Assembly (NCBI GenBank): GCA_003569365.1
Contig: BGOS01000023.1
Location: forward strand, 1-64,000
Direction: 5' to 3'
Source: Anaerolineaceae bacterium
Lineage (GTDB): Bacteria > Chloroflexota > Anaerolineae > Anaerolineales > UBA11657
DNA length: 64,000 bases
The notes beneath the pieces were generated by a model. The model searched no databases. It had not been told where the DNA came from and saw only the letters and a program-made list of their open reading frames with translations. Numbering within the stretch: the first letter of the stretch is position 1; every line of letters begins with the position of its first letter. Both the position numbers and the translations under genes were made by a program. Below are positions 1-64,000 of the stretch, in pieces.

Positions 1-20
1 TGGTCTCGCCGTGTTGTAGT

Positions 21-860
21 TCAAAAACCACATTGTTTGATGTCCGGTCCGGTAGAGCTTATGCGACCGGTGGTTATAACGCCCGCATAGTAAAACCATA
101 GCGCACTCATCAGTGCAATCGGCGGAGCAATCAGCAGCAGTGCGCGCTCCACGGAATGGGCGTGGGCGCAAGCAGGCGCCAGCACAATGCGCAGGTGAGC
201 AGCCAGCGTGGCAGCCTGCGCGACACCGGGTGTGGCCACCAATGTAAGCAGCAGGCAGGCCACCAGCAGCCAGGCCATACTCCCGCTTGCGCAGTTTTTG
301 CCAATCCAACGCACCCGCCACTGCGGCAGCCAGCAGCGCCAGCATAAAGCACGCCAGCCATGCAAAGTATGGCCGGCTCTCAGCGGCATAAAAATGGAAA
401 ATGTTCTGCCCTGCCATAGTTGCAAGCGCTAAATATGCCCACGCTGCGCCCAGCTGCCAATACAGCACCGCGAACAGTGTGCCCATGCTGACGCCCCGCA
501 AACGCCAGGCTCACCAGCCGATAGCCCACCAGAATGCTTTCGTCGTAGCGCGGCCAGTAGTCTGTGGCTACGCGCTGCAGCGAGTAATACACCGGAAAGT
601 ATCCGCCCGTTGAGCGGCCGGTGGTAAGCGGCGTGACGCTGCAGTTGGTTCAATCTCAGCGCCCTCATCAGCCAGAAGAAACTTGTGGCGCGCAATCCGG
701 GCATCAGTGAAGACAATGGTTGCCACCAGCAGCAGGCCGCCCATGATTGAATCATTTGCTGCGCAAGCGGCAGCGCGGCCTGCAAGCGCGGAAACCGCGG
801 CGCTGCCGATGCAGGCGGTGCTTGCACCGCCACACGCTGCTTGCGCTTGCGTTGCGCCAT
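21..860 (-). pseudogene. GT39/ArnT-like polytopic membrane glycosyltransferase, frame-broken
   Basis: Reading minus from an ATG at 860, a membrane protein can be followed only by changing frame several times (near 745, 640, 480 and 300). In the corrected frames I see a first membrane segment (MGGLLLVATIVF), then ADEGAEIEP, later YFPVYYSLQRVATDYW and the motif FYAAESRPYF followed by a hydrophobic stretch. An ESRPY- or EARPY-type motif after a membrane segment is common in GT39 (PMT/ArnT-like) polyprenyl-phosphate-sugar transferases. It may therefore transfer a sugar from a lipid carrier at the outer membrane face. The last readable segment stops at 21. The breaks are single-base shifts, so this may be a real gene with assembly errors rather than a pseudogene. 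The family call is tentative. Confidence 0.5.
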
Positions 861-884
861 GCCTAGTGATTCACCATGTTGCAC

Positions 885-892
885 ATTATAAT
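885..892. promoter_or_regulatory. Symmetric ATTATAAT, -10 candidate for both divergent genes
   Basis: The 8-mer ATTATAAT contains TATAAT on the plus strand (887-892) and on the minus strand (890-885). It lies between the divergent GT39-like gene (ATG at 860) and proB (TTG at 920), at roughly equal distance from both. A shared bidirectional -10 is an inference. No good -35 box is visible on either side. Confidence 0.4.
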
Positions 893-919
893 TTCGCAGT
901 TGCTGCATTCGGGCGTAAG

Positions 920-2050
920 TTGAGCATTAACTTGTACCAGCGCATTGTTGTAAAGGTGGGCACCTCCACGCTACGGGCGGGCAGCCCAGCCTCTCTGTGG
1001 AGCGCATTTACGGATTTGGTGCAGCAGCTTGTGGCGCTGCGCCACCGTGGCTGCCAGGTAGTGCTCGTTTCATCCGGCGCAATTGCCGCCGGCCGCGAAC
1101 GGCTGGGCCAGCCACTGCTGCCCAAGGCTGTGCCCGCCAAGCAGATGCTGGCTGCAGTTGGCCAGCCGCGCTTGATGGCGCTCTACGATCGCATCTTTGA
1201 GCAGCAGGCGCAGCCCGTGGCGCAGGTGCTGCTCACGCGCGGCGATCTTACGCGCCGGCGCAGTTACCTTAACGCGCGCCATACGCTGCTTGCGCTGCTG
1301 GACCAGCACATTATTCCCATCGTAAATGAAAATGATACTGTCGCCACCGAAGAGATTCGCGTGGGCGACAACGACAACCTGTCGGCGCTCGTGGCCAACC
1401 TAGTGGAGGCGGACCTGCTGCTGCTGCTCAACCGATCAGCCGGGCTTGTTCAGCGCGGACCGCGCACCATCCGCAAGCGCAACTGCTGCACGAGATTAGC
1501 AGCGCGGAGATTCCGGCAGCAGTTTGGGAGGCGGCTGGCGCCAACGGCGCGCAGGGCACTGGCGGCATGCATACCAACTGCAAGCGGCTGCCCTCGCGCG
1601 CCAGTCCGGCGTGGCCACTGTCATTGCTGCTGGCAGCGAGCCGCAGGTTGCTGCTGCGCGTGGCGCGCGGCGAGGCGCTGGGCACGCGCCTGCCTGCGCT
1701 GTGTCTGCGCTGGAGAGCCGCAGCGCTACATCCTCTCGGGCTGGGATGGGCAGGCACGCGTGCAAGTAGACGCGGGTGCGGCCGCTGCGCTCGCGCGCGG
1801 CAGCAGCCTTTTGCCGGTGGGCGTGGCTGCGGTGCATGGCGAGTTTGAGCGCGGCGACACGCTGGCCGTGCTGGATGCGGCCGGCCATGAGCTGGCGCGC
1901 GGCCTTGCAAACTATGCAGCGGGCGAGCTGCGCGTCATCAGCGGGCAGCATTCGGATCAGATTACGGCGTTATTGGGATATGAGTATGGTGATGAAGTGA
2001 TTCACCGCGACCATATGGTGCTGCTGGCACGCGCTGGTTCCGCACTGTGA
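920..2050 (+). pseudogene. proB: Glutamate 5-kinase, middle third frame-scrambled
   Basis: ProB phosphorylates glutamate in the first step of proline synthesis. The N-terminal kinase part is intact: IVVKVGTSTL, then VSSGAIAAGRERLG, then NENDTVATEEIRVGDND. The C-terminal PUA domain is also intact, from about RYILSGWDG to HRDHMVL. Between about 1431 and 1720 the open frame is nonsense, although it has no stop. The expected ProB residues (TDQPGLFSAD, LLHEISSAEIPAAVWEA, GTGGMHT, SGVATVIAAG) appear piecewise in other frames, which needs about six single-base indels in 300 bp. I chose the TTG at 920 because it directly precedes the conserved N-terminus; longer versions add low-complexity residues. 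The stop overlaps proA by 4 nt. This is either an error patch or an inactive gene. Confidence 0.8.
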
Positions 2051-3303
2051 GCACGCTGCGCACAACGGGGGCCGCTGCCCGCGTGGCGGCGCGCACACTG
2101 GCGCTGGCGCCTGCAGCGCAGCGCACGCAGGCGCTGCACGCGCTGGCGGATGCATTGCGAACCCAGCAGCAACTTGTGCTTGCATCCAATGCAGCCGACT
2201 TGGCTGCCGCGCGCAGCGCAGGCATCAGCGAGCCACTTGCTGAGCGCCTGCTGTTGAATGACCGGCGCCTCGACGCAATGGCAGCGGATGTGGCAGCTGT
2301 TGCCGCAGCGCCGGACCCCATCGGCGAAAAGTTTGACGAGCGCACGCTGGCCAATGGCTTGCAGGTGCACCGCCAGCGCGTGCCACTCGGCGTGTTGGGC
2401 GTGGTGTACGAGTCGCGCCCGAACGTGACGGTTGATGTGGCGGCGCTGTGCCTGCGCACAGGCAACGCTGCCATCCTGCGCGGTGGCAGCGAAGCGTTGC
2501 GCAGCAATCTTGCGCTCGGCGCGCTGGTGCGCAATGCGCTGGCAGCTGCCGGGCTTCCCGTGGCTGCCATCCAGCTGATTGAAAGCACTGATCGCGCACA
2601 GCTGCTGGAGCTGTTACAACTGCAAGAACATCTGGACTTGCTGATTCCGCGCGGCGGCAATGCGCTGCACCAGTTTTGCCGCGAGCACAGCCGCGTGCCG
2701 GTCATCACCGGCGGGGTGGGGGTGTGCCACCTGTATGTGGATGCCAGCGCCAATCAAGCCGCAGCGCTCGATGTAATTTACAACGCCAAGGTGCAGCGCC
2801 CGTCGGTTTGCAACGCGCTCGACACGCTGCTGGTGGATGCAGCGCTGGCGCCCGCACTTCTGCCGGCGGTGGTTGCACGGCTGGGCGCGGCCGGCGTTGC
2901 GTTCCGGGCTGATGGCGCTGCGCTCGCTGTGCTGGCCGGCAACCCGGCCGTGAGCGCGGCAGCAGCAGCGGACTTTGACACAGAGTGGCTGGCGCTGGTG
3001 CTGGGCTTGAAAGTGGTGAGCGGATTGGACGAAGCGCTGGCGCATATTGCGCAGCACAGCACCGCCCACTCGGATGGCATCCTGACGCAAACCGAGGCGC
3101 ACGCTGCGCGCTTTGTGGCCGAAGTGGACTCAGCGGGCGTGTTTGTAAATGCCAGCACGCGCTTCAACGACGGCGCGCAGTTGGGGCTGGGCGGCGAAAC
3201 TGCAGTGAGCACGCAGCGCCTGCACGTGCGCGGCCCAATGGGCATCAGCGAGCTGACCACATACAAGTGGGTGGTGCGCGGCAATTACGCCGTGCGTGAG
3301 TAA
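2047..3303 (+). CDS. proA: Glutamate-5-semialdehyde dehydrogenase (gamma-glutamyl phosphate reductase)
   Basis: This enzyme reduces gamma-glutamyl phosphate with NADPH to glutamate-5-semialdehyde, the second step of proline synthesis in the cytosol. The 418-residue product has the usual family length. Recognisable blocks are PLGVLGVVYESRPNVT, LRTGNAAILRGGSEA, LLIPRGGNALHQF, the catalytic-cysteine region VQRPSVCNALDTLLVD, VNASTRFNDGAQLGLG and GPMGISELTTYKW. The GTG start overlaps the proB stop in a GTGA, so translation is probably coupled to proB. The frame is clean throughout, in contrast to proB just upstream. Confidence 0.97.
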   Translation: MSTLRTTGAAARVAARTLALAPAAQRTQALHALADALRTQQQLVLASNAADLAAARSAGISEPLAERLLLNDRRLDAMAADVAAVAAAPDPIGEKFDERTLANGLQVHRQRVPLGVLGVVYESRPNVTVDVAALCLRTGNAAILRGGSEALRSNLALGALVRNALAAAGLPVAAIQLIESTDRAQLLELLQLQEHLDLLIPRGGNALHQFCREHSRVPVITGGVGVCHLYVDASANQAAALDVIYNAKVQRPSVCNALDTLLVDAALAPALLPAVVARLGAAGVAFRADGAALAVLAGNPAVSAAAAADFDTEWLALVLGLKVVSGLDEALAHIAQHSTAHSDGILTQTEAHAARFVAEVDSAGVFVNASTRFNDGAQLGLGGETAVSTQRLHVRGPMGISELTTYKWVVRGNYAVRE

Positions 3304-3454
3304 CCAGCCGGAAAATGTTTTCGCGCGTCGGTCATAGCTTCGGGTAGCATCAGAGCTTGCTCCGAGAAATTTCCACCTGCAACTAAGTGAATGTGAATCA
3401 GCCGCCACCAAGAACCAAGCTGCTTGATTCAAAGCAATCGCGCCGGCCAAGGGC

Positions 3455-4069
3455 GTGCTGCGCGCTGAAGCGTTTTGCGCAAACATGGCTGCGCGCCGTT
3501 CCGTGCGCGAGTTCTCCGACCGCGCGGTGCCGCGCGCCATAATTGAAGCGGCTATCCGCACGGCCGGTTCAGCGCCCAGCGGCGCCAACTTGCAGCCTTG
3601 GCATTTTGTAGCCGTTGGCAAAGCGGATGCGCGGCTGCGCCAGCGCCTGCGCCACGCCGCCGAGGAAGAAGAGCGCGAGTTCTACGCCAAGCGCGCTACG
3701 CCCCAATGGCTGGCAGCGCTGGGTCCGCTGGGCACGGATTCTGAAAAGCCGTTCCTGGAGATTGCGCCATGGCTGATTGCAGTTTTTATGCAGCCGCACG
3801 GCATTAGCGCCGATGGCAGCCCAATCAAGCACTACTACGCCAGCGAGTCCGTTGGCATTGCCACCGGCTTTCTAATTGCGGCGCTGCACCAGGCGGGATT
3901 AGCTGTCCTGACGCACACGCCCAGTCCGATGGGTTTCTTGAACGAACTGCTTGGCCGGCCTGCCCACGAGCGCGCGTTTGTGCTGCTGGTGGCGGGCTAC
4001 CCCGCGCTGGCCGCGCGCGTTCCGGACATTGCGCGCCAGCCGCTGGATGTGATTGCGAGTTTTAGGTAG
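3455..4069 (+). CDS. Nitroreductase-fold flavoprotein, iodotyrosine-deiodinase-like
   Basis: This is an FMN-dependent nitroreductase-superfamily protein of 204 residues. The blocks [49 protein letters not shown] and [18 protein letters not shown] match the iodotyrosine deiodinase (halotyrosine dehalogenase) branch better than ordinary nitroreductases, BluB or McbC. The APSGAN and GRPA(H)E segments line the flavin site. The substrate is unknown: bacterial IYD homologues can remove halogens from tyrosine, but other aromatic reductions are possible. The start is uncertain. GTG 3455 is in frame, and an ATG at 3485 would cut into the first conserved strand. It stands alone between proA and the sugar island. 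Confidence 0.75.
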
Positions 4070-4248
4070 GGGCGGCGGGGGAGCCGACCAATGATTACAA
4101 CAAACTGCGCTGGCGTTAAGCATTTCTAAGTATTTTGTGGTTGGTGTGTATTATTTGTTTCGACTACAATTTTGGCAAGAGGTTGCGTACGTGCAATGGT
4201 GTTGGTTGGAATGACTGCAATGAAATTGTTGCCTTCTTGGCATAGTTG

Positions 4249-6047
4249 CTATCGGAGTTGCTCCAGCACTCGGTCGAATACATTTCCGGGCGGACATATA
4301 TGGGTTTCATAAAATTCAGAATTTCTCAGGGTTGGCAAATCGCCCTTCAGAAAGCACAAAATTAGTTTCATAAAGTCTTCAAAAGTATCCGCTAGGTGCA
4401 CTCGCTTCTCGACGAGAGTGCGCACATGGGGCTTAAACCGGAATGGATCTGAAAACAGAATGATTTCAACGTCATGAAACACACTGTCGGATAGAGGGGT
4501 GCCCAAATTCTCAAGAATTACAAGTTTTGGGTGGTAGTGGAGCAGTGCTTCATCAAGGGTTAACTCATCGTTTACGGCACAGTGCCGTAGGTTTTTGATT
4601 GCATGGAAAGATCCAAACATATTTTCGTTCCAAGGCCGATTTTTCAGTGACCCTTTAAAAAGCTTAATTACAACTGATGCTCCACAAGTTTCTAGAAAAT
4701 TGATGATTCTCAGCTGACGCTCAAGCACCAAGTCGGCTCGTGGGAACATATCTCCGTTGAATATGTCGCAGGAAAAATTCATGGGAAACAGCACGTCAAT
4801 GGGCAGCCTTTTGTAGTTGGGGAGATTTGGCTGATCGCGTAGTTCTTTATCGATCCGGTCGCGATCATGCTTGCTGTCTGAAAACCAGTATCAGGTATAT
4901 AAAATGCCTCTAAGTTAATGGAACCATAACCGAGAAATTTATCGCAGGATAGATAGTCAAGCTGGCAATGCACTGTGTCATATAGCTCTAGGGTTCCATA
5001 GTCGCCCCCGTGTTGTACTCCTATTACACAAACGCCTAATCGTCTGAGGTAGTCAATTACCACGCTTCGTGGAGAAATCTCACAGGGAGAATTTCCCCAG
5101 ACTGCGATCTTAATTTTATGTTTTTCCACTAAAAACTTGGTGTATTTCAGTGCTGCGTCATATTCATAGATATGATCCCGAAAAAAATTTGTTAGTACAT
5201 CTGCCACTTGTTTGGCATATGGAAGTTCGGAGTGCTTTTGGAGGTCAATACTGCTAGACGGAATTTGGTGCGGTAACCGGAGCTTCACAGGGCTCAACCA
5301 CGCTGGAATGTGTGTTCCAAATTCGGCGAAGGGGACACTCAGCTTGTGCACTGATCCAAGCGGAAGGTAATTGAGTTCATAAAGATGGTCAAAAAATATG
5401 GCGGGCGAAGCTTTTGTAAAAAAATGCGCCTGTAAAATAAAACGGATGAGCTTTCCGTAATACTTTAGCGAAGTGTGAATGTGTTTTGCCCGAGATAACC
5501 ATTTTGCCAGCGCTGCATTAATTGCCCGGCGAATGGTCGTTGGTTTCTGATGGTGTGCCTCGAACGTCACAAAAGCAGCCGCTGTTACGTGGCGGAGTAT
5601 CATCAGGCGCAAGTCAGAGAGAATAGTTGGCTTGAAAGGCGCGAGGCTGTCGTACAGTGAGAGGTGATTAATCTGATTTGCCGCTAAGTAGCGGCGCAGA
5701 GCGGAATCAAAGAGCAACAGGCCTACGTATCCAAAGGTGGCGTCCCGCCTAAAAGTGTAGTACCAATTAAGCTCTGGTATTGATCCGAAACTCTTTAGTA
5801 CTGACACGTTGGTGTTGTCCAAGTCCAGTAGCATTTCTGTAAATAGGGGAAATATATGAAGAAATGTTTCAGTCTGTTGATTGAGTGTGAGGTAACTATT
5901 TAAGTCGGTGCATTCTATTCCGAGCTGGGTCCTACAGTAATGGGCTGTGCCGGGAACATATGTCAAGTATTGATCATAGTTGCTGATCAGCCCATCCTCT
6001 AATGCATTCTGAGCTGCACTAACGGATCCTATCAATAGTGCTTTCAT
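4249..6047 (-). CDS. Putative surface-carbohydrate transferase (LIC12162-like), one frame break
   Basis: Two minus-strand frames form one gene of about 600 residues: 6047-4779 (N-terminal 422) and 4794-4249 (C-terminal 181). The break lies around 4790-4870. The start is an ATG at 6047 preceded by AGGAAG at good spacing. In the first part GVQHGGDYGTLELYD followed by DKFLGYG resembles the 'QHGG' region of bacterial transferases found in O-antigen and capsule clusters, such as the family named after Leptospira LIC12162. The C-terminal part has alternating strands and helices (LVILENLGTPLSDSVF, EIILFSDPFRF) typical of a GT-B-like second domain. No signal peptide is seen. It is the last gene of the island and probably handles the finished sugar. 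Family assignment is by recall, not search. Confidence 0.45.
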
Positions 6048-6687
6048 AATTTTTTGCTTCCTGAAGTGACTGCATACCGACTACTAAAATGTTGAAAGTT
6101 CATTGTTTTCTGCGCCTCAGTCCTCCGGAAGTGAGTGATGTTTGAAAACATACCGATTGCGAGTATGGTGTGTGTGCTTCAACAATTATGTGGCTCCCTT
6201 TCTATGGATGTTTATTGCGCAGAGCTTCGAGCCCCTGCTGATAGTCGTAGTTTAACTCATGCACAACTACTCTTGTTTGTTGCTGGTTGATGCCTGTTGG
6301 GAAGAATTTCTTTCGTGGGATGGATTGCGTAGTCAATCCAAGAATACTGTGAGACCCGTTTTAGTCATGCCGAGTACTTTAAAGAAAAGCGTTGGTGGCT
6401 ATAACCAAATAGTGGCTGGAACACTCTATGCTGACAGTATGCACCAGCTGGCGGGCTGGTCTTGCGAAGCTCCTTACTGTGAGGCACAGTCCGTAGATTG
6501 GGGTTGATGAGGTAGACAGCAGTTAATCGGCTAAATGGGGAAATAATGGAGTGGCCAAGCCCTTCCAGTTGACAGCTTTCTCAAAACTGAAGTAATGGTG
6601 TTTGATGTGCAAAGGAGGGTAGGTATTGCGCAAGCCCATGAATATGCTCCACACTAAGTCTCTATCACGCCGTGTTTTTCTGTGCCT
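6048..6687. other. 640-bp gap inside the island without a recognisable gene
   Basis: Every neighbour reads minus, but no minus frame stays open here for a credible gene. A short minus stretch starting MGLRNTYPPLHIKHHYF (about 6640) is open for 38 codons and is then followed by other short open pieces. On plus, an 82-codon ORF (6259-6507) has no family resemblance and is antisense to the operon. The gap may hold a small broken gene or a deletion remnant. The distal end carries the ribosome site of the 6047 gene. Confidence 0.5.
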
Positions 6688-8362
6688 TTACGTGCCTGCG
6701 TTTTGATACCAGTGCTCGTAGTTGATTAGCTGCCAAAAAAGTTGCGCATGGGATTTTTGCCCATTTACATGTTCGGTTAGCCGGTGCCTCATTGCCGATA
6801 TGTTATAGATACCGCGTTGTTGCACCTTCCTGTCAGCCAGTATTTCCTCCACCATTGCTTTCATTTCTCGCCGCAACCATTTGTCCGTCGGTGCATTCCA
6901 GCCGTGCTTGTAGAAATTATTTCGCGCTTTATCAGGCAGGAATCCTTTAGTGGCTGCGCGAATAGTGGGTTTTGTGGTCCCATTTTTGTAACGCATGGTC
7001 AATGGGGTTGAAAACCCGTGAAAATTACATTCTGATCCAGAAATGGGTAAAGCGTAGCCACCCCAGTTGTTCTTGTGTTATGCATTTCGGCCCGTAGCAC
7101 GGGAGGAATTGTTTCAAAGAACAGATCCTGGTAAAGTTTGTTTACCAAATAGCTGGTAAAAGGATTTGTTAATTGGGGACGGGGAATCTGTGAGCGGATA
7201 ATATTTTGTGACAATACATCGAAATTGCTATCATAACGGTGTTGGTTAAGTAAAACGCGCCCGGGAAAATTAAAATCTATTTCATTAGCAAAAAAATTTT
7301 CCAAAACACTAGGAGTTTTCGGGTACTCTGGTGTTTCATGATATTTTGTCCACCCCACCATGTCTTTAACTAACCGATCCTCCATTCCTTGGCTCCGTAA
7401 ATCAGCGAAATAGTACAGATATTCTTCGATTTCGCCGCAAGTCGCCTCGTCTCCGCCTAGTCCGCTAAACAAGGCGTCGTGCCCTAGGTCGGCGACTCTT
7501 TGAGCAACAATTCGGTGCACCATTTGTGTCACAGTTGGGCAGGGCTCATCACTACCGATGGCAAAACGATCAATCATGCTTAAAACGTCGCCTACTGAAA
7601 TCTTTATTTGTAACCATTCACCGCCAATCGCCTTTGCTGTGTGTGAAATTTCAGCTGATTCATCGTAAGGTGTTGGTGCATCATATATGGTAGTTATCAG
7701 AGTTGGTGACCCAACTGTCCGGGCAGCAAGGCATGCTACCGTGGAAGAGTCCATTCCTGAGCTCAAGGTAAATGCTGGTCGTTTTACCAGGGCCAGTCGC
7801 TCAGCTACACTAAGTTTCAGCCTGTGCAGAAACTCTTTGCCGATCTCCTCCTCGCTCTGCCCGGACAGGTCGGCGAGTTCCAAGTCAGTGAAGCTACCTG
7901 TTATGATGGATCCAGATGTAATCTTTAAGTATTCACCTGGCATCAAGCAGAATACTCCAATGAAAAAAGTAGAGTTTTTAGGAAATGTGAAATACCGGTA
8001 GTGGCTGGCGACAAAATACAATTTTTTATAGGGTCGGGCCGGAGGCGAAATCCGCTTTGTTTAAGCCCAGAAATGGATGAGGACACATGTAGGTGGCCTG
8101 CATCCTTTGCGTAGTATATGGAGTGAATTCCGAAACGATCCCGAATAGCAACTGTGAGTAAAGTGGAAGGGTTGTGAACGAGGACAGCGGCGTCTCCTCC
8201 GGGATCGGCCACAGTTCCGTCCGCAAGATAATCTAGCAGGGTCTGTTTTTGTTTCCACCAACCATCCACTAGGAAAAGCAGCGCGGTGGTATCGAGCTTG
8301 GCGCTGGATTTCATCAGGCGTCCCGTGGCAGTCTGCAGGACAACCCAAAATGGGTTAATCAT
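6688..8362 (-). CDS. AsnB-like amide synthetase lacking the glutaminase cysteine (frame breaks)
   Basis: This protein belongs to the asparagine synthetase B / beta-lactam synthetase superfamily. It activates a carboxylate with ATP and joins it to an amine. It reads from ATG 8362, which overlaps the stop of the 8718 gene in an ATGA. Breaks occur near 8025 and 7000. The N-terminal domain is recognisable (RDRFGIHSIYYA) but starts MINPFWVV, so the Cys2 nucleophile of glutamine-hydrolysing enzymes is absent. The synthetase domain has the PP-loop SSGMDSSTVACLA, then ALFSGLGGDEATCGEIEEY and a C-terminal TLYPFLDQNVI. Enzymes with this pattern use free ammonia or another amine, as in beta-lactam synthetase and lasso-peptide cyclases. 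In a glycan island, amidation of a sugar acid is a reasonable guess. Confidence 0.7.
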
Positions 8363-8718
8363 TTGGCTTCCGGTACCCATGTATCAAGCCATGTCAAAAC
8401 TCGGGCGCGAACCTCGGATAGATAACCAAGAAATTCATCAATTTTCGCTTCTTCTACAATATTTATATACAGCGTCGGCGTTTCTGTGAAGTCACTGAGG
8501 ACGAGCGCGGTCCGAAATCCCCGTTTCCGTAGGGTATGGTTGAGTGAGTTGGAGAGGTAAAACCCCCAACTCTTGCGAGTGATGTCATTCCCGGCACCAC
8601 TGTTCGTCGTGATAGTGATCTGTTCGTCACATTCAAGAAAGAGCTCTCCCATGTCCATAAGGTTCATGCCCTTAAGCGGGCTAAAAGTGCGCCCGTCACT
8701 GTTAAAGTTGGTTTTCAT
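8359..8718 (-). CDS. W-G-F-Y small protein 1, coupled to AsnB-like enzyme
   Basis: This is a 119-residue soluble protein with no signal peptide or membrane segment. I do not recognise a named family. It is clearly paralogous to the product at 9832-10217: across a 52-residue core I count 24 identical positions by eye, including EQIT, RK(S/T)WGFY, SLN and LV. The predicted content is mostly beta strands followed by a helical C-terminus (IDEFLGYLSEVRARVLTWLDTW). The start at 8718 has a strong AGGAGGT site and a TATAAT about 30 bp upstream, so it begins its own transcript. Its stop overlaps the AsnB-like gene, which suggests the two proteins act together. The function is unknown. Confidence 0.8.
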   Translation of the reverse strand: MKTNFNSDGRTFSPLKGMNLMDMGELFLECDEQITITTNSGAGNDITRKSWGFYLSNSLNHTLRKRGFRTALVLSDFTETPTLYINIVEEAKIDEFLGYLSEVRARVLTWLDTWVPEAK

Positions 8719-8726
8719 TACCGTTC

Positions 8727-8751
8727 AACCTCCTAATGGATTTCCATTATA
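8727..8751 (-). promoter_or_regulatory. -10 box and strong ribosome site for the 8718 transcript
   Basis: On the minus strand TATAAT lies at 8751-8746 and AGGAGGT at about 8733-8727, followed by nine bases and the ATG at 8718. The predicted transcript start, near 8739, gives a leader of about 20 nt. No convincing -35 box is visible. This separates the 8718-8362 pair from the longer upstream operon, which ends at 8996. Confidence 0.6.
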
Positions 8752-8995
8752 GCGTGTGTTGATAGTGCCTTAGCCCACTCGACTTCTCTTTTATACTATT
8801 TTTTGGCGGTGGCAAATCGACCAATCACCGCAAGAATGTTTTACCGACACGCCTGACCGCCCCTTAGTAGGCTGATTTTCACTTGGAGAAATTTACCGAG
8901 CTGATTGCAAGTTTGAGAGATAGATGCTCAAAGCGATCGTTTTTGCTAAATCGCCGGCTGGATATGCGCGTGCCCCGCGTTGCGGTAAATCGCCT

Positions 8996-9829
8996 CTAAG
9001 TTTCAGTGGCGAAGGCACGAATTGTGCACTTGGTGCTAGGTTCCTGCAGTCTTTCTATTGTGACCGCGCAGAATTCAGCTCGGGCAGCGAGCAGGCTTGT
9101 TGATGCAAAACTAAACGCATGTAGATGGTCAATAAAGAATTCTTCCCGGCCGGAACCCATGGCCTCAGCTTTTTCGCCATCTGGCAATTCCATATACACC
9201 ATGCCACCACGATTAAGAAAAGGTTTGGCGCACCGCAGCATCGTAATTGGGCGTGCGACATGCTCCAGAACTTTGTTAAATGTAATAACATCGAAATGTT
9301 GCGGCGGCGTTAGTTCAAAAAAATCACTGCATATTGCACTTACATTTGGCAGTGACCCCAGACGGGCAGCTGATTTAGGGTCCGGGTCTACAGCCGTAAC
9401 AGCGAAGCCGCGCTGCGCCATCACAAAGGGAAAGACCCCTAATCCCGATCCAACATCAAGTATAGAGACCGAGGCCGGGTCAAAGGGTCCAAGGTGTTCC
9501 AGCAAATGGCGTTCAATGCGGTTGCAGCGGCCAGTGTTGTCGGATTTATCTGGAGCAAGCTTGATAATCCTTTCGAAGGATTGTTGCATCCCGAGGCTAC
9601 TTTGATATGTGGAGTTGTTGTAAGCACCACTGTAAAGAGCTTCAGTATCTAATTGGTGGGTGGGGTAGTAATGGCCACAGGTTTCGCAACTCCAAATCGT
9701 GCGCTGGTACTCGTTGGGTGCAAAAACGCCCAAATCGATTTCGCCAGGCGGCGGTCCGGAATACTTAAATACGGTGCGAAAGCGGGTGCCGCTGCAAAAC
9801 ATGCAGTGGTCGATATTTGCTCGTAACAT
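8996..9829 (-). CDS. Class I SAM methyltransferase with N-terminal zinc-binding Cys motif
   Basis: This 277-residue SAM-dependent methyltransferase is probably a sugar C- or N-methyltransferase. The N-terminus has two cysteine pairs (CMFC near residue 9 and CETCGHYY near residue 48), as in the zinc-binding domain of NDP-sugar C-methyltransferases. The Rossmann part follows: SILDVGSGLGVFPFVMA (motif I), AVTAVDPD (motif II) and FDVITFNKVLEHV (motif IV). I place the start at ATG 9829, not at an earlier in-frame codon, because the upstream gene in its corrected frame ends at 9832, two bases before. It is the last gene before a 277-bp gap, so it probably ends the long island transcript. The substrate is not determinable from sequence. 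Confidence 0.82.
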   Translation of the reverse strand: MLRANIDHCMFCSGTRFRTVFKYSGPPPGEIDLGVFAPNEYQRTIWSCETCGHYYPTHQLDTEALYSGAYNNSTYQSSLGMQQSFERIIKLAPDKSDNTGRCNRIERHLLEHLGPFDPASVSILDVGSGLGVFPFVMAQRGFAVTAVDPDPKSAARLGSLPNVSAICSDFFELTPPQHFDVITFNKVLEHVARPITMLRCAKPFLNRGGMVYMELPDGEKAEAMGSGREEFFIDHLHAFSFASTSLLAARAEFCAVTIERLQEPSTKCTIRAFATET

Positions 9830-9831
9830 GT

Positions 9832-10217
9832 CTAGTCTGGAGCCACGCGTTGCCCCAATGCCCTCAGGCCAACTGCATTGTCCATCCAACACACAATGCT
9901 AAGGTGTTCACTATCCGCATATTTCTGAAACTCTGGTTCCTTTCCTTTTTCAACTAATAAGAGGAAAAAGAAGTCGGCCCTGTTTTGACAAGTACTGCCC
10001 GCAGGTTAAATTTCTCAAGACGACCGTTGAGGGAAGGGGTTGCATAAAACCCCCATGTTTTTCGCACCACATCATATTCATGGCCACCTGCGGTCGCGAA
10101 CGTAATCTGTTCATTTGGTTCCAAGTGAATTGAGCCGCAGTCTTTGAGCGTGATTTTTTGATTAATACCCACTTCAAACTCGCGCGGTGGGTGGCGTGGC
10201 TTTATATTCACGTCCAA
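9832..10217 (-). CDS. W-G-F-Y small protein 2 (one frame break), coupled to sugar amidotransferase
   Basis: This is a paralogue of the 8359-8718 product, sharing GSIHLEPNEQIT-type and RKTWGFYATPSLN-type segments. The uncorrected frame stops early at 9954. Shifting one frame near 9985 gives DFFFLLLVEKGKEPEFQKY and a C-terminus ending at TAG 9834-9832. This matches the paralogue (LYINIVEEAKIDEFL) and abuts the next gene by two bases. I therefore call one gene of about 128 residues with a single-base error or mutation. It overlaps the end of the upstream N-acetyl sugar amidotransferase by 10 nt, so translation is probably coupled. The family is unnamed to me. It is cytosolic, with no catalytic signature I can identify. 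Confidence 0.72.
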
Positions 10218-11328
10218 TTCCAGTCTGGAATTATAAAGTTGCGCATGCGCCAGACCCCGCCATGCTTTCTCCAGATTACTTGATTGCGGTGCACCTCAGC
10301 AATCTGGTGGAAGCGCTGTTCGCTAATTCCAGTAAATGCACAAAACCTGCTTATATCTTCGTGCGGGCGCTCCTCGCCATTTTTTCTAATTATTTCTAAT
10401 GCCAGACTGCGGGTGGTGCGTCCGGCGCGAATTTCAAGCGATAAATTGTCAAAGCTTCTGGTCATGCCAAATTTGTACCACTTCATCCAGTGGTGAATCG
10501 AGATAAAGTCATCATCAATATCGGCGTATTCGTAGACTCCCGTACGCGGGGTAGCACTCGACATGAACCCGTGCGCCTGGGCAACCTGCAAACTTGTGGC
10601 CACATCCCAGGCAAAATAATGACCAAGAAAATTGCACTGACATTCGCGTGGTCTAGCTCTGCATCGGTGGGGCCAAAGTAGGAGCTCAGGTCTTTCTCGG
10701 ACAAGTCTGCGTCGATCCAATCACGCGCGGTGGTTCCGTGTGTAACGCCATAGTGGCGCAGCCAGTTTGCATCAAGGCAATGGCCGGCTAATGAGTCGTC
10801 CCCACCTGACCCGTACTCAAATGCGGAATTTTCTCCCCACACAACCAGCGGGATTTTTAATCTGACCGCAATTGAAAGGGGAATATTAAACATTGCCATG
10901 TGCATCGGTATCGCAGTTGCACCGTAGCGCTCAAAAGCTTTGACAAGAAACCTTTTCTCCACTTCCGGATTTACCTGCCAGTCAACATGATCTACTCCCA
11001 ACTGCACCAGATTTGTCCAGATTACGCTGGCCAATGGCGGTGCGCGCCGGGGTCTTCCACGTGACTGCCAGCGGCCTTAGCCCGGATTGTAAGCACTTCA
11101 CTACCTGCCACGTGCTGTCTTTGCCACCGCTTACTGGAATAACGCAGTCAAACGGTTGGAGCGGAGCATTGCGTTTTCGATCACTCGCTGGAATGCCTGT
11201 GCGCGCGCGCCCCAATCAATCTCAATCATTTTGCGCCGCGAATTGTTGCAGGCGTTGCAAATTCCATCACCACCAAGGACGATGCCGGGCCGCGTATTCG
11301 GCTGGATACAAGCCCGGCACCATTTCAT
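10208..11328 (-). CDS. N-acetyl sugar amidotransferase, WbpG/PtmG type (three frame breaks)
   Basis: This is a PP-loop ATP pyrophosphatase-type enzyme that turns a sugar N-acetyl group into an acetamidino group using ammonia. It begins WCRACIQPNTRP with CNACNN (paired cysteines, probably zinc-binding), then VIPVSGGKDSTWQVVKCLQ (PP-loop), PLVVWGENSAFEYGSG, IFLGHYFAWDV and ends IPDWNWT. The breaks are near 11165, 11025 and 10645; each corrected segment continues the family without internal stops. The known relatives WbpG, PseA and PtmG work on O-antigen sugars, pseudaminate or legionaminate. WbpG works with HisH/HisF-like partners, and no such genes are visible here. The ATG overlaps the asnB stop (ATGA), and the 3' end overlaps W-G-F-Y protein 2. 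Confidence 0.8.
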
Positions 11329-13169
11329 GCGTACTGCTCCAGAAACACCCCCGCATTTATGACGCTGAAGAGGTACTTGCTGTAGTGATTTGGCAGGTGG
11401 TCTTGATCTAGCAGTGCCGCTACGTGGTTGCGCGGGGCACCAGTTCGAATACCGGGTTCGCAGGATCCAGAATTTGCTCGCGGACGCAGCCCTGCTTTAA
11501 GTCTATTAAAGTGGAGATAGATGCGTTGAAGCCTTTCTTGTGCGGTCAAGGCGTACTTGCTCGTTGAGCACGCCCTTAAGGGACTCGCGCAGAGATATTT
11601 GCCATAGGCCGTTTTGTATTAAGTATTCTGCGGGTACAGAATACATAAAGTCAATCAAGCGCGAATCCAAATATGGGCTGCGATTTTCCACTGAAAAGCA
11701 CATTGAATTGAGGTCGTCCTCATGGAGTATTACTGGAATGTTTTCATGAAGCAGTTCATTCAGCATGCGGTTGCGCAGCATGGAATCACAGTAGACGGTT
11801 TCAGAGTATGCACTATCAAATGCGGTATCGCCTTCAATCGTCAGCCAGCGGCAAAATTCAGCATAATTATCAAAATATGTTCACGATAATTCGGCTGGTT
11901 TGTGTAAAGCAGCGGATCCCGCAGAGTTGGATTGCGCACCAAAGGGGCGATGTGCTGCTGCCAGTCTTGCATAGATCGAGAATAGTGTGCATGGCTGTGC
12001 ATTGCGTTGAGATACAGTAGAAAATGATCGTAATAGCCAGTATAAAGTTCGTCAGCAGCAGTGCCAGATAGAGCTACCCGGTAACCGGACCCCGAATTTT
12101 CTCTGATAGCAGGGAATGAATATAGTACGTGGTCGTAGCAATCGGGCTGTCGTGGTAGGCAATCAGTGCTTTTAGGCGCTGCATGCCGCCATGTTTTGTA
12201 TGTCTACAAGTGTATGTTGGCACCCAAGGTCACGAATAGTGGCCATAATATTTGAGGTCTCGTTGTACCTTTCGTCAGAATCAAGAATCGAAAGGTGGCC
12301 ACGTTGCATCCAAATTGTTTCGCAGCTATAGAGACCAATGCAGCTGAGTCCACACCCCCACTGAGGCAGAAAGCCAACGGTACATCCGAGCGCAGCCGAA
12401 TTCGCACACTTTCAAACAAATGCTGCCGGGAGCCTTCGACTGCTTCTGCCAGCGTCATTGAGGTTTGGCGGACAGTGGGCTGCCAATAGCGCTTTTCAGT
12501 CGGCTTGAGGTCAGGGTCCAGTTGGAGGGTTGTACCGGCGGCCAGCTCTTGAACCTCAACGAAAAAAGTTGCCGGCTGTTTGTAAAGTGACTTGTAACCG
12601 AGTGTAAGGTATCTAAGAATTTGATTACGATTTATTTTAAAGGTTTGATTGGATAGTGCTGTGAGAAACTTAATCTCAGACCCGAAGTAGAGGCCCGCGG
12701 CAGACTTGTAGTAGTAAAGCGGTTTTTCCCCAAACCGGTCGCGGGACAGCATCAGTTGCCGGGTTCGGCCATCCCAAAGAGCAAAGCTCCACATGCCTTC
12801 AAAGTGCTTGACGCAGTCTGCGCCGTAGTGCAGGTAAGCTTGCAGCAGGACCTCTGTGTCAGATGTGGTGTGAAATGCAACGCCGTTCCGGGCGAGGTCC
12901 GCCCGCAGCTCAAGGTAGTTATAAATCTCGCCATTGAAAATCAGGCTGCACTCACCAATCTGAAATGGCTGGTTGGCCCGATCATCAAGGTCAATGATAC
13001 GAAGCCGCGAGTGCAGGAAGAGTACCCGCAGCGAATCCGACGAGTTGCCACCGCATACGTAGCGATGGATCTGACCATCCGGGCCGCGTTGCTTCATGCG
13101 CTCCAGCGCAGCCCGGACATTGGTGTCGGGAAGCGGGCAGTGCCCAATAAAGCCGGCGATGCCGCACAT
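11325..13169 (-). CDS. asnB: Glutamine-hydrolysing asparagine synthetase (several frame breaks)
   Basis: This is an asparagine synthetase with a class II glutaminase domain. It starts MCGIAGFIG, so the Cys2 nucleophile is present, then LIFNGEIYNYLELR and LSRDRFGEKPLYYY. The synthetase domain has the PP-loop FCLSGGVDSAALVS. Around 12290 the frame breaks; further breaks are near 12170, 12085, 11880, 11560 and 11440. The corrected frames give ILDSDERYNETSNIM, QRLKALIAYHDSPIATTTYY, ALSGTAADELYTGYYDH, HEDDLNSMCFSVENRSPYLD and DQDHLPNHYSKYLFSV, the usual family order up to the end. Inside a sugar island such AsnB copies are often thought to amidate a sugar acid rather than make asparagine. The single-base shifts without other damage suggest error. 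Confidence 0.82.
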
Positions 13170-13177
13170 ACTATGGC

Positions 13178-13879
13178 TTACGCCACAGAAGGTGTAATGA
13201 AATTCTTCGCCTTCGCCTTGGCCGTAGTCAAACGCATATTTGCCGATATGAAGCGGCTTAAAAAGTGAAATTTACGCGTCAAATGGCTCTCATCCATGGT
13301 GAAATTGACGTAATAATGGTCAATTGTCTGCCGAGTGGAAGTGAACCGAACGGGCCGCATTCCATCAGGCTGTTCCGTGGAGTTGGCAAAAAAGAAGGAC
13401 TGCGGACCCATCATTGTGGCGTATAACACGCCGCCAGATCGCATACTCGAGCAGAGTTTTTGCACACAGAGCCGCAGGTTATCATCGGACAGGTAATAGA
13501 GAGATTGGATCGCGGTTACCAAAGATATATTGCTTGGAAAACCATAGCAATCATTTTTTGCAGGGTCTACATGACAAACCTCAAACTTGGAGCTAATGTC
13601 CGAGTATATTTTGCACGCTATTCCAATGTCCTTTGAGCTCGCGTCGACCCCTCTAGCGTTGTATCCCTGCTGGTGAAAGAAGTTTACTGTTGCACCTTGG
13701 CCACAGCCAAAATCGAGTGTATTTACCTGCCCCCGGGTTTCGGGGGCAAACATTGGCGCAAGTATTCGGTTGTGGGTGCGGAAAACAATGCTCTCCACAT
13801 TTGGGGCAGTGCATCCCCGCTCCCAAAAGATACTGTTTGATTCTGCGGAGTTAGTCATTAGCCTTAGTATCATGGACAA
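13178..13879 (-). CDS. Class I SAM methyltransferase, C-terminus probably shifted
   Basis: This is a SAM-dependent methyltransferase of about 230 residues. It has VNTLDFGCGQGATVNFFHQ (motif I), NARGVDASSKDI (motif II) and SLVTAIQSLYYLSDDNL (motif IV). The start is at ATG 13858 or 13879, and the gene overlaps the previous one by up to 29 nt. After KFHF near 13265 the annotated frame ends in a lysine/alanine-rich tail. The alternative frame across a run of five T reads FKPLHIGKYAFDYG and EFHYTFCG, which looks more like a methyltransferase C-terminus. One missing T is likely. It sits between another methyltransferase and asnB, so it probably methylates the island's sugar. No specific substrate can be named. 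Confidence 0.75.
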   Translation of the reverse strand: MSMILRLMTNSAESNSIFWERGCTAPNVESIVFRTHNRILAPMFAPETRGQVNTLDFGCGQGATVNFFHQQGYNARGVDASSKDIGIACKIYSDISSKFEVCHVDPAKNDCYGFPSNISLVTAIQSLYYLSDDNLRLCVQKLCSSMRSGGVLYATMMGPQSFFFANSTEQPDGMRPVRFTSTRQTIDHYYVNFTMDESHLTRKFHFLSRFISANMRLTTAKAKAKNFITPSVA

Positions 13880-14570
13880 TAAGGTAGTAGAGTTCCGTAA
13901 TTATGTTTGCTCCGTTTAAGACCATCATTTGTCCAGAGCTGGTGGTTAGTGTAAAGCTGCGGATCGGGTCGTCAGCCTCAGAAATAGATATTGGCAGGTG
14001 AAATCGAATGAATTCATGGCTATAGCCCTTAGCGGTCAGAAAGTTTCCGACTGTTGTGATTGAGTAAGAGGTGAGGCCACCTTCCCATGCTCCGCCTACA
14101 TAGTGGTTTCTGAAGCGGTTGATCGTATCTATATTTCTGCTGTTGAAACAGCCAAACAAATAAAGAGTACCATTGCTTTCAAGCCATGATAGCCACTTAG
14201 AGAGGGGTTCCTCAAAGTCTTCGAAGATGCTCAGAACACCGGACGCGATAATTACATCATACTTATTCTGTGGAGTATAAGCGAGTGCATCCTGCACATA
14301 AAAACTGCAGTTGGGGTCGGCCTCAAACTTTTTTTTAGCAAGCTCAATTAGTTCTGCAGAAATGTCGATGCCTGTGAATTTGGCCGCGGCAAACCGGGGC
14401 CGGATTAACTGAATGAAAGCGCCACTCGCGCATCCAATGTCGAGCAAACAGCGCAACTCAGGTGCGCGCTGGATCAACAGTTCCAGTAATCGTAGTTCGT
14501 GATGCTTTGGCTCGCGTGCCTGCCGATAGGCGGCTAATTGGGTGTTAGGTAGCGATGTTGTCATGCTCAA
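13851..14570 (-). CDS. Class I SAM methyltransferase
   Basis: This intact 239-residue SAM-dependent methyltransferase has LRCLLDIGCASGAFIQLI (motif I, about residue 40), FTGIDISAELIELAKKKF (motif II) and YDVIIASGVLSIFEDF (motif IV). No zinc motif, membrane segment or signal peptide is seen. It overlaps the neuB-like gene upstream by 26 nt and the next methyltransferase downstream by up to 29 nt, so the three are translated from one message. Three methyltransferases in one sugar island suggest a multiply methylated residue. PtmH, which methylates an acetamidino group on legionaminate in Campylobacter, is one precedent. Which of the three would do that cannot be told. Confidence 0.85.
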   Translation of the reverse strand: MSMTTSLPNTQLAAYRQAREPKHHELRLLELLIQRAPELRCLLDIGCASGAFIQLIRPRFAAAKFTGIDISAELIELAKKKFEADPNCSFYVQDALAYTPQNKYDVIIASGVLSIFEDFEEPLSKWLSWLESNGTLYLFGCFNSRNIDTINRFRNHYVGGAWEGGLTSYSITTVGNFLTAKGYSHEFIRFHLPISISEADDPIRSFTLTTSSGQMMVLNGANIITELYYLIVHDTKAND

Positions 14571-15633
14571 GTCTTTCAGTTACGTCATCATTCTTTTCAG
14601 GTAGGTACAAATCTTTATGGACAATCATTTCACCCTGAGCGAGGCTGCGCGTGATGGTCCGCCCAAGCACTGCACTTTCTTCGCCCGGTGGAATTCCGGT
14701 GCCCGGCCGGACCCACGTAATATGAGCAGCGGTAAGCATTGTTCCGGCCGCTAAATCCTGCGCCGCCGCAATCGAGCGCCGCACCGGGGCTCGATTGCCC
14801 TCCTCGCATGCCTGCGGCGTGATTTCGCCTGACCCTTGCAAGGCCTCGACGCGCCTGATGCTGGATACGAGCAGGCGAAAATCTTGCGGGTCGGCGGATA
14901 ACTGGTGGTCGCGAAACTCAGAATGGTTCTTGTCGAGCGTGAAGTGTTTTTCGATAATGCGGGCCCCGGCTGCTACAGCAAAGGTGGCAGCTTCGATACC
15001 GAGTGTGTGGTCAGAGTAGCCAATTATGGCCCCGGGGAAATGCGCCTTCAGCTTTTGAATTGCACCAAGGTTGGCTTGATCAGGCGGGGCCGGATAGCTG
15101 CACACGCAATGTAAAAAGGCAAAACCGGGGTTTACTCCGTTCTTGTTCCAAATGGCACTGGTAGCTGAGTAGATCCGCTGCAAGAGATCAAGGTCAGCCA
15201 GCCCGGTGGACACAAACATCGGTTTTGAGAATGCGGCTACACATTGGATCAATTGCAAAAAGTTATTGTCGCCTGAAGCAATCTTAAAGACATCTTGAAT
15301 GCTGTTTAGGAAGTGGGCGCTTTGGATGTCAAAGGGGGTGGAGAAGAATCTCACTCCACAGGACAGTGCGGTGCGGGCTAATGCTTCAAACTGCGCGTAT
15401 GAAAATTGAAATCCGCGCAGCCGTGCCAGTCTGTCACTATCTGCGCCGTGCACGAGATGCTCCGGGACAATTGTCTGAAACTTTACCGCATCCGCACCTG
15501 CCTTGGCGGCGCTGGCAATCATTCTTTGGGCTGTTTCAAAGCTGCCTTCGTGATTGTTCCCAATTTCCGCGACAATCAAAACTCTATTCGACAGATTGAA
15601 TGGTTCAGGCATAACTCTTTGTGTCACAATCAT
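14545..15633 (-). CDS. neuB: NeuB-type nonulosonate synthase with C-terminal SAF domain
   Basis: This 362-residue protein is of the sialic/legionaminic/pseudaminic acid synthase family, which condenses phosphoenolpyruvate with a six-carbon N-acyl hexosamine in the cytosol. Family blocks run in order: LIVAEIGNNHEGSFETAQRM, ADAVKFQT, FKIASGDNNFLQLIQ, STGLADLD, FLHCVCSYP, IIGYSDHTLG and IIEKHFTLDKNHSEFRDHQL. A SAF (antifreeze-like) domain follows from about residue 285 (RSIAAAQDLAAGTMLTAAHI to GMIVHKDLYLP-like end). Both domains are complete. The start overlaps the formyltransferase stop by 4 nt. Whether it makes sialic, legionaminic or pseudaminic acid or a relative cannot be decided. The neighbours point to an unusual derivative, because no SpsG/PseG/NeuC hydrolase is in this window. 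Confidence 0.92.
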   Translation of the reverse strand: MIVTQRVMPEPFNLSNRVLIVAEIGNNHEGSFETAQRMIASAAKAGADAVKFQTIVPEHLVHGADSDRLARLRGFQFSYAQFEALARTALSCGVRFFSTPFDIQSAHFLNSIQDVFKIASGDNNFLQLIQCVAAFSKPMFVSTGLADLDLLQRIYSATSAIWNKNGVNPGFAFLHCVCSYPAPPDQANLGAIQKLKAHFPGAIIGYSDHTLGIEAATFAVAAGARIIEKHFTLDKNHSEFRDHQLSADPQDFRLLVSSIRRVEALQGSGEITPQACEEGNRAPVRRSIAAAQDLAAGTMLTAAHITWVRPGTGIPPGEESAVLGRTITRSLAQGEMIVHKDLYLPEKNDDVTERLEHDNIAT

Positions 15634-16517
15634 TCTAGATAATTTCCGTGAGTTAGCTTCAGGTGCGGTTGGCTTTCTATCTGGTAGTCGGTCACGAGAA
15701 TCGCTTTATCCGCGCAGATTATATAAGGGCCCTTATGCATGACATAGCAAATGCGGCCAGGCACGCCACGCAGGCACAAGGCGGGAATTTCTGCTGCATA
15801 AATGCGGACTTTGTGGCTGCCACTGTAAGCGAAGGCGCCCGGGTAGGGGCGGGTAATTGCACGCACCATGCGATCGACCGCTTGTGCAGGCATGCCCCCA
15901 AAATTTATGCGGCCGTCCGCATCTGTTCTTTGGTGCCAGTACCGGGCTTCAATTTCAGGCTGGGCTCGGCCGGATGAGTTATTCGAAACGAGACACTGCA
16001 GCGCCTTCACCGCAAGTTGGGGAAACAAACTATTGGCTTTGTGGTGTAAATGTGCAATTGTGTCACGAGGTCCAATTGGAAAACTTGACTCGGCCATGAT
16101 TGGTCCGCTATCAATACCCTCTTCAACTAGAATGACCGAAACCCCAGCGGAAGTTTCTCCATTGACAAGCTGCCAGTTGAGGGGGGAGCCACCCCTGTAA
16201 GCGGGCAGGCGCCCTGCATGAAGATTTAGTGTCGCCATTACCGGCACCTGCAGCAGCTGTGCCCGAAAAATACTGGAGAAACCCGCAATCAGAAAGACAT
16301 CTGGATGAAACGAGCGCAATAATCCTAATGAATCCTGTGCGTTTACGTCAGCAAGCTCCAAATGTGCAAAGTGGTTTGCGGCTTGCAAGGCGGCGAGGGC
16401 GCGATTGCTAAATGCGAGAGGCGTGACAACCCCGGGAACCTCAAACCTTGCATCCTCCAAAATGTGTGACAAAACAGATATGCCTCTCGCCCCATTTAAG
16501 AAGATTACTATCCTCAA
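15630..16517 (-). CDS. Formyltransferase-family enzyme, probably sugar N-formyltransferase
   Basis: This 295-residue protein has the methionyl-tRNA formyltransferase fold. The N-terminal catalytic domain contains LNLHAGRLPAYRGGSPLNW, with Asn and His of the N-x-H motif, and VEEGIDSGPIMAE with the catalytic Asp. Together these form the N/H/D triad that uses N10-formyl-tetrahydrofolate. The C-terminal half has an Fmt-like barrel (RINFGGMPAQAVDRMVRAITRPYPGAFAY). Because it lies in a sugar operon directly after an aminotransferase and an epimerase, I infer that it formylates an amino sugar, like WbtJ or ArnA-N. A translation-initiation role is less likely but not excluded. It overlaps neuB by 4 nt. 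The gap to the epimerase is 14 nt. Confidence 0.85.
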   Translation of the reverse strand: MRIVIFLNGARGISVLSHILEDARFEVPGVVTPLAFSNRALAALQAANHFAHLELADVNAQDSLGLLRSFHPDVFLIAGFSSIFRAQLLQVPVMATLNLHAGRLPAYRGGSPLNWQLVNGETSAGVSVILVEEGIDSGPIMAESSFPIGPRDTIAHLHHKANSLFPQLAVKALQCLVSNNSSGRAQPEIEARYWHQRTDADGRINFGGMPAQAVDRMVRAITRPYPGAFAYSGSHKVRIYAAEIPALCLRGVPGRICYVMHKGPYIICADKAILVTDYQIESQPHLKLTHGNYLE

Positions 16518-16531
16518 AATTCGATGCCAGC

Positions 16532-17566
16532 TTAGGTGGTAAATTCCGGATGGCTTTTAAACAATGACTTGTACCATTCAATGTATTTGGGATAGCCCCG
16601 ATCTAACGACCAGCCGGGATCATAGCCGATTAGCGTGCGCGCTTTGTCAATTGACAGCGTGCCGCGGTCCGGCATCAGCGCATCTTTCGCAATGTGCTTG
16701 ATAACTATGTCGGGAAAGTGCGCCCGCAAAATATCGACCATGTCCCCGATTGTGCGTGCCGACCCGTAAGTAATATTGAAGATTTCGTTGCGCGAATTCT
16801 TATTTTCAATCACCTTGGTAAGACCATCAATTAGATCTTGTATGTACGTGAAGTCCAGTCCATCAGAACCGTCACCGGTAACAGTTATGTCTTCGCCGAA
16901 CAGGGCATTTTCAATAAGTATCTGGCCCACCCGCCGGCTGACGCAGCGCTCACCATACAGCGCCGATGGCCGAATAATGGTGTAGGGCAGGCCAAACACC
17001 TGGTTGTAGGCAATAACGATCTTTTCGCCTGAGAACTTTAGTGCGCCGTAAATTCCCAGCGGTTCACACGGCGTCTTCTCGTCCACAGCACCATCCTTGA
17101 AGTTTCCGTACACCATGCTGGAAGATAGGTAAATGAAGTGCTCAATTGTGCCGCGTGCGTTATCCAGCGCGTTTTCCAAGGTACGCAAGCTGTGATCGAA
17201 CGTGGAAAACGGATCTTTATTGGAGCGGTTGGCGTGAGACACGGCGGCCAAATGAATAATCACCTGTGGTGCAGTCGTTGTGATGATTCGACTCAATGCG
17301 TGGTAATCTCGCGCGTCTTGCACATGAAGCGAAACGCCCGCTTCGCGCAGAAGGCGCAGTCGTTCCTCCAACACGGTCTGAGACAGTCTCGGGTGTGGCA
17401 GGTTGTCTGAGTTACCCAACACTGAGGTGAGGTTATTCACACCAAGGCCATCGATTATGGACACAGAAGCCCCAAGGCTCCGAAGGTGCAAAGCCAGATT
17501 GTGTCCAATAAATCCGGCGCCGCCAATGATGGTAATCCGCCGGTCTTTTACGGGCGTTAGGCTCAT
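16532..17566 (-). CDS. NAD-dependent sugar epimerase/dehydratase (extended SDR)
   Basis: This extended short-chain dehydrogenase of 344 residues acts on nucleotide sugars. The N-terminal Rossmann motif is ITIIGGAGFIGHNLALHL. The active-site region is IYLSSSMVYGNF with IYGALKFSGEKI (the YxxxK pair), then YTIIRPSALYGERC, VTGDGSDGLDFTYIQDLIDG and a substrate-binding C-terminal part. The absence of the dehydratase D-E pair next to the serine favours an epimerase or reductase over a 4,6-dehydratase, but this is a weak argument. It overlaps the aminotransferase by 4 nt (ATGA). With that enzyme it probably makes an amino-deoxy-hexose precursor for the NeuB-type synthase. Confidence 0.88.
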   Translation of the reverse strand: MSLTPVKDRRITIIGGAGFIGHNLALHLRSLGASVSIIDGLGVNNLTSVLGNSDNLPHPRLSQTVLEERLRLLREAGVSLHVQDARDYHALSRIITTTAPQVIIHLAAVSHANRSNKDPFSTFDHSLRTLENALDNARGTIEHFIYLSSSMVYGNFKDGAVDEKTPCEPLGIYGALKFSGEKIVIAYNQVFGLPYTIIRPSALYGERCVSRRVGQILIENALFGEDITVTGDGSDGLDFTYIQDLIDGLTKVIENKNSRNEIFNITYGSARTIGDMVDILRAHFPDIVIKHIAKDALMPDRGTLSIDKARTLIGYDPGWSLDRGYPKYIEWYKSLFKSHPEFTT

Positions 17567-18708
17567 AGAAGCAAACTCTTGATTATTTCCTTCAAGTTAT
17601 CGGCAATGGCATGCATGTCGGCAGTGCTTAGGTGCGGGCCAACCGGCAGGGCAATTGAGCGGTCGCTTAGCCTTGCGGCCACCGGATAACATGCTGGATT
17701 GTAACCGTACTTTTCGCGATAGTAGGTCATGCGCGGCACCGGCTGCGGATAGTAGATGCTTGAGCCAATGCCTTGTGCCGTCAGCGCCGCCATGATGCTT
17801 GGGCGTTTTTCTGCAATTGCTTCGCCAAGCAGCACCGCAAGGCAATAGTGGCAGCTTTGCAGGCGGGTGTTTGGGGCCGGCAGTACGCTGTATCCCGCAA
17901 AGTCCCCCAGAGCCTTTGAGAGGGCTGCATGGTTTTTGCTGCGCTGCTCCAAAAAGCCGGGCAGTCTCTTTACCTGTACCTTGCCTATGGCTGCATGGAT
18001 TTCACTCATGCGGTAGTTGAAGCCCAATGCTACGGTATCGTATATTCCCGGAACCTTGCGCTCGCTGTGGGTGCGATCTACGCCAAAAGCCTTTTTGAGC
18101 ATTAGCTGGGCAGCCAGCTTTGCGTCCCGCAGGATTACCATACCGCCCTCAGCAGTGGTAATATGCTTCACAGGATAGAAAGAGAACACCCCCGCGTCGC
18201 CATGCAAACCGGTGTGTACACCATCAACACTTGCGCCGGGCGACAATGCACAGTCCTCCAGCACAAACAGGTTGTGCCGCCGGGCAATAGTCATAACGAG
18301 CGGCATATCGACCGGCACACCCAAATAGTGCACGACGGCAATTGCTCGGGTACGGGGAGTGATCGCCGCCTCAATCTTTTTGATGTCAATATTGCCGGTG
18401 CCTGCCTCGGCATCGACAAACACGGGGCGGGCGCCGGTTAGTTCCACCGCATGGGCGGTGGCCACATGCGTCTGCGCGGGCACAATGACTTCATCTCCCG
18501 GGCCATAGCCGAGGCAAAAATAAACCAGATGCATGCCAGCCGTGCAGGACGAAACGCTAACAGCGTGCGGCGCACCGGTAAAAGCAGCAAATGCCTGTTC
18601 GAAGGCGGCCGCCACCGGCCCATGCACAAGCACAGGGCCTGCTAAAACATCGCTAACCGCAGCGCGCTCCTCTGCACCGATCATCGGTGCCCCAAATGGA
18701 ATCAGCAT
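17563..18708 (-). CDS. DegT/DnrJ/EryC1/StrS PLP-dependent sugar aminotransferase
   Basis: This 381-residue nucleotide-sugar aminotransferase uses PLP to convert a keto-sugar to an amino-sugar with glutamate as likely donor. Visible features are SVSSCTAGMHLVYFCLG (PLP phosphate contacts), VVHYLGVPVDMP, LFVLEDCALSPGA (the Asp that binds the pyridine nitrogen), and FSFYPVKHITTAEGG, where Lys (about residue 181) is the Schiff-base lysine. GFNYRMSEIHAAIGKVQV is the family's mobile-loop region. It is similar in type to LegC, PseC and SpsC. It starts 24 nt after the Gfo/Idh/MocA gene and overlaps the epimerase. The substrate is probably a UDP- or GDP-4-keto-6-deoxy sugar, but the sugar nucleotide cannot be read from sequence. 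Confidence 0.93.
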   Translation of the reverse strand: MLIPFGAPMIGAEERAAVSDVLAGPVLVHGPVAAAFEQAFAAFTGAPHAVSVSSCTAGMHLVYFCLGYGPGDEVIVPAQTHVATAHAVELTGARPVFVDAEAGTGNIDIKKIEAAITPRTRAIAVVHYLGVPVDMPLVMTIARRHNLFVLEDCALSPGASVDGVHTGLHGDAGVFSFYPVKHITTAEGGMVILRDAKLAAQLMLKKAFGVDRTHSERKVPGIYDTVALGFNYRMSEIHAAIGKVQVKRLPGFLEQRSKNHAALSKALGDFAGYSVLPAPNTRLQSCHYCLAVLLGEAIAEKRPSIMAALTAQGIGSSIYYPQPVPRMTYYREKYGYNPACYPVAARLSDRSIALPVGPHLSTADMHAIADNLKEIIKSLLL

Positions 18709-18732
18709 GCGGTGGATATGTGCAGCTTTGAA

Positions 18733-19758
18733 TCAAGTATGCGAGCGTGCATATTGAACCGGCTCCCATACATTGGTGCTTAGCGATCGCTCAACCGCTA
18801 ACGAGACGGCCATAGCATTCAGTGCGTCGGCTGAGGAAACTTCGGCTGGGGTGCCATCCAAAATCCGGGAGACAAAGGCACGCTGCACATTGCCCTTAAA
18901 TGATGCATCATAATTTAAGTTTACCAGCTCAACTGGAATTGCCGCGTCCCGCGAGTGATAATGCACCCCTCCCAGAAAATCATGCTTGAAGCTGCCGGCA
19001 ACGCCATGCACTGCAAGGCAGTGATGGTGCGGTGTGGCGCAACCAAAATTTGCTGTAACCTTAGCGGTTTTGCCATCCGTGAACTTCAATAGCGCCGTCA
19101 CGATGTCTGGATACTTAAACTGAGTGCCGTGTGTGGTTATTTGATTGCCTACTGCGACGACCGCACTTATCCGGCCGCCAGAAAGCCACATGATCAGATC
19201 GATTAGGTGAATTGCGCCACCGTGGCTGACCGAGTAAAACGGGATTTGGCCGCGCCAGCCTGCAGTGAGCTTTTCAACGCGCCCATAATTGTAATCGCCT
19301 TCAAGATGAAACAGGCGCCCGAGCGCGCCCGACTGAATTCGCTGGCGCAGCTGTTGAAACTGCGGGAAACTCCGCAAAACCAAATTTGATGAAAGCTGGA
19401 CTTCTGGATGCGCGCACAGCGCAGCGTCAATCTTTTCAAATTCACGGTCGGTAAGACAAAGCGGCTTTTCGACGAAGACATGTTTGCCAGCGTTGACTGC
19501 GGCCAGCACTTGCTCGCCGTGGTGTGTGTCGTAAGATGCAATCGAGACTACATCAATTAGTGGGTCCGAAAGAATATCTGCGGCGTCCGTTGTTAGACGG
19601 CAGTCGGGGTGTTGCGCACCAACTTCTTGCAGCCGCTGTTCATCAATGTCGCAGATTGTGCCCAGTGTGCAGCGCGCGTGCGCCTGATAAATTGCGGCGT
19701 GGCGGGCGCCCACGCCCAAGCCAATGACGCCGGCGCGTAGGTAACGGGGGGAGGTCAT
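18733..19758 (-). CDS. Gfo/Idh/MocA-family sugar oxidoreductase
   Basis: This NAD(P)-dependent oxidoreductase has 341 residues. The N-terminal Rossmann fold carries LRAGVIGLGVGARHAAIYQ, then DVVSIASYDTHHGEQVL and the catalytic-site motif HVFVEKPLCLTDREF with the EKP lysine. The C-terminal sheet domain includes the His-containing segment GGAIHLIDLIMWLSGG. I use ATG 19758, because the upstream stop TGA shares a base with it (TGATG), although an in-frame start exists at 19794. Members of this family oxidise or reduce a ring hydroxyl of nucleotide sugars or inositols. Here it may make the 3-keto sugar acted on by the aminotransferase downstream, as in WlbA/WbpB-WbpE pairs. That pairing is an inference. 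Confidence 0.88.
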   Translation of the reverse strand: MTSPRYLRAGVIGLGVGARHAAIYQAHARCTLGTICDIDEQRLQEVGAQHPDCRLTTDAADILSDPLIDVVSIASYDTHHGEQVLAAVNAGKHVFVEKPLCLTDREFEKIDAALCAHPEVQLSSNLVLRSFPQFQQLRQRIQSGALGRLFHLEGDYNYGRVEKLTAGWRGQIPFYSVSHGGAIHLIDLIMWLSGGRISAVVAVGNQITTHGTQFKYPDIVTALLKFTDGKTAKVTANFGCATPHHHCLAVHGVAGSFKHDFLGGVHYHSRDAAIPVELVNLNYDASFKGNVQRAFVSRILDGTPAEVSSADALNAMAVSLAVERSLSTNVWEPVQYARSHT

Positions 19759-20438
19759 CACAGACACTCGGAAACGCTTGCGAGTTCGCTCCAAGTCCCG
19801 GGTCGATTTCCGGATCGTTCCAGTATTGCGGCGACTCTGGCGAAGTCTAGTTCAGTGTCAATACTGAGATTTATATCTCCGTAGTTTCTGCCGCTCGTAA
19901 AGCTCGCGATTCGAAAAACCGAGGCATTCTCGTAGTAGAACCGAGTGACATGCTCTTGTTGGTCGCTGGTGGAAAACGTGTCGCAGACCTGCAAGAAAGT
20001 TTCGGTCAATAACACTTCTACCGACTGCCCTTTAGGAAAGGTGCGCGTTACGATATTAGTTGCGAGATCGCAGGCTCCCGCATGAAAGTAGCGCACTGCC
20101 TGGTCGACAAGCGCCGCATCGATCAGCGGGCTGTCACCGCTAACGCGCAAAAATTGAGCGGCGCGTTCCTGCTCAAGCACCTGCCGAAAGCGCGCCGCTA
20201 CGTTGTCAAGTGATCCGCGAAAGCAGCGCACGCATTCCAACGCACAAAATTCCGCAATGGGGTCGTCGCTGGTGTTGTCAGAAGTGGCGACTACTAAACG
20301 GCTAATGGTTTTTGAGCGGCTGAGGCGGTCGAGCGTCCTCCCGAGAATTGCCCGGTCTTTTAGTTGCAATAACATTTTTCCCGGCAACCGCCTCGAGCTC
20401 ATTCGGGCTTGGAGTATGCAGAGCATATGGGACTGCAA
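19758..20438 (-). CDS. spsF: SpsF-type cytidylyltransferase
   Basis: This 226-residue nucleotidyltransferase resembles SpsF (spore-coat polysaccharide protein F), a relative of CMP-sialate and CMP-Kdo synthetases. The N-terminal signature is LCILQARMSSRRLPGKMLL, followed by LGRTLDRLSRS, VVATSDNTSDDPIAEFC and FLRVSGDSPLIDAALVDQAV, then a dimer-arm region HVTRFYYEN. It would activate the NeuB product as a CMP-sugar. It heads the island operon. Possible starts are TTG 20438 and ATG 20426, and ATG is favoured because a -10-like TATAGT lies at 20443-20438. The stop overlaps the next start in a TGATG. Confidence 0.88.
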   Translation of the reverse strand: MQSHMLCILQARMSSRRLPGKMLLQLKDRAILGRTLDRLSRSKTISRLVVATSDNTSDDPIAEFCALECVRCFRGSLDNVAARFRQVLEQERAAQFLRVSGDSPLIDAALVDQAVRYFHAGACDLATNIVTRTFPKGQSVEVLLTETFLQVCDTFSTSDQQEHVTRFYYENASVFRIASFTSGRNYGDINLSIDTELDFARVAAILERSGNRPGTWSELASVSECL

Positions 20439-20443
20439 CTATA
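20438..20443 (-). promoter_or_regulatory. -10-like TATAGT upstream of the island operon
   Basis: TATAGT on the minus strand lies 11 nt before ATG 20426 of the spsF-like gene, which would give a leader of only a few bases. No -35 match is evident. It is the only promoter-like site seen ahead of the 11.4-kb run of overlapping island genes (20438 to 8996). The region 20444-20717, between the divergent genes, shows nothing else recognisable. Confidence 0.4.
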
Positions 20444-20717
20444 GCGCGAAAATGGTGCGTCTGTGGGTGGTGTTAGGCTCTGTAGAGATAGGCGGGGCAG
20501 CATTGTTTACGAGGCACAAACATAACTCCTTACGCGTGACACCAAGATTGGTCTGGGCACCGCCTCTCCATAGCCCGTGCAACTACTGACTATGCTCTGT
20601 TAGGCAGCCAATTCTGGCCGTCGTTCCCTGCTAAGAAACCTGCGCGCTTGATGTTTTCGGCCCCGTGGACGTCGAGTCGCTGGGTCTTGTTTGGTGCACA
20701 GCGTTCCCTGATCCCGT

Positions 20718-20723
20718 TATAGA
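20718..20723 (+). promoter_or_regulatory. -10-like TATAGA ahead of the trans-sulfuration gene
   Basis: TATAGA sits 12 nt before ATG 20736. If it is the -10 box, the transcript would start near 20730, so the ATG at 20724 would lie upstream of the transcript. The actual start would then be 20736 with a leader of about 6 nt. Confidence 0.35.
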
Positions 20724-21938
20724 ATGGACACCAGGATGACCAACCTCAAAGCTGTTCCCGGCCCTTCCACGCGCGCGGTGCATGCCGGCACCAGCGGTCC
20801 GCACGCGCACAATGCAATTGTGCAGCCGGTGGTGCAGAGCGCCACTTACACCTTTGCCGATACGCAGGACCTGACGCAGCACCAGCAGGCGACGCTGCTG
20901 GGGCAGGCGGGCGACCGCGTGGACTACGGGCGCTACGGCAATGCAACCGTGGCAGAAGTGGAGCGCCGGCTGGCTGCGCTGGAAGGCAGCGCAGAGTGCG
21001 TGCTGTTTGCATCCGGTATGGCGGCGGTAACCACCACACTGCTCGCGCTGCTGGGATCCGGCGCGCACATCGTAATCACTGACGACTCTTACCGGCGCAC
21101 GCGCCAGTTCTGCCTCACCTTTCTAAACCGCTTTGGGGTGGAGACGAGTGTGGTGGCAGCTGCGGACGTGGGCGCGCTGGCAGCGGCCATCCGGCCCAAC
21201 ACACGCATGCTGGTGTCTGAGTCGCCCACTAACCCGTACCTGCGCTGCCTGGACTTGAATGCATTCGCGGCGCTGGGCCGCAAGCACAACATCTATACGC
21301 TGATCGACTCTACCTTTGCGACGCCGTTGAACTGCCGGCCGCTGGAGCATGGCGTGGATCTGGTGATCCATTCTGCCACCAAGTATCTTGGCGGCCACAA
21401 CGATTTGCTGGCCGGTGCGCTGTGTGCCAGCGCGCAGCTGACGGGCATCGTGCGCCAGCTGCAGTTTTTGCTGGGCGGCGTGCTGGATCCGCAGCAAGCG
21501 TTTTTGCTGGGGCGCGGGTTGAAGACGCTGGCGCTGCGCGTGCAGCGCCAGAATGAAAACGGGCAGCGCGTGGCAGAGTTTTTGGCTGCGCATCCGGCGG
21601 TGGAGCGCGTTTGGTATCCCGGGCTGCCAACGCACCCCGACCATAAAACGGCGCGCGCGCAAATGCGCGGCTACGGCGGCGTGGTGAGTTTTGAGGTGCG
21701 CGGCGATCTGGCGGCGGCCAGCCGCGTGGTGGACCGCGTGAAGATTCCGTTGATTGCGCCCAGCCTCGGCGGTGTTGAGTCTTTGATTGAGCAGCCGGCG
21801 TTGATGTCTTTCTTTGAGCTGGACACGGCGGAACGGCTGGCGGTGGGCATCAAAGATAATTTGATCCGGCTGGCGCTTGGCATCGAAGACACTGCGGATT
21901 TGATCGCCGACTTGCAGCAGGCACTCGCAAGTAACTAA
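20724..21938 (+). CDS. Cys/Met metabolism PLP enzyme (cystathionine gamma-synthase/lyase family)
   Basis: This 404-residue fold-type I PLP enzyme is of the trans-sulfuration family. It has STRAVHAGTS at the N-terminus, VDYGRYGNATVAEVERRLA, FASGMAAVTTTLLALL, SESPTNPYLRC, YTLIDSTFATPLNCRP and VIHSATKYLGGHNDLLAG, where the Lys of SATKY forms the Schiff base, and SLGGVESLIEQPALMS near the C-terminus. Whether it is cystathionine gamma-synthase, a gamma-lyase or O-acetylhomoserine sulfhydrylase cannot be settled by eye. The start may be ATG 20724 or, more likely, ATG 20736, since a TATAGA (20718-20723) ends just before the first. It stands alone between the island and the next operon. Confidence 0.9.
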   Translation: MDTRMTNLKAVPGPSTRAVHAGTSGPHAHNAIVQPVVQSATYTFADTQDLTQHQQATLLGQAGDRVDYGRYGNATVAEVERRLAALEGSAECVLFASGMAAVTTTLLALLGSGAHIVITDDSYRRTRQFCLTFLNRFGVETSVVAAADVGALAAAIRPNTRMLVSESPTNPYLRCLDLNAFAALGRKHNIYTLIDSTFATPLNCRPLEHGVDLVIHSATKYLGGHNDLLAGALCASAQLTGIVRQLQFLLGGVLDPQQAFLLGRGLKTLALRVQRQNENGQRVAEFLAAHPAVERVWYPGLPTHPDHKTARAQMRGYGGVVSFEVRGDLAAASRVVDRVKIPLIAPSLGGVESLIEQPALMSFFELDTAERLAVGIKDNLIRLALGIEDTADLIADLQQALASN

Positions 21939-22040
21939 CTGCGCTGCATTGGGCTGCGCAAACGCAGCCGTACAGCCGGCAGCCGGCGCGCACGCAGCGC
22001 GCAGCGTTACCGGGCCGCTCCCCGTTTTTCAAACCGGCGT

Positions 22041-22046
22041 TAAACT
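22041..22046 (+). promoter_or_regulatory. -10-like TAAACT exactly 6 nt before start codon
   Basis: TAAACT is followed by six bases and ATG 22053. There is no Shine-Dalgarno sequence. The geometry places the transcript start at the A of the ATG, i.e. a leaderless mRNA. It is the weakest hexamer match in the set, but the spacing is identical to the others. Confidence 0.4.
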
Positions 22047-22052
22047 CACCGC

Positions 22053-24110
22053 ATGCCCAACCGGCTCGCACAAGAGTCCAGTCCCTATCTGCAGCAGCAC
22101 GGCAGCAATCCGGTGGATTGGTTTCCGTGGGGCGCGGAAGCACTGGCGCGCGCACTGGCCGAGGACAAGCCGATTTTTTTGAGCATCGGCTATGCCGCCT
22201 GCCACTGGTGCCACGTGATGGAGCACGAGAGTTTCGAGGATGCGGCCACCGCGGAAATTTTGAACCGCAACTTTGTGTGCATCAAGGTGGATCGCGAGGA
22301 GCGCTCCGATCTCGATTCGATTTATATGCAAGCCGTGGTTGCGATGACCGGGCATGGCGGCTGGCCGATGAGCGTGTGGCTCAACCCGCAGCGCGAGCCG
22401 TTTTATGGCGGCACATATTTTCCGCCGGAGCGCCGGCATGGCATGCCGGGTTTCAAAGAGTTGCTGCGCAATCTGGCTGAAGCATGGCAGCAGCGCCGCG
22501 GGGAACTGCAGGAGAATGCGCGCGCGATGCTTGAGCACTTGCGCAGCCCGGCGGCGGCGGGCGGGGCAGCCGGCGCGCTGCCGGATGCCGGCTTGCTGCC
22601 ACAGGCGCTGCAAGCAGTGCTGCAATCTTTTGACTGGAGCAATGGCGGGTGGGGCGCTGCGCCAAAGTTTCCGCAGCCCATGACGATTGAGTTTCTGCTG
22701 CGCCAGCATGCGCGCAGTGCGGACCCGCTGGCGCTGGAGATGGCGGAGCGCACGCTGCAGGCCATGGCTGCCGGCGGCATGTATGACCAGCTGGGCGGCG
22801 GCTTTCATCGCTATGCGGTGGATGACCATTGGCTGGTGCCGCACTTTGAGAAGATGCTGTACGACAACGCGCAGCTGGCGCGCGTGTACCTGCACGCGTT
22901 TCAGGTAACGGGCAAGCCGCTGTACAAGCGGATTGTTGAGGAGACTTGCGATTATCTGCTGCGCGAAATGACTGAACCGGGCGGAGGTTTTTATAGCGCG
23001 CAGGATGCGGACTCGGAGGGCGAAGAGGGGCGCTTCTTTGTGTGGAGTGTGGCTGAAGTGCGGGAAATCCTGCAGGTCGATGCGCCGCTGTTCATGGAAG
23101 CCTTTGATGTAACCGCCGGCGGAAACTTTGAAGGCCATTCTATTTTGCATGTGCAGGTGCCGCTGGCGCTGCTCGCAGAAAAGTACAAACTGGCGGAAGA
23201 CGAAGTGGAAAGCCGGCTGGCGCGTGCGCGCATGCAGCTGTGGGCGGTGCGCGAGCAGCGCATCAAGCCACTGCGCGACGAAAAAGTTTTGACGGCGTGG
23301 AACGGGCTGGCATTGGCCGCGCTGGCCGAGGCGGCGCGGGTGCTCGGGCGCGCGGACTACCTGCTGGCCGCGCAGCGCAACGCGGAGTTTGTGCTGGGCA
23401 CACTGCACACCGCCAACGGCCGGCTGCTGCGCACATGGCGCGCGGGCTCGCCCGCCAAGCTGAACGCCTATTTGGAAGATTACGCCAATTATGCTGACGG
23501 TTTGCTTGAGCTGTACCAGGCTACTTTTGAAGAGCGCTGGTTTGTGGCGGCACGGCAGCTGGCGGATGCGATGCTGGAGCACTTTGCAGATGACAGCGGT
23601 GGATTCTTTGACACCAGCGCTGACCATGAGCAATTGATCACGCGCCCCAAAGACTTGCAGGACAACGCGGTGCCCGGCGGCAACGGCATGGCAGCCGGCG
23701 TGCTGCTGCGGCTGGCTGCGTACACCGCCGACGCGCGCTACAGCAGCGCCGCCGAGCAAGTGCTGGCGCGCGTGCAGGCCAGCGCCGCGCGCTACCCGAC
23801 TGCCTTTGCGCAAACGCTGCAGGCGCTCGATTTTTATGCAAGCGCGCCGGCTGAGGTTGCGCTCGTGGGCCCGCTGCAGGATTCCGGCATGGCGGAACTG
23901 CTGGCTGAGTTGCGCGAACCTTATCGGCCGCATCAGGTGCTGGCATTGCTGCAGCCACTGGCCGGAAGCGCAATTCCCTTGCTGCACGGGCGCGTGCAGC
24001 TTGGCGGCCAAGCCACCGCGTATGTGTGCCGCAATTTTGCATGCCAGCTGCCGGTCACCACTCGGGCTGCGCTGCACAGGCAGGCGGGCAGTCCTGGGCA
24101 ATCACGGTAA
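22053..24110 (+). CDS. YyaL/SPATA20-type protein with thioredoxin-like domain
   Basis: This 685-residue protein is of the YyaL/spermatogenesis-associated-20 family. It has an N-terminal thioredoxin-like domain and a C-terminal (alpha/alpha)6-barrel resembling N-acylglucosamine epimerases. The start is diagnostic: [20 protein letters not shown], then [21 protein letters not shown] with a CxxC-like CHWC pair, then [17 protein letters not shown] and [13 protein letters not shown]. The barrel begins around residue 200 (GAAPKFPQP) and includes [27 protein letters not shown] and the [15 protein letters not shown] block. The biochemical function of the family is not established; a redox or sugar-related role has been proposed. 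The length is normal and the frame clean. Confidence 0.95.
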
Positions 24111-24128
24111 GCTTCCGATACCATCCCC

Positions 24129-24881
24129 ATGCCGCCGCTAAAGCCAACCCAAACCGTGCAGCTATTTGTCACCTGTATGGTGGACGCAGTCCGGCCGGAG
24201 ATTGGCGAAGCAACTGTGGCCGTGCTTGAAGCGCAGGGTGTGAAGGTGGAATTTCCTGCAGCGCAGACGTGCTGCGGGCAGCCGGCCTACAACGCCGGCT
24301 ATCGCAGTGAGGCGCGCGCCGTTGCTGCGCACTTCCTCAACGTCTTTGACGCCACCAGCGGCCCGGTTGTCACGCCGTCGGGTTCCTGCGCCGCGATGGT
24401 GCATCACGGCTTCGCAGATTTGTTTGGCGATGATCCTGTGCAGCTGCGCCGCGCCCAGGCAGTCGCGGCGCGCACCCGCGAGCTCTCCCAGTTTTTAGTG
24501 CATGATCTGAAAGTGACGAATGTGGGCGCCAGCTTCAACGGCCGCATCACTTACCATCCCTCGTGCCACCAGCTGCGCGGCTTGGGTGAGGGCACTGCGC
24601 CGCTGGCGCTGCTGGAGCAAGTGGCCGGGTCTGAGCTGGTGCCGCTGGCGGGCGCAGAAGAGTGCTGCGGGTTTGGCGGTTTGTTTTCGGTGAAGCTGCC
24701 GCAAGTTTCGGGCGAGATGGTGGCGCGCAAGACGGCCAACATTGATGCAACCGGCGCAGCCGTTTGCGTAACATGTGATGCGGGCTGCCTGATGAACATT
24801 GCCGGCCGGCTGCAGCGCGAGCAGAAGGCGGTGCGTTGTGTGCATTTGGCGGAAGTGCTGGCGGGCAGCGTGCCGGCATGA
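24129..24881 (+). CDS. lutA: Lactate utilisation Fe-S protein LutA
   Basis: This 250-residue protein has two cysteine-rich CCG-type domains. It is the LutA/YkgE subunit of the LutABC complex, which oxidises L-lactate to pyruvate. The first domain has VTCMVDAVRPEI, ACQ-type AQTCCGQPAYNAGY and PSGSCAAMVHHGF. The second has YHPSCHQLRGLG, AEECCGFGGLFSVKLP and VTCDAGCLMNIAG. These are the usual CCG-domain cysteine sets that bind Fe-S clusters. It starts 19 nt after the YyaL-type gene, and its stop overlaps lutB in an ATGA, so all three lut genes form one unit. No LutR or permease is next to them. Confidence 0.93.
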   Translation: MPPLKPTQTVQLFVTCMVDAVRPEIGEATVAVLEAQGVKVEFPAAQTCCGQPAYNAGYRSEARAVAAHFLNVFDATSGPVVTPSGSCAAMVHHGFADLFGDDPVQLRRAQAVAARTRELSQFLVHDLKVTNVGASFNGRITYHPSCHQLRGLGEGTAPLALLEQVAGSELVPLAGAEECCGFGGLFSVKLPQVSGEMVARKTANIDATGAAVCVTCDAGCLMNIAGRLQREQKAVRCVHLAEVLAGSVPA

Positions 24882-26482
24882 CGCTCACTACGCGCATTGA
24901 GCTGGCGCTGCACAACCCGCATCTGCAGCGCGCCCTCGACGCCAACTACACGCGCTCGCAAGAAAAGCGCAACATCTCGATGGGTGCGCTGCCCGACAGC
25001 GCGCTGGTGCGCGACCGGGCGCGCGCCATCCGGCTGGAGGCACTGCGCAATTTAGACCAGTACCTGGTGCAGCTGGAAACACAAGTTACCGCGTGTGGCG
25101 GCGTGGTGCATTGGGCTGCCAGCGCACAAGACGCCAGTGCCATCGTGGCGCGCATTGCCAAGGCGGCGCGCTCCCGCCTGGTGGCCAAATCCAAGAGCAT
25201 GGTTTCAGAAGAGATACACCTCAACAAGCGGCTGCAGGCGGACGGCTTTGAGGTTGTTGAAACTGACCTGGGCGAATACATCCTGCAGCTGCGCGGCGAT
25301 GTGCCTTCGCACATCGTAGCGCCTGCCATTCACCTTACACGCGCCGATGTGGCTGAGACATTTGAGCAGCAACTGGGGCTGCCGGCGGGCGTTACGCCGG
25401 CGCAGCTGGCCACAGATATTCCACTGCTCACATCCATGGCGCGCACCGCGCTGCGCAAGGTTTTCATTGAAGCGGGCGTTGGCGTTTCCGGCGTCAACTT
25501 TGCGGTGGCCGAGACGGGCGCACTGTGCCTCGTGTCCAATGAAGGCAACGGCCGGTTGGTGACAAGCTTGCCGCGCGTGCACATTGCATTGATGGGCATC
25601 GAGCGGGTGGTGCCCACCATGGCTGATTTGGAAGTGATGCTGCGCGTGCTCTCGCGCTCGGCCACCGGCCAAAACATTACCTGCTACACCAGCGTGGTGT
25701 GCGGCCCGCGCCGGGCGCAGGAGCCCGACGGCCCCACGGAACTGCATCTGGTGCTGGTGGACAACGGGCGCGCTGCCATGCTGGGCGGCGAGCTGGCCGA
25801 GGCGCTGCTGTGCATCCGCTGCGGCGCGTGCCTGAACGTGTGCCCGGTCTATCGCGAGATTGGCGGGCATGCATACGGCAGCGTGTATCCGGGACCCATC
25901 GGTGCGCTGGTGACGCCGGCGCTCGGCGGCATGCGCGAGTTTGGCGAGCTGGCGCAGGCCAGCAGCCTGTGCGGCGCGTGCCAGGAAGTCTGCCCGGTGC
26001 GCATCGACATTCCCACAATGCTGATCAAGACGCGCACACTGCATCTGGCTGCCACCGGTGGCGCCCCGGTTTGGAATGCCGGCTTAAAGATGTGGAGTTG
26101 GGCGATGCGCGCGCCGTGGATGTACCAACTGGGTTTGCGCATGGCGGCGTGGGGTGCTGCGCTGCTGGCTACAGCCGGCCCCTTGCGGCTGCCCGGCCCG
26201 CTGGCTGGCTGGACGGACCACCGCGAGTTTCCGGGGATCGCGTCCACATCCTTCCGGGCGCGCTGGGCAGCGCGCCAGCGCAGCCAGAATGCCAAGGCCA
26301 GCGCTGCGGCAAGCGCACGGATCGATGGGAGTTCTAGCAGCGCAGGTTGCGGCGCGCGAGGAAATGCTGGCGCGCCTGCGGCGCAGCCTGCAAGCGGGCA
26401 GCGCGCTGCCGCCTTTTGTGGCGGTGCCCACTCCGCCCGAGCCGCCGGCGCCAGACCAGCAGCAAATGCTGCGCGAGTTTGA
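24878..26482 (+). CDS. lutB: Lactate utilisation Fe-S protein LutB, C-terminal overrun into lutC
   Basis: This is the LutB/YkgF subunit, which combines an N-terminal LUD domain (VAETGALCLVSNEGNGR, GIERVVPTMADL) with a ferredoxin-like domain. The Fe-S cysteines are in CIRCGACLNVCPVY (near residue 310) and SLCGACQEVCPVRIDIP. A C-terminal stretch WTDHREFPGIASTSFRARW is where LutB proteins normally end. Here the frame runs on for about 70 more Ala/Gly/Ser-rich residues and overlaps lutC by 158 nt. In another frame a stop occurs at 26337, just inside lutC. A single-base shift near 26290 that removes the normal stop is therefore likely. The core is intact. Confidence 0.9.
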   Translation: MTLTTRIELALHNPHLQRALDANYTRSQEKRNISMGALPDSALVRDRARAIRLEALRNLDQYLVQLETQVTACGGVVHWAASAQDASAIVARIAKAARSRLVAKSKSMVSEEIHLNKRLQADGFEVVETDLGEYILQLRGDVPSHIVAPAIHLTRADVAETFEQQLGLPAGVTPAQLATDIPLLTSMARTALRKVFIEAGVGVSGVNFAVAETGALCLVSNEGNGRLVTSLPRVHIALMGIERVVPTMADLEVMLRVLSRSATGQNITCYTSVVCGPRRAQEPDGPTELHLVLVDNGRAAMLGGELAEALLCIRCGACLNVCPVYREIGGHAYGSVYPGPIGALVTPALGGMREFGELAQASSLCGACQEVCPVRIDIPTMLIKTRTLHLAATGGAPVWNAGLKMWSWAMRAPWMYQLGLRMAAWGAALLATAGPLRLPGPLAGWTDHREFPGIASTSFRARWAARQRSQNAKASAAASARIDGSSSSAGCGARGNAGAPAAQPASGQRAAAFCGGAHSARAAGARPAANAARV

Positions 26483-27029
26483 AACGCAGCTGAACATTTT
26501 GCAAGGGCGCGCAGTGCGCACGCCGCGCGCAAAACTCTCCGGCTGCATTGACGGCCTGCTGCGCGAGCGCGGCGTGCACACGCTGCTGGCGTGGGATGCG
26601 GCGCACCTGCCTGCGGCGCAGCTGCTGCAAGACTTGCAGGCGCGCGAATATCAGATTGTGGCGGCGCAAGTTCCGCAAGCAGAGCCGGCGCGGGCGCAGC
26701 ACTTGCAAAGCCTTGGCACGGCAGAGGCGGGCATCACGGGCGTCGATGGGGTGATTGCGCAGGTGGGCGGTTTGGTTTTATGCGGCGGGCCGGGGCGGCC
26801 ACGCCATGCTTCACTGCTGGCGCCGCTGCATATTGCGCTGTTCACGCCGCAGCAATTGTGGCCAACGCTTGCAGCGTGGCTGGCGGCGCAATCCAACGCC
26901 GCGCTGTTTGCGGAAAGCAGCAGCGTGACGGTGATTGCGGGGCCCAGCCGCACCTCGGACATTGAGCGCGTGCTGACACTGGGCGTGCACGGCCCGAAAG
27001 AACTGATCGCGGTTTGTATTGAGGACTAA
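26325..27029 (+). CDS. lutC: Lactate utilisation protein LutC
   Basis: This is the LutC/YkgG subunit of 234 residues, with a single LUD domain. Blocks are VHTLLAWDAAHLPAAQLL, GTAEAGITGVDGVIAQVGGLVL and the C-terminal SSSVTVIAGPSRTSDIERVLTLGVHGPKE-type signature (here AGPSRTSDIERVLTLGVHG). I use ATG 26325, which leaves a plausible N-terminal helix; the same frame is open further upstream, inside lutB, without family similarity. The lutA-lutB-lutC order is standard. A short hairpin follows between this gene and the convergent PIG-L gene. Confidence 0.92.
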   Translation: MGVLAAQVAAREEMLARLRRSLQAGSALPPFVAVPTPPEPPAPDQQQMLREFETQLNILQGRAVRTPRAKLSGCIDGLLRERGVHTLLAWDAAHLPAAQLLQDLQAREYQIVAAQVPQAEPARAQHLQSLGTAEAGITGVDGVIAQVGGLVLCGGPGRPRHASLLAPLHIALFTPQQLWPTLAAWLAAQSNAALFAESSSVTVIAGPSRTSDIERVLTLGVHGPKELIAVCIED

Positions 27030-27034
27030 CGCGC

Positions 27035-27050
27035 GCGCTTAACCAAGCGC
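27035..27050. terminator. Short hairpin between convergent lutC and PIG-L genes
   Basis: GCGCTT, a 4-base loop and AAGCGC form a perfect 6-bp stem in the 41-bp gap between convergent stops. There is no T-run on either side, so it would be a weak intrinsic terminator at best. It may instead protect 3' ends. Confidence 0.3.
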
Positions 27051-27070
27051 TGCCCGGCTGCGGCTGTGCG

Positions 27071-27952
27071 TTACGAGAGTCCGGCGAACAAGTCGCGTTC
27101 GCGCAAGCCGGGCAGGGCGGGGGGGTACGCGCGCATAAATGATTCGGTGCGGTTGGATCGCCGCAGCAGCCAGCCAAGCGGCCCGCGCCGCGGCAGCCCC
27201 TGCTGGCTTTTGTGGCACGCGGCTGCTGCTGCTTTTTGGTCGCCAAAGCGCCGGATATCCACGCGTGCGTGCACGGGAAATTGCTCCGAAGCAATGCTCA
27301 TCAAATTGATGTCTTTGTTGCGGCCAAATGCGCGCGGGTTTTGTCCAAACAGCGGCATCAGCGCCACGCCAATGCGCAGCAGATGTTTCGGAAAGACCGT
27401 GTAGTAGAGCTTGTCCGGTTGAAATGGCGCCAGCCCGCCCGGCTCAAAGCTGGCATCGCCTGCAGCGCGGAACGCGGCGAGCGTGGCTGTGTGCATCGCT
27501 AAATGATCGGGGTGGCGGTAGCCGCCGATGGGATCAAACGTGATCACCACCTGCGGCCGCAGCTGGCGCATGAGCTGCACCAGCTGGCTGATCACCTGCG
27601 CTTGCGGCGCGGCAGCCAGAGAATCCGGATGAACGTTGTCCGCCGAGCCGGCCATGCCAGAGTCGCGGTATCCCAAAAAATGAATCGAGCTTAAGTCCAG
27701 CTCGCGGGCAGCCGCCCGCAGTTCCGCCTCACGCATCTCAGCCACGGTGGAGAACCCCTGCATGTGCTCGGCGTCGTGACTGCCCACTTCGCCTTTCGTC
27801 GCACACACAAGATGCGTGTCCACATTTTCGGAGCCGTAGCGCGCAAAAACGCCACCGCCCGGGCCAAAAGATTCGTCGTCCGGATGCGCGAAGCAGGCCA
27901 GCAGTGCGCGCTTGTTTTGCACGGGGCGGAGCGGAATGCTTTCGATTGGCAT
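27071..27952 (-). CDS. PIG-L (LmbE-like) N-acetylglucosaminyl deacetylase family protein
   Basis: This zinc-dependent deacetylase of the PIG-L/LmbE superfamily has 293 residues. The zinc-site motif CFAHPDDESFGPGG lies near the N-terminus, and a second His motif is IGGYRHPDHLAMH. Also visible are CATKGEVGSHDAEHMQGF and FLGYRDSGMAGS. Relatives remove acetyl groups from N-acetylglucosamine conjugates (mycothiol, bacillithiol, GPI precursors) or from antibiotics; the substrate here is unknown. I use ATG 27952 instead of the in-frame codon at 27988. A TAACAT hexamer at 27965-27960 sits 7 nt before it, which fits a leaderless transcript. It is divergent from the CBS gene. Confidence 0.9.
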   Translation of the reverse strand: MPIESIPLRPVQNKRALLACFAHPDDESFGPGGGVFARYGSENVDTHLVCATKGEVGSHDAEHMQGFSTVAEMREAELRAAARELDLSSIHFLGYRDSGMAGSADNVHPDSLAAAPQAQVISQLVQLMRQLRPQVVITFDPIGGYRHPDHLAMHTATLAAFRAAGDASFEPGGLAPFQPDKLYYTVFPKHLLRIGVALMPLFGQNPRAFGRNKDINLMSIASEQFPVHARVDIRRFGDQKAAAAACHKSQQGLPRRGPLGWLLRRSNRTESFMRAYPPALPGLRERDLFAGLS

Positions 27953-27959
27953 GCGGGGG

Positions 27960-27965
27960 ATGTTA
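27960..27965 (-). promoter_or_regulatory. -10-like TAACAT 7 nt before PIG-L start
   Basis: TAACAT on the minus strand is followed by seven bases and ATG 27952, without a Shine-Dalgarno sequence. It lies back to back with the TAGAAT serving the divergent CBS gene. Confidence 0.4.
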
Positions 27966-28005
27966 CCGCATGCGCTGGTGCGCCGCAACGGCGCACGGCA
28001 CGGGG

Positions 28006-28011
28006 TAGAAT
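28006..28011 (+). promoter_or_regulatory. -10-like TAGAAT exactly 6 nt before start codon
   Basis: TAGAAT, six bases (TGGGGC), then ATG 28018. A leaderless start fits the spacing. The GGGG in the spacer could alternatively act as a weak ribosome site, but it sits too close to the ATG. Confidence 0.5.
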
Positions 28012-28017
28012 TGGGGC

Positions 28018-28860
28018 ATGTCAGATTTTTCTGCGCCGAAGGAAGGCAGCTTCCGAAAGGAATTTACCGGGCTGAATGTGGCACAGCTGGATCTGTCCGG
28101 CTACGTGCTGGTGGAAGAAGCGCTGCCAGTGCGCACTGTGATTGAGCGCATGCGCGCGAAGAAAACCAATTGCGCGCTGGTAACTGGCGCGGGTGCTGCG
28201 CTACAGGGCATCTTCACCGACCGCGATCTGTTGATGAAAGTTGTGGGCGTGGCCGGTGCGCTGGACTTTGCGGTGTCGGCTGTGATGACGGCTGCGCCGC
28301 GCACGCTTAGCAGCGCGCAAACTGTGGGCGAGGCCCTGCAGATTTTTAACCTGTTTGGGTTTCGCAACCTGCCGGTCTTTGATGGCAGCCGGCTGCTGGG
28401 CAACCTCGGGCATCGCACGCTGATTACGCACGCGCACAGCCTGTGCGTTGCGCACGGCGATGTGCTGCATGCGCCCATCAGCAGCATCGAAATTGGCCGG
28501 CCGGTGGCGGTGCCGGGCACGCGTCCGCTGCAATTTGCAATTCGCACGATGCAGCTTTACTCCATTGGCTGCTGCTTGGTGACCGATGCGCAAGACAAAC
28601 TGGCGGGTGTCTTCACCGAAATGGACGTGCTGTTGCGCGTGGCGGGCGTGGTTTCCGACTTGGAGCAAACGACTGTGGCAGAGCACATGACGAACAAACC
28701 GGCAACGCTGAGTCCGGAGGCTGAGATTGCGCAAGCGCTTGAAATGATGGGTGGACGCGGCTTTCGGCATGTGCCGCTGGTGGATGCAGAGCTGCTGCCA
28801 GTGTCGGTCATGTCGTCGCGCGATATTTTGCATTTGATTGAAGCGCTGCCTGCTGCTTGA
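28018..28860 (+). CDS. Protein with four CBS domains
   Basis: This 280-residue cytosolic protein is made almost only of CBS domains, arranged as two Bateman modules. Repeats begin near residues 37 (ALPVRTVIERMRAKKTNCAL), 90 (AAPRTLSSAQTVGEALQIF), 158 (GRPVAVPGTRPLQFAIRTM) and 222 (MTNKPATLSPEAEIAQALEM). Each ends in a GIFTDRDLL-, GVFTEMDVL- or SSRDIL-type strand-helix segment. CBS pairs bind adenine nucleotides such as AMP, ATP or SAM and work as energy sensors. No catalytic domain is attached, so it may regulate a partner. It is divergent from PIG-L, and the lipoprotein gene follows directly. Confidence 0.88.
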   Translation: MSDFSAPKEGSFRKEFTGLNVAQLDLSGYVLVEEALPVRTVIERMRAKKTNCALVTGAGAALQGIFTDRDLLMKVVGVAGALDFAVSAVMTAAPRTLSSAQTVGEALQIFNLFGFRNLPVFDGSRLLGNLGHRTLITHAHSLCVAHGDVLHAPISSIEIGRPVAVPGTRPLQFAIRTMQLYSIGCCLVTDAQDKLAGVFTEMDVLLRVAGVVSDLEQTTVAEHMTNKPATLSPEAEIAQALEMMGGRGFRHVPLVDAELLPVSVMSSRDILHLIEALPAA

Positions 28861-28861
28861 G

Positions 28862-29524
28862 GTGCGGCGCGGGCTCCTTCTGATTTGGCTGGCATCAGCC
28901 GCAGCGTGCGGCCCGGTGCGCGTGACCACATTGGTGACCGATACGCCGCCGCCACCCACGGCTGTGCCAAGCGCCGTGCCGCCGGCAACCTTCACGCCAT
29001 ACCCAACCTACGCGCCACCCACACCAACGCCCACGCCATCCCCCACGCCTACGCCAGACCCGGCGGCTGGCCCCGTGGTGCCACGCGTTGCCACCAGCCC
29101 GGAAACTAAAGTCAACTTAAAGAACAAAGCTGTGCCTTGGCTGAATTCTGATTTACTCAAGGATTTTCGCGAGCCCAAGCCGGAAGAACCGCTGGTGTTT
29201 GAAGTGCAGCTCAAGTCCGATGGATTGATTTGGGACAACTGGTGGTGTGCAGCCAGCGATGAAATACTGTTCGGTACAGTGGCGAGCATGAAGTTTGACT
29301 ACCGGATCGACGGCGAGCCGGCCAAGCCGGAGAGCAGCTTCACTTTCAAGCAGTTCCTGGCGGACGGGTCAGCGTGCAGTGTAACGGCGTACTACCTCCT
29401 GGACTGGCCGGCCGGCACGCATGCGCTGCAGTACACGTACACCATCACTGGCAACCTGAGCGACGGCTACCGCTTGTACAAACCTGGCACGTATAGGCGC
29501 ACCTACAATGTAATTGCGCCATGA
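28862..29524 (+). CDS. Lipoprotein with Thr-Pro-rich linker
   Basis: This predicted lipoprotein has 220 residues. I choose GTG 28862, which gives a compact signal peptide (MRRGLLLIWLASAAAC) with a lipobox ending at Cys16; a TTG at 28838 would add eight residues and overlap the CBS stop. After the cysteine comes a linker of about 60 residues rich in Pro and Thr (PTYAPPTPTPTPSPTPTPDP). A globular domain of about 130 residues follows, with many aromatics (LIWDNWWCAASDEI, YYLLDWPAGTHAL, YRLYKPGTYRRTY), probably beta-rich. Thr-Pro linkers after a lipobox are common in Chloroflexota surface proteins. The function is unknown. The CBS gene ends one base before the start. Confidence 0.75.
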   Translation: MRRGLLLIWLASAAACGPVRVTTLVTDTPPPPTAVPSAVPPATFTPYPTYAPPTPTPTPSPTPTPDPAAGPVVPRVATSPETKVNLKNKAVPWLNSDLLKDFREPKPEEPLVFEVQLKSDGLIWDNWWCAASDEILFGTVASMKFDYRIDGEPAKPESSFTFKQFLADGSACSVTAYYLLDWPAGTHALQYTYTITGNLSDGYRLYKPGTYRRTYNVIAP

Positions 29525-29740
29525 TAGATGCAAATTGTGGGCGCGCCTGCACGATGCTGATATAAACTCTGGAATCGACTTGCCCAAGTAAGTGTGCCGA
29601 AATTTACGATTGCACGAACGGGCGTGTTTGAGGCGCGCAAGGGCATGCGTCGGGCGTGGCCGATCAGGGTGGGGCGCCGGTAGAGTGCATCACAGCGACT
29701 CCACCGTCACTTTACTCAGCGCAGTTGCACTTGCCACGGC

Positions 29741-29746
29741 TATAAT
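29741..29746 (+). promoter_or_regulatory. -10 TATAAT for the FtsH-like gene, with leader and ribosome site
   Basis: TATAAT is 24 nt upstream of ATG 29771, with AGAGGAAC in between as ribosome site. This gene has a normal short leader. The 29525-29740 stretch before it shows no gene, RNA or repeat. Confidence 0.5.
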
Positions 29747-29770
29747 TGTTCATTCTTAGAGGAACATAAC

Positions 29771-31675
29771 ATGCCCGAAACAACTAAACCAGATCCGGCT
29801 AGCGGTCGTGGCGTCAATCCAAATGCGCGGCAAAGCGTGCACCGGCCATTGCCCGTGCCAAGCAGCCGCGTGATGCGCGAGACCGCCTTCAACGCGCTGC
29901 GGCGCGGCTGGTGGCTGCTGCTGCTGGGCGTGCTGGCAGTGTGGGCCTACCTGGACTCCAGCGTGCTAAATCTGGTATTGCTCGGCTTGGAGTTTGTGGG
30001 GCAGCTGCTGTTTGCCGTGTTGTTTATGGTGGTGCAGTTCGGGGCGCTATTCTGGTTCATAAGCCAGGCGCGCGTAGAGGTGATCAAGCCGGGCGATCCC
30101 AAGGCAGTCACCTTTGATGACTACTGGGGCCAGCCGGAACTGGTGCGGCTGGTGCGCGAGTGGATCAGTTTGCTTTCTGACCGCGATAAGTTTGTGAAAA
30201 TGGGCGGGCGCTACATCAACGGCCTGCTGTTATTTGGCCCGCCCGGCACCGGCAAGACGCTGCTTGCAAAGGCCATGGCGGGCGAGGCATCGGTCGCGTT
30301 CATGTCGATTGAAGGCTCCGGCTTTCGCGGCATGTTTTGGGGCATGGATACGCTGCGCATGATTACGTTTGTGCGCCGCGCCCGCAAGCTGGCGCGCGAG
30401 CACGGCGCCTGCATTGCGTACATTGATGAGATCGATGCGGTGGGCATGAGCCGCTCCGGTGTAATGGGCGGCGGTGCCATGGGCGGCATGATGGGCGGCG
30501 GTGGCGGCGGCATGGGCATGAACGGCGCCCTCACGCGCCTTCTATATGAAATGGATGGCATTGACGAGGAATCGCGCTGGGAGAAGAACCGCAACCGCAT
30601 ACTGCAGCTGCTGGGGCGCAAGCCGCCCAAACGCAACTGGCATGTGCTCTTCATGGGTTCCACCAACCGGCCGGACGTGCTTGACCCGGCGCTGCTGCGG
30701 CCGGGCCGCTTTGACCAGTTGATCCAAGTGGACCTTCCCGACCGCGTGGGCCGCCGCGAAATTATTCGCGGCTATCTCTCCAAAATTAATCACGACCCGG
30801 CTAAAGTGGACATCGAAGCAATTGTGTCGGACACGCCGCGGGCAACACCGGCACAGATCATGTCCGCCATCACCAAGGATTCTGTGCGCCGTGCGGTGTT
30901 CAGCGGGCGCGACCATGTGGAGCAGTCCGATATTGACCAGGCGCTGCAAGAGCAGCTGGTGGGCATGGCCAATCCCATCCGTGACATGGACCCGTTGCAG
31001 CTGCGGCAGGTGGCTTACCACGAGGCCGGCCACGCTGTGGTGCAGCATTACATGATGCCGGACCAGCGCATCTCGCGCGTCAGCATTGTGCGCCGCTCCA
31101 AGGGCATCATGGGCTATGTCATGCCGGTGGACACGGTGGAGGTTTACGGCCAGCCGCTGCGGCGCATTGCTGCGGACATCATGGTGGCGCTGGCCGGGCA
31201 TGTGTGCGTCAAAGTTTTCATGGGCGAGTTTTGGACGGGCGCCTACAGTGACTACCAATCCGCGCGCAGCCAGTTCCGCGAGCTGGCGATGCTGGGCTTC
31301 TTTGGCCCGCCGGTATCTGAGCTGTGGCGCGACACCAAAGAGCTGCGCTTTGCAGACGAACGCGTTGAGCGCATCTGGCTGGCACTGGAGGAGCAGGTGG
31401 CGCAGCTGCTCACAAAGCGCGCCGATGAAGTGGAAGCGCTGGTGGAGAATCTGCTGGAGAAGCGCGAGCTTGCGAACCCGGAGATTCTTGAGCTGCTGGG
31501 CAAGAATTCGCTGCAGACTTCGCGGGAAGCCGGCGAAGAGTTGGAGAGCGTGCTGACGCTGGTGGGCACCAGTCATCAGGGTTTGGAGTTTCAGCGCAAG
31601 GCCAGCCGCGAGGCAGCTAAACTTGCCGAAGGCGTCGCCAAGCTATCCAAGAGTCCCAAAGGCACATCTGATTAA
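29771..31675 (+). CDS. FtsH-like membrane AAA+ metalloprotease, divergent
   Basis: This 634-residue membrane-anchored ATP-dependent zinc protease is related to FtsH. Two hydrophobic segments (about residues 46-60 and 66-98) precede the AAA+ domain. Walker A is GPPGTGKT at 156-163, Walker B CIAYIDEID near 214-222, and the arginine finger region is LLRPGRFDQLI. The peptidase has HEAGH at 417-421 and the likely third zinc ligand, Asp of TGAYSDYQSA. Unusual features are a Gly/Met-only stretch at 229-251 after Walker B, an extra charged insertion at about 264-290, and GHVCVK where FtsH has GGRAAEE. The periplasmic loop of FtsH is missing. It is probably a special paralogue rather than the housekeeping FtsH. 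A good terminator follows. Confidence 0.88.
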   Translation: MPETTKPDPASGRGVNPNARQSVHRPLPVPSSRVMRETAFNALRRGWWLLLLGVLAVWAYLDSSVLNLVLLGLEFVGQLLFAVLFMVVQFGALFWFISQARVEVIKPGDPKAVTFDDYWGQPELVRLVREWISLLSDRDKFVKMGGRYINGLLLFGPPGTGKTLLAKAMAGEASVAFMSIEGSGFRGMFWGMDTLRMITFVRRARKLAREHGACIAYIDEIDAVGMSRSGVMGGGAMGGMMGGGGGGMGMNGALTRLLYEMDGIDEESRWEKNRNRILQLLGRKPPKRNWHVLFMGSTNRPDVLDPALLRPGRFDQLIQVDLPDRVGRREIIRGYLSKINHDPAKVDIEAIVSDTPRATPAQIMSAITKDSVRRAVFSGRDHVEQSDIDQALQEQLVGMANPIRDMDPLQLRQVAYHEAGHAVVQHYMMPDQRISRVSIVRRSKGIMGYVMPVDTVEVYGQPLRRIAADIMVALAGHVCVKVFMGEFWTGAYSDYQSARSQFRELAMLGFFGPPVSELWRDTKELRFADERVERIWLALEEQVAQLLTKRADEVEALVENLLEKRELANPEILELLGKNSLQTSREAGEELESVLTLVGTSHQGLEFQRKASREAAKLAEGVAKLSKSPKGTSD

Positions 31676-31705
31676 CAACTGCGCGCAATAGATCCGGAAC
31701 TTTAA

Positions 31706-31735
31706 AGAGAGCCTGCCCGCAACCGGCTCTCTTTT
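31706..31735 (+). terminator. Rho-independent terminator after the FtsH-like gene
   Basis: AGAGAGCC (31706-31713), an 11-base loop and GGCTCTCT (31725-31732) form an 8-bp stem running into TTTT. The convergent prfB gene ends at 31744. On its strand the same stem is followed by a shorter T-run, so the element may act in both directions. Confidence 0.85.
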
Positions 31736-31743
31736 GCTTTTGG

Positions 31744-32827
31744 TCAGCTCACGTTGGCGCGCAGGAAGGCTTCCATGAAGCCGGTCACATCGCCATCCAG
31801 TACGGCGGCGGAGTTCCCGGTTTCGTAACCGGTGCGGTGGTCCTTCACCATTTGGTATGGATGCAAAACATACGAGCGGATCTGGCTGCCCCATTCGGCT
31901 TTGATGTAGTCGCCCTTCAAGTCGCTGATCTCTTTCACGCGCTGCAGGCGCTGCAGCTCAGACAGGCGCGCCCGCAGCACCTTCATTGCCACTTCGCGGT
32001 TTTGGGTTTGCGAGCGTTCGTTCTGGCATTGCGCCACCACGCCCGTGGGCAGGTGCGTGATACGGATCGCCGTCTCGTTCTTTTGCACATGCTGCCCGCC
32101 CGCGCCAGCGGATCGAAATGTGTCGATCTGCAAATCCTTTGGGTTGATCACAAGCTCGCCATCTTCTTCCACTTCGGGGATCACCTCGGCCAGCACGAAG
32201 GATGTATGGCGGCGGCGCGCAGCGTCAAACGGCGAGAGGCGCACCAGGCGGTGCACGCCGCGCTCGGCTTTTAAGTAGCCGTAGGCGTAGCGCCCGGTAA
32301 CGGTGATGGCCACACTTTTCAAGCCGGCCTCTTCGCCGGGCGACTGGTCAATCACTTCCATGCTGAAGCCGGCGCGCTCGCCCCAGCGCAAGTACATGCG
32401 CATCAGCATGTCGGCAAAGTCCTGGCTGTCCACGCCGCCCGCGCCTGAATGCAGCTGCAGGATGCAATTGCTGTCGTCGCGCTCACCGGACAAAATTGTT
32501 TCAAAGTCCAGCTTGTTGGCAGTGGTTTCCAGGTCGGTTACCTCCTGCTCAAGCTCGGCTTGCAGGCTTGGATCGTTGAGCGCCTGCAGTTCGCGTGCGT
32601 CTGCGAGGCGCTGTGAAAGGCCGTGCCATGTTTGCAGCTCGGTGCGCAAGCCATTGGCAGTGCGCATCATCTGGCGCGCTGCTGCGGCGTCTGCCCAAAA
32701 ATCAGGTGCTGCCGCGCGCTGCTCTAATTCCGCAAGTTGAACCGCTTTGCCAGGCAGGTCAAAGACGGTCCAAGAGCGATTGCACCATCACATTGCTTGC
32801 ATTTAAACGCGCCAACAAACTCGCCAT
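31744..32827 (-). CDS. prfB: Peptide chain release factor 2, with programmed +1 frameshift
   Basis: RF2 ends translation at UGA and UAA. The gene is split in the classic way. A 22-codon ORF starts at ATG 32827 (AGGAGAG upstream) and ends ...CGT CTT TGA at 32759. The +1 frame resumes with GAC (DLPGKAVQLAELEQRAAAPDFW) and runs to 31744, giving about 360 residues in total. Key motifs are the anticodon-mimic tripeptide SPF in LVRLSPFDAARRRH and the catalytic GGQ in SAGAGGQHVQKNETAIRITH. The CTTTGAC site matches the well-known autoregulatory frameshift, in which low RF2 lets the ribosome slip at UGA. No strong internal SD sequence lies just upstream of the site. ftsY precedes it. Confidence 0.96.
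32758..32764 (-). promoter_or_regulatory. Programmed +1 frameshift site CTTTGAC in prfB
   Basis: On the minus strand CTT is the last sense codon, TGA the in-frame stop, and C the base after it. This is the same heptamer used in E. coli and most bacterial prfB genes. Skipping the first T of TGA continues into the RF2 body. In E. coli an AGGGGG stimulates the shift; here only a weak GGACC precedes. Confidence 0.93.
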
Positions 32828-32870
32828 TTCGATTGCTCTCCTGTGTTTATCCGCTGATTAATTTGCGCCG

Positions 32871-33794
32871 TTAGCGCTGGGTTTCCGCAGCCAGCAATTG
32901 TGCCACGTAGTCGCCGGGGTTGAATGTTTCCAAATCTTCAAGGCGCTCGCCGCTGCCCACAAACTGCACCGGCAGGTTCAGCGCTTGCTGCACCGCAAAC
33001 ACAATTCCACCGCGCGCACTGCTGTCCAGTTTTGTGATCACCACCGCAGTTACGCCAACGGCAGCTTGGAAGGCGGCAGCCTGCGCCAGTGCGTTCTGGC
33101 CGGAGACGGCATCCAGCACCAGCAGCACATGCTGCGGTGCGCCGGCGCTGGCTTTGCCGGCAACCCGCGCCACCTTTTTTAGTTCTTCCATTAAGTTGAA
33201 CTTTGAATGCAGCCGGCCGGCGGTGTCGGCCAGCACCAGATTGCTGCCGCGGGCGCGGGCGGAGGCAACGGCATCAAACAACACCGCCCCGGGATCGGCG
33301 CCCGCAGCGCCGGAAACCACCGGCAGGTCCAAGCGCGCGCCCCATGTTTGCAGCTGCTCCACGGCAGCGGCGCGAAACGTGTCGCACGCAGCCAGCAGCG
33401 GACGCGCGCCAAAGCGGGTGCGCGCAAGCTGCGCCAATTTCGCAGCCGTCGTTGTTTTGCCGGCGCCATTAACTCCCACCAGCAGCACCACAGTCGGATC
33501 GCCTTCAAGCGCAAACGGGGGCGGATCTGCCAGCAGGCTGCGCAGCTCGGCTGCCAGCTGCGTGTGCAGGGTGACGGCGCTGGTGACTCCCGTGCGCGTG
33601 ATGTAGCTGCGCAGATTGCCCACCACCTGCCGTGCTGGCGCAACGCCCATGTCGGCTTCAATCAGCTGCGCCTCCATGTCTTCCCACGTGGCGCTTGTTA
33701 TCCCACCGGCACCGAGGGCATTGATGATGCGCCCGACAAAAGTTTGGCGTGTGCGCGCCAAACCAGACGCAAAGGCTCGCAAGGATTCAGACAC
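32871..33794 (-). CDS. ftsY: Signal recognition particle receptor FtsY
   Basis: FtsY is the GTPase that docks SRP-ribosome complexes at the membrane. The 307-residue product has an N domain (about 1-95) and a G domain. G-domain motifs are VVLLVGVNGAGKTTTAAKLA (G1), ACDTFRAAAVEQL (G2), NLVLADTAGRLHSKFNLMEE (G3), VVITKLDSSARGG (G4) and VQFVGSGERLEDLETFNP (G5/closing). The acidic A domain of E. coli FtsY is absent, as in many other bacteria. The start is GTG 33794, with TATAAT ending 8 nt before it and no ribosome site, so it may be leaderless. prfB follows after 43 nt. Confidence 0.96.
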   Translation of the reverse strand: MSESLRAFASGLARTRQTFVGRIINALGAGGITSATWEDMEAQLIEADMGVAPARQVVGNLRSYITRTGVTSAVTLHTQLAAELRSLLADPPPFALEGDPTVVLLVGVNGAGKTTTAAKLAQLARTRFGARPLLAACDTFRAAAVEQLQTWGARLDLPVVSGAAGADPGAVLFDAVASARARGSNLVLADTAGRLHSKFNLMEELKKVARVAGKASAGAPQHVLLVLDAVSGQNALAQAAAFQAAVGVTAVVITKLDSSARGGIVFAVQQALNLPVQFVGSGERLEDLETFNPGDYVAQLLAAETQR

Positions 33795-33802
33795 GAGCCG
33801 CG

Positions 33803-33808
33803 ATTATA
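33803..33808 (-). promoter_or_regulatory. -10 TATAAT 8 nt before ftsY start
   Basis: A perfect TATAAT on the minus strand, eight bases, then GTG 33794. No Shine-Dalgarno sequence fits in the eight bases (CGCGGCTC). A leaderless or nearly leaderless transcript is implied. Confidence 0.5.
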
Positions 33809-33917
33809 ACCTTCGCGCTTTAGTTCAGCGGATTTTTTGCGGTGTTTTTCCCAAACCGAGCCAGCTGCGGAAAAGAACTTTCAGCAGCGCAGATAGATGG
33901 TGCGCCGTACGCACGCT

Positions 33918-36245
33918 TTAGCGGCTGGCTAAAAGGGCGCGCAAGTGGTCGGCGGAATCAGCGCGCAGCGGTTGATACAACACGCCGGGATAGTGCTCTG
34001 CGTACCAGGCTGCCAAGTCCGCCCCCCATTGCTCGGGGTTCACAGCCAGCACCGTGCGGCTGTCCAGATCGCCGATGCCAGCATCATCTGCGGAGAACCC
34101 AACCGAATAGCGATGGCGCACCAGTACACCGCTGTCCACCACCGCTCTTAAATGTTCAGCTGGCGTACTTTGCGGCAGCAGTAAATACACGCGCCCGTAT
34201 TGTGCGCGTGGCTTGCCGGTGACCGCCTGGGCACTTTGCGTGGCGCCGCCATTCGCGCGCTGCGCCGCAATCAGGGCCGGCACTGCATGCGTGCCCAAGT
34301 AATCGGTTAGCAGCTGCGGCGACGCGGCCTGCGCTGCCACATAAGTTGTACCTGGATAGTGTTCCGCGTACCACTTGTCCAAGTCTGCCCCCCAGCGCTC
34401 CGGATTAATTGCGAGCACCGAGCGGCGGGCCAGCGCGCCGACGCCGGCATCATCAGCAGAGAAGCCCACGGTCCACATTGTGCGCGCCCACTGGCCGCTG
34501 CTTACCAGCGCTTGCAGCCAATCCGTGCCGCTGTCTTGCGGCAGCAGCAGGTACACGCGGCTGTAATCTGCGCGCGGGTTGCCGCGCACCGCGCCGCTGG
34601 CGGCCAGCAGCATGTCACGGGCGCGCAGCACAGCGCGGCCGGCGTTCACCTTGCCTGCGCCAAACCAATGCGAGTGGCCGGCAGCGTATGTGCCGTGGCG
34701 CAAGCCAAGCACTGGGTCGGCACTGTCGTCCAAAATCTGGTCGGCGGTTTCTTGCAGAACGCGCTTGATCTCAAGCGCGGTTAGCTGCGGATTTGCCGAG
34801 CGCACCAGTGCCGCCACGCCGGCGACGATGGGCGCTGCGCCGGAAGTGCCGCCAAAGCCGGACGTGTAACTGCTGCCAGCTTGGAAGCCGGCACCGAGCA
34901 GCTCGTTGTCAGTGGTGTACAAGCCCAGGCCGGGCAGCGCCTTGCGCGGATCGATCGGATGCCCGTTGCTGCTCGGTGCGCACAGTGATACTTCTGTCCC
35001 CCAGTTGCTGTAAGCTGCTTTGCGGTTGAGGCTTGTGCATGCAGCAACGGTTACAACGGCAGGGTGGGCTGCCCAGCCGTTGACGATGGGCTCAGTGGTG
35101 AAGCGCAGTGCGCCGGTGGGGTCAGCGCCGCTGCGCCACTCAAAGCCGGTGTTGGCGGTATCTTGCAGCGGGGCGTTGTAGTTGTGCGCGGCAAACACAA
35201 TCACACAGCCGCGCCCGTTTGGGCCGCCATGCTCGGCCACTTCGTGCAGCTTTTCCGAGAGTGCCAGCGGCAGCGGCGCCCACACGGGCGGCGGCCCCCA
35301 GCTGCATGAGATCACGTCCGCGCGGCGCCCAACCTCGTCAAAGATTTGCACCCAGTCGCTGTCGCGCTTGCGAAAGCTGACGCGCACTGGCATGAATGCG
35401 CAGCCGGGCGCAACGCCCACCACGCCGCTGCCGTTCTCTTCGGCCAGCGCAATGCCCGCGCACGGCGTGCCATGCAAATCCCCGCTGGCGCCTTCGGCGG
35501 ACGGGTCGGCATCCATGTCCGCAAAGTCCAGCGGGTGCACAATTTTGTTGGCGCCGCTGAAGTCCGGGTGCGACAGTTCAAAGCCATCATCAATCACCGC
35601 CAGCACCACATCGCGCGCGCCACGCGTCAACTCCCATGCCAGCGTCGCGCCAATGTCGGCGCTGGCCAGCACATCGCGCGCCTCGCGGCTGCGCAAGTGC
35701 CATTGCAGCTGAAAGCCGGGATCGGATGGAATGTATGCAGGCGTAAAACGGTTGATGAGATCCGGCTCGGCAAACTCCACCAGCGGGCTGGCACATAGCG
35801 CGTTGCCGGCCTTGAGCGGGTTCTTGCCGGCACTTGCGGTTACCTGCACCAGCAGCGCGGGCTTTTTGCCCGGCAGGCTGCGCACCGCGCGCAAGCCTTC
35901 ACTTTGCAGCAAAGCATGCTGCTTAAGTTTGCTGACGCCTTTGTGGAAGCGCACGATGAGCTGGTCTGAAAGATAGAAGCGCGTACTGGTAGCGCCCTGC
36001 GGCTTGTAAGCGTGATGGCACACAGCAGGCTGGCTGCCCGCACGATAGTCATCCATCGCGCGCTCAAGCTGCTTTGGAGCAACATGAACGCGGTACACCG
36101 CACCGGCCACCTGCCGCACATCTGTAACTCCCGCAAGGGCAGCCAACCGCAAGCGGTCGGCTGGCTTGGGCGCAAAAGCCGTGAAGACCTGCAGCTCTTT
36201 TTGCAATTCGACGGCGTGACCGCCGCGCAGCAGAATGTCGCTCAT
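33918..36245 (-). CDS. Subtilisin-like (S8) serine peptidase with two C-terminal repeats
   Basis: This 775-residue S8 peptidase carries the Asp in AVIDDGFELSHPDF (about 219), His in DLHGTPCAGIA (258), the oxyanion Asn in IVFAAHNYN, and Ser in GFGGTSGAAPIVAG (468). The last deviates from the usual GTS(M/A)AAP. The N-terminal 170 residues resemble a propeptide or fervidolysin-type prodomain. No signal peptide or membrane segment is visible. Residues 557-650 and 679-775 are a tandem repeat sharing RVYLLLPQ, VGFSADDAG(V/I)G, NPE(R/Q)WGADL and WYAEHYPG. The repeat may bind a substrate or surface. Export, if any, is unexplained. The gene stands alone; gaps of 123 and 365 bp flank it. Confidence 0.9.
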   Translation of the reverse strand: MSDILLRGGHAVELQKELQVFTAFAPKPADRLRLAALAGVTDVRQVAGAVYRVHVAPKQLERAMDDYRAGSQPAVCHHAYKPQGATSTRFYLSDQLIVRFHKGVSKLKQHALLQSEGLRAVRSLPGKKPALLVQVTASAGKNPLKAGNALCASPLVEFAEPDLINRFTPAYIPSDPGFQLQWHLRSREARDVLASADIGATLAWELTRGARDVVLAVIDDGFELSHPDFSGANKIVHPLDFADMDADPSAEGASGDLHGTPCAGIALAEENGSGVVGVAPGCAFMPVRVSFRKRDSDWVQIFDEVGRRADVISCSWGPPPVWAPLPLALSEKLHEVAEHGGPNGRGCVIVFAAHNYNAPLQDTANTGFEWRSGADPTGALRFTTEPIVNGWAAHPAVVTVAACTSLNRKAAYSNWGTEVSLCAPSSNGHPIDPRKALPGLGLYTTDNELLGAGFQAGSSYTSGFGGTSGAAPIVAGVAALVRSANPQLTALEIKRVLQETADQILDDSADPVLGLRHGTYAAGHSHWFGAGKVNAGRAVLRARDMLLAASGAVRGNPRADYSRVYLLLPQDSGTDWLQALVSSGQWARTMWTVGFSADDAGVGALARRSVLAINPERWGADLDKWYAEHYPGTTYVAAQAASPQLLTDYLGTHAVPALIAAQRANGGATQSAQAVTGKPRAQYGRVYLLLPQSTPAEHLRAVVDSGVLVRHRYSVGFSADDAGIGDLDSRTVLAVNPEQWGADLAAWYAEHYPGVLYQPLRADSADHLRALLASR

Positions 36246-36610
36246 ATGAATAGGGTTGGAGAGTGCGTTTTACAAGCCGGAATCGCAGATTGAGCGGGAT
36301 GCCGCGCTTGGAGCCCGCCGGTCCGATGTGGGCCCTTTTGCGCTGGCTGAAGGGGATGCAAATAGCGTGCCGCAAACATGGGAAGCGGTTGTAGCGGTCG
36401 GCGAGCCTAGGCACCGCTTAGAACGGTGGACATGCCTCGGTTTATTCGTTTCTAGCGGACGAAGGGGGCGGGATGTTGGCGTCTACTCGGCGTTACGGCC
36501 GGTTGTTTTCTAATGCCAATCCGGCCACGCCGGTAAGTTCGGCGTGCGCCGCATCGACCGTTTGGCGTTAGGACTGGCGAGCGTTGCTTAATAAAGTATG
36601 CGGACGCGGC
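36246..36610. other. Intergenic stretch, nothing recognised
   Basis: This is a 365-bp gap between the NUDIX gene and the subtilase gene, both on minus. An open plus frame (36256-36513) has no family resemblance or ribosome site. No tRNA, hairpin terminator or repeat was seen. Confidence 0.5.
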
Positions 36611-37183
36611 TTACGTGTGCGCAGGCGGCGGCAGCTGGCCAACTTCAAGTTTCACAGCGGCAAGCGCAGGGTTGCCAAACTCTTGCATGAAGAACGCTGC
36701 GCGGCTGAGGCCGGATGCATCCCGCTGGGCGTAAACTTTTTGCCGCGAGCGCGTGGGGTCGTGCGGCTGCGTTACATTTTGCTGCCACGCCTGCCCGCCG
36801 CCGCTAGTTGCAGCTGCCGCATCCAAGATACGTTGTTGATGCCACCACACTGTGTCCGGTGGCAGCGCGTGCACCGGAAAGAAGCGTGCATCGAGTGTTT
36901 CGCCGGGATCGCATTGCAGGGTGCCGCCCAGCAAGCGCGCGGAAAACAGCGCGTTGTGCATGCCCAATCCATCCAGGCCGGGGTGATAGTACAAGCCGAC
37001 AAAGCAAGTCAGCTCTACTTCAAAGCCGGTCTCCTCGCGCACCTCGCGCACGGCAGCTTGCGCAGCGCTTTCTGAGTTTTCCACATGGCCGCCGGGCAGG
37101 CACCAGACTTCAAAGTCCTCGCGCTTCTGCAGCAGCACTTCGCCGTCTCTGAATATTGCAACGTTGGTTACGAGGGTGGTCAA
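36611..37183 (-). CDS. NUDIX hydrolase
   Basis: This 190-residue hydrolase cleaves a nucleoside diphosphate linked to another moiety. The NUDIX box is complete: GGHVENSESAAQAAVREVREETGFE spans about residues 31-55, with the REVREE core that binds the metal ions. The N-terminal strand is VTNVAIFRDGEVLLQKRED. The C-terminal ~50 residues after QRILDAAAA are low-similarity and may be a tail. The start is TTG 37183 with GGAGA at good spacing. The substrate cannot be predicted. The next gene on this strand (S9 peptidase) lies upstream and ends 51 bp before the start. Confidence 0.88.
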   Translation of the reverse strand: MTTLVTNVAIFRDGEVLLQKREDFEVWCLPGGHVENSESAAQAAVREVREETGFEVELTCFVGLYYHPGLDGLGMHNALFSARLLGGTLQCDPGETLDARFFPVHALPPDTVWWHQQRILDAAAATSGGGQAWQQNVTQPHDPTRSRQKVYAQRDASGLSRAAFFMQEFGNPALAAVKLEVGQLPPPAHT

Positions 37184-37234
37184 AAGATATCTCCAGTTGC
37201 GGGCAAGTTGGAAAGCTAAGCAGCGCAGCGCTTG

Positions 37235-39241
37235 CTATGCCTTCAGGTAGCGGTCAAACCAGCGTGCAATATGCTGCAGGCGTGCCACGCGCCGGTCGGT
37301 GCGGCCGCCGCGCGAGAGGCCGTGCGACTCTTCCGGGAAGCGCACCATCTCAGTTTCGACGCCCAGCGTCTTCAGTGCCACAAACAGCTGCTCGCCCTGC
37401 TCAATCTCGCAGCGCATGTCTTGCTCGCTGTGAATTATCAGCGTGGGTGTGCGGGCGTTGCCAATGTGCGCAATCGGTGACTGGCGCCAATAGTTTTGCA
37501 GATCTTCCCACGGGGCTTTGTGGCCCAGCCAGCGCTGGAAGAATGCATTGCCATCGCTGGAGCCCACCATGCTGGTCCAGTTGGTGACGGTGCGCTGCAC
37601 AACTGCAGCCTTGAAGCGCTGCGTGTGCCCGATGATCCAGCTGGTCATAAAGCCGCCGTAGCTGCCCCCCGTGACGCCCATGCGCTGCCGGTCGATGTAG
37701 CGCTTGCGCTGCACCAAATCCGCGAAGGCCATCAAGTCTGCATAGTCAGCCGTGCCAAATTTGTTGAGGATAGCCTTGGCATGTTTTTCGCCGTAGCCCT
37801 GGCCGCCGCGCGGGTTGCAAAAGTAAACCACGTAGCCGCGCGCTGCGAGAAAGTAAAACTCATGCATGAAGTAGTTGCCGTACTGCGCCCACGGGCCGCC
37901 GTGGATTTGCAGAATTGACGGGTATTTGCGGGCCGGGTTAAACCCCGGCGGCTTTAGGATCCAGCCCTGTAGCGGATTGCCCGCTGCACCCTTGAACCAC
38001 AGCTCTTCCATCGTGCCGAGGCGCAAGCCGTTGAGCAAGGCACTGTTGTGGCGCGTCAGCTGCTGCGTTGTGGCAGCTGCCAGCACTTGGATGCAAAGCT
38101 CGTCGGTGGAGGCGATGCTGCCCGCAAGGTATGCCACGCGCCGCTGCGCTGCGTCCATGCTGAATGCACCCACTGTTCCCGGACCGGCGATAACTGTTTG
38201 CAAGCTGGCCGCTGTGCCAAGCACGATGGATTGCAGCAGCGTGTCGCCATGGCGGGCCACTTGAAAGTAGATGCGCTTGCTGTCCGGGCTCCACGCGGGC
38301 GGGCGGATGACGGGGCCGCCGGGCAAATCGTTGATGGTGCCGTCGGCGACTGCGATGTCGAGCGTGCCGGTAAGGTTGCGCGCCGCGCCGCCTGCGCGCG
38401 GCAACACCCACAGGTTGGTGTTTTCCCAGCCCTCGGGTTCGCCGCGCAGCCCGTAGTATGCAATCCAGCGCCCGTCGGGCGAGAATACTGGCGCGGATTT
38501 GGGGCCGTACGGCGCAGCAAGTTTGCGCGTGCTTTTGCGGGCAAGTGTGCGCACAAACAAATCAACTGCGCCGGGCGTGAGATCCGGCTCGGCGCTGTGG
38601 TTGGAGCAGTACACAAGCTGCGCGCCGTCCGGCGAGAACGCGGGGTCGCTTTCGTCACGGGTGCCATCAGTTAGCTGGCGTGCGCTGCCGCTGCGCGCAT
38701 CCAGCAGCCAAATATGCCAGCGCTCGTCCGGCAAGAAGCCCGCGCCGTCCATTTTGTAGCTGAGGCGCTTGATGTGGCGTGCGACGACGCCCAGCTTTTT
38801 CTTGCCCGCGTCGCGTTCGCGTTCGGCGGCAGCGGCATCTTGCTTTTGAAATTCGAACACGAGCTGCCGGCCCGAAGGCGCCCAGCTGAGCTGGCCGAAG
38901 CTGCCGTGAAGCGCAGTCAGCGGGCGCGCTTCACCGCCATGCAGTGGCATGCTGAAGATCTGGAACTGCCCGGCAGTGCTGCGATCGGAGAGAAACGCTA
39001 TCTGGCGGCCATCGGGCGACCAACGCGGCTGCGTGTCTGTGTGGTCGCCGAACGTGAACTGGCGCGGGCGTCCGCTGCCGGTGGGCACCAGCCACAAGTT
39101 GCTGTGCTTCTTCTCTGTGCGGCGGTCAACGCGCTGCAGCACATACACAACGTGTGCGCCATCCGGCGCGAGCATGCAATCGGTGAGCAGCTGAAACCGG
39201 TATAGGTGCGCGGCAGTGATGAGTTGTTTTGCAGGCGGCAT
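37235..39241 (-). CDS. S9 family serine peptidase (acylaminoacyl-peptidase/oligopeptidase type)
   Basis: This 668-residue S9C-type peptidase has an N-terminal seven-bladed propeller of TolB/WD-like repeats (PDGRQIAFLSDRS, PSGRQLVFEF, PDGAQLVYCS, PDGRWIAYYG) and a C-terminal alpha/beta-hydrolase domain. Catalytic residues are Ser in GVTGGSYGGFMTSW, Asp in LIIHSEQDMRCEI and His in FPEESHGLSRGGRTDRR. It cleaves short peptides, probably in the cytosol since no signal peptide is seen. I use ATG 39241 because a GGAGGT lies nine bases upstream, itself half of a perfect 12-bp palindrome. It is divergent from the PLD-like gene. Confidence 0.93.
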   Translation of the reverse strand: MPPAKQLITAAHLYRFQLLTDCMLAPDGAHVVYVLQRVDRRTEKKHSNLWLVPTGSGRPRQFTFGDHTDTQPRWSPDGRQIAFLSDRSTAGQFQIFSMPLHGGEARPLTALHGSFGQLSWAPSGRQLVFEFQKQDAAAAERERDAGKKKLGVVARHIKRLSYKMDGAGFLPDERWHIWLLDARSGSARQLTDGTRDESDPAFSPDGAQLVYCSNHSAEPDLTPGAVDLFVRTLARKSTRKLAAPYGPKSAPVFSPDGRWIAYYGLRGEPEGWENTNLWVLPRAGGAARNLTGTLDIAVADGTINDLPGGPVIRPPAWSPDSKRIYFQVARHGDTLLQSIVLGTAASLQTVIAGPGTVGAFSMDAAQRRVAYLAGSIASTDELCIQVLAAATTQQLTRHNSALLNGLRLGTMEELWFKGAAGNPLQGWILKPPGFNPARKYPSILQIHGGPWAQYGNYFMHEFYFLAARGYVVYFCNPRGGQGYGEKHAKAILNKFGTADYADLMAFADLVQRKRYIDRQRMGVTGGSYGGFMTSWIIGHTQRFKAAVVQRTVTNWTSMVGSSDGNAFFQRWLGHKAPWEDLQNYWRQSPIAHIGNARTPTLIIHSEQDMRCEIEQGEQLFVALKTLGVETEMVRFPEESHGLSRGGRTDRRVARLQHIARWFDRYLKA

Positions 39242-39244
39242 GAT

Positions 39245-39256
39245 GGAGGTACCTCC
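39245..39256. promoter_or_regulatory. Perfect 12-bp palindrome covering the S9 ribosome site
   Basis: GGAGGTACCTCC is self-complementary. On the minus strand its first half, GGAGGT, is the ribosome site for ATG 39241, nine bases away. Either two such mRNAs pair, the duplex DNA binds a dimeric protein, or it is chance. Confidence 0.45.
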
Positions 39257-39306
39257 GAACCGGATGCATTGTAACGGATGCTTTAGGGCGCTTGGCTGCA
39301 CGGCTG

Positions 39307-39312
39307 TACAAT
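39307..39312 (+). promoter_or_regulatory. -10-like TACAAT exactly 6 nt before start codon
   Basis: TACAAT, six bases (TTTGAA), then GTG 39319. This decides the start of the PLD-like gene in favour of GTG 39319 over TTG 39292, which would lie upstream of the transcript. Confidence 0.5.
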
Positions 39313-39318
39313 TTTGAA

Positions 39319-40404
39319 GTGCCTACTTCAAAGCGGCTCTGGCAAGTTTTGCCGCTGTACTGTGGGCTGGTGCTGCTGTGCGCAGCGTGCGATGTTGCAC
39401 CACCGCAAGCGCAGCCCACAGTGTTGCCCGCAGCGGGCGATGCTGCAATCCAGGTCTTCTTCACGCGCCCGCAGGACCCGGATGATCCCGGCCGGCATAC
39501 GGACGGCGTGGATCAATATGTGATTGCGGCAATTGAGAATGCAGCTATCAGCGTTGACATTGCGGCGTACGACATCAATTTGCAGTCCGTTACGGATGCG
39601 CTGCTGGCCGCCAAGCTGCGCGGCGTGCTGGTGCGCGTGGTGACCGACTCGGACAACCTTGGGCGCTCGCCGATTGCGCAGCTGCGCAGCGTGGGAATTA
39701 CGGTTACAAGCGACGAGCGCACTGCGCTGATGCATGATAAATTTATAGTGGTGGACGGGGCGATAATGTTTACCGGCTCATGGAATCCAACCGACAACGA
39801 CACCTGGCGCAACAACAACAATCTTTTGCGCATCACGGCGCCGCCGATTGTGCAGAACTTTGTTGTGGAGTTTGCGGAGATGCTGCAGCCGGCGGGCTTT
39901 GGCCCGCGATCGCCCGCGACCACGCCATTTGCAAGCACCGCGGTTGACGGCGTTTTGGTTGAGACGTACTTCTCGCCGGAGGACGGCGTTGCTGCGCACA
40001 TCCTTGGCGAGCTGCGCAGCGCGCAGCACAGTGTGCACTTTATGGCTTTCTCGTTCACGCGCCAGGACTTTGCAGATGTGCTGCTCGAACGCGTGGCGGC
40101 TGGCGTGTCCGTGAGCGGCGTGTTTGAGGAACGGCTGCTATCCGAGCAGGGCCGGAAAGTGTTTGAGCGCCTGCGCAGTGCGGGTGTGGCGGTGCTTGCG
40201 GATGGCAACCGCTACACCATGCACCATAAAGTTTTTGTGATTGACGCGACAACAGTTGTCACCGGCTCTTATAACTTCAGTGCCTCGGCTGAGGACAGCA
40301 ATGATGAGAATGTGGTGATCCTGCACGGGCCGGCGCTGGCCGGCTTGTATGAAACGGAGTTTGATGAAGTTTGGGCGCGCGCGGCACGCGCGGCAGTGCC
40401 ATGA
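39319..40404 (+). CDS. Phospholipase D-like lipoprotein with two HKD motifs
   Basis: This 361-residue PLD-superfamily protein is exported as a lipoprotein; the signal peptide ends LVLLCAAC. Two HKD motifs are complete: LMHDKFIVVDGAIMFTGSWN and MHHKVFVIDATTVVTGSYNF, each followed by the usual Gly-Ser and Asn. The two halves share the YVIAAIENAAISVDIAAYD / LRSAQHSVHFMAFSF strand pattern. Such proteins hydrolyse or transfer phosphodiesters in lipids or nucleic acids (for example Nuc-like endonucleases). The specific substrate is unknown. It overlaps the VanW gene (ATGA), so the two are co-translated. Confidence 0.9.
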   Translation: MPTSKRLWQVLPLYCGLVLLCAACDVAPPQAQPTVLPAAGDAAIQVFFTRPQDPDDPGRHTDGVDQYVIAAIENAAISVDIAAYDINLQSVTDALLAAKLRGVLVRVVTDSDNLGRSPIAQLRSVGITVTSDERTALMHDKFIVVDGAIMFTGSWNPTDNDTWRNNNNLLRITAPPIVQNFVVEFAEMLQPAGFGPRSPATTPFASTAVDGVLVETYFSPEDGVAAHILGELRSAQHSVHFMAFSFTRQDFADVLLERVAAGVSVSGVFEERLLSEQGRKVFERLRSAGVAVLADGNRYTMHHKVFVIDATTVVTGSYNFSASAEDSNDENVVILHGPALAGLYETEFDEVWARAARAAVP

Positions 40405-42245
40405 ACGGTTTTTGGCGCTTTGTGTTTGCCACGGGCTGCGTGTGCATGTTGGGGTTGACCGCACTCGGGCTGGGAGTCGGTGCGCTGGAAGTGGCCTATT
40501 ACGACCGTATCTACCCCGGAGTTAGCGTGTGGGGCGTGAATGTTGGCGGGCTTACGTCCAACGGCGCGCTCGAACGGCTTAGCCGGCAGCTGGACTTTCT
40601 GCAGGCGGAAGCCGTGACGCTGCGCGCAGCAGGCGCAGTGTGGCGCGCTACGCCGGCGCAGCTGGGTGTGAGCGTGGACCTGGTTGCTCCGGTGGAAGCG
40701 GCTTTTGCCTTCGGGCGCAGCGGCGACTTGCTCACAGATTTGCTTTCGCACTGGCAGGGCTTCTACGCGGGGCTGCGCCTTGCGCCGGTGATTGTGCTGG
40801 ACCAGAATCGCACGGAAGCTTTCATTGCGCAGCTGGCATTGGAGACGCAGGCCGAGGCGCGCGAAGCAACCCTCAGCGTGGTGGATGGCCGGGTGCAAGT
40901 GACGCCCGGGCAGCTTGGGCGCACCGTAGACGTGCGCGCTGCCAGCGAGCAACTGGTGCTGCCGCTCACCAGCTTTACCGGCGCCGATATTCAGCTGGCG
41001 GTGAAGGAGTTCAAGCCGGCAATTGGCGATGCCACGCTGCAGGCAGCGCTGGCTGAGCGCATTGTCAGCGCGCCGTTAGTGCTGTTTATTGCGGATCCGC
41101 GGGCGGGGGACAGCAATGCCTGGACGCTGGACCAGAAGATGCTGGTTGAGATGCTGGTCTTGCAGCGTGTGGAGCAGGCGGATGGCAGCGCAACTTTTGC
41201 GGTGGGTCTGCGACAGGACAGCCTGCGGGCGTTTCTTGAATATGCAGCCACCCACACCGGTGTTGCACCGCGCGATGCGCGCTTTGCCTTCGATGTGGAG
41301 CACCAGATGCTGCGGGAATTGAAGCCGGGCGCGCCGGGGCGGGCGCTCAACATTGATCGCACGCTGGCGGCCATCAACGCCGGCCTGCCACTGGCGCAGC
41401 ACCGCATTGCGCTGGAGTTTGACGAATTGCAGCCACCGGTATCCGGCAGCACAAATGCAGCCGACCTCGGCATCAAGCAGCTTGTAGCCGAGGCCACCAC
41501 GCACTTCCGCGGATCCAGCCAGGCGCGCGTCCAAAACATTCTGGCCGGTGCGGAGAATGCGCGCGGCGTGTTGGTTGCGCCGGGCGCCGAGTTCTCGTTC
41601 AACAATGCGCTGGGCGACGTTTCATTGGACAAGGGCTTCGCGGAAGCGCTCGTAATTTTTGCGGGGCGCACAGTGCAGGGCGTGGGCGGCGGCATCTGCC
41701 AGGTGAGCACCACTGCGTTTCGCGCCGCCTACTTTGCGGGCTATCCGATCATCGAACGCAACTCGCACGCGTACCGCGTTGGCTATTACGAGCAGGGGCC
41801 AAACAGCCCGGGCCCCGGCCTCGACGCCACGGTGTTCAGTCCGGTGGCTGATTTTCGTTTTCGCAACGACCGCGATGCGTGGCTGCTGGTTGACAGCGAG
41901 GTTGACGCCGCGCAGCAGCTGGTGACCTACCGCTTCTACAGCACCAATGATGACCGCGAGATTAAAGTGGCGCAAGCTGTGGTTACAAACGTGAGCAAGC
42001 CAGATGTGGCCCGCTATGAACCGGCAGCAGATTTGGAGCCGGGAGAGATCAAGCAAGTGGAATGGGAGTATCCCGGTGCCGATGTTGCAGTGCAGCGCAC
42101 AGTCACGCGCGCGGGCAGTCCGCTTTTCTCTGACACCACCCGCACCCAGTATCAACCGTGGCAGGCGGTTTACAAGTTCGGTGCGGGTGCGCTGCTGCCC
42201 GCGGGTGCGCTTGTGGTGGAGGCCGTGCCCACGCCGGGTGGCTAG
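40401..42245 (+). CDS. VanW-family protein with peptidoglycan-binding-like domains
   Basis: This 614-residue protein has an N-terminal membrane anchor (FVFATGCVCMLGLTALGLGV) followed by PG_binding_4-like domains. The first covers about residues 40-160 (IYPGVSVWGVNVGGLTSNGA, ATPAQLGVSVDL); further ones cover the middle. A VanW domain begins near residue 380: LVAPGAEFSFNNALGDVSL, GRTVQGVGGGICQVSTTAFRA and NSHAYRVGYYEQGPNSPGPG. This architecture (YoaR-like) is common in Gram-positive and Chloroflexota genomes. It is thought to work on the cell wall, but its activity is not established. ATG 40401 overlaps the PLD stop. Confidence 0.92.
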   Translation: MNGFWRFVFATGCVCMLGLTALGLGVGALEVAYYDRIYPGVSVWGVNVGGLTSNGALERLSRQLDFLQAEAVTLRAAGAVWRATPAQLGVSVDLVAPVEAAFAFGRSGDLLTDLLSHWQGFYAGLRLAPVIVLDQNRTEAFIAQLALETQAEAREATLSVVDGRVQVTPGQLGRTVDVRAASEQLVLPLTSFTGADIQLAVKEFKPAIGDATLQAALAERIVSAPLVLFIADPRAGDSNAWTLDQKMLVEMLVLQRVEQADGSATFAVGLRQDSLRAFLEYAATHTGVAPRDARFAFDVEHQMLRELKPGAPGRALNIDRTLAAINAGLPLAQHRIALEFDELQPPVSGSTNAADLGIKQLVAEATTHFRGSSQARVQNILAGAENARGVLVAPGAEFSFNNALGDVSLDKGFAEALVIFAGRTVQGVGGGICQVSTTAFRAAYFAGYPIIERNSHAYRVGYYEQGPNSPGPGLDATVFSPVADFRFRNDRDAWLLVDSEVDAAQQLVTYRFYSTNDDREIKVAQAVVTNVSKPDVARYEPAADLEPGEIKQVEWEYPGADVAVQRTVTRAGSPLFSDTTRTQYQPWQAVYKFGAGALLPAGALVVEAVPTPGG

Positions 42246-42255
42246 CGCAGCGCTG

Positions 42256-42609
42256 CTACTCCAGCAACAGCAGCTCGCCCTGAAAGCTGCTGTCCTCTTC
42301 AGACGAAAATTCGCGCGTGGTGATGTTGCCGAAGACATGCGCGCCGGACAAAAGACCCACCACTTGCGCCTGCACAGGGGCGCGCACGGTGCCTGCAATC
42401 AAAACTTGCTGGGCATGCAGTGCAGCAGACACCTGCGCTTGCGAACCGACAAAAATTGTGGCCGTCGCATGCACTTCTCCAGCGCATGTGCCTTCGATGC
42501 GCACACTGCCTTCAACGCGCAGCGTGCCGTTGAAGTTGCTTTGCGCAGCGAGCACGGTTTGGGCAGAAGCTGCGCGCTGCCAAGGGTCAGGCTTGCGGCT
42601 GGTAAACAT
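42256..42609 (-). CDS. Bactofilin-like polymer-forming protein
   Basis: This 117-residue bactofilin has the family's repeated beta-helix core (LRVEGSVRIEGTCAGEVHAT, IFVGSQAQVSAALHAQQVLI, GTVRAPVQAQVVGLLSGA) flanked by short tails. Bactofilins form filaments without nucleotide and scaffold cell-wall or polarity proteins at the membrane. The convergent VanW gene ends ten bases away. It follows the large membrane protein on the same strand by 13 nt, so it may be its operon partner. Confidence 0.9.
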   Translation of the reverse strand: MFTSRKPDPWQRAASAQTVLAAQSNFNGTLRVEGSVRIEGTCAGEVHATATIFVGSQAQVSAALHAQQVLIAGTVRAPVQAQVVGLLSGAHVFGNITTREFSSEEDSSFQGELLLLE

Positions 42610-42622
42610 GGTTGTAAATCGG

Positions 42623-45600
42623 CTAGGGTTGGACCGTGAACGTCAGCAGCAGCGCGCGATCCGCGTCCACGGTGCCACCGCTTGCAGGCAGGCGCTGCTC
42701 AGTGGCACGGTCAATTAGGCCAGCCAGCACTTGATAGCTGCCGCTGGCGTTTGGCGGCAATTGCAACACATGCGGATCGCCCACATATTCGCCGGGCAGC
42801 CATCCCATTGTTGGGCGGGTCCAGTTGGCCGGCACGGCATCGTGCTGCGCAATTATTGTTCCGTCCGGCGCCACTACGTGCACGAACACACCGAGGTCCT
42901 GTGCCGGCGTCTTGAGTGCATGCCAGTCCAGTTGAAGTTGAAGTTGCGAACCGGCAACGGGCTGCGCTGGTTGCAGCACATATCCAGTTAGCTCAACATC
43001 TGGCCCAAAGCGGAATGAAGTCGGGTTTGCAGTCGCCAATGGCGCATACCGCCGCTCTGGCAGTTCAATGCGAAGTGTGTCGGGCAATGTGACGGCGTTG
43101 TCTGCAAAAACAATTTGCCACGCATGCGCACCAGCTGGTACGTCGGCGGGCAACTGCACAAGGTAGCGCGCGCGCCAAACATCGCCGGGCAGCCACTGCG
43201 CGCTGGCAAAGCCGGGCGTGGGCTGCGTTGTGAGGGCTATGTTGGTGCCCGCGAGAGCGACAGTGATGCGGACGTCAGGCGGCAGTGGCACGTCTGATGT
43301 CCAGAGCAACTCAAGCGACATTTGCTCGCCCGGCATTGCGCGGCTGCGGTCCGGTAGAAACGCCAGCAGGCTGAGGCCTGAAGTTATTTCAGCAGCGGCG
43401 GGCAGCAGGCCTCGTTCGTTTGCCACAGTGGGTGGTGTGGCTGGCCGCACCACGGTTAGTGTGGCAATTTCGAAGCGCCCTTTGCTGCCGGCCATCGCTG
43501 GCGCAAGTACCTGCGCCGGCTGCAGCGTGCTGACATCAAATATGCTGGCGTAGATGCGGTAGTTGCCGGGTGGGGTGCCCGGCAGCAGCAGGTACTGGCG
43601 CACAAACTGGGCACTCTCGCCAACCGGCCAGTACATTGTTGGCGGCGGCTCTTGATGCCAGCGCGGCACCAGCGTTTCTTTGGGGTGGAGCGTCCAGTTG
43701 ATGCCGGCTGCATCTTCAACTGTGAACTGCGGCCGGTATTCGCTGCGAATGGGGGCTGTAACACGAAGCGTCAGTTCCACATCAAAGCTTGTGCCGCTTT
43801 GGATGCGGTCTGGCATCAGGCGGTAAGCCAGCAGCTGCAAGCCGTTGTCCAGCTGTGCTGCAATTGGCAGGCCCAGCTTGGCAAGCGGCGGATCCGCGCG
43901 ATGCAAGAAGTTATCTGTGCGATCAATTACTGCGGGTTTGAGGGCCAACAAGCAGCCGGCCACCAACAGCAGCGCGCCCGCAAAATACTGCTCGCGGGGT
44001 GCCGGGACGCTAGCGGCAGCCGGCTGTGGTATTTCTTTTGGCGCAGCGTGCCGCATGTAAACAACTATTAGTACGAGCAAGGCAAGCACTGAGATGGCAG
44101 TTGATGCGCTGCGCAGCGGCGTGCTGCCAAAATACAAGCGCACGTTGTGCTCACCTGCCGGAACCGTTAGCCGTACCAGCCCGTCCGGCGCAGCGGCGCG
44201 CAGTGCCACGGCTTGGCCATCCACCGCAGCGTGCCAGCCCGCAAAATAGAACATGTTGTAGACGAGTTCAAAACTAACCGGCGTGTTGATGCGCGCCTGA
44301 TAGTTGAGCGGGTTGCTGTTTTGCACAGCTGCGGTTGCAGCAGCGGGCAATCCGCTCAGGCGCTGCGGTTCTTCGCCGCGCATAAGTGCGCTGGCAATGC
44401 TGTTGTCTGCTGGCAGGGCGCGCACCAACTTCGGCAGGAACTCGCCTTTGGCTGAAGTGCCAACGGTGTGGGTTGCATATTCATACTCAAGCATGCTGGA
44501 GACAGAGGCCTCGGTAAAGTTTCCGCAGTAGCGTGGATACCACCACGAAAGATTTCCGAGCAGCGCTGCGACTGCAATGCTGCCGGCTGCCAGCGGTGCC
44601 AGCGTGCCGATGCGCGCCGTAAGCGCACCCGCCAGCAGCGCAGCGCACAAACTTGCTGCGCCCAGCATGCGCCACGGAAACTGTACAAATGGCAGCAGCG
44701 GAATGCGGTCCCATGCTGCACCTGAGATTTTAAAGTAAACAAGCAATAGATTACAAAGGCGAATGCCAGCACACCCGTCAGCGCGGCGCGTTGTTTACTG
44801 TGAGCGCGCGCAGCACTCGACACTCGGGGCATATATAAAGCTGCCAAGCCACCAAGAATTGCGAGGCCGGCTGCCAGCGCGCCAACTGCCTTGGCGGGCG
44901 AGGGGTTTACCAGCTTGTAGTAGGTGGGTGTGGGCAGCGCCAGCAGTTCGCCGAGCGTCAGGTAATTGGTGTAGTAGGTGAAGATGGGCGGCACCAGCAG
45001 TTGGTCGGTTTGGATTGAGCCGCGCTCCAACAATGCGGGAATCCAAAAGAAGGCACTGAGCAGCAAGCCGCCGGCGATGCTGATGGCAGCGTTCGAATAT
45101 GCGCTGCGGCCGCCAACCTGCCATGCGCGCAGCACAGCTACCGCCAGCACCAGTGGCATTGCAATCAGGGCCGTGACGTTGTGGCTGCACACCAAAGCCG
45201 CGACGCAAACTGCACCTAAGGCAGCCCAGCGGCGGGAGTCGCGCTGCAATGCGCGCTCAATGCACAGCAAAATCAGCGGCGGCCAGACCAGTGCCAGCGA
45301 CTCGGCCAGCGCGCCACGCAGCAGAACATTGAAGGCGAGATAGGGGGCGCTGCCGTACACAACGCCGGCTGCCACGCCGGCCCAGGTGCCGTACCATTCG
45401 CGCGCGGCGGCAAACGCTCCCAGGCCCGCAGCCAGCACGCACAGCGCCAGCGCCAAATTCAGCGCCAGCGGATAGATGATGCCAAACTGATGCAGTGCAA
45501 CCAGCAGGTACGATCCCAGCGGCGCGTAGAAGTTGAAGTGCGGATATCCATAGCCATGCGCCATGTGCGGTGCCCAGCGTGGATACCAGTCGCCAAGGCG

Positions 45601-45750
45601 CAGAGCTGCCTCCAGTGCCACTGCTTTATGGATATGAAAGACGCCGTCATTGGAGCACGTCATTTCTGCGCGGGCGAGAGATGTGAGGGGCAGTGCGAGG
45701 AAGAGCGCTACCGTGAGGGCAGCCAGTTTAGGGCGGAAGAAAGCTTGCAT
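42623..45750 (-). CDS. Large polytopic membrane protein, PTPS-related family, one frame break
   Basis: Two overlapping minus frames (45750-44356 and 44746-42623) read as one protein of about 1040 residues. The break lies near 44735, in a TTTAAA tract. The N-terminal half has about ten hydrophobic segments plus the conserved loops SNDGVFHIHKAVALEAALRLGDWYPRW and YPHFNFYAPLG. After the break come PLLPFVQFPWRMLG, typical of the 6-pyruvoyl-tetrahydropterin-synthase-related membrane family (PF10131), and further loops. The C-terminal ~450 residues form soluble beta-sandwich-like repeats (VFVHVVAPDGTIIAQHD). It may be a GT-C-like lipid-linked glycosyltransferase, but this is not proven for the family. 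The start is ATG 45750. Confidence 0.75.
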
Positions 45751-45862
45751 GGCGGAATGATTTGCGGTCACGCGCGCTGCACTATCCACGCAGATGCCGG
45801 GGCTACTAATGGCGCAATCTAAAAAACATTATCGCACAGCAGATTTGACGGCTGCGTGCGGC

Positions 45863-45891
45863 TTGTATTCCGGCGCGAAAGGTAATACCAT
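45863..45891 (+). promoter_or_regulatory. Promoter of rnpB
   Basis: TTGTAT (45863-45868), 17 bases and TACCAT (45886-45891) form a sigma70-type promoter whose expected start (about 45898) coincides with the base of RNase P helix P1 at 45899. Confidence 0.65.
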
Positions 45892-45898
45892 TGCGCTT

Positions 45899-46285
45899 GC
45901 GTCCAAGTACGCCGAGCGGTCGCGGGCGCGCTTGCGTGCCTGAGGAAAGTCCGCGCTCCATAGGGCAGCGTGCCGGATAACATCCGGGCCGGGTGACCGG
46001 GGGAATAGGGCCACAGAGAAGTGCATTGCCGGTGGCAGCACCGGCGAGGGTGAAACGGTGCGGTAAGAGCGCACCGGCGCGCGCAGTAATGGGCGCGGCC
46101 AGGCAACCCCCACGCGGAGCAAGGCCAAGCAGGGACGACGCGCCGGCCCGGCGCGCTTGAGTCCCGGGTAGGCTGCATGAGGCGGGCAGCAATGCCAGTC
46201 CCAGATAGATGATCGCTGGCGCGGGTGAAGCGGCTTGCTGCCAAGCCCGCGCAACAGAACGCGGCTTATAGGCGAACTTGGACGC
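45899..46285 (+). ncRNA. rnpB: RNase P RNA, bacterial type A
   Basis: This is the catalytic RNA of RNase P, which trims tRNA 5' ends. The ends pair as helix P1: GCGTCCAAGTACGCC (45899-45913) with GGCGAACTTGGACGC (46271-46285), with one A-A mismatch. Conserved cores are GAGGAAAGTCCGCGCTCC, ATAGGGCAGCGTGCC, the GAGGGTGAAACGGTGCGGTA region, GGCAACCCCCACGCGGAGCA and the AGATAGATGATCGC near the 3' side. Length and order fit type A. It is transcribed toward rpiA. No large protein-coding frame is credible within it, although an antisense open frame exists. Confidence 0.97.
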
Positions 46286-46466
46286 GCCCGGTTTGTGAGC
46301 GTTAGGCAACATGGCAGGCTTGGCTGCCCCTTTGCCGGCGTGTGAGGGCTGGCGCACGCTTTACAATTGTGCTCAAGATGGTGCGGGCTATGAAACAAAA
46401 TGCATTGCTTGTTACGCGACCAGTGCCTTACGAGCGCTGCTGGCTGCTGATCACAATACTTATTTT

Positions 46467-47162
46467 ATGACTCCCGACGCGGACTATAAGAAACAAGCTG
46501 CCCAGCAGGCGCTGGAGCTGGTGCGCAGTGACATGGTGCTGGGCCTCGGCAGTGGCTCGACTATTGCGCATTTCATTGACGAGCTCGGCGCGCGCCTGCG
46601 CAGCGGACAGCTGCAGCGCATCATCTGCGTGCCAACATCGCTGCAGACTGCGCAGCGCGCCACAGTTGCGGGCATTGCACTCACGCAACTGGCTGCGCAC
46701 ATGCGTTTGGATTTGGTGGTTGATGGCGCTGATGAAATTGATCCGCAGTGCAATCTGATCAAGGGGTTGGGGCGCGCTTTACTGCGCGAAAAAATTGTGG
46801 CGCAGCACGCGCTTCAATTTGTGGTGGTGGCGGATGACTCAAAGCGGGTGGGGCGCCTTGGCACACGCTGTCCGCTGCCGGTGGAGATCCTGCCGTTTGA
46901 GGCTGCGGCACACGTGCGCTGGCTGGGCACGCTGGGTTGCCGCGCAGAGCTGTGGTGTGAGGCGGATGGAACTCCGCTGCTTACCGACAACGGCAATCAG
47001 CTGGCCAAGTGCTGGTTTGCCGATGGCATCAGCGATCCGGCAGCGCTGGCGCAGCAACTGCAGGCGCGTGCCGGCATCCTGGAACATGGTTTGTTTTTGG
47101 GCCTTGCAACGCGGGTGATTACCGTGGGCGCAGACGGCGTGCGGAACGAGCGCTGCAACTGA
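46467..47162 (+). CDS. rpiA: Ribose-5-phosphate isomerase A
   Basis: RpiA interconverts ribose-5-phosphate and ribulose-5-phosphate in the pentose phosphate pathway. The 231 residues contain MVLGLGSGSTIAHFIDEL, CVPTSLQTAQRA, LDLVVDGADEIDPQCNLIKG with the catalytic Asp/Glu, GRALLREKIVA with Lys, and LPVEILPF. I choose ATG 46467, the methionine just before the first family helix; the frame stays open upstream without similarity. An AATACT is spaced six bases before it. The stop shares a base with rpe (TGATG), so both enzymes are made together. Confidence 0.95.
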   Translation: MTPDADYKKQAAQQALELVRSDMVLGLGSGSTIAHFIDELGARLRSGQLQRIICVPTSLQTAQRATVAGIALTQLAAHMRLDLVVDGADEIDPQCNLIKGLGRALLREKIVAQHALQFVVVADDSKRVGRLGTRCPLPVEILPFEAAAHVRWLGTLGCRAELWCEADGTPLLTDNGNQLAKCWFADGISDPAALAQQLQARAGILEHGLFLGLATRVITVGADGVRNERCN

Positions 47163-47830
47163 TGAGCGCGCAAATTGCCCCATCGGTTCTCGCTGCGGAC
47201 TTTGCGCAGCTTGGCGCGCAGGTGGAAGAGGCCTTGCTGGCTGGTGCCCGCTGGCTGCATCTGGATGTAATGGACGGGCACTTTGTGCCCAACATCAGCT
47301 TTGGCCCGCTGGTGGTGCAGGCGCTGCGCACATTGGCCACACAGCACCAGGCAGTGCTGGATGTGCATCTGATGATCACAAACCCCGAGCGGCATCTGGA
47401 AGCATTTGCGCGCGCGGGTGCTGATCTGATTACGGTGCATGCCGAGACCTGCAGCAATTTAAGTACGGTGGTATCGGCTGTGCGCCAGCTGGGCTGCCGC
47501 GTTGGTGTGGCAATCAACCCGCTGACGGGCCTGCAGGCGTTTGAGCCAGTGCTGGATCAGTTGGATCTGGCGCTCATCATGTCTGTAAATCCCGGGTTTG
47601 GCGGGCAGGCCTATATTCCAAGCAGCACGGCCAAAGTGGCGGAGCTGCGCGCGCTGCTGGATGCACGGGGCGCAAAAGCGCACCTGCAAATTGATGGCGG
47701 CATTGGCGCAGACAACGCGGCGGCTGTGGCGCAGGCCGGTGCCACAGTGCTGGTGGCGGGCAGTGCGGTATTCGGCAGCGGGCGCGGGATTGCTGCCAAC
47801 CTGCGCGCCTTGCAGGTTGCGCTGGGTTAG
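47162..47830 (+). CDS. rpe: Ribulose-phosphate 3-epimerase
   Basis: This 222-residue TIM-barrel epimerase converts ribulose-5-phosphate to xylulose-5-phosphate, next to rpiA in the same pathway. Motifs are IAPSVLAADFAQLGAQV, WLHLDVMDGHFVPNISFGP with metal-binding His/Asp, VHLMITNPERHLEAF, VNPGFGGQAYIPS and LQIDGGIGADNAA. The length is normal. The stop TAG overlaps the convergent homocysteine methyltransferase stop (TTAG, 47827-47830), so no terminator separates the two genes. Confidence 0.97.
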   Translation: MSAQIAPSVLAADFAQLGAQVEEALLAGARWLHLDVMDGHFVPNISFGPLVVQALRTLATQHQAVLDVHLMITNPERHLEAFARAGADLITVHAETCSNLSTVVSAVRQLGCRVGVAINPLTGLQAFEPVLDQLDLALIMSVNPGFGGQAYIPSSTAKVAELRALLDARGAKAHLQIDGGIGADNAAAVAQAGATVLVAGSAVFGSGRGIAANLRALQVALG

Positions 47831-48807
47831 GTGGCGCGCCGGCGGTTTACGCGCTGCACCGGCGCCTTCTTTGCCGGCGCGGGTGCAGCGCCGGCTGCGG
47901 CTGGTGCCTGCGGTTCGTACTCAGTGTCTTGCAAGCGCGTGGCCATGGCTTGAATGTGGTTCTGATTGTTGCCACAGCAGCCGCCAATCAGGCGCGCCCC
48001 CAGCGCCCGCGCACGCACAGCAAACTCGCCCATCTCATCCGGCGTTGCCTGATACACAGCTTTGCCTTTCACCAGCACCGGCATGCCTGCATTGGACTTG
48101 GCAACCACAATTAGTTCCGGTTCTGCCGCGTGCATGCGGCGCACTACTTCCAGCATCTCATCCGATCCGTTGCCGCAGTTTCCGCCGCCGGCAAACAAGC
48201 CCTGATCGCGCATGAACTTGGCGGCGGTTTCGGGCGTGACGCCCATCATTGTGCAGCCGTGCGTGTCAAAGCTGAGCGTGCACACAATTGGCAGTTGCGG
48301 AGCTGCACGCCGCGCGCCTTCAATTGCTGCGCGCACTTCATCAAGGTCAGACATCGTTTCAATCCAAAACAAATCCACGCCGCCAGCTGCCAGGCCGGCA
48401 GCCTGCTCGGCAAAGCCATCTACCGCCGCGTCGAAGGTGAGGTCGCCCAGCGGTGCCATGATCTCGCCGCTCGGCCCAATGTCACCCGCTACCAGCACCG
48501 GCTTGCCGGAAGCCCGCACTTCAGCGCGCAGATTTTCGGCGCCCGCTTGGTTTAGCTCGTGCACGCGGCCGTCCAGTTTGTGCAGCTTGAGGCGGAAGCG
48601 CGTGCCGCCAAAAGTGTTTGTGAGAATGATTTGTGAACCGGCTTCGATATAGCGGCGCTGGATGGCTCGCACCCGGTCGGGGTGCAGGATGTTCCAAAGG
48701 TCGGGCGGGTCGCCAAACTGCAGGCCCGCTTCAAACAGGCTGGTGCCCATGGCGCCGTCTGCGAGCACGGCTTGCTGGTTCTCAAACAAATTTTTCAAGC
48801 TATTCAT
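47827..48807 (-). CDS. Homocysteine S-methyltransferase-family protein
   Basis: This 326-residue zinc-dependent methyltransferase contains the homocysteine-binding domain seen in MetH, BHMT and MmuM. It has VLADGAMGTSLFEAGLQF, IILTNTFGGTRFRLKL, FWIETMSDLDEVRAAI, GGNCGNGSDEMLEVV and the cysteine pair IGGCCGNNQNHI. The single Cys of GGNCG plus the two of GGCC are the zinc ligands. A lone domain could use S-methylmethionine, betaine or a B12 protein as methyl donor; the donor is unknown. The Ala/Pro-rich C-terminal tail is low-complexity. The start is ATG 48807, with TATAAT exactly 6 nt upstream. Confidence 0.9.
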   Translation of the reverse strand: MNSLKNLFENQQAVLADGAMGTSLFEAGLQFGDPPDLWNILHPDRVRAIQRRYIEAGSQIILTNTFGGTRFRLKLHKLDGRVHELNQAGAENLRAEVRASGKPVLVAGDIGPSGEIMAPLGDLTFDAAVDGFAEQAAGLAAGGVDLFWIETMSDLDEVRAAIEGARRAAPQLPIVCTLSFDTHGCTMMGVTPETAAKFMRDQGLFAGGGNCGNGSDEMLEVVRRMHAAEPELIVVAKSNAGMPVLVKGKAVYQATPDEMGEFAVRARALGARLIGGCCGNNQNHIQAMATRLQDTEYEPQAPAAAGAAPAPAKKAPVQRVNRRRAT

Positions 48808-48813
48808 GCCGCC

Positions 48814-48819
48814 ATTATA
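48814..48819 (-). promoter_or_regulatory. -10 TATAAT exactly 6 nt before start codon
   Basis: Perfect TATAAT on the minus strand, six bases (GGCGGC), then ATG 48807. This is the clearest leaderless-type arrangement in the window. Confidence 0.55.
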
Positions 48820-48886
48820 GAGTTCGCGGGCAACATTGGCTAGTAAATTAATTGGCTGTGGGGCCAAGTAGTAACGGGGGTGCAGG

Positions 48887-49213
48887 ATGATTACATGGGA
48901 TGACTTTATGAAGGTGGACATGCGGGTGGGGCGCATCGTTGCGGTCGACGAATTTCCGGAAGCGCGCAAGCCGGCATACCGGCTGCAAATAGATTTCGGC
49001 GAACTGGGTGTGAAGCAATCGTCGGCGCAGATCACCAACTACACCATTGGGGAACTTTTGGACCGGCAGGTTGTTGCGGTTACAAATTTTCCAGCCAAGC
49101 AGATTGGGCCGTTTCGATCTGAGGTGCTGGTACTGGGTGCAATTGAACCGGATGGCTCCGTGCTGCTGCTGGAGCCCAAGCCGGGCGCAAGCCTGGGCGC
49201 ACGAATTGCATAG
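48887..49213 (+). CDS. csaA: CsaA-like tRNA-binding domain protein
   Basis: This 108-residue protein is a single tRNA-binding (EMAP II/OB-fold) domain, as in CsaA and the C-terminus of MetRS. It has FMKVDMRVGRIVAVDEFPEA, KPAYRLQIDFGELGVKQSSA, TNYTIGELLDRQVVAVTNF and LLLEPKPGASLGARI. CsaA has been linked to protein export and tRNA binding. It stands alone, 79 bp from the divergent methyltransferase gene. The gap includes that gene's -10 box and a GGGGG run near this start. Confidence 0.92.
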   Translation: MITWDDFMKVDMRVGRIVAVDEFPEARKPAYRLQIDFGELGVKQSSAQITNYTIGELLDRQVVAVTNFPAKQIGPFRSEVLVLGAIEPDGSVLLLEPKPGASLGARIA

Positions 49214-49549
49214 TGCCCGCCGCTGGGAGTGCGCTAGTTGCACTTGATGAACCATTGGCGGCAGTGGCCCGCAGCGCAAACAACAGACCGATATATTTAT
49301 GATCGGCTCACTACCGGACTGATCTTCTACTCAAGAATTTAAACCGCTGCTGCGTTCAAAGACGGTGGTTGCAGTTTTTGAAGCGCTGTCCAAGCGGCGC
49401 ATGAGTGGCTGGTAACGGCCTTTCCGGCCGGGCGTTGCACAGGCACCGGAAATTTTTTCGTCCGGTTGTGGGAAGTGGATTCCCTGAAATTTACAATTAT
49501 TCAACCTTAAGTTTTCCAGACGAATATCGGCTGGATGTACTGTGCCCCG

Positions 49550-49586
49550 AAAGCACCCCCCATATATGGGTGGTGCTTTTTATATT
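49550..49586 (+). terminator. Rho-independent terminator with CATATATG core
   Basis: AAAGCACC (49550-49557) pairs with GGTGCTTT (49572-49579), and the interior CCCATATATGGG is itself self-complementary, so the hairpin is nearly continuous. TTTT and an AT-rich tract follow. It probably insulates the division cluster from csaA transcription. Confidence 0.8.
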
Positions 49587-49600
49587 TCCGCCATATATGG
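49560..49600. repeat. Two copies of the dyad CCATATATGG, 31 bp apart
   Basis: The 10-bp palindrome is at 49560-49569 and 49591-49600. The first lies inside the terminator stem; the second is free-standing, preceded by a CCG. The spacing is about three helical turns. It may be a binding site for a dimeric regulator, or the remains of a duplicated hairpin. Confidence 0.5.
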
Positions 49601-49671
49601 GTAATTTTTCCGTATTTTTATTATTTCACCTTCTACATCTGGCGGTGAATTTCTGAATTCGCTATTGCATT

Positions 49672-49720
49672 AAAGTGGTGACTTGTGGTAAAAATGGCAA
49701 TCAAGTGGGAACAAGTGGGT
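49672..49720. promoter_or_regulatory. MraZ-box operator: five phased (A)AGTGG-type repeats
   Basis: TGG or TGGG units start at 49676, 49686, 49695, 49706 and 49716, i.e. at about 10-bp phase. Flanking A's (AAAGTGG, CAAGTGGG) resemble the AAAGTG[T/G] and TGGGN repeats bound by MraZ in other bacteria. A weak promoter, TTGTGC then TTGTAT 17 bp later (49723-49751), follows directly. MraZ probably regulates its own cluster here. Confidence 0.8.
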
Positions 49721-49770
49721 AATTGTGCCTAACTCGTTCTCATATTTGTATGCAAAAAGAGCTGCAATAA

Positions 49771-50262
49771 GTGTTCATCGGCGAGTGGTACCACACGATC
49801 GATTCGAAAGGGCGCCTTACTGTGCCTAGTCGATTGCGTGACCTGCTGCCAGATGGCGGCTATTTGACCCGCGGTTTTGACCGGAACCTGCTGCTGTACC
49901 GGCGCAAGGACTTTGAACGATTGACAAATCGCGTGCAGCAGCTGACTTCAACCAAGCCAGAGAACCGGCAGCTGTTCCGGCATTTGTTTAGCGGTGCCGT
50001 GACGGCACAGTTTGACAAGATCGGGCGGGTGGTTGTGCCGAACTATTTGCGCGACTACGCGCGCCTTACTGGTGAGGTAACCCTGGCTGGCGCCGGCAAC
50101 TATCTTGAGATTTGGTCGGCTGCTGAGTGGGCCGCGAGCGCAGAGCAGCGCGCCAATTCAGAAATGAACAGCCAGCAGTTTGCCTTGATTGACCTGGCGT
50201 TCACATCAGCCGGCGGCGCAAATGATGGCACGCCAGAACTTGGCGCGGCATCGCGGGCATAG
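49771..50262 (+). CDS. mraZ: Transcriptional regulator MraZ
   Basis: MraZ is an AbrB-like DNA-binding protein that controls the division and cell-wall cluster. The 163-residue product has two SpoVT-AbrB repeats: FIGEWYHTIDSKGRLTVPSR with the DxKGR motif, and GAVTAQFDKIGRVVVPNYLR. A C-terminal tail of about 30 residues is Ala/Ser-rich. The start is GTG 49771. The phased repeats 50-100 bp upstream are its likely operator. rsmH starts 12 nt after the stop. Confidence 0.95.
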   Translation: MFIGEWYHTIDSKGRLTVPSRLRDLLPDGGYLTRGFDRNLLLYRRKDFERLTNRVQQLTSTKPENRQLFRHLFSGAVTAQFDKIGRVVVPNYLRDYARLTGEVTLAGAGNYLEIWSAAEWAASAEQRANSEMNSQQFALIDLAFTSAGGANDGTPELGAASRA

Positions 50263-50274
50263 TGCGTTTACGGG

Positions 50275-51195
50275 GTGCAGCATGTGCCAGTGCTCCTCCA
50301 AGAAGTATTGGCCGCATTGCAGCCGCATGCGGGCGGCCGCTATGTTGATGCAACAGTTGGGCTTGGCGGGCATGCCAGAGAAATACTGGCAGCGAGTGAG
50401 CCCGATGGGGAATTGCTTGGGATAGATCTGGATCCGTATGCGCTGCAAATCGCGCGCGTGCGGTTGGAGAGTTTTGGCGGGCGGGCACATCTGGTGCAAG
50501 GTGCCAGCAGTGCGTTGCAGGCGCAAGCCCGCAAGCTGGGGTGGAAGCAGGTGGACGGCATCCTGATGGACTTGGGGCTGTCTTCATTGCAGCTGGACTT
50601 GGGTGAGCGTGGCTTTTCCTTCCAAGTGGAGGCGCCACTGGACATGCGCTTTGATCCGCAGGCGGCGCTGACGGCTGCGGAAATTGTAAATGTGTGGCCA
50701 GAGCAAGAGCTGGCGGAGCTGATTAAAGAGTTTGGCGAAGAGCCACATAGTTGGCGGGTGGCGCGGGAAATTGTGAAAGCCCGGCCGGTTGCAACCACCA
50801 CCCGATTAGCTGCAGTAGTGGCTGCAGCGGTAGGGCGCCAGTCGGGGCGCATTCATCCGGCAACGCGCACGTTTCAGGCTGTGCGCATGGCGGTGAATGC
50901 CGAGCTTGATTTGCTGGCTAGTGCACTGCCGCAGGCGCTTGAGCTGCTGGCGCCGGGGGGCAGGCTGGCTGTGATTTCGTTTCACTCGCTGGAGGACCGG
51001 CTGGTGAAAGACACGTTCCGGCAGGCGGCGCTGGACTGTGTTTGTCCGCCGGCGCAGCCGGTGTGCAACTGTGACAAACGCGCAACCGTGCGCCTGATTA
51101 CGCGCCGGCCGATTGTGCCGGCGGATGCGGAAGTGGCGGCAAACAAGCGGAGCCGCAGCGCAAAGATGCGCGTCGTGGAAAAGTTGGGGGATTGA
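50275..51195 (+). CDS. rsmH: 16S rRNA (cytosine1402-N4)-methyltransferase
   Basis: RsmH (MraW) methylates N4 of C1402 in 16S rRNA. The 306-residue protein starts HVPVLLQEVLAAL, then YVDATVGLGGHAREIL (SAM motif I), LLGIDLDPYAL, GILMDLGLSSLQLD and RTFQAVRMAVNAELDLL. The C-terminus has GRLAVISFHSLEDRLVKDTF and cysteines CVCPPAQPVCNC. The GTG start places the family N-terminus correctly. It has the normal mraZ-rsmH order. Confidence 0.97.
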   Translation: MQHVPVLLQEVLAALQPHAGGRYVDATVGLGGHAREILAASEPDGELLGIDLDPYALQIARVRLESFGGRAHLVQGASSALQAQARKLGWKQVDGILMDLGLSSLQLDLGERGFSFQVEAPLDMRFDPQAALTAAEIVNVWPEQELAELIKEFGEEPHSWRVAREIVKARPVATTTRLAAVVAAAVGRQSGRIHPATRTFQAVRMAVNAELDLLASALPQALELLAPGGRLAVISFHSLEDRLVKDTFRQAALDCVCPPAQPVCNCDKRATVRLITRRPIVPADAEVAANKRSRSAKMRVVEKLGD

Positions 51196-51241
51196 GGGCA
51201 GCCGGTGGGCACCGGTTGAGCAGAGGCAAGGATGGAGGTAT

Positions 51242-51337
51242 ATGTCGGCAACATTCAGGATTACATTGGCATGCGTTGCGCTGTACGGTTTTTTGGCAAC
51301 GCTGATTGCTTTTGAGGTGCTGGCGCCACGCTACTAG
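51242..51337 (+). CDS. 31-residue single-pass membrane micro-ORF
   Basis: The very short product (MSATFRITLACVALYGFLATLIAFEVLAPRY minus its stop; shown in the window from 51242) is almost one hydrophobic helix, residues 6-26, with positive charge before it. AAGGA lies nine bases and GGAGG about three bases before the ATG. It occupies the 235-bp space between rsmH and ftsL, where no gene is usual. I do not recognise a family. If it is translated, it could be a small partner of FtsL/FtsB or a leader peptide. Sequence alone does not prove expression. Confidence 0.45.
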   Translation: MSATFRITLACVALYGFLATLIAFEVLAPRY

Positions 51338-51430
51338 CATGGGCACTTTTTGCGCTGCGGCGTTTTGGCACATAGATTGCACGCTCTCAACATGGCAAGT
51401 TTGACATCTACCGTGTCGGGAGGATTCCGT

Positions 51431-51916
51431 ATGGCCATTGGACTTGAGAGAAGTGCTGGTATGTCTTTTCGGCTGCCGATTGAGCGCGCATTTGAGCAGG
51501 CGCCCTGGCGCCGCGACGTGCAACTGTTGACGGCGCTCACCATTCTCAGCATCAGCCTGCTGCTGCTGGGCGGCGTGTATGTGCGCGAGGCGTCGCATGC
51601 GGTGGTGGCGGGGCGAGATGTGCAACGCCTGCGGCGCGAGATCATCGAGCTGCGTTTTGAGAACGACCGGGTTCAGGCAGGCCTGAGCCTTGCGCGTTCG
51701 GCCCCATTGGTGCGCCAGCGTGCGATCACCGAGCTGGGGTTTGCACCCATGCTCTTCAAACGCACATTTTTCCTTGAGGTTCCCGTGAGCTTTGAGGCGC
51801 AGCCGGTGGTGGCACTTGCAGAGCCGGAGATTCTGCCGGCGCAGTATGCGCGCGAGACCATCAGCGCGTGGCTGCAGCGCAAATTCACGGGTACGGGGTT
51901 AAGTCCGGGTGAGTGA
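51431..51916 (+). CDS. ftsL: FtsL-like septum protein
   Basis: This 161-residue bitopic protein is in the ftsL position between rsmH and ftsI. It has a cytoplasmic N-terminus of about 35 residues, one membrane helix (LLTALTILSISLLLLGGVYV) and then a coiled coil (VQRLRREIIELRFENDRVQ). The C-terminal part is longer than in E. coli FtsL and ends Pro/Ala-rich. FtsL with FtsB/FtsQ recruits FtsW-FtsI to the divisome. I choose ATG 51431 because GGGAGGA lies six bases upstream. The GTG start of ftsI overlaps its end by 8 nt. Confidence 0.75.
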   Translation: MAIGLERSAGMSFRLPIERAFEQAPWRRDVQLLTALTILSISLLLLGGVYVREASHAVVAGRDVQRLRREIIELRFENDRVQAGLSLARSAPLVRQRAITELGFAPMLFKRTFFLEVPVSFEAQPVVALAEPEILPAQYARETISAWLQRKFTGTGLSPGE

Positions 51917-53714
51917 CAACCTCGCTGCACTTCATCTGCGCTTGCGGATGATTCTGGGACTGTTTGCGGCCTGCGCCCTGATTGTGGTGGGCCGCTTGGT
52001 CTATTTGCCTTTTGACCAGAATGTTCAAACAAAGCTGGATCTGACCGCGCCGCGCCAGCGGCAAGTGCTGCAGCCAGCCCGCGGAAACATTTATGACCGC
52101 AAGGGCGAGCTGCTTGTCACCAACACCGTTTTGTACGACCTCGCAATTGAATACGGTTACGTTACTTATGGCGATGAGGACCTCGACAAGGATATCGATG
52201 GGCAGGATGAGCTGGTTGTGCTGCGGCGCATCGCGCAGGATTTGAGCGCGCTGCTGGGCGAGCCGTATCCGGATGTGGAGAACTTAATTACCAACCGGAT
52301 TTATGTGGATCCGGAGACGCAGCAGGAAATTAAGCTTCTGCGCAAAACACTCTACCCGCTGCTAAGCGTTGAGAAGCGCGACATGCTGCGCGCTGCAATT
52401 GGTGCGGCCGACAAGCAGTATCTGACGGCGCTGGTGCTGTCCCCGCGCCACCGGCGCACTTACCCACACGGCGAGGTGGCTGCGCATGTGCTGGGCCTCA
52501 CCAATTATGACCAGATTGGATTTTATGGCCTTGAGGAATCGTACAACCGCACGCTGGCGGGTTACACAATTGCCTTTGACCAGCCACTGTTGCCGTGGGA
52601 TATGCAATACGCCAAGGTTGATGCTGGCGCAGACCTGCACCTGTCGCTTGACTTGGGCGTGCAGGTTACGGCTGAAGAGGTCCTCAAAGACAGCATTGTG
52701 AAGTATGGCGCTTCCAGTGGCTCGATTGTTGTGATGGAACCGTCAACGGGCGAGATCCTCGCCATGGCGTCGCTGCCAACCTTCAATCCAAACGACCTCG
52801 AATCGCTTGCGTCGGACTTCAACACAAATCCGGTGTGGCGCAATCCGGCAATTGCCGAGCAGTTTGAGCCCGGCTCAATCTTTAAGATACTAACGATGGC
52901 TGCGGCGCTTGAGTCTGGCGAGTACACGCCCAATAGCAGCTACATCGATACCGGCTCTTTTGAATACGGCGGAATTGTTGTGCGTAACTGGGACGGGCGC
53001 GCGTGGGGCGCGCAAGACATGACGGGGCTGATGGAGCACTCGCTGAATGTGGGCGCAGCCACACTGTCTACCTCCATGGGCGCGCAGCGTTTTTATGACC
53101 AGTTATTAAGTTTTGGAATGGGCAGCCAAACCGGGGTGGATCTAGCCGGCGAGCTGACCGGGCATCTCAAGCGCCCGGGCGATGCGGACTGGCACGAGTC
53201 GGACCTAGCCACTAACTCATTCGGGCAGGGTGTCGCCGTTACTCAGATTCAGCTCATTAGCGCGGTGGCATCCGTAGCCAATGGCGGTGTGATGATGCGG
53301 CCGCATTTGGTTGCTAGAGTGCAAAGCGACCCCGTTGCGCCACAGATTAGCGGGCGCCCCATCTCTGCTGAAACAGCGCAGGAGCTGGCCCAGATGCTGC
53401 TGGAAAGCATCGACGTGGAGGGCTCCAAGGCGCAGGTTGCCGGCTATGAGGTTGCTGGCAAGACTGGCACGGCACAAATTCCAATTCAACTTCCAAGCTA
53501 TCACTACGACCCCAACAAAACGATTGCAACTTTTGTGGGCTGGGTGCCGGCGATGCAGCCGCGCTTTCTGGCGTTCGTGCGGTTGAACGAACCCAGCACG
53601 GAACAATGGGGTTCGCAAACGGCAGCGCCCGCATTCGCGGCGCTGGTGGAGCGGCTGGTGGTGCAGCTGCAAATGCCGCCCGATGCGCGGCGCATGGCAC
53701 TGGCGCGCCCCTGA
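51909..53714 (+). CDS. ftsI: Septal peptidoglycan transpeptidase FtsI (PBP2b/PBP3 class B)
   Basis: This class B penicillin-binding protein cross-links septal peptidoglycan outside the membrane. The 601 residues comprise a membrane helix near residue 20 (ILGLFAACALIVVGRLVYL), the dimerisation/pedestal domain with ARGNIYDRKGELLVTN, and the transpeptidase. Active-site motifs are EPGSIFKILTMAAA (SxxK), MEHSLNVGAATLS (SxN) and YEVAGKTGTAQIP (KTG). No PASTA domains follow. The GTG start overlaps ftsL. murF follows after 26 nt; the usual murE is missing between them. Confidence 0.95.
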   Translation: MSDNLAALHLRLRMILGLFAACALIVVGRLVYLPFDQNVQTKLDLTAPRQRQVLQPARGNIYDRKGELLVTNTVLYDLAIEYGYVTYGDEDLDKDIDGQDELVVLRRIAQDLSALLGEPYPDVENLITNRIYVDPETQQEIKLLRKTLYPLLSVEKRDMLRAAIGAADKQYLTALVLSPRHRRTYPHGEVAAHVLGLTNYDQIGFYGLEESYNRTLAGYTIAFDQPLLPWDMQYAKVDAGADLHLSLDLGVQVTAEEVLKDSIVKYGASSGSIVVMEPSTGEILAMASLPTFNPNDLESLASDFNTNPVWRNPAIAEQFEPGSIFKILTMAAALESGEYTPNSSYIDTGSFEYGGIVVRNWDGRAWGAQDMTGLMEHSLNVGAATLSTSMGAQRFYDQLLSFGMGSQTGVDLAGELTGHLKRPGDADWHESDLATNSFGQGVAVTQIQLISAVASVANGGVMMRPHLVARVQSDPVAPQISGRPISAETAQELAQMLLESIDVEGSKAQVAGYEVAGKTGTAQIPIQLPSYHYDPNKTIATFVGWVPAMQPRFLAFVRLNEPSTEQWGSQTAAPAFAALVERLVVQLQMPPDARRMALARP

Positions 53715-53740
53715 TTGTGCGCTGGATGGAAGCGTGAAAG

Positions 53741-55177
53741 TTGTTGACACTGGGACACGCCCTGCAGGCGCTTGCCGGCGGCCGGGCAGTATCATCCGGC
53801 GGCGGCCCGCTGATTTCTGGCGGTTGTGTGGACTCACGCGCAGCGCAGCCTGGCATGCTGTTCGTGGCACTGGCCGGTGCGCATCTGGATGGGCACGACT
53901 TTGTGGGCGAAGCGTTTGCGAAGGGGGCAACGGTGGCGCTGGTGCAGCGCGCGGTGAACGGACCGTGGCCGGTGCTGGATATTACCGGCGGGCTGCTGCC
54001 GGACCCGGCAGCTTGCCCGCAGCCAGTGTGTTTGCAAGTACCGGACACACTGCAGGCCCTGCAAACTATCGCAGCCTACTGGCGCAGCAAATGCGCAGTG
54101 CGCGTGGTGGGCATTACGGGCAGCGTGGGCAAGAGTTCCACCAAGGAAGCCACGGCCACAGTGCTCGCGCAGCGCTTTCGCACTTTGAAAAGTACGGGCA
54201 ATCAAAACAATGAGATTGGCCTGCCGCTTACTTTGCTGCAGCTCAGCAGCGCGCATGAACGCGCAGTGCTGGAGATGGGCTTCTACGTTGCCGGCGAGAT
54301 CACGCAGCTATGCGACATTGCGCAACCGCAGGTGGGCGTGATCACAAACGTTTATGCGGTGCATGCCGAGCGGGCGGGCAGCCTGGCCGATATTGCGCGT
54401 GGCAAGCGTGAGCTGCTGGACGCACTGCCGGCTGCCCCGGACGGCGTGGCGGTGTTGAATGCTGACGAGCCGATGGTTATGGAAATGGCAGCGCACACCC
54501 GCGCGCGCATTGTGACCTATGGCATGGCTGAGGCGGCGCACCTGCGTGCGAGCGCGGTGGAGTCGTTCGGCCTTGATGGCATCGGCTTCCAGCTTGAGCA
54601 TGCCGGGCAGAGGGTGCCTGTGCGTGTGCCATTGATCGGACGCCATTCTGTTTACACGGCATTGCGTGCAATTGCAGTGGGTGTGGCTGAGGGCATGCCG
54701 GCAACAACAGCGGCAGCTGCGCTCGCGCAGCCGCAGGCACGCGACGGCTTGCGCTTGAAGCCGGTGCCAAGTCTGCACGGCAGCCTGATTTTAGATGACA
54801 GCTATAACGCATCACCAGAGTCGGCAGTGGCAGCGCTGGACTTGCTGGCAGAGCTTGACGCGGCGCGCCACATTGCAGTGCTGGGCGACATGCGGGAGCT
54901 GGGCGCTTACGAGCGCGCGGGCCATGATCTGGTGGGGCGCCATGCCGGCTCGCGGGTGCAGCTGCTGGTTACTGTGGGCCAGCGCGCCCGCTGGATTGCA
55001 GCGGCAGCGCGTGCTGCCGGGCTTTTAGCCGGTGCAACGCACGAGTTCGAAACAGTGGAAGCGGCCACTGAATTTATGCGCATGCAGTTGCGTGCGGGCG
55101 ACGTGGCGTTGATCAAGGGATCGCTCGCCATGCATCTGGACGCCATGGTGTACCAGCTGGCAAACAAAGATGAATAA
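53741..55177 (+). CDS. murF: UDP-MurNAc-tripeptide--D-Ala-D-Ala ligase
   Basis: MurF adds D-Ala-D-Ala to UDP-MurNAc-tripeptide, the last step in making the soluble precursor. The 478 residues contain DSRAAQPGMLFVALAGAHLDG (N-terminal domain), VVGITGSVGKSSTKEATATV (ATP P-loop), NQNNEIGLPLTLLQL, LEMGFYVAGEI and the C-terminal LILDDSYNASPESAVAAL. The start is TTG 53741. The stop overlaps mraY by 8 nt. The pattern identifies MurF rather than MurE: DDSYNA instead of the MurE DNPR-type motif. Confidence 0.95.
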   Translation: MLTLGHALQALAGGRAVSSGGGPLISGGCVDSRAAQPGMLFVALAGAHLDGHDFVGEAFAKGATVALVQRAVNGPWPVLDITGGLLPDPAACPQPVCLQVPDTLQALQTIAAYWRSKCAVRVVGITGSVGKSSTKEATATVLAQRFRTLKSTGNQNNEIGLPLTLLQLSSAHERAVLEMGFYVAGEITQLCDIAQPQVGVITNVYAVHAERAGSLADIARGKRELLDALPAAPDGVAVLNADEPMVMEMAAHTRARIVTYGMAEAAHLRASAVESFGLDGIGFQLEHAGQRVPVRVPLIGRHSVYTALRAIAVGVAEGMPATTAAAALAQPQARDGLRLKPVPSLHGSLILDDSYNASPESAVAALDLLAELDAARHIAVLGDMRELGAYERAGHDLVGRHAGSRVQLLVTVGQRARWIAAAARAAGLLAGATHEFETVEAATEFMRMQLRAGDVALIKGSLAMHLDAMVYQLANKDE

Positions 55178-56162
55178 CGAAGGCATCTTTTCACTGACGC
55201 TCGCCAGCATCACATTTTTGCTGGCAGTCATTTGGGGCGGCCCATTTCTGGAACTGCTGCGGCGCTTCAGAATTGTGAAGCAGGTGAGCGGCTTGCAGCC
55301 GGAAAGCCATGACCCCAAAAGCGGCACGCCCACAATGGGCGGCCTCATGATCATCGTGCCGGTGCTGGTTATCACAGCACTGCTCAACATCGTTAATCTG
55401 GTGCGGCCCGTTACGGGCCGCTCCATCTTGCTGCCGCTGGGCGTGATGGTGGCGTTCACTGCGCTGGGCCTGCTGGATGACTGGGAGGGCATGCGCGGAA
55501 TGCGGCGCGGCACGGGACTGCGCGCGCGCATTAAGTTTCTGTACCAGCTGCTGATTGCCTGCGGTACGGCCTGGATCCTTTATGACACGTTCAACGTGCA
55601 CAGCCTGGCCATTCCCGGCTTCCCGCGCAAAATTGATATTGGGTGGCTGTACCTGCCGATTGCGGTGTTCATCATTACCGCCACCTCCAACGCCGTGAAT
55701 TTGACCGATGGCTTGGACGGGCTGGCAGGCATGGTGCTGGTTACCGCCTTCATCATTTTTGGGTTTGTCGGGCTGCTGCAAGACCAGGTTTATTTGGTGC
55801 GCTTCTGTTTCACCCTGGTCGGCGCATTGTTTGCCTTCCTTTGGTACAACTTTCATCCCGCAGAACTTTTCATGGGCGATACCGGTTCGCTGCCGCTGGG
55901 GGCAGTGCTGGCAGTGGTGGCACTGATGACCGGCCAGTGGCTGCTGCTGCCGCTCGTAGCCATCGTACCTTTGATGGAAACGGTTTCTGTGATGGTGCAG
56001 GTGGGCTATTTCAAGTGGAGCGGCGGCCAGCGCATCTTTCGCATGGCGCCCATTCACCATCACTTTGAACTGAGCGGCTGGAGCGAGACGCAAGTGGTGC
56101 AGCGCTTTTGGCTGATCTCAATTATTGCCGGACTCATTTCAATTGCGTTTGCACTGCTCTAA
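55170..56162 (+). CDS. mraY: Phospho-MurNAc-pentapeptide transferase
   Basis: MraY moves phospho-MurNAc-pentapeptide to undecaprenyl phosphate, making lipid I. The 330-residue polytopic protein has about ten hydrophobic segments. Conserved loops are DPKSGTPTMGGLMIIVPV, LGLLDDWEGM with the metal-binding Asp pair, SNAVNLTDGLDGLAGMVL, PAELFMGDTGSLPLGAVL and the HHH motif MAPIHHHFELSGWSE. It overlaps murF. A 92-residue ORF follows before murD. Confidence 0.97.
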   Translation: MNNEGIFSLTLASITFLLAVIWGGPFLELLRRFRIVKQVSGLQPESHDPKSGTPTMGGLMIIVPVLVITALLNIVNLVRPVTGRSILLPLGVMVAFTALGLLDDWEGMRGMRRGTGLRARIKFLYQLLIACGTAWILYDTFNVHSLAIPGFPRKIDIGWLYLPIAVFIITATSNAVNLTDGLDGLAGMVLVTAFIIFGFVGLLQDQVYLVRFCFTLVGALFAFLWYNFHPAELFMGDTGSLPLGAVLAVVALMTGQWLLLPLVAIVPLMETVSVMVQVGYFKWSGGQRIFRMAPIHHHFELSGWSETQVVQRFWLISIIAGLISIAFALL

Positions 56163-56182
56163 CAGGATGCGTTGAACAGGAC

Positions 56183-56461
56183 ATGGACACTGGATTGCTT
56201 TGGTTTGACAACAGCGCCCAGCCGCTCACCGACAAGGTGGCAGCGGCGGCGGCCCATTATGAGCGGCGCTTTGGGGAGCGCCCCAATGTTTGTTATCTGC
56301 ACCCGGAGATGCTGGATAAGGCCAGTGCAAAGCAGTGTGCGCTGCAGTTGCGCACGGCTACGCATGTGCTCCAGCATCATTTGTGGATTGGCATCGAAAG
56401 CGGCCCGCGCGCCGCGGGCCCGGTTGGAAATGGAAAGAGCGCACGCTCCCGCGCCAAATAG
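56183..56461 (+). CDS. Small conserved-looking protein between mraY and murD
   Basis: This 92-codon ORF begins ATG 56183 and ends TAG 56461, overlapping murD by 32 nt. It starts TGLLWFDNSAQPLTDKVA with an AHYERRFGERPNVCYLHPEM helix-strand and then HVLQHHLWIGIESG, and ends in a basic tail. I recall similar short proteins with L-W-F-D and H-x-W-I-G motifs in Chloroflexota, without a function. There is no signal peptide or membrane segment. The codon pattern looks like its neighbours, and the position between essential genes favours real expression. The function is unknown. Confidence 0.65.
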   Translation: MDTGLLWFDNSAQPLTDKVAAAAAHYERRFGERPNVCYLHPEMLDKASAKQCALQLRTATHVLQHHLWIGIESGPRAAGPVGNGKSARSRAK

Positions 56462-57914
56462 GCTGGCCGGTCAAGTAATGGCGATTGTGGGCTTGGCAAG
56501 GCAGGGCACGGTGCTGGCGCGTTATCTGTGCGGGCAGGGCGCGCGTGTGCGCGTGACCGATTTGCGCGGAGCGCAGCAACTGCAGCCAGTGATGGCTGCG
56601 TTGCAGGATTTGCCGATCGAATACTTTTTGGATGGCAATCCCGAGCAGGTGCTGGATGATGCTGATGCCGTTTTTCTATCCGGTGGAATCTCTGCCACAG
56701 CGCCGATTGCGCGCGCTGCGCGGGCGCGTGGAATTTCCATCTCCAATGACTCGCAGTTGTTTCTGGAGCTGGCGCCGTGCCGCACCGTGGGCATTACCGG
56801 CAGCGCCGGCAAAACCACCGTCACCACGCTGCTGGGCATGATGGCCGCCAACTCTGCGCAGTATCCGGCCGTGTGGGTTGGGGGCAACATTGGCAACCCG
56901 CTGCTGGCTGATGTGGAACGGATGGATGCAGATGACCTGGCGATCATGGAAGTATCCAGCTTCCAGCTGGAGCTGATGACGCGCAGCCCGCAAGTGGCTG
57001 CAGTTTTGAATGTGACGCCGAACCACTTGGACCGGCACAGCACGCTGGCCGATTATGCAGCTGCAAAGGCGCGCATTCTTGATTATCAGGGCGCAGCCGA
57101 CATTGCGGTGCTGGGTTGGGATGATGCGCTGGCAGCCGGATTGCGCAGCCGTGCCGCGGGCAGCTGTTGGGGTTTTGGTTTGCAGCGCCAGCCGGGCTGG
57201 GTTAATTGCTGCCATCTTCAAGATGGCACGCTTGTACTTGAGCAGGCGGGCACAACAATTCCAATCATGACGCGTGCGGAGCTGCGGCTGCCGGGCGAAC
57301 ACAATTTGCAAAATGTGCTTGCTGCCTGCGCGCTGGCTGGTGCACTCGGCATCGGGGTGCCCGCCATGCGCGCTGCAATTTTGAACTTTAGCGGCGTGCC
57401 GCACCGGCTTGAGTTGGTGCGTGAGCTGCACGGCGTGCGTTGGATTAATGACTCGATTGCGACTGCGCCGGAACGAACTCTGGCGGCAATCAAATCATTT
57501 GACTGTCCGCTTGTGCTGCTCTTGGGCGGGCGGGACAAACAGCTGCCATGGGGCGAGCTGGCAAAATGCGCGGCGCAGCGGGTGCGTCACGCAGTGGTGT
57601 TTGGCGAGGCTGCGGCCATGATCGCCGAACAATTACACGGGGCTGCCGCGCAGCCCACCCAGTTTGTGGAAGCAGGATCAGGGGCAAAAAAACATATTGG
57701 CCCGACTATCGTTGGGGAAGCACCAATCCCTGATCCTTCTCCTTTGCAAATTCACATTGTGGCCACAATGGAAGCGGCAGTGCTGTGCGCTGCACAACTG
57801 GCCCGGCCAGGCGATGCGGTTGTGCTGTCGCCCGGCTGCGCAAGCTTTGACGAGTTTTATGATTTTGAGGCGCGCGGAGCGGCGTTCCGCAGCTGTGTGG
57901 CGGACTTGCAATGA
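56430..57914 (+). CDS. murD: UDP-MurNAc-L-Ala--D-Glu ligase
   Basis: MurD adds D-glutamate to UDP-MurNAc-L-Ala. The 494-residue protein has MAIVGLARQGTVLARYLCGQ (N-terminal Rossmann-like UDP-binding domain), TVGITGSAGKTTVTTLLGMM (ATP P-loop), VGGNIGNPLL, MEVSSFQLELM, VTPNHLDRHSTLADYAAAK and the C-terminal LLLGGRDKQLPW, VVLSPGCASFDEFYDFEARG. I choose ATG 56430; the frame is open further upstream but without similarity and inside the small ORF. The stop overlaps ftsW (ATGA). The length is slightly above the usual ~450. Confidence 0.96.
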   Translation: MERAHAPAPNRLAGQVMAIVGLARQGTVLARYLCGQGARVRVTDLRGAQQLQPVMAALQDLPIEYFLDGNPEQVLDDADAVFLSGGISATAPIARAARARGISISNDSQLFLELAPCRTVGITGSAGKTTVTTLLGMMAANSAQYPAVWVGGNIGNPLLADVERMDADDLAIMEVSSFQLELMTRSPQVAAVLNVTPNHLDRHSTLADYAAAKARILDYQGAADIAVLGWDDALAAGLRSRAAGSCWGFGLQRQPGWVNCCHLQDGTLVLEQAGTTIPIMTRAELRLPGEHNLQNVLAACALAGALGIGVPAMRAAILNFSGVPHRLELVRELHGVRWINDSIATAPERTLAAIKSFDCPLVLLLGGRDKQLPWGELAKCAAQRVRHAVVFGEAAAMIAEQLHGAAAQPTQFVEAGSGAKKHIGPTIVGEAPIPDPSPLQIHIVATMEAAVLCAAQLARPGDAVVLSPGCASFDEFYDFEARGAAFRSCVADLQ

Positions 57915-59134
57915 CAGCCGATATTCCGGTATTGCAGCGCGAGCCGCAGCGCATGAAGTCCATGCCAGTGCGCCTGGACTGGCAACTGCTGCTAATTGCC
58001 ACGGTGCTTGTGTTGGTCGGCGTCTTGATGGTGTTCTCCACCACTTTTGATATTTCGTACCGCAGTCCCCTTGCGCCGCACACATCCACCACGCGCCTGT
58101 TTTATGACCATCTTCAGAAAGTGGTGCTGGGTCTGGCAGCGCTGCTCGCTTGTTACAGCATCAACTACCGGGTGGCACAGCGACCGGCGATCGCCGTGCT
58201 CTTGATGCTGGCGGTTGCCGTCAGCTTGATATTTGTGCTTGTGGTTGGCACCGGCCGCGCGCTGGTTGGTGGCCGCATCCAGCCGTCCGAGCCGGCAAAA
58301 CTTATAACCATCATCTATCTGGCAGCGTGGCTGGCCGCGCGTGGGCCGGACTATGTGCGTGACTTTTGGATTGGCATCCTGCCTTACGCAATTGTGGTGG
58401 GTGTGATTGTGGCGCTTATTGTTTTGCAGCCGGATCTTAGTGCAGCCGGTACCGTGTTGGTGATTGGCGCGGTCATGTATGTGGTGGCCGGCGCCAGCCT
58501 GCCACAGGTTGCGGGTGCAGGCCTGGCTGCAGGTGTGTCGATTGTGGCAGTGGTTGCGCTCTCCCCCAAGGGCCACCAGCGCTGGGCAGATTACATGGAA
58601 GGCCTGCGCGATATTTCGCACAGCCATGAACATATTCAATATGCGGTGATGGCTTTTGTAAAGGGCGGTTTCTTCGGGGCCGGGCTTGGCAACAGCAGTA
58701 TGAAGCTCACCTATTTGCCATTCCCGCATACGGACAGCGTCTTTGCCGTAATTGGCGAGGAGTTTGGACTGCTGGGGTGTGTGGTGATGCTGGTGCTGTT
58801 CGGCTTGCTCATCTGGCGCGGAGCATTGATTGCGTTGCGCTCGAGCGACATGTTTGGTTACCTGTTAGCAGCGGGCATCTCCTGCTGGCTGGCGCTGGAG
58901 GTGGTCATCAACGTTACCGTGATGGTGGGGCTGATGCCAGTGGCCGGCAATGCGCTGCCTTTCATCAGCTACGGTGGTTCATCGCTGGTGGTGGCAATGG
59001 CAGCCATTGGCATCCTGTTGAATATTTCTAGAAGCAATATTTCCGAGAGACCTGAACGCAATGTCCATACGCCTCCTGATTTGCGCCGCGGGAACCGGCG
59101 GTCACGTATATCCGGCGCTGGCAGCAGCAGCTAG
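57911..59134 (+). CDS. ftsW: Lipid II polymerase FtsW (SEDS family)
   Basis: FtsW is the septal peptidoglycan glycosyltransferase that works with FtsI. The 407-residue SEDS protein has about ten membrane helices. It contains GRIQPSEPAKLITIIYLAAW, LIVLQPDLSAAGTVLVI, AVMAFVKGGFFGAGLGNSSM, PHTDSVFAVIGEEFGLLG and MPVAGNALPFISYGGSSLV; the Asp of QPDLS is the likely catalytic region. A C-terminal basic cytosolic tail (about 30 residues) overlaps the murG start by 74 nt. The murD-ftsW-murG order is standard. Confidence 0.96.
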   Translation: MTADIPVLQREPQRMKSMPVRLDWQLLLIATVLVLVGVLMVFSTTFDISYRSPLAPHTSTTRLFYDHLQKVVLGLAALLACYSINYRVAQRPAIAVLLMLAVAVSLIFVLVVGTGRALVGGRIQPSEPAKLITIIYLAAWLAARGPDYVRDFWIGILPYAIVVGVIVALIVLQPDLSAAGTVLVIGAVMYVVAGASLPQVAGAGLAAGVSIVAVVALSPKGHQRWADYMEGLRDISHSHEHIQYAVMAFVKGGFFGAGLGNSSMKLTYLPFPHTDSVFAVIGEEFGLLGCVVMLVLFGLLIWRGALIALRSSDMFGYLLAAGISCWLALEVVINVTVMVGLMPVAGNALPFISYGGSSLVVAMAAIGILLNISRSNISERPERNVHTPPDLRRGNRRSRISGAGSSS

Positions 59135-60206
59135 CTTTGATGCGGCGGCGCACATGGCCAAAGGATCAGATGCAACTGTGGCGCTGCTGTGGGTGGGTAC
59201 CGTGACCGGCATGGAAGCTGAGCTGGTGCGCTCAGCCAACATTCGCTTCGAAGCGGTGCGCGCTGCTGGCTTGGTTGGCCGTGGCCTGTGGCGTGGCCTG
59301 GCTGGCTGCCTGCAGCTGGCGCTCGGCACATTGCAAGCACTTGCAATTATGCGGCGCGAACGCCCGCAGGCTGTGCTGGTGACCGGCGGCTATGCAGCTG
59401 TGCCGGTGACGCTGGCTGCGTGGCTGCGGCGCGTGCCCGTGCTGGTGTATCTGCCGGACATTCTGCCGGGCTTGGCAGTCCGCTTCGTCGCGCGGCTAGC
59501 GAATCGCATTTGCGTGACCATGGACGAGAGCTTGCGCGGTAGTGGCATGGCTGCAGCGCGCGTTACCGGCTATCCCGTGCGCCCGGAAATGCTTGTGGCG
59601 CGTGAGCACACCCCGGCGAGCGCCCGCGTGCAGCTGCATCTGCAGCCGGATCGCACCACACTGCTGGTGCTGGGCGGCAGCCAGGGGGCGCGCAGCATCA
59701 ACAATGCGCTGCTGGCTGCAGCACCAGAGCTGGTGGCCAGCGGTCTGCAGATTCTGCATGTGACCGGCGCGCGCAACTGGCCGGAACTGCAGCAGGCGCG
59801 TGAGTTGATGAGTGTTGAGACCAAGGCCGGCTATCGCAGCGTTTCGTATTTGTCGGCAGAGATGGGCATTGCGTTGCGCGCTGCTGATCTGGTGGTTGCG
59901 CGCGCGGGCGCATCCTGCCTCGGCGAGTTCCCGTTGTTTGGGCTGGCATCCATTCTGGTGCCATATCCACATGCACGCGGGCATCAGCAGGCCAATGCCG
60001 ATGCAATGGTGGCGCGCGGGGCTGCCATCCGGCTGGACGACGAAAATTTAGCGGCTGAACTGCTGCCGCAAATATTGGCACTGGTGGGTGATGTGCCGCG
60101 GTTGGCCGCGCTGCGCAGCAATGCCTTCAAACTTGCGCAGCCGCTTGCGGCTGCAAATTTGGCGCATGCGCTGCTGCAGTTAGTGCCGGGTGCTGCGCCA
60201 TGTTGA
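59061..60206 (+). CDS. murG: Lipid II synthase MurG
   Basis: MurG (GT28) transfers GlcNAc to lipid I on the inner face of the membrane. The 381 residues start LLICAAGTGGHVYPALAAA with the GTGGH loop, then VLVTGGYAAVPVTLAAWL. The C-terminal domain has LLVLGGSQGARSINNALLAA, ADLVVARAGASCLGEFPLFG and ILVPYPHARGHQQANADAM (UDP-GlcNAc site). A long insertion at about residues 25-45 separates the first loop from WVGTVTGMEAELV. The start lies 74 nt inside ftsW in a different frame; the GTGGH motif right after the ATG supports it. Confidence 0.95.
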   Translation: MSIRLLICAAGTGGHVYPALAAAASFDAAAHMAKGSDATVALLWVGTVTGMEAELVRSANIRFEAVRAAGLVGRGLWRGLAGCLQLALGTLQALAIMRRERPQAVLVTGGYAAVPVTLAAWLRRVPVLVYLPDILPGLAVRFVARLANRICVTMDESLRGSGMAAARVTGYPVRPEMLVAREHTPASARVQLHLQPDRTTLLVLGGSQGARSINNALLAAAPELVASGLQILHVTGARNWPELQQARELMSVETKAGYRSVSYLSAEMGIALRAADLVVARAGASCLGEFPLFGLASILVPYPHARGHQQANADAMVARGAAIRLDDENLAAELLPQILALVGDVPRLAALRSNAFKLAQPLAAANLAHALLQLVPGAAPC

Positions 60207-60718
60207 GCCTGCCGGTTGTATTTTGGATGCAGCTGATGCTGTTCGGCCTGATTGGTTCGCTGCGCGGCTGGGCGCGGGAAATGCTTGTGCTGTGCGGTTT
60301 GATTCTGGCGCTTTTTCTAAACTCAGTCATCCTGGAGTTTGTGCCGGGTGCTGCAGGTTTGCTGAGTTCACAGACTCCAGTGGCGCAGTTCACCGTGCGT
60401 GCCGTATTTCTTTGTGGCCTGGCATTCTTTGGCTATCAAACACCAACCCTCTCCGCGGCGATCGCCGAGAAGACGCGCCGCGAAAAGTTGGAAGACATGC
60501 TGCTGGGCTTTTTCCTCGGGTTGCTGAACGGGTACTTGCTTGCAGGTGCGCTGTGGTATTACCTGGATGCCACGGGTTACCCAATCAACGGCGTGCTGCC
60601 GCCCATTGAGGATGTGAGCCACTGGCTGCAATATATGCCGCCGGTGTTGATTGCCGCGCCGTACATCTATTTTGCGGTTGGCATGGTGTTTTTGTTCGTC
60701 ATCGTGATGTTTGTGTAG
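60200..60718 (+). CDS. CvpA-like four-helix membrane protein
   Basis: This 172-residue membrane protein has four hydrophobic segments, near residues 6-36, 62-80, 98-120 and 145-170. The first contains MQLMLFGLIGSLRGWAREM, reminiscent of the G-x-x-R-G-x-x-R-E pattern at the N-terminus of CvpA family proteins. It overlaps murG by 7 nt and is followed by murC after 27 nt. CvpA homologues are linked to colicin V production, biofilm and cell-envelope stress, without a known mechanism. Its place between murG and murC suggests a cell-envelope role. The family call is tentative. Confidence 0.6.
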   Translation: MLSLPVVFWMQLMLFGLIGSLRGWAREMLVLCGLILALFLNSVILEFVPGAAGLLSSQTPVAQFTVRAVFLCGLAFFGYQTPTLSAAIAEKTRREKLEDMLLGFFLGLLNGYLLAGALWYYLDATGYPINGVLPPIEDVSHWLQYMPPVLIAAPYIYFAVGMVFLFVIVMFV

Positions 60719-60745
60719 TGAAGTTATTTGACGCGGCGTGACACG

Positions 60746-62128
60746 ATGAAGCACATTCATTTGGTGGGAATTGGCGGTGCCGGACTTTCTGCAATTGCGC
60801 GCGTGCTGCTGGAAAGCGGACAGCTTGTGAGCGGCTCCGACGAGCAGGAGACCGAATTCACTGCGCGCCTGCGCGCCAGCGGTGTGCGGGTGTTCATCGG
60901 CCACGCTGCGCAAAACATTGCGGGCGCTGATTTGGTACTGGTGTCTTCTGCAATCAGCAGCACCAACCCGGAGGTTGCAGCTGCATTGCAGGCCGGGCTG
61001 CCCGTGGTGAAGCGCCAGGACTTTGTGGGCGGAATGATGGCAGATCGCGTGGGGCTGGCCATTGCCGGCACGCACGGCAAAACTACCACCGCTGCGCTTG
61101 CGGCTTATGTGCTGTGCCGGGCCGGCCAGCAGCCGTCGTTCATTGTGGGTGGTTTGATAAGTGACCTGGACACAAATGCACGCCACGGCACCGGGGCTCC
61201 CTTTGTTGTGGAAGCGGACGAGTACGACCGGATGTTTTTGGGATTGCGGCCGACTGTAGCCGTGGTGACCAACGTTGAGCACGATCATCCGGATTGTTAC
61301 CCAACTTTTGCGGAGATGAGTACTGCGTTTGAGGAATTTGTGGCGCTTGTGCCGGCACATGGCGTATTGATCATCTGCAATGATGACGCTGGGGCGCGGG
61401 CGTTGGCGCAGACGGCGCGCATACGCGGCACGCAGGTGGTGACATACGGGCTGCAGCCGGGTGCGGACTGGCGGGCGGAACTGATGCAGCCCAACGGTGC
61501 TGGCGGCTGTGATTTTGTGGTGAGCAAAGGCGGCCGCGAGTTGGGCCTGGTGCGGACCCGGCTGGCCGGCGACCACAATGTGTGCAACTCGCTCGCGGCG
61601 CTTGCAGCTGTTGATTATTGCGGCGTGCCGTTTGCCACCGCAGTGCCGGCCTTGCGCGAGTTCCGCGGAGTGGGGCGGCGTTTTGAGGTGAAGGGCGAGG
61701 TGCATGGAATAACCGTTGTGGATGATTACGCGCATCATCCCACTGAGATCCGCGCAACACTGGCGAGCGCGCGCCAGCGCTATCCGGGCCGCCCGTTGTG
61801 GGCCATGTTTCAGCCGCACACTTTTAGCCGCACGCAGGCGTTGCTTGTGGATTTTGCAGCCAGCTTTACAGATGCGGATCATGTGGTGATGAGCGACATA
61901 TATGCGGCGCGCGAGACAGACGCCGCGCAGATCACCAGCGCTGATCTGATTGGTGCGATGCACCATCCGGATGCCCGCTATGCGGGCGGGTTGGAGGCTG
62001 CGGCGCATATGTTGGCGCGGCGGCTGCACCCCGGCGATGTGCTGCTGACGCTGGGTGCGGGCACCAGCCATAAAGTGGGCGAGCTTGTGCTCGCCGAGTT
62101 GCGGCACGCACTGGTGGATGCGGAATGA
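60746..62128 (+). CDS. murC: UDP-MurNAc--L-Ala ligase
   Basis: MurC joins L-alanine to UDP-MurNAc. The 460-residue protein has HIHLVGIGGAGLSAIARVL (N-terminal UDP domain), GLAIAGTHGKTTTAALAAYV (P-loop), FVVEADEYDRMFLGLRP, VTNVEHDHPDCYPTFAEM and VVDDYAHHPTEIRATLA with the C-terminal HPTEI motif. I choose ATG 60746 rather than TTG 60728, since the family N-terminus begins at KHIHLVGIGG. The stop overlaps murB (ATGA). Confidence 0.96.
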   Translation: MKHIHLVGIGGAGLSAIARVLLESGQLVSGSDEQETEFTARLRASGVRVFIGHAAQNIAGADLVLVSSAISSTNPEVAAALQAGLPVVKRQDFVGGMMADRVGLAIAGTHGKTTTAALAAYVLCRAGQQPSFIVGGLISDLDTNARHGTGAPFVVEADEYDRMFLGLRPTVAVVTNVEHDHPDCYPTFAEMSTAFEEFVALVPAHGVLIICNDDAGARALAQTARIRGTQVVTYGLQPGADWRAELMQPNGAGGCDFVVSKGGRELGLVRTRLAGDHNVCNSLAALAAVDYCGVPFATAVPALREFRGVGRRFEVKGEVHGITVVDDYAHHPTEIRATLASARQRYPGRPLWAMFQPHTFSRTQALLVDFAASFTDADHVVMSDIYAARETDAAQITSADLIGAMHHPDARYAGGLEAAAHMLARRLHPGDVLLTLGAGTSHKVGELVLAELRHALVDAE

Positions 62129-63090
62129 TGGCCGAGCAAGCTGGCACAGTGGATGGCTTGCGGGCGGCGTTTGGTGCGCGCTTGTTGCAGGGCGAGCCCT
62201 TGGCGCGCTACACCTCCGCCCGCATCGGCGGGCCCGCAGACTATTTTCTGGCGGTGCAGACTGTTGCCGAGTTGGAGCAGGCAGTGCGCCTGGCGTGGGC
62301 AGCAGCGCTGCCGTTCCGGGTGCTGGGCAGCGGTTCCAACATTCTTGTGGCGGATGCGGGCTACCGCGGGCTGGTCCTCCACAACGATGCGCGCGCAATT
62401 TCCTTTCGGGAGGAAGCTGGCGCAATTGTGGTGCGGGCCGAAGCGGGCGCGTCGCTGCCCACCTTGGCGCGCTTGTGCGTGGCGCGCGGCGCTGCTGGCA
62501 TGGAGTGGGGTGCCACGGTGCCGGGCACGGTGGGCGGAGCGGTTTTTGGCAACGCCGGTGCACACGGCGCGGACGTTTCTTCCAATTTGCTCGTGGCAGA
62601 AATCTTGCACCGTGAGGCGGGTATTGAGCGCTGGTCAGCCGCCGATCTGGCACTGGATTACCGCGCGAGCCGCTTGAAGGCGGGGCCGGAAAGTGCCGTC
62701 GTGCTGGCAGCCGAGTTTAAGTTGCAGGCTGAGAAGCCCGCCGCGCTGCAGGCGCGCGTCGATGCTTTTATTGCGCAGCGCCGCAGCACGCAGCCGCCGG
62801 GCGCCAGCATGGGCTCAATGTTTAAGAACCCGCCGGCAGATTATGCCGGGCGGCTGATTGAGGCTGCGGGATTGAAAGGCACGCGCATCGGCAACGCGCA
62901 GGTTTCCGAGCAGCACGCGAATTTTTTTGTGAACCTGGGCGATGCGCAGGCGCACGATGTGTATGCGTTGATAACGCTGGCGCGCAGCAGCGTGCAGCAA
63001 CAGCTGGGAGTTTTGCTGGAGCTGGAGATTGGCCTGCTGGGCGAGTTTGCAGATGTGCTGAACGTGTCTCTTGCCGATGCACATGGCTAA
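62125..63090 (+). CDS. murB: UDP-N-acetylenolpyruvoylglucosamine reductase
   Basis: MurB reduces UDP-GlcNAc-enolpyruvate to UDP-MurNAc using NADPH and FAD. The 321 residues contain LARYTSARIGGPADYFLAV, FRVLGSGSNILVADAGY (FAD-binding), GMEWGATVPGTVGGAVFGNAG-type region (here split as MEWGATVPGTVGGAVFGNAG), PPGASMGSMFKNPPADYAG, with the Ser of SMGSMFKNP, and AGLKGTRIGNAQVSEQHANF. The pattern is the type II MurB of Gram-positive-like bacteria. It overlaps murC by 4 and ddl by 8 nt. Confidence 0.96.
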   Translation: MMAEQAGTVDGLRAAFGARLLQGEPLARYTSARIGGPADYFLAVQTVAELEQAVRLAWAAALPFRVLGSGSNILVADAGYRGLVLHNDARAISFREEAGAIVVRAEAGASLPTLARLCVARGAAGMEWGATVPGTVGGAVFGNAGAHGADVSSNLLVAEILHREAGIERWSAADLALDYRASRLKAGPESAVVLAAEFKLQAEKPAALQARVDAFIAQRRSTQPPGASMGSMFKNPPADYAGRLIEAAGLKGTRIGNAQVSEQHANFFVNLGDAQAHDVYALITLARSSVQQQLGVLLELEIGLLGEFADVLNVSLADAHG

Positions 63091-64000
63091 GGCACGGTTG
63101 ATGGTGGGAATTATTTTTGGAGGGCGTTCCGGGGAACATGCGGTGTCTTTAATGTCTGCGCGCTCGGTGGCGCAGGCAATCGACCGAAATAAATACGATG
63201 TAACCATGATTGGCATTTCAAAGGCTGGCCACTGGATCGGAGGCGATGACCCGCTGCGCGAGCTGGAGCAGGGCGGTTATGACGCGCCCGGCCGAGCGCT
63301 GCTTGGTGCGCCGCGGCAAGGCGAATTAATGAGCGTAAGTGCGGCGCTGGTACCGGGTGAATTGCGATTGGCGCCGGTGACCGAGCTGGACGTGGTCTTT
63401 CCATTGGTGCACGGAACCTATGGCGAGGATGGGGCGCTGCAAGGGTTGATGGAAATGGCTGATGTTGCATATGTGGGTGCCGGAGTTGTTGGGTCAGCCC
63501 TCAGCATGGACAAGGGCATCTTCAAGTCTGTGATGAGCGCAGCCGGCCTGCCCGTGCTGCCGCACTTGGTAATTACGCGGGCGCAGTTTGCGGAGCAGCC
63601 GGACCAGGTGGTGGCGCAGTGCGAAGCAGCGCTGCATTACCCGCTGTTTGTGAAGCCGGCAAACCTCGGTTCGTCGGTTGGCATTTCGCGCGCAGATGAC
63701 GCAGCCGGGCTGCATGGCGCTTTGGTTGAAGCCGCGCGGTGGGACCGGCGCTTGGTGGTGGAGCAGGGCATTGACGCGCGTGAGATTGAAGTGAGTGTGC
63801 TGGGCAATGACATGCCACAGGCATCTTCCGTTGGAGAGATCCGGCCGCGGCGCGGATTTTACGATTACATTGCCAAGTATGTGAGTGGCGATTCGGAGCT
63901 GCTGATACCAGCCCCGCTGAGCCCGGAATTGACAGAGCGGGCGCAATCGCTGGCGGTTGAGGCGTTCAAGGCGGTGGACTGTGCGGGCATGGCGCGCGTG
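63083..64000 (+). CDS. ddl: D-alanine--D-alanine ligase (runs off the window)
   Basis: Ddl joins two D-alanines with ATP; its product is the substrate of MurF. The frame from ATG 63083 is open to the window end, so about 306 residues are visible and the C-terminal ATP-grasp part is missing. It has VGIIFGGRSGEHAVSLMSA, VVFPLVHGTYGEDGALQGL, YVGAGVVGSALSMDKGIFK, PLFVKPANLGSSVGISRA and the RPRRGFYDYIAKY region. The HGTYGEDG and NLGSSVGIS blocks are diagnostic. It overlaps the murB stop by 8 nt. Confidence 0.95.
   Translation, partial: MAKARLMVGIIFGGRSGEHAVSLMSARSVAQAIDRNKYDVTMIGISKAGHWIGGDDPLRELEQGGYDAPGRALLGAPRQGELMSVSAALVPGELRLAPVTELDVVFPLVHGTYGEDGALQGLMEMADVAYVGAGVVGSALSMDKGIFKSVMSAAGLPVLPHLVITRAQFAEQPDQVVAQCEAALHYPLFVKPANLGSSVGISRADDAAGLHGALVEAARWDRRLVVEQGIDAREIEVSVLGNDMPQASSVGEIRPRRGFYDYIAKYVSGDSELLIPAPLSPELTERAQSLAVEAFKAVDCAGMARV

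Follow-up and report, generated by a model that had tools for sequence, protein, structure and literature searches.

What is the role of two small, related proteins in a surface-sugar cluster, where the gene of each overlaps that of a PP-loop amide-forming enzyme? The question arises from the window, a stretch of 64,000 nucleotides from an Anaerolineaceae bacterium (contig BGOS01000023.1). A sequence-only reading had described there a pair of proteins sharing a W-G-F-Y motif (here called WGFY), and had proposed that the family is an accessory or substrate-carrier subunit of such enzymes. On nonulosonic acids and other surface sugars, amidine groups alter charge and immune recognition, and in the known acetamidino module the WbuX enzymes are accompanied by HisH and HisF, a glutaminase and a barrel. 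To our knowledge, the ammonia source of the NASAT/WbuX enzymes is poorly understood.

The paralogous pair in the window

Table 1. Features of the gene cluster in the window
Product	Position	Strand	Remarks
AsnB-B, AsnB-like PP-loop enzyme without catalytic Cys2 (MINPFWVV, SSGMDS)	6688..8362	-	frameshifted
WGFY protein 1	8359..8718	-	119 aa, intact; from ORF reading and orthologues in L085 and L177
SAM-dependent methyltransferase	8996..9829	-	start overlapping or directly adjoining the protein 2 end; in L057, L071, L087 relatives form fusions with WGFY
WGFY protein 2	9832..10211	-	~126 aa, canonical subtype WGFYATPSLNGRL; one frameshift
WbuX, N-acetyl sugar amidotransferase (WbpG/PtmG type), class A	10208..11328	-	TIGR03573 match of C-terminal part; frameshift-split
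AsnB-A, glutamine-dependent asparagine-synthase-like amidotransferase, Cys2 (MCGIAG)	11325..13169	-	frameshifted
NeuB/PseI/LegI-family nonulosonate synthase	14545..15633	-	G036 counterpart matches TIGR03569 and TIGR03586 below cut-off
Formyltransferase-like gene	15630..16517	-	by eye; GNAT acetyltransferase at this place in other clusters
SDR dehydratase	16532-17566	-	
DegT/PseC-like aminotransferase	17563-18708	-	

The two proteins are true paralogues with a likeness beyond chance. They showed 37% identity over 95 aa (E 6e-14) and 46% over a 56-aa core, in agreement with the 24 of 52 core positions counted in the earlier hand alignment. Protein 2 is 55% identical to Azospirillum WP_137143684.1, while protein 1 represents a second subtype, marked by RTFSPLKG...WGFYLSNSLN...WLDTW. 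The orthologues of protein 1 at L085:9388-9741 (50% identity) and L177:13697-14056 both immediately precede an AsnB-like gene that lacks the Cys, and this subtype lies upstream of such a gene in three lineages (the window, L085 and G927). Protein 1 has a Shine-Dalgarno-like AGGAGG upstream, and its stop shares an ATGA (8359-8362) with the start of the gene encoding the AsnB-like MINPFWVV... product, just as had been described.

The gene of protein 2 is present in the span first given for it (9832-10217), but these 386 nt are not divisible by 3. The frame is open from 10211 to about 9960, where a stop follows, and the remainder to the TAG (9832-9834) lies in a different frame, so that the gene has one frameshift, near a TTTTTCC run at about 9965. 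An overlap with WbuX does exist, but the 10-nt version from a TTG start is less likely than a GTGA, in which a candidate GTG start (10209-10211) overlaps the WbuX stop TGA (10208-10210). A PP-loop enzyme adjoins each paralogue as claimed, though both enzymes are frameshifted. A proB-like ORF at about 0.7-2.05 kb also seems, by eye, to bear a compensating frameshift pair, and the frameshifts of the window are therefore probably assembly indel errors. The pieces of WbuX each fall below the TIGR03573 cut-off, and every fragment scores higher with the class A model than with that of class B (the classes are described below). The AsnB-B of the window is of the same type as that of other clusters.

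A conserved family without named relatives

The WGFY family is well conserved, with members of about 115-130 aa, and a genome scan for WGFY that was blind to the neighbours placed the family at 80 loci, from about 20 phyla including archaea. Residues R10, E34, D47, W53, Y56 and S60 are invariant, and K51, N62 and R64 nearly so. The predicted structure is compact (pLDDT 95) and consists mostly of beta strands with three short helices. Fold searches gave a best E of 0.93 (Foldseek) and a best Z of 5.1 over 47 residues (VIA), which is meaninglessly low; this weak VIA match was a phycobilisome linker against the C-terminal part. No family cut-off was reached when 74 members were scanned against Pfam and NCBIfam, the best values being at chance level (E about 0.02 in Pfam; in NCBIfam 0.0016, for one member only), and a sequence search of the PDB gave no match. 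A well-characterised unrelated family, which would count against the proposed link, was thus sought in these three collections and not found. The literature searched held no description of a WGFY protein. Phage and viral collections contained no relatives, and the plasmids a single record, p5 of Azospirillum brasilense. A second copy on p5 was rejected as a paralogue, being an assembly duplicate with frameshifts.

Gene neighbourhood across genomes

The profile, genome search and neighbour test called for by the sequence-only reading gave a strongly positive result, with WGFY beside N-acetyl sugar amidotransferase and AsnB genes in about 20 phyla. WbuX (TIGR03573) lies directly upstream of WGFY in 61 of the 80 loci, in 39 with a 4-nt stop/start overlap. 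The usual order is AsnB, WbuX and WGFY, mostly followed by a SAM methyltransferase, and Cys2 is kept in nearly all AsnB that adjoin WbuX (51/52). Homologues scattered without PP-loop neighbours were looked for and not seen; even where WGFY is 0.5 Mb distant or lies on a different contig, the same genome still has class A WbuX and AsnB.

The methyltransferase is tied to WGFY as closely as the PP-loop enzymes. Clean fusions of the two were found in three loci (L057, L071 and L087), and in L081 the methyltransferase part of the fusion is decayed. In the model of the L057 fusion the domains are confident and their relative position is unsure (pTM 0.75). The long WGFY ORFs of L022, L026 and L062 (218-337 aa) were rejected as fusions, as their start codons fall within the preceding gene, read in a different frame. 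Only Methyltransf_23-type domains were found in the methyltransferase neighbour. In clusters of the L082-L089 type the methyltransferase remains beside WbuX and WGFY is located elsewhere. Mirror-tree distance correlation with WGFY was 0.37 for the methyltransferase, 0.23 for WbuX and -0.06 for AsnB on its own; these signals are only mild because all the genes travel together.

Two classes of WbuX

WGFY occurs almost only with one class of WbuX, class A, in nonulosonate-type clusters where an AsnB with Cys2 directly precedes WbuX and HisH/HisF are absent beside it. In the WbuX tree, a 65-row clade with support 100/100 holds 56 of the 57 WGFY-adjacent enzymes and none of the 25 adjacent to HisH/HisF, and no WbuX of the tree set adjoins both. 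HisH/HisF were found beside 0/57 of the WGFY-adjacent WbuX; some WGFY loci do have these genes, but there they accompany an additional WbuX that is not linked to WGFY. The tetracysteine and SGGKDS motifs are kept in 55/57 and 56/57 of the WGFY-linked enzymes, and the WbuX of G036 scored 342.7 bits against the TIGR03573 cut-off of 203.2.

A survey that started from WbuX covered 91 genes in four groups; its Alphaproteobacterial loci were the best-scoring 29, and the class HMMs had been trained partly on loci overlapping the survey set. It revealed WGFY within 1.5 kb of 13 of the 14 clear class A enzymes and of none of the 75 of class B. Conversely, HisH/HisF adjoined 64 of the 75 class B genes and none of the 14. 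Two Alphaproteobacterial WbuX (L205 and L211) gave near-equal scores with both class models, have HisH/HisF, and were counted in neither class. The HisF-like proteins that go with class B gave matches to WbuZ/AglZ-HisF2. Among the 23 searched genomes whose surveyed WbuX are of class B, WGFY was found nowhere in the genome. One cluster (G933) has NeuB, AsnB-A and class A WbuX and lacks WGFY, so WGFY is not always needed. The proposed link to PP-loop sugar amidotransferases thus holds for one WbuX branch, that without HisH/HisF, but most WbuX have no WGFY.

Comparison with known systems

The WbuX-WbuY(HisH)-WbuZ(HisF/AglZ) module (TIGR03573, TIGR01855, TIGR03572/NF038364) likewise has a PP-loop amidotransferase with the tetracysteine and SGGKDS motifs in surface-sugar clusters. 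In contrast, the WGFY-linked WbuX form a separate clade and have AsnB and WGFY instead of adjacent HisH/HisF. The amidination and N-methylation of legionaminic acid in Legionella and Campylobacter (LpNASAT 8WEX; PtmG, PtmH/ORF8) also joins a NeuB-type synthase, a NASAT and a methyltransferase in one pathway, and class A WbuX matches 8WEX (E 4e-42). The PtmH-type enzyme is reported in extracts of PMC3766260 to N-methylate the acetimidoyl group, and extracts of PMC3766260 and PMC10607449 report an N-methyl acetimidoyl product and describe no WGFY protein.

AsnB-A, with Cys2 and SGGVDS, resembles the AsnB-like amide synthetases of surface polysaccharides. AsnB-B lacks Cys2 and keeps SGGMDS like the Cys-less homologues of the lasso cyclase and beta-lactam synthetase type, and its score with the lasso cyclase model was below cut-off. 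Unlike these, AsnB-A and AsnB-B occur in sugar clusters together with WbuX and WGFY. In the Pse O-glycan cluster of Tannerella forsythia, an AsnB was proposed to form the nonulosonate acetamidino group (PMC6120980); extracts of that paper mention no WGFY protein.

Role of the WGFY proteins

Since WGFY is almost confined to the AsnB-using branch of WbuX, it looks like an undescribed working part of the amidation machinery. We suggest, with a probability of roughly 0.4 for the whole explanation, that the WGFY family supplies a small accessory subunit dedicated to a variant sugar-amidation module. Judged from sequence and gene order, WGFY is very probably a functional partner of this module, and AsnB-A probably replaces HisH/HisF; that WGFY is a non-catalytic adaptor is a more tentative suggestion. 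AsnB-A would hydrolyse glutamine and hand the ammonia to WbuX, which would convert the N-acetyl group into an amidine (acetamidino) group. WGFY may dock AsnB-A and WbuX together and pass the product on to the following methyltransferase, which would N-methylate the amidine by analogy with PtmH and Legionella ORF8. Protein 1 would be a paralogue that changed partner to the Cys-less AsnB-B; this enzyme would be expected to couple its activated carboxylate with some amine and not with ammonia from glutamine. As AsnB-B needs no ammonia relay, a shared role for both paralogues is not obvious. What the neighbourhoods and the WbuX class link bear out of the first proposal is the partnership; an accessory role, and the enzyme that it would serve, are inferred, and the methyltransferase is equally tied.

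The invariant and near-invariant residues of WGFY could serve catalysis or ligand binding instead of a scaffold. It is possible, though rather unlikely, that WGFY itself catalyses a step on the way to amidated nonulosonates, for instance as an isomerase, hydrolase or cyclase that works after WbuX and before the methyltransferase. The invariant polar residues (R, E, D, K, W, Y, S, N), most of them common to both subtypes, the compact and confident model, and the retention in the genome of genes lying far from the cluster would fit an enzyme. However, the fold and sequence searches matched none, the overlaps and fusions with the WbuX and methyltransferase genes are a pattern typical of complexes, and the two paralogues adjoin two different AsnB types. 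Slightly less probable is that WGFY partners the methyltransferase, as a substrate-presenting domain in amidine N-methylation, with only an indirect link to WbuX and AsnB. The fusions, the strongest residual distance correlation and the N-methylation reported for PtmH (extract of PMC3766260) agree with this, but the WbuX overlap is equally conserved (61 loci), the L082-L089-type clusters keep the methyltransferase with WbuX while WGFY is elsewhere, and protein 1 stands beside AsnB-B with no methyltransferase directly adjoining.

The carrier idea of the sequence-only reading, in which WGFY holds a sugar or an acyl/aminoacyl group during the action of AsnB and WbuX, appears improbable. The small size, the place among C-N ligases and the invariant Ser of a PSLN motif before a short helix, loosely like the DSL of ACP, recall a carrier; against it, the beta-rich model is unlike the four-helix ACP bundle, a conserved C-terminal residue (LysW-type Glu) or Cys for attachment is absent, and no carrier-protein family of Pfam or NCBIfam matched. 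We consider it very improbable that WGFY takes no part in amidation and is carried along with the cluster as a passenger or a regulatory gene. The cluster does occur in scattered lineages, as if horizontally mobile, and the G933 class A cluster does without WGFY, but the strict tie to the WbuX class across four surveyed groups, the 4-nt overlaps, the fusions and the retention when unlinked speak against this reading.

The chances seem about even that bacteria and archaea possess a second, HisH/HisF-free sugar-amidation machinery. It would combine a glutaminase-bearing AsnB, a distinct WbuX branch, a nearly obligate WGFY protein coupling amidine formation to methylation, and, for a Cys-less AsnB ligase, a paralogue of that small subunit. 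Such a WGFY-AsnB alternative in about 20 phyla would give an unnamed protein family a concrete and testable role, and the fusions and the orthologous sets in cultivable Azospirillum, Methylocystis and Leptolyngbya put it within reach of experiment. Two kinds of WbuX that at present share one annotation are told apart by the association with WGFY and AsnB, and this gene context may predict which clusters make (methylated) amidino sugars.

The WGFY proteins of the window and their family

The sequence-only reading described two paralogous small proteins, here called WGFY, and their similarity holds (37% identity over 95 aa, E 6e-14). The stop of protein 1 and the start of the AsnB-like gene share an ATGA. 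Protein 2, first placed at 9832-10217 (386 nt), is real but frameshifted; its frame is broken near 9965 and the remainder runs on to the stop. Its likely start is a GTG forming a GTGA with the WbuX stop. Frameshifts also affect the adjoining AsnB1, WbuX and AsnB2. A proB-like ORF at the left end of the window seems, by eye, to have a compensating pair of them, so that it is frameshifted like several sugar-cluster genes. Because this ORF also looks frameshifted, the data suggest assembly indels rather than decay of the sugar cluster.

Coordinates of the WGFY genes and associated features
Feature	Position	Strand	Remark
WGFY protein 1	8359-8718	-	intact ORF, 119 aa
WGFY protein 2	9832-10217		TAG stop 9832-9834; likely GTG start 10209-10211
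Cys-less AsnB-like enzyme	6688-8362		window
proB-like ORF	683-2050		window
Weak match to WbuX N-terminal part	G000:C15:3736-4122		inside a long open frame elsewhere in the window's genome
Protein 1 relative	L085:9388-9741		Rhizobium sp. Q54; 50% identity
Protein 1 relative	L177:13697-14056		Nitrospirota G927
Further related subtype	L177:11421		G927; overlaps Cys-bearing AsnB
Cys-less AsnB-like enzyme	L028:11838-13709		one of several loci
Cys-less AsnB-like enzyme	L034:11863-13719		one of several loci
Orphan WGFY	L047:8944-9375		Marivibrio (Alphaproteobacteria)
Orphan WGFY	L056:8770-9357		Alphaproteobacteria

Pfam, NCBIfam and PDB sequences gave no match to either window protein or to any of 74 relatives. 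When 84,980 species genomes were scanned with a four-sequence profile, blind to neighbouring genes, 80 loci in about 20 phyla came up, and the hosts span Pseudomonadota, Nitrospirota, Cyanobacteriota, Omnitrophota, Chloroflexota and methanogenic archaea, most genomes having a single copy. In Azospirillum brasilense MTCC4039, plasmid p5 (NZ_CP032350.1; loci L006/L014, 7-17 kb and 183-194 kb) ends in a frameshifted repeat of its own start. This repeat looks like an unresolved circular overlap, and the second gene copies in it were rejected as false. R10, E34, D47, W53, G54, Y56, S60 and L65 are invariant, and Q35, K51, N62, R64, Y99, W110 and D112 nearly so. The AlphaFold2 model is compact and confident (pLDDT 95); its N-terminal part is beta and leads into a beta-beta-alpha-beta-alpha part. 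Fold searches with the model gave no reliable match.

Gene neighbourhood

The proposed placement of WGFY beside WbuX and AsnB genes was seen across the homologues: WbuX (N-acetyl sugar amidotransferase, TIGR03573) lies directly upstream in 61 loci, and in 39 of them the two genes overlap by 4 nt. The clusters usually run from DegT aminotransferase through SDR dehydratase, acetyltransferase, NeuB-type synthase, AsnB, WbuX and WGFY to SAM methyltransferase, and WGFY is fused to the methyltransferase in L057, L071 and L087. The N-terminal Cys2 is kept in 51 of the 52 AsnB that abut WbuX. These clusters also contain another type of AsnB, mostly further downstream, which begins with MSRIAG (MSRIAG...SGGMDS), lacks the Cys and is expected to make an amide without a glutaminase. 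Protein 1 represents a second WGFY subtype (WGFYL.NS.N, C-terminal WLDxW), directly upstream of the Cys-less AsnB in the window, L085 and G927, so the pattern of the sequence-only reading, a WGFY protein next to each PP-loop enzyme, is seen again in distant lineages.

Two kinds of WbuX

Ordinary WbuX genes from 400 Pseudomonadota genomes adjoin HisH and HisF, which match the HisH and WbuZ/AglZ-HisF2 acetamidino families. In a 97-sequence tree, 56/57 WGFY-adjacent WbuX fell in one clade (support 100/100; class A), together with nine from WGFY loci that are not adjacent to WGFY. The 25 HisH/HisF-linked WbuX all fell outside this clade, and no WbuX in the set had both neighbours. Where HisH/HisF occur in WGFY loci, they adjoin a second WbuX, which is an internal control. 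Long ORFs containing the second WbuX also match HisF (L017, L018, L025, L027, L032, L039, L041, L066, L067, L071, L076 and L090); these apparent fusions share their locus with a HisH gene and their cluster with WGFY-type WbuX.

As the tree loci had been found by WGFY, a survey with WbuX as its only query was run; it covered Pseudomonadota, Nitrospirota, Alphaproteobacteria (best-scoring 29 loci) and Cyanobacteriota and gave 91 WbuX genes. WGFY lay within 1.5 kb of 13 of the 14 clear class-A genes, none of which had HisH/HisF; for the other WbuX (class B) the counts were 0/75 and 64/75, and two borderline genes carry HisH/HisF. WGFY was absent from all 23 searched genomes whose surveyed WbuX is class B. 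Genome G933 is a clear exception, having a class-A cluster without WGFY. The orphan WGFY genes of L047 and L056 lie far from any sugar cluster and not near WbuX, yet class-A WbuX with AsnB occurs elsewhere in both genomes. No WbuX was found in G787, a fragmented metagenome bin.

Discussion

Several independent tests show the association of WGFY with the class-A WbuX module. Earlier papers state that NASAT/WbuX makes an amidine on N-acetyl sugars with ATP and ammonia (PMC10607449) and that acetimidoyl legionaminic acid is the substrate of an N-methyltransferase (PMC3766260); for Tannerella, an AsnB has been put forward as the enzyme that forms the acetamidino group (PMC6120980). One known cluster has WbuX together with HisH and HisF2 (PMC11340318), and a Legionella O-antigen cluster contains HisH/HisF genes (PMC3694923). 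We infer that the Cys2-bearing AsnB may take the place of HisH/HisF as ammonia source, and that WGFY would be an accessory subunit, or adaptor, linking WbuX with both AsnB and the methyltransferase.

The invariant polar residues would also suit WGFY being an enzyme itself, while the methyltransferase fusions, together with distance correlations, are consistent with a partner of the methyltransferase. The carrier role that the sequence-only reading offered beside an accessory one appears unlikely, as the AlphaFold2 model speaks against it. No description of the WGFY family or of the HisH/HisF-free WbuX branch was found in the literature or family libraries searched. The enzymes of the module are of known kinds; the WGFY subunit and the gene arrangement are new.
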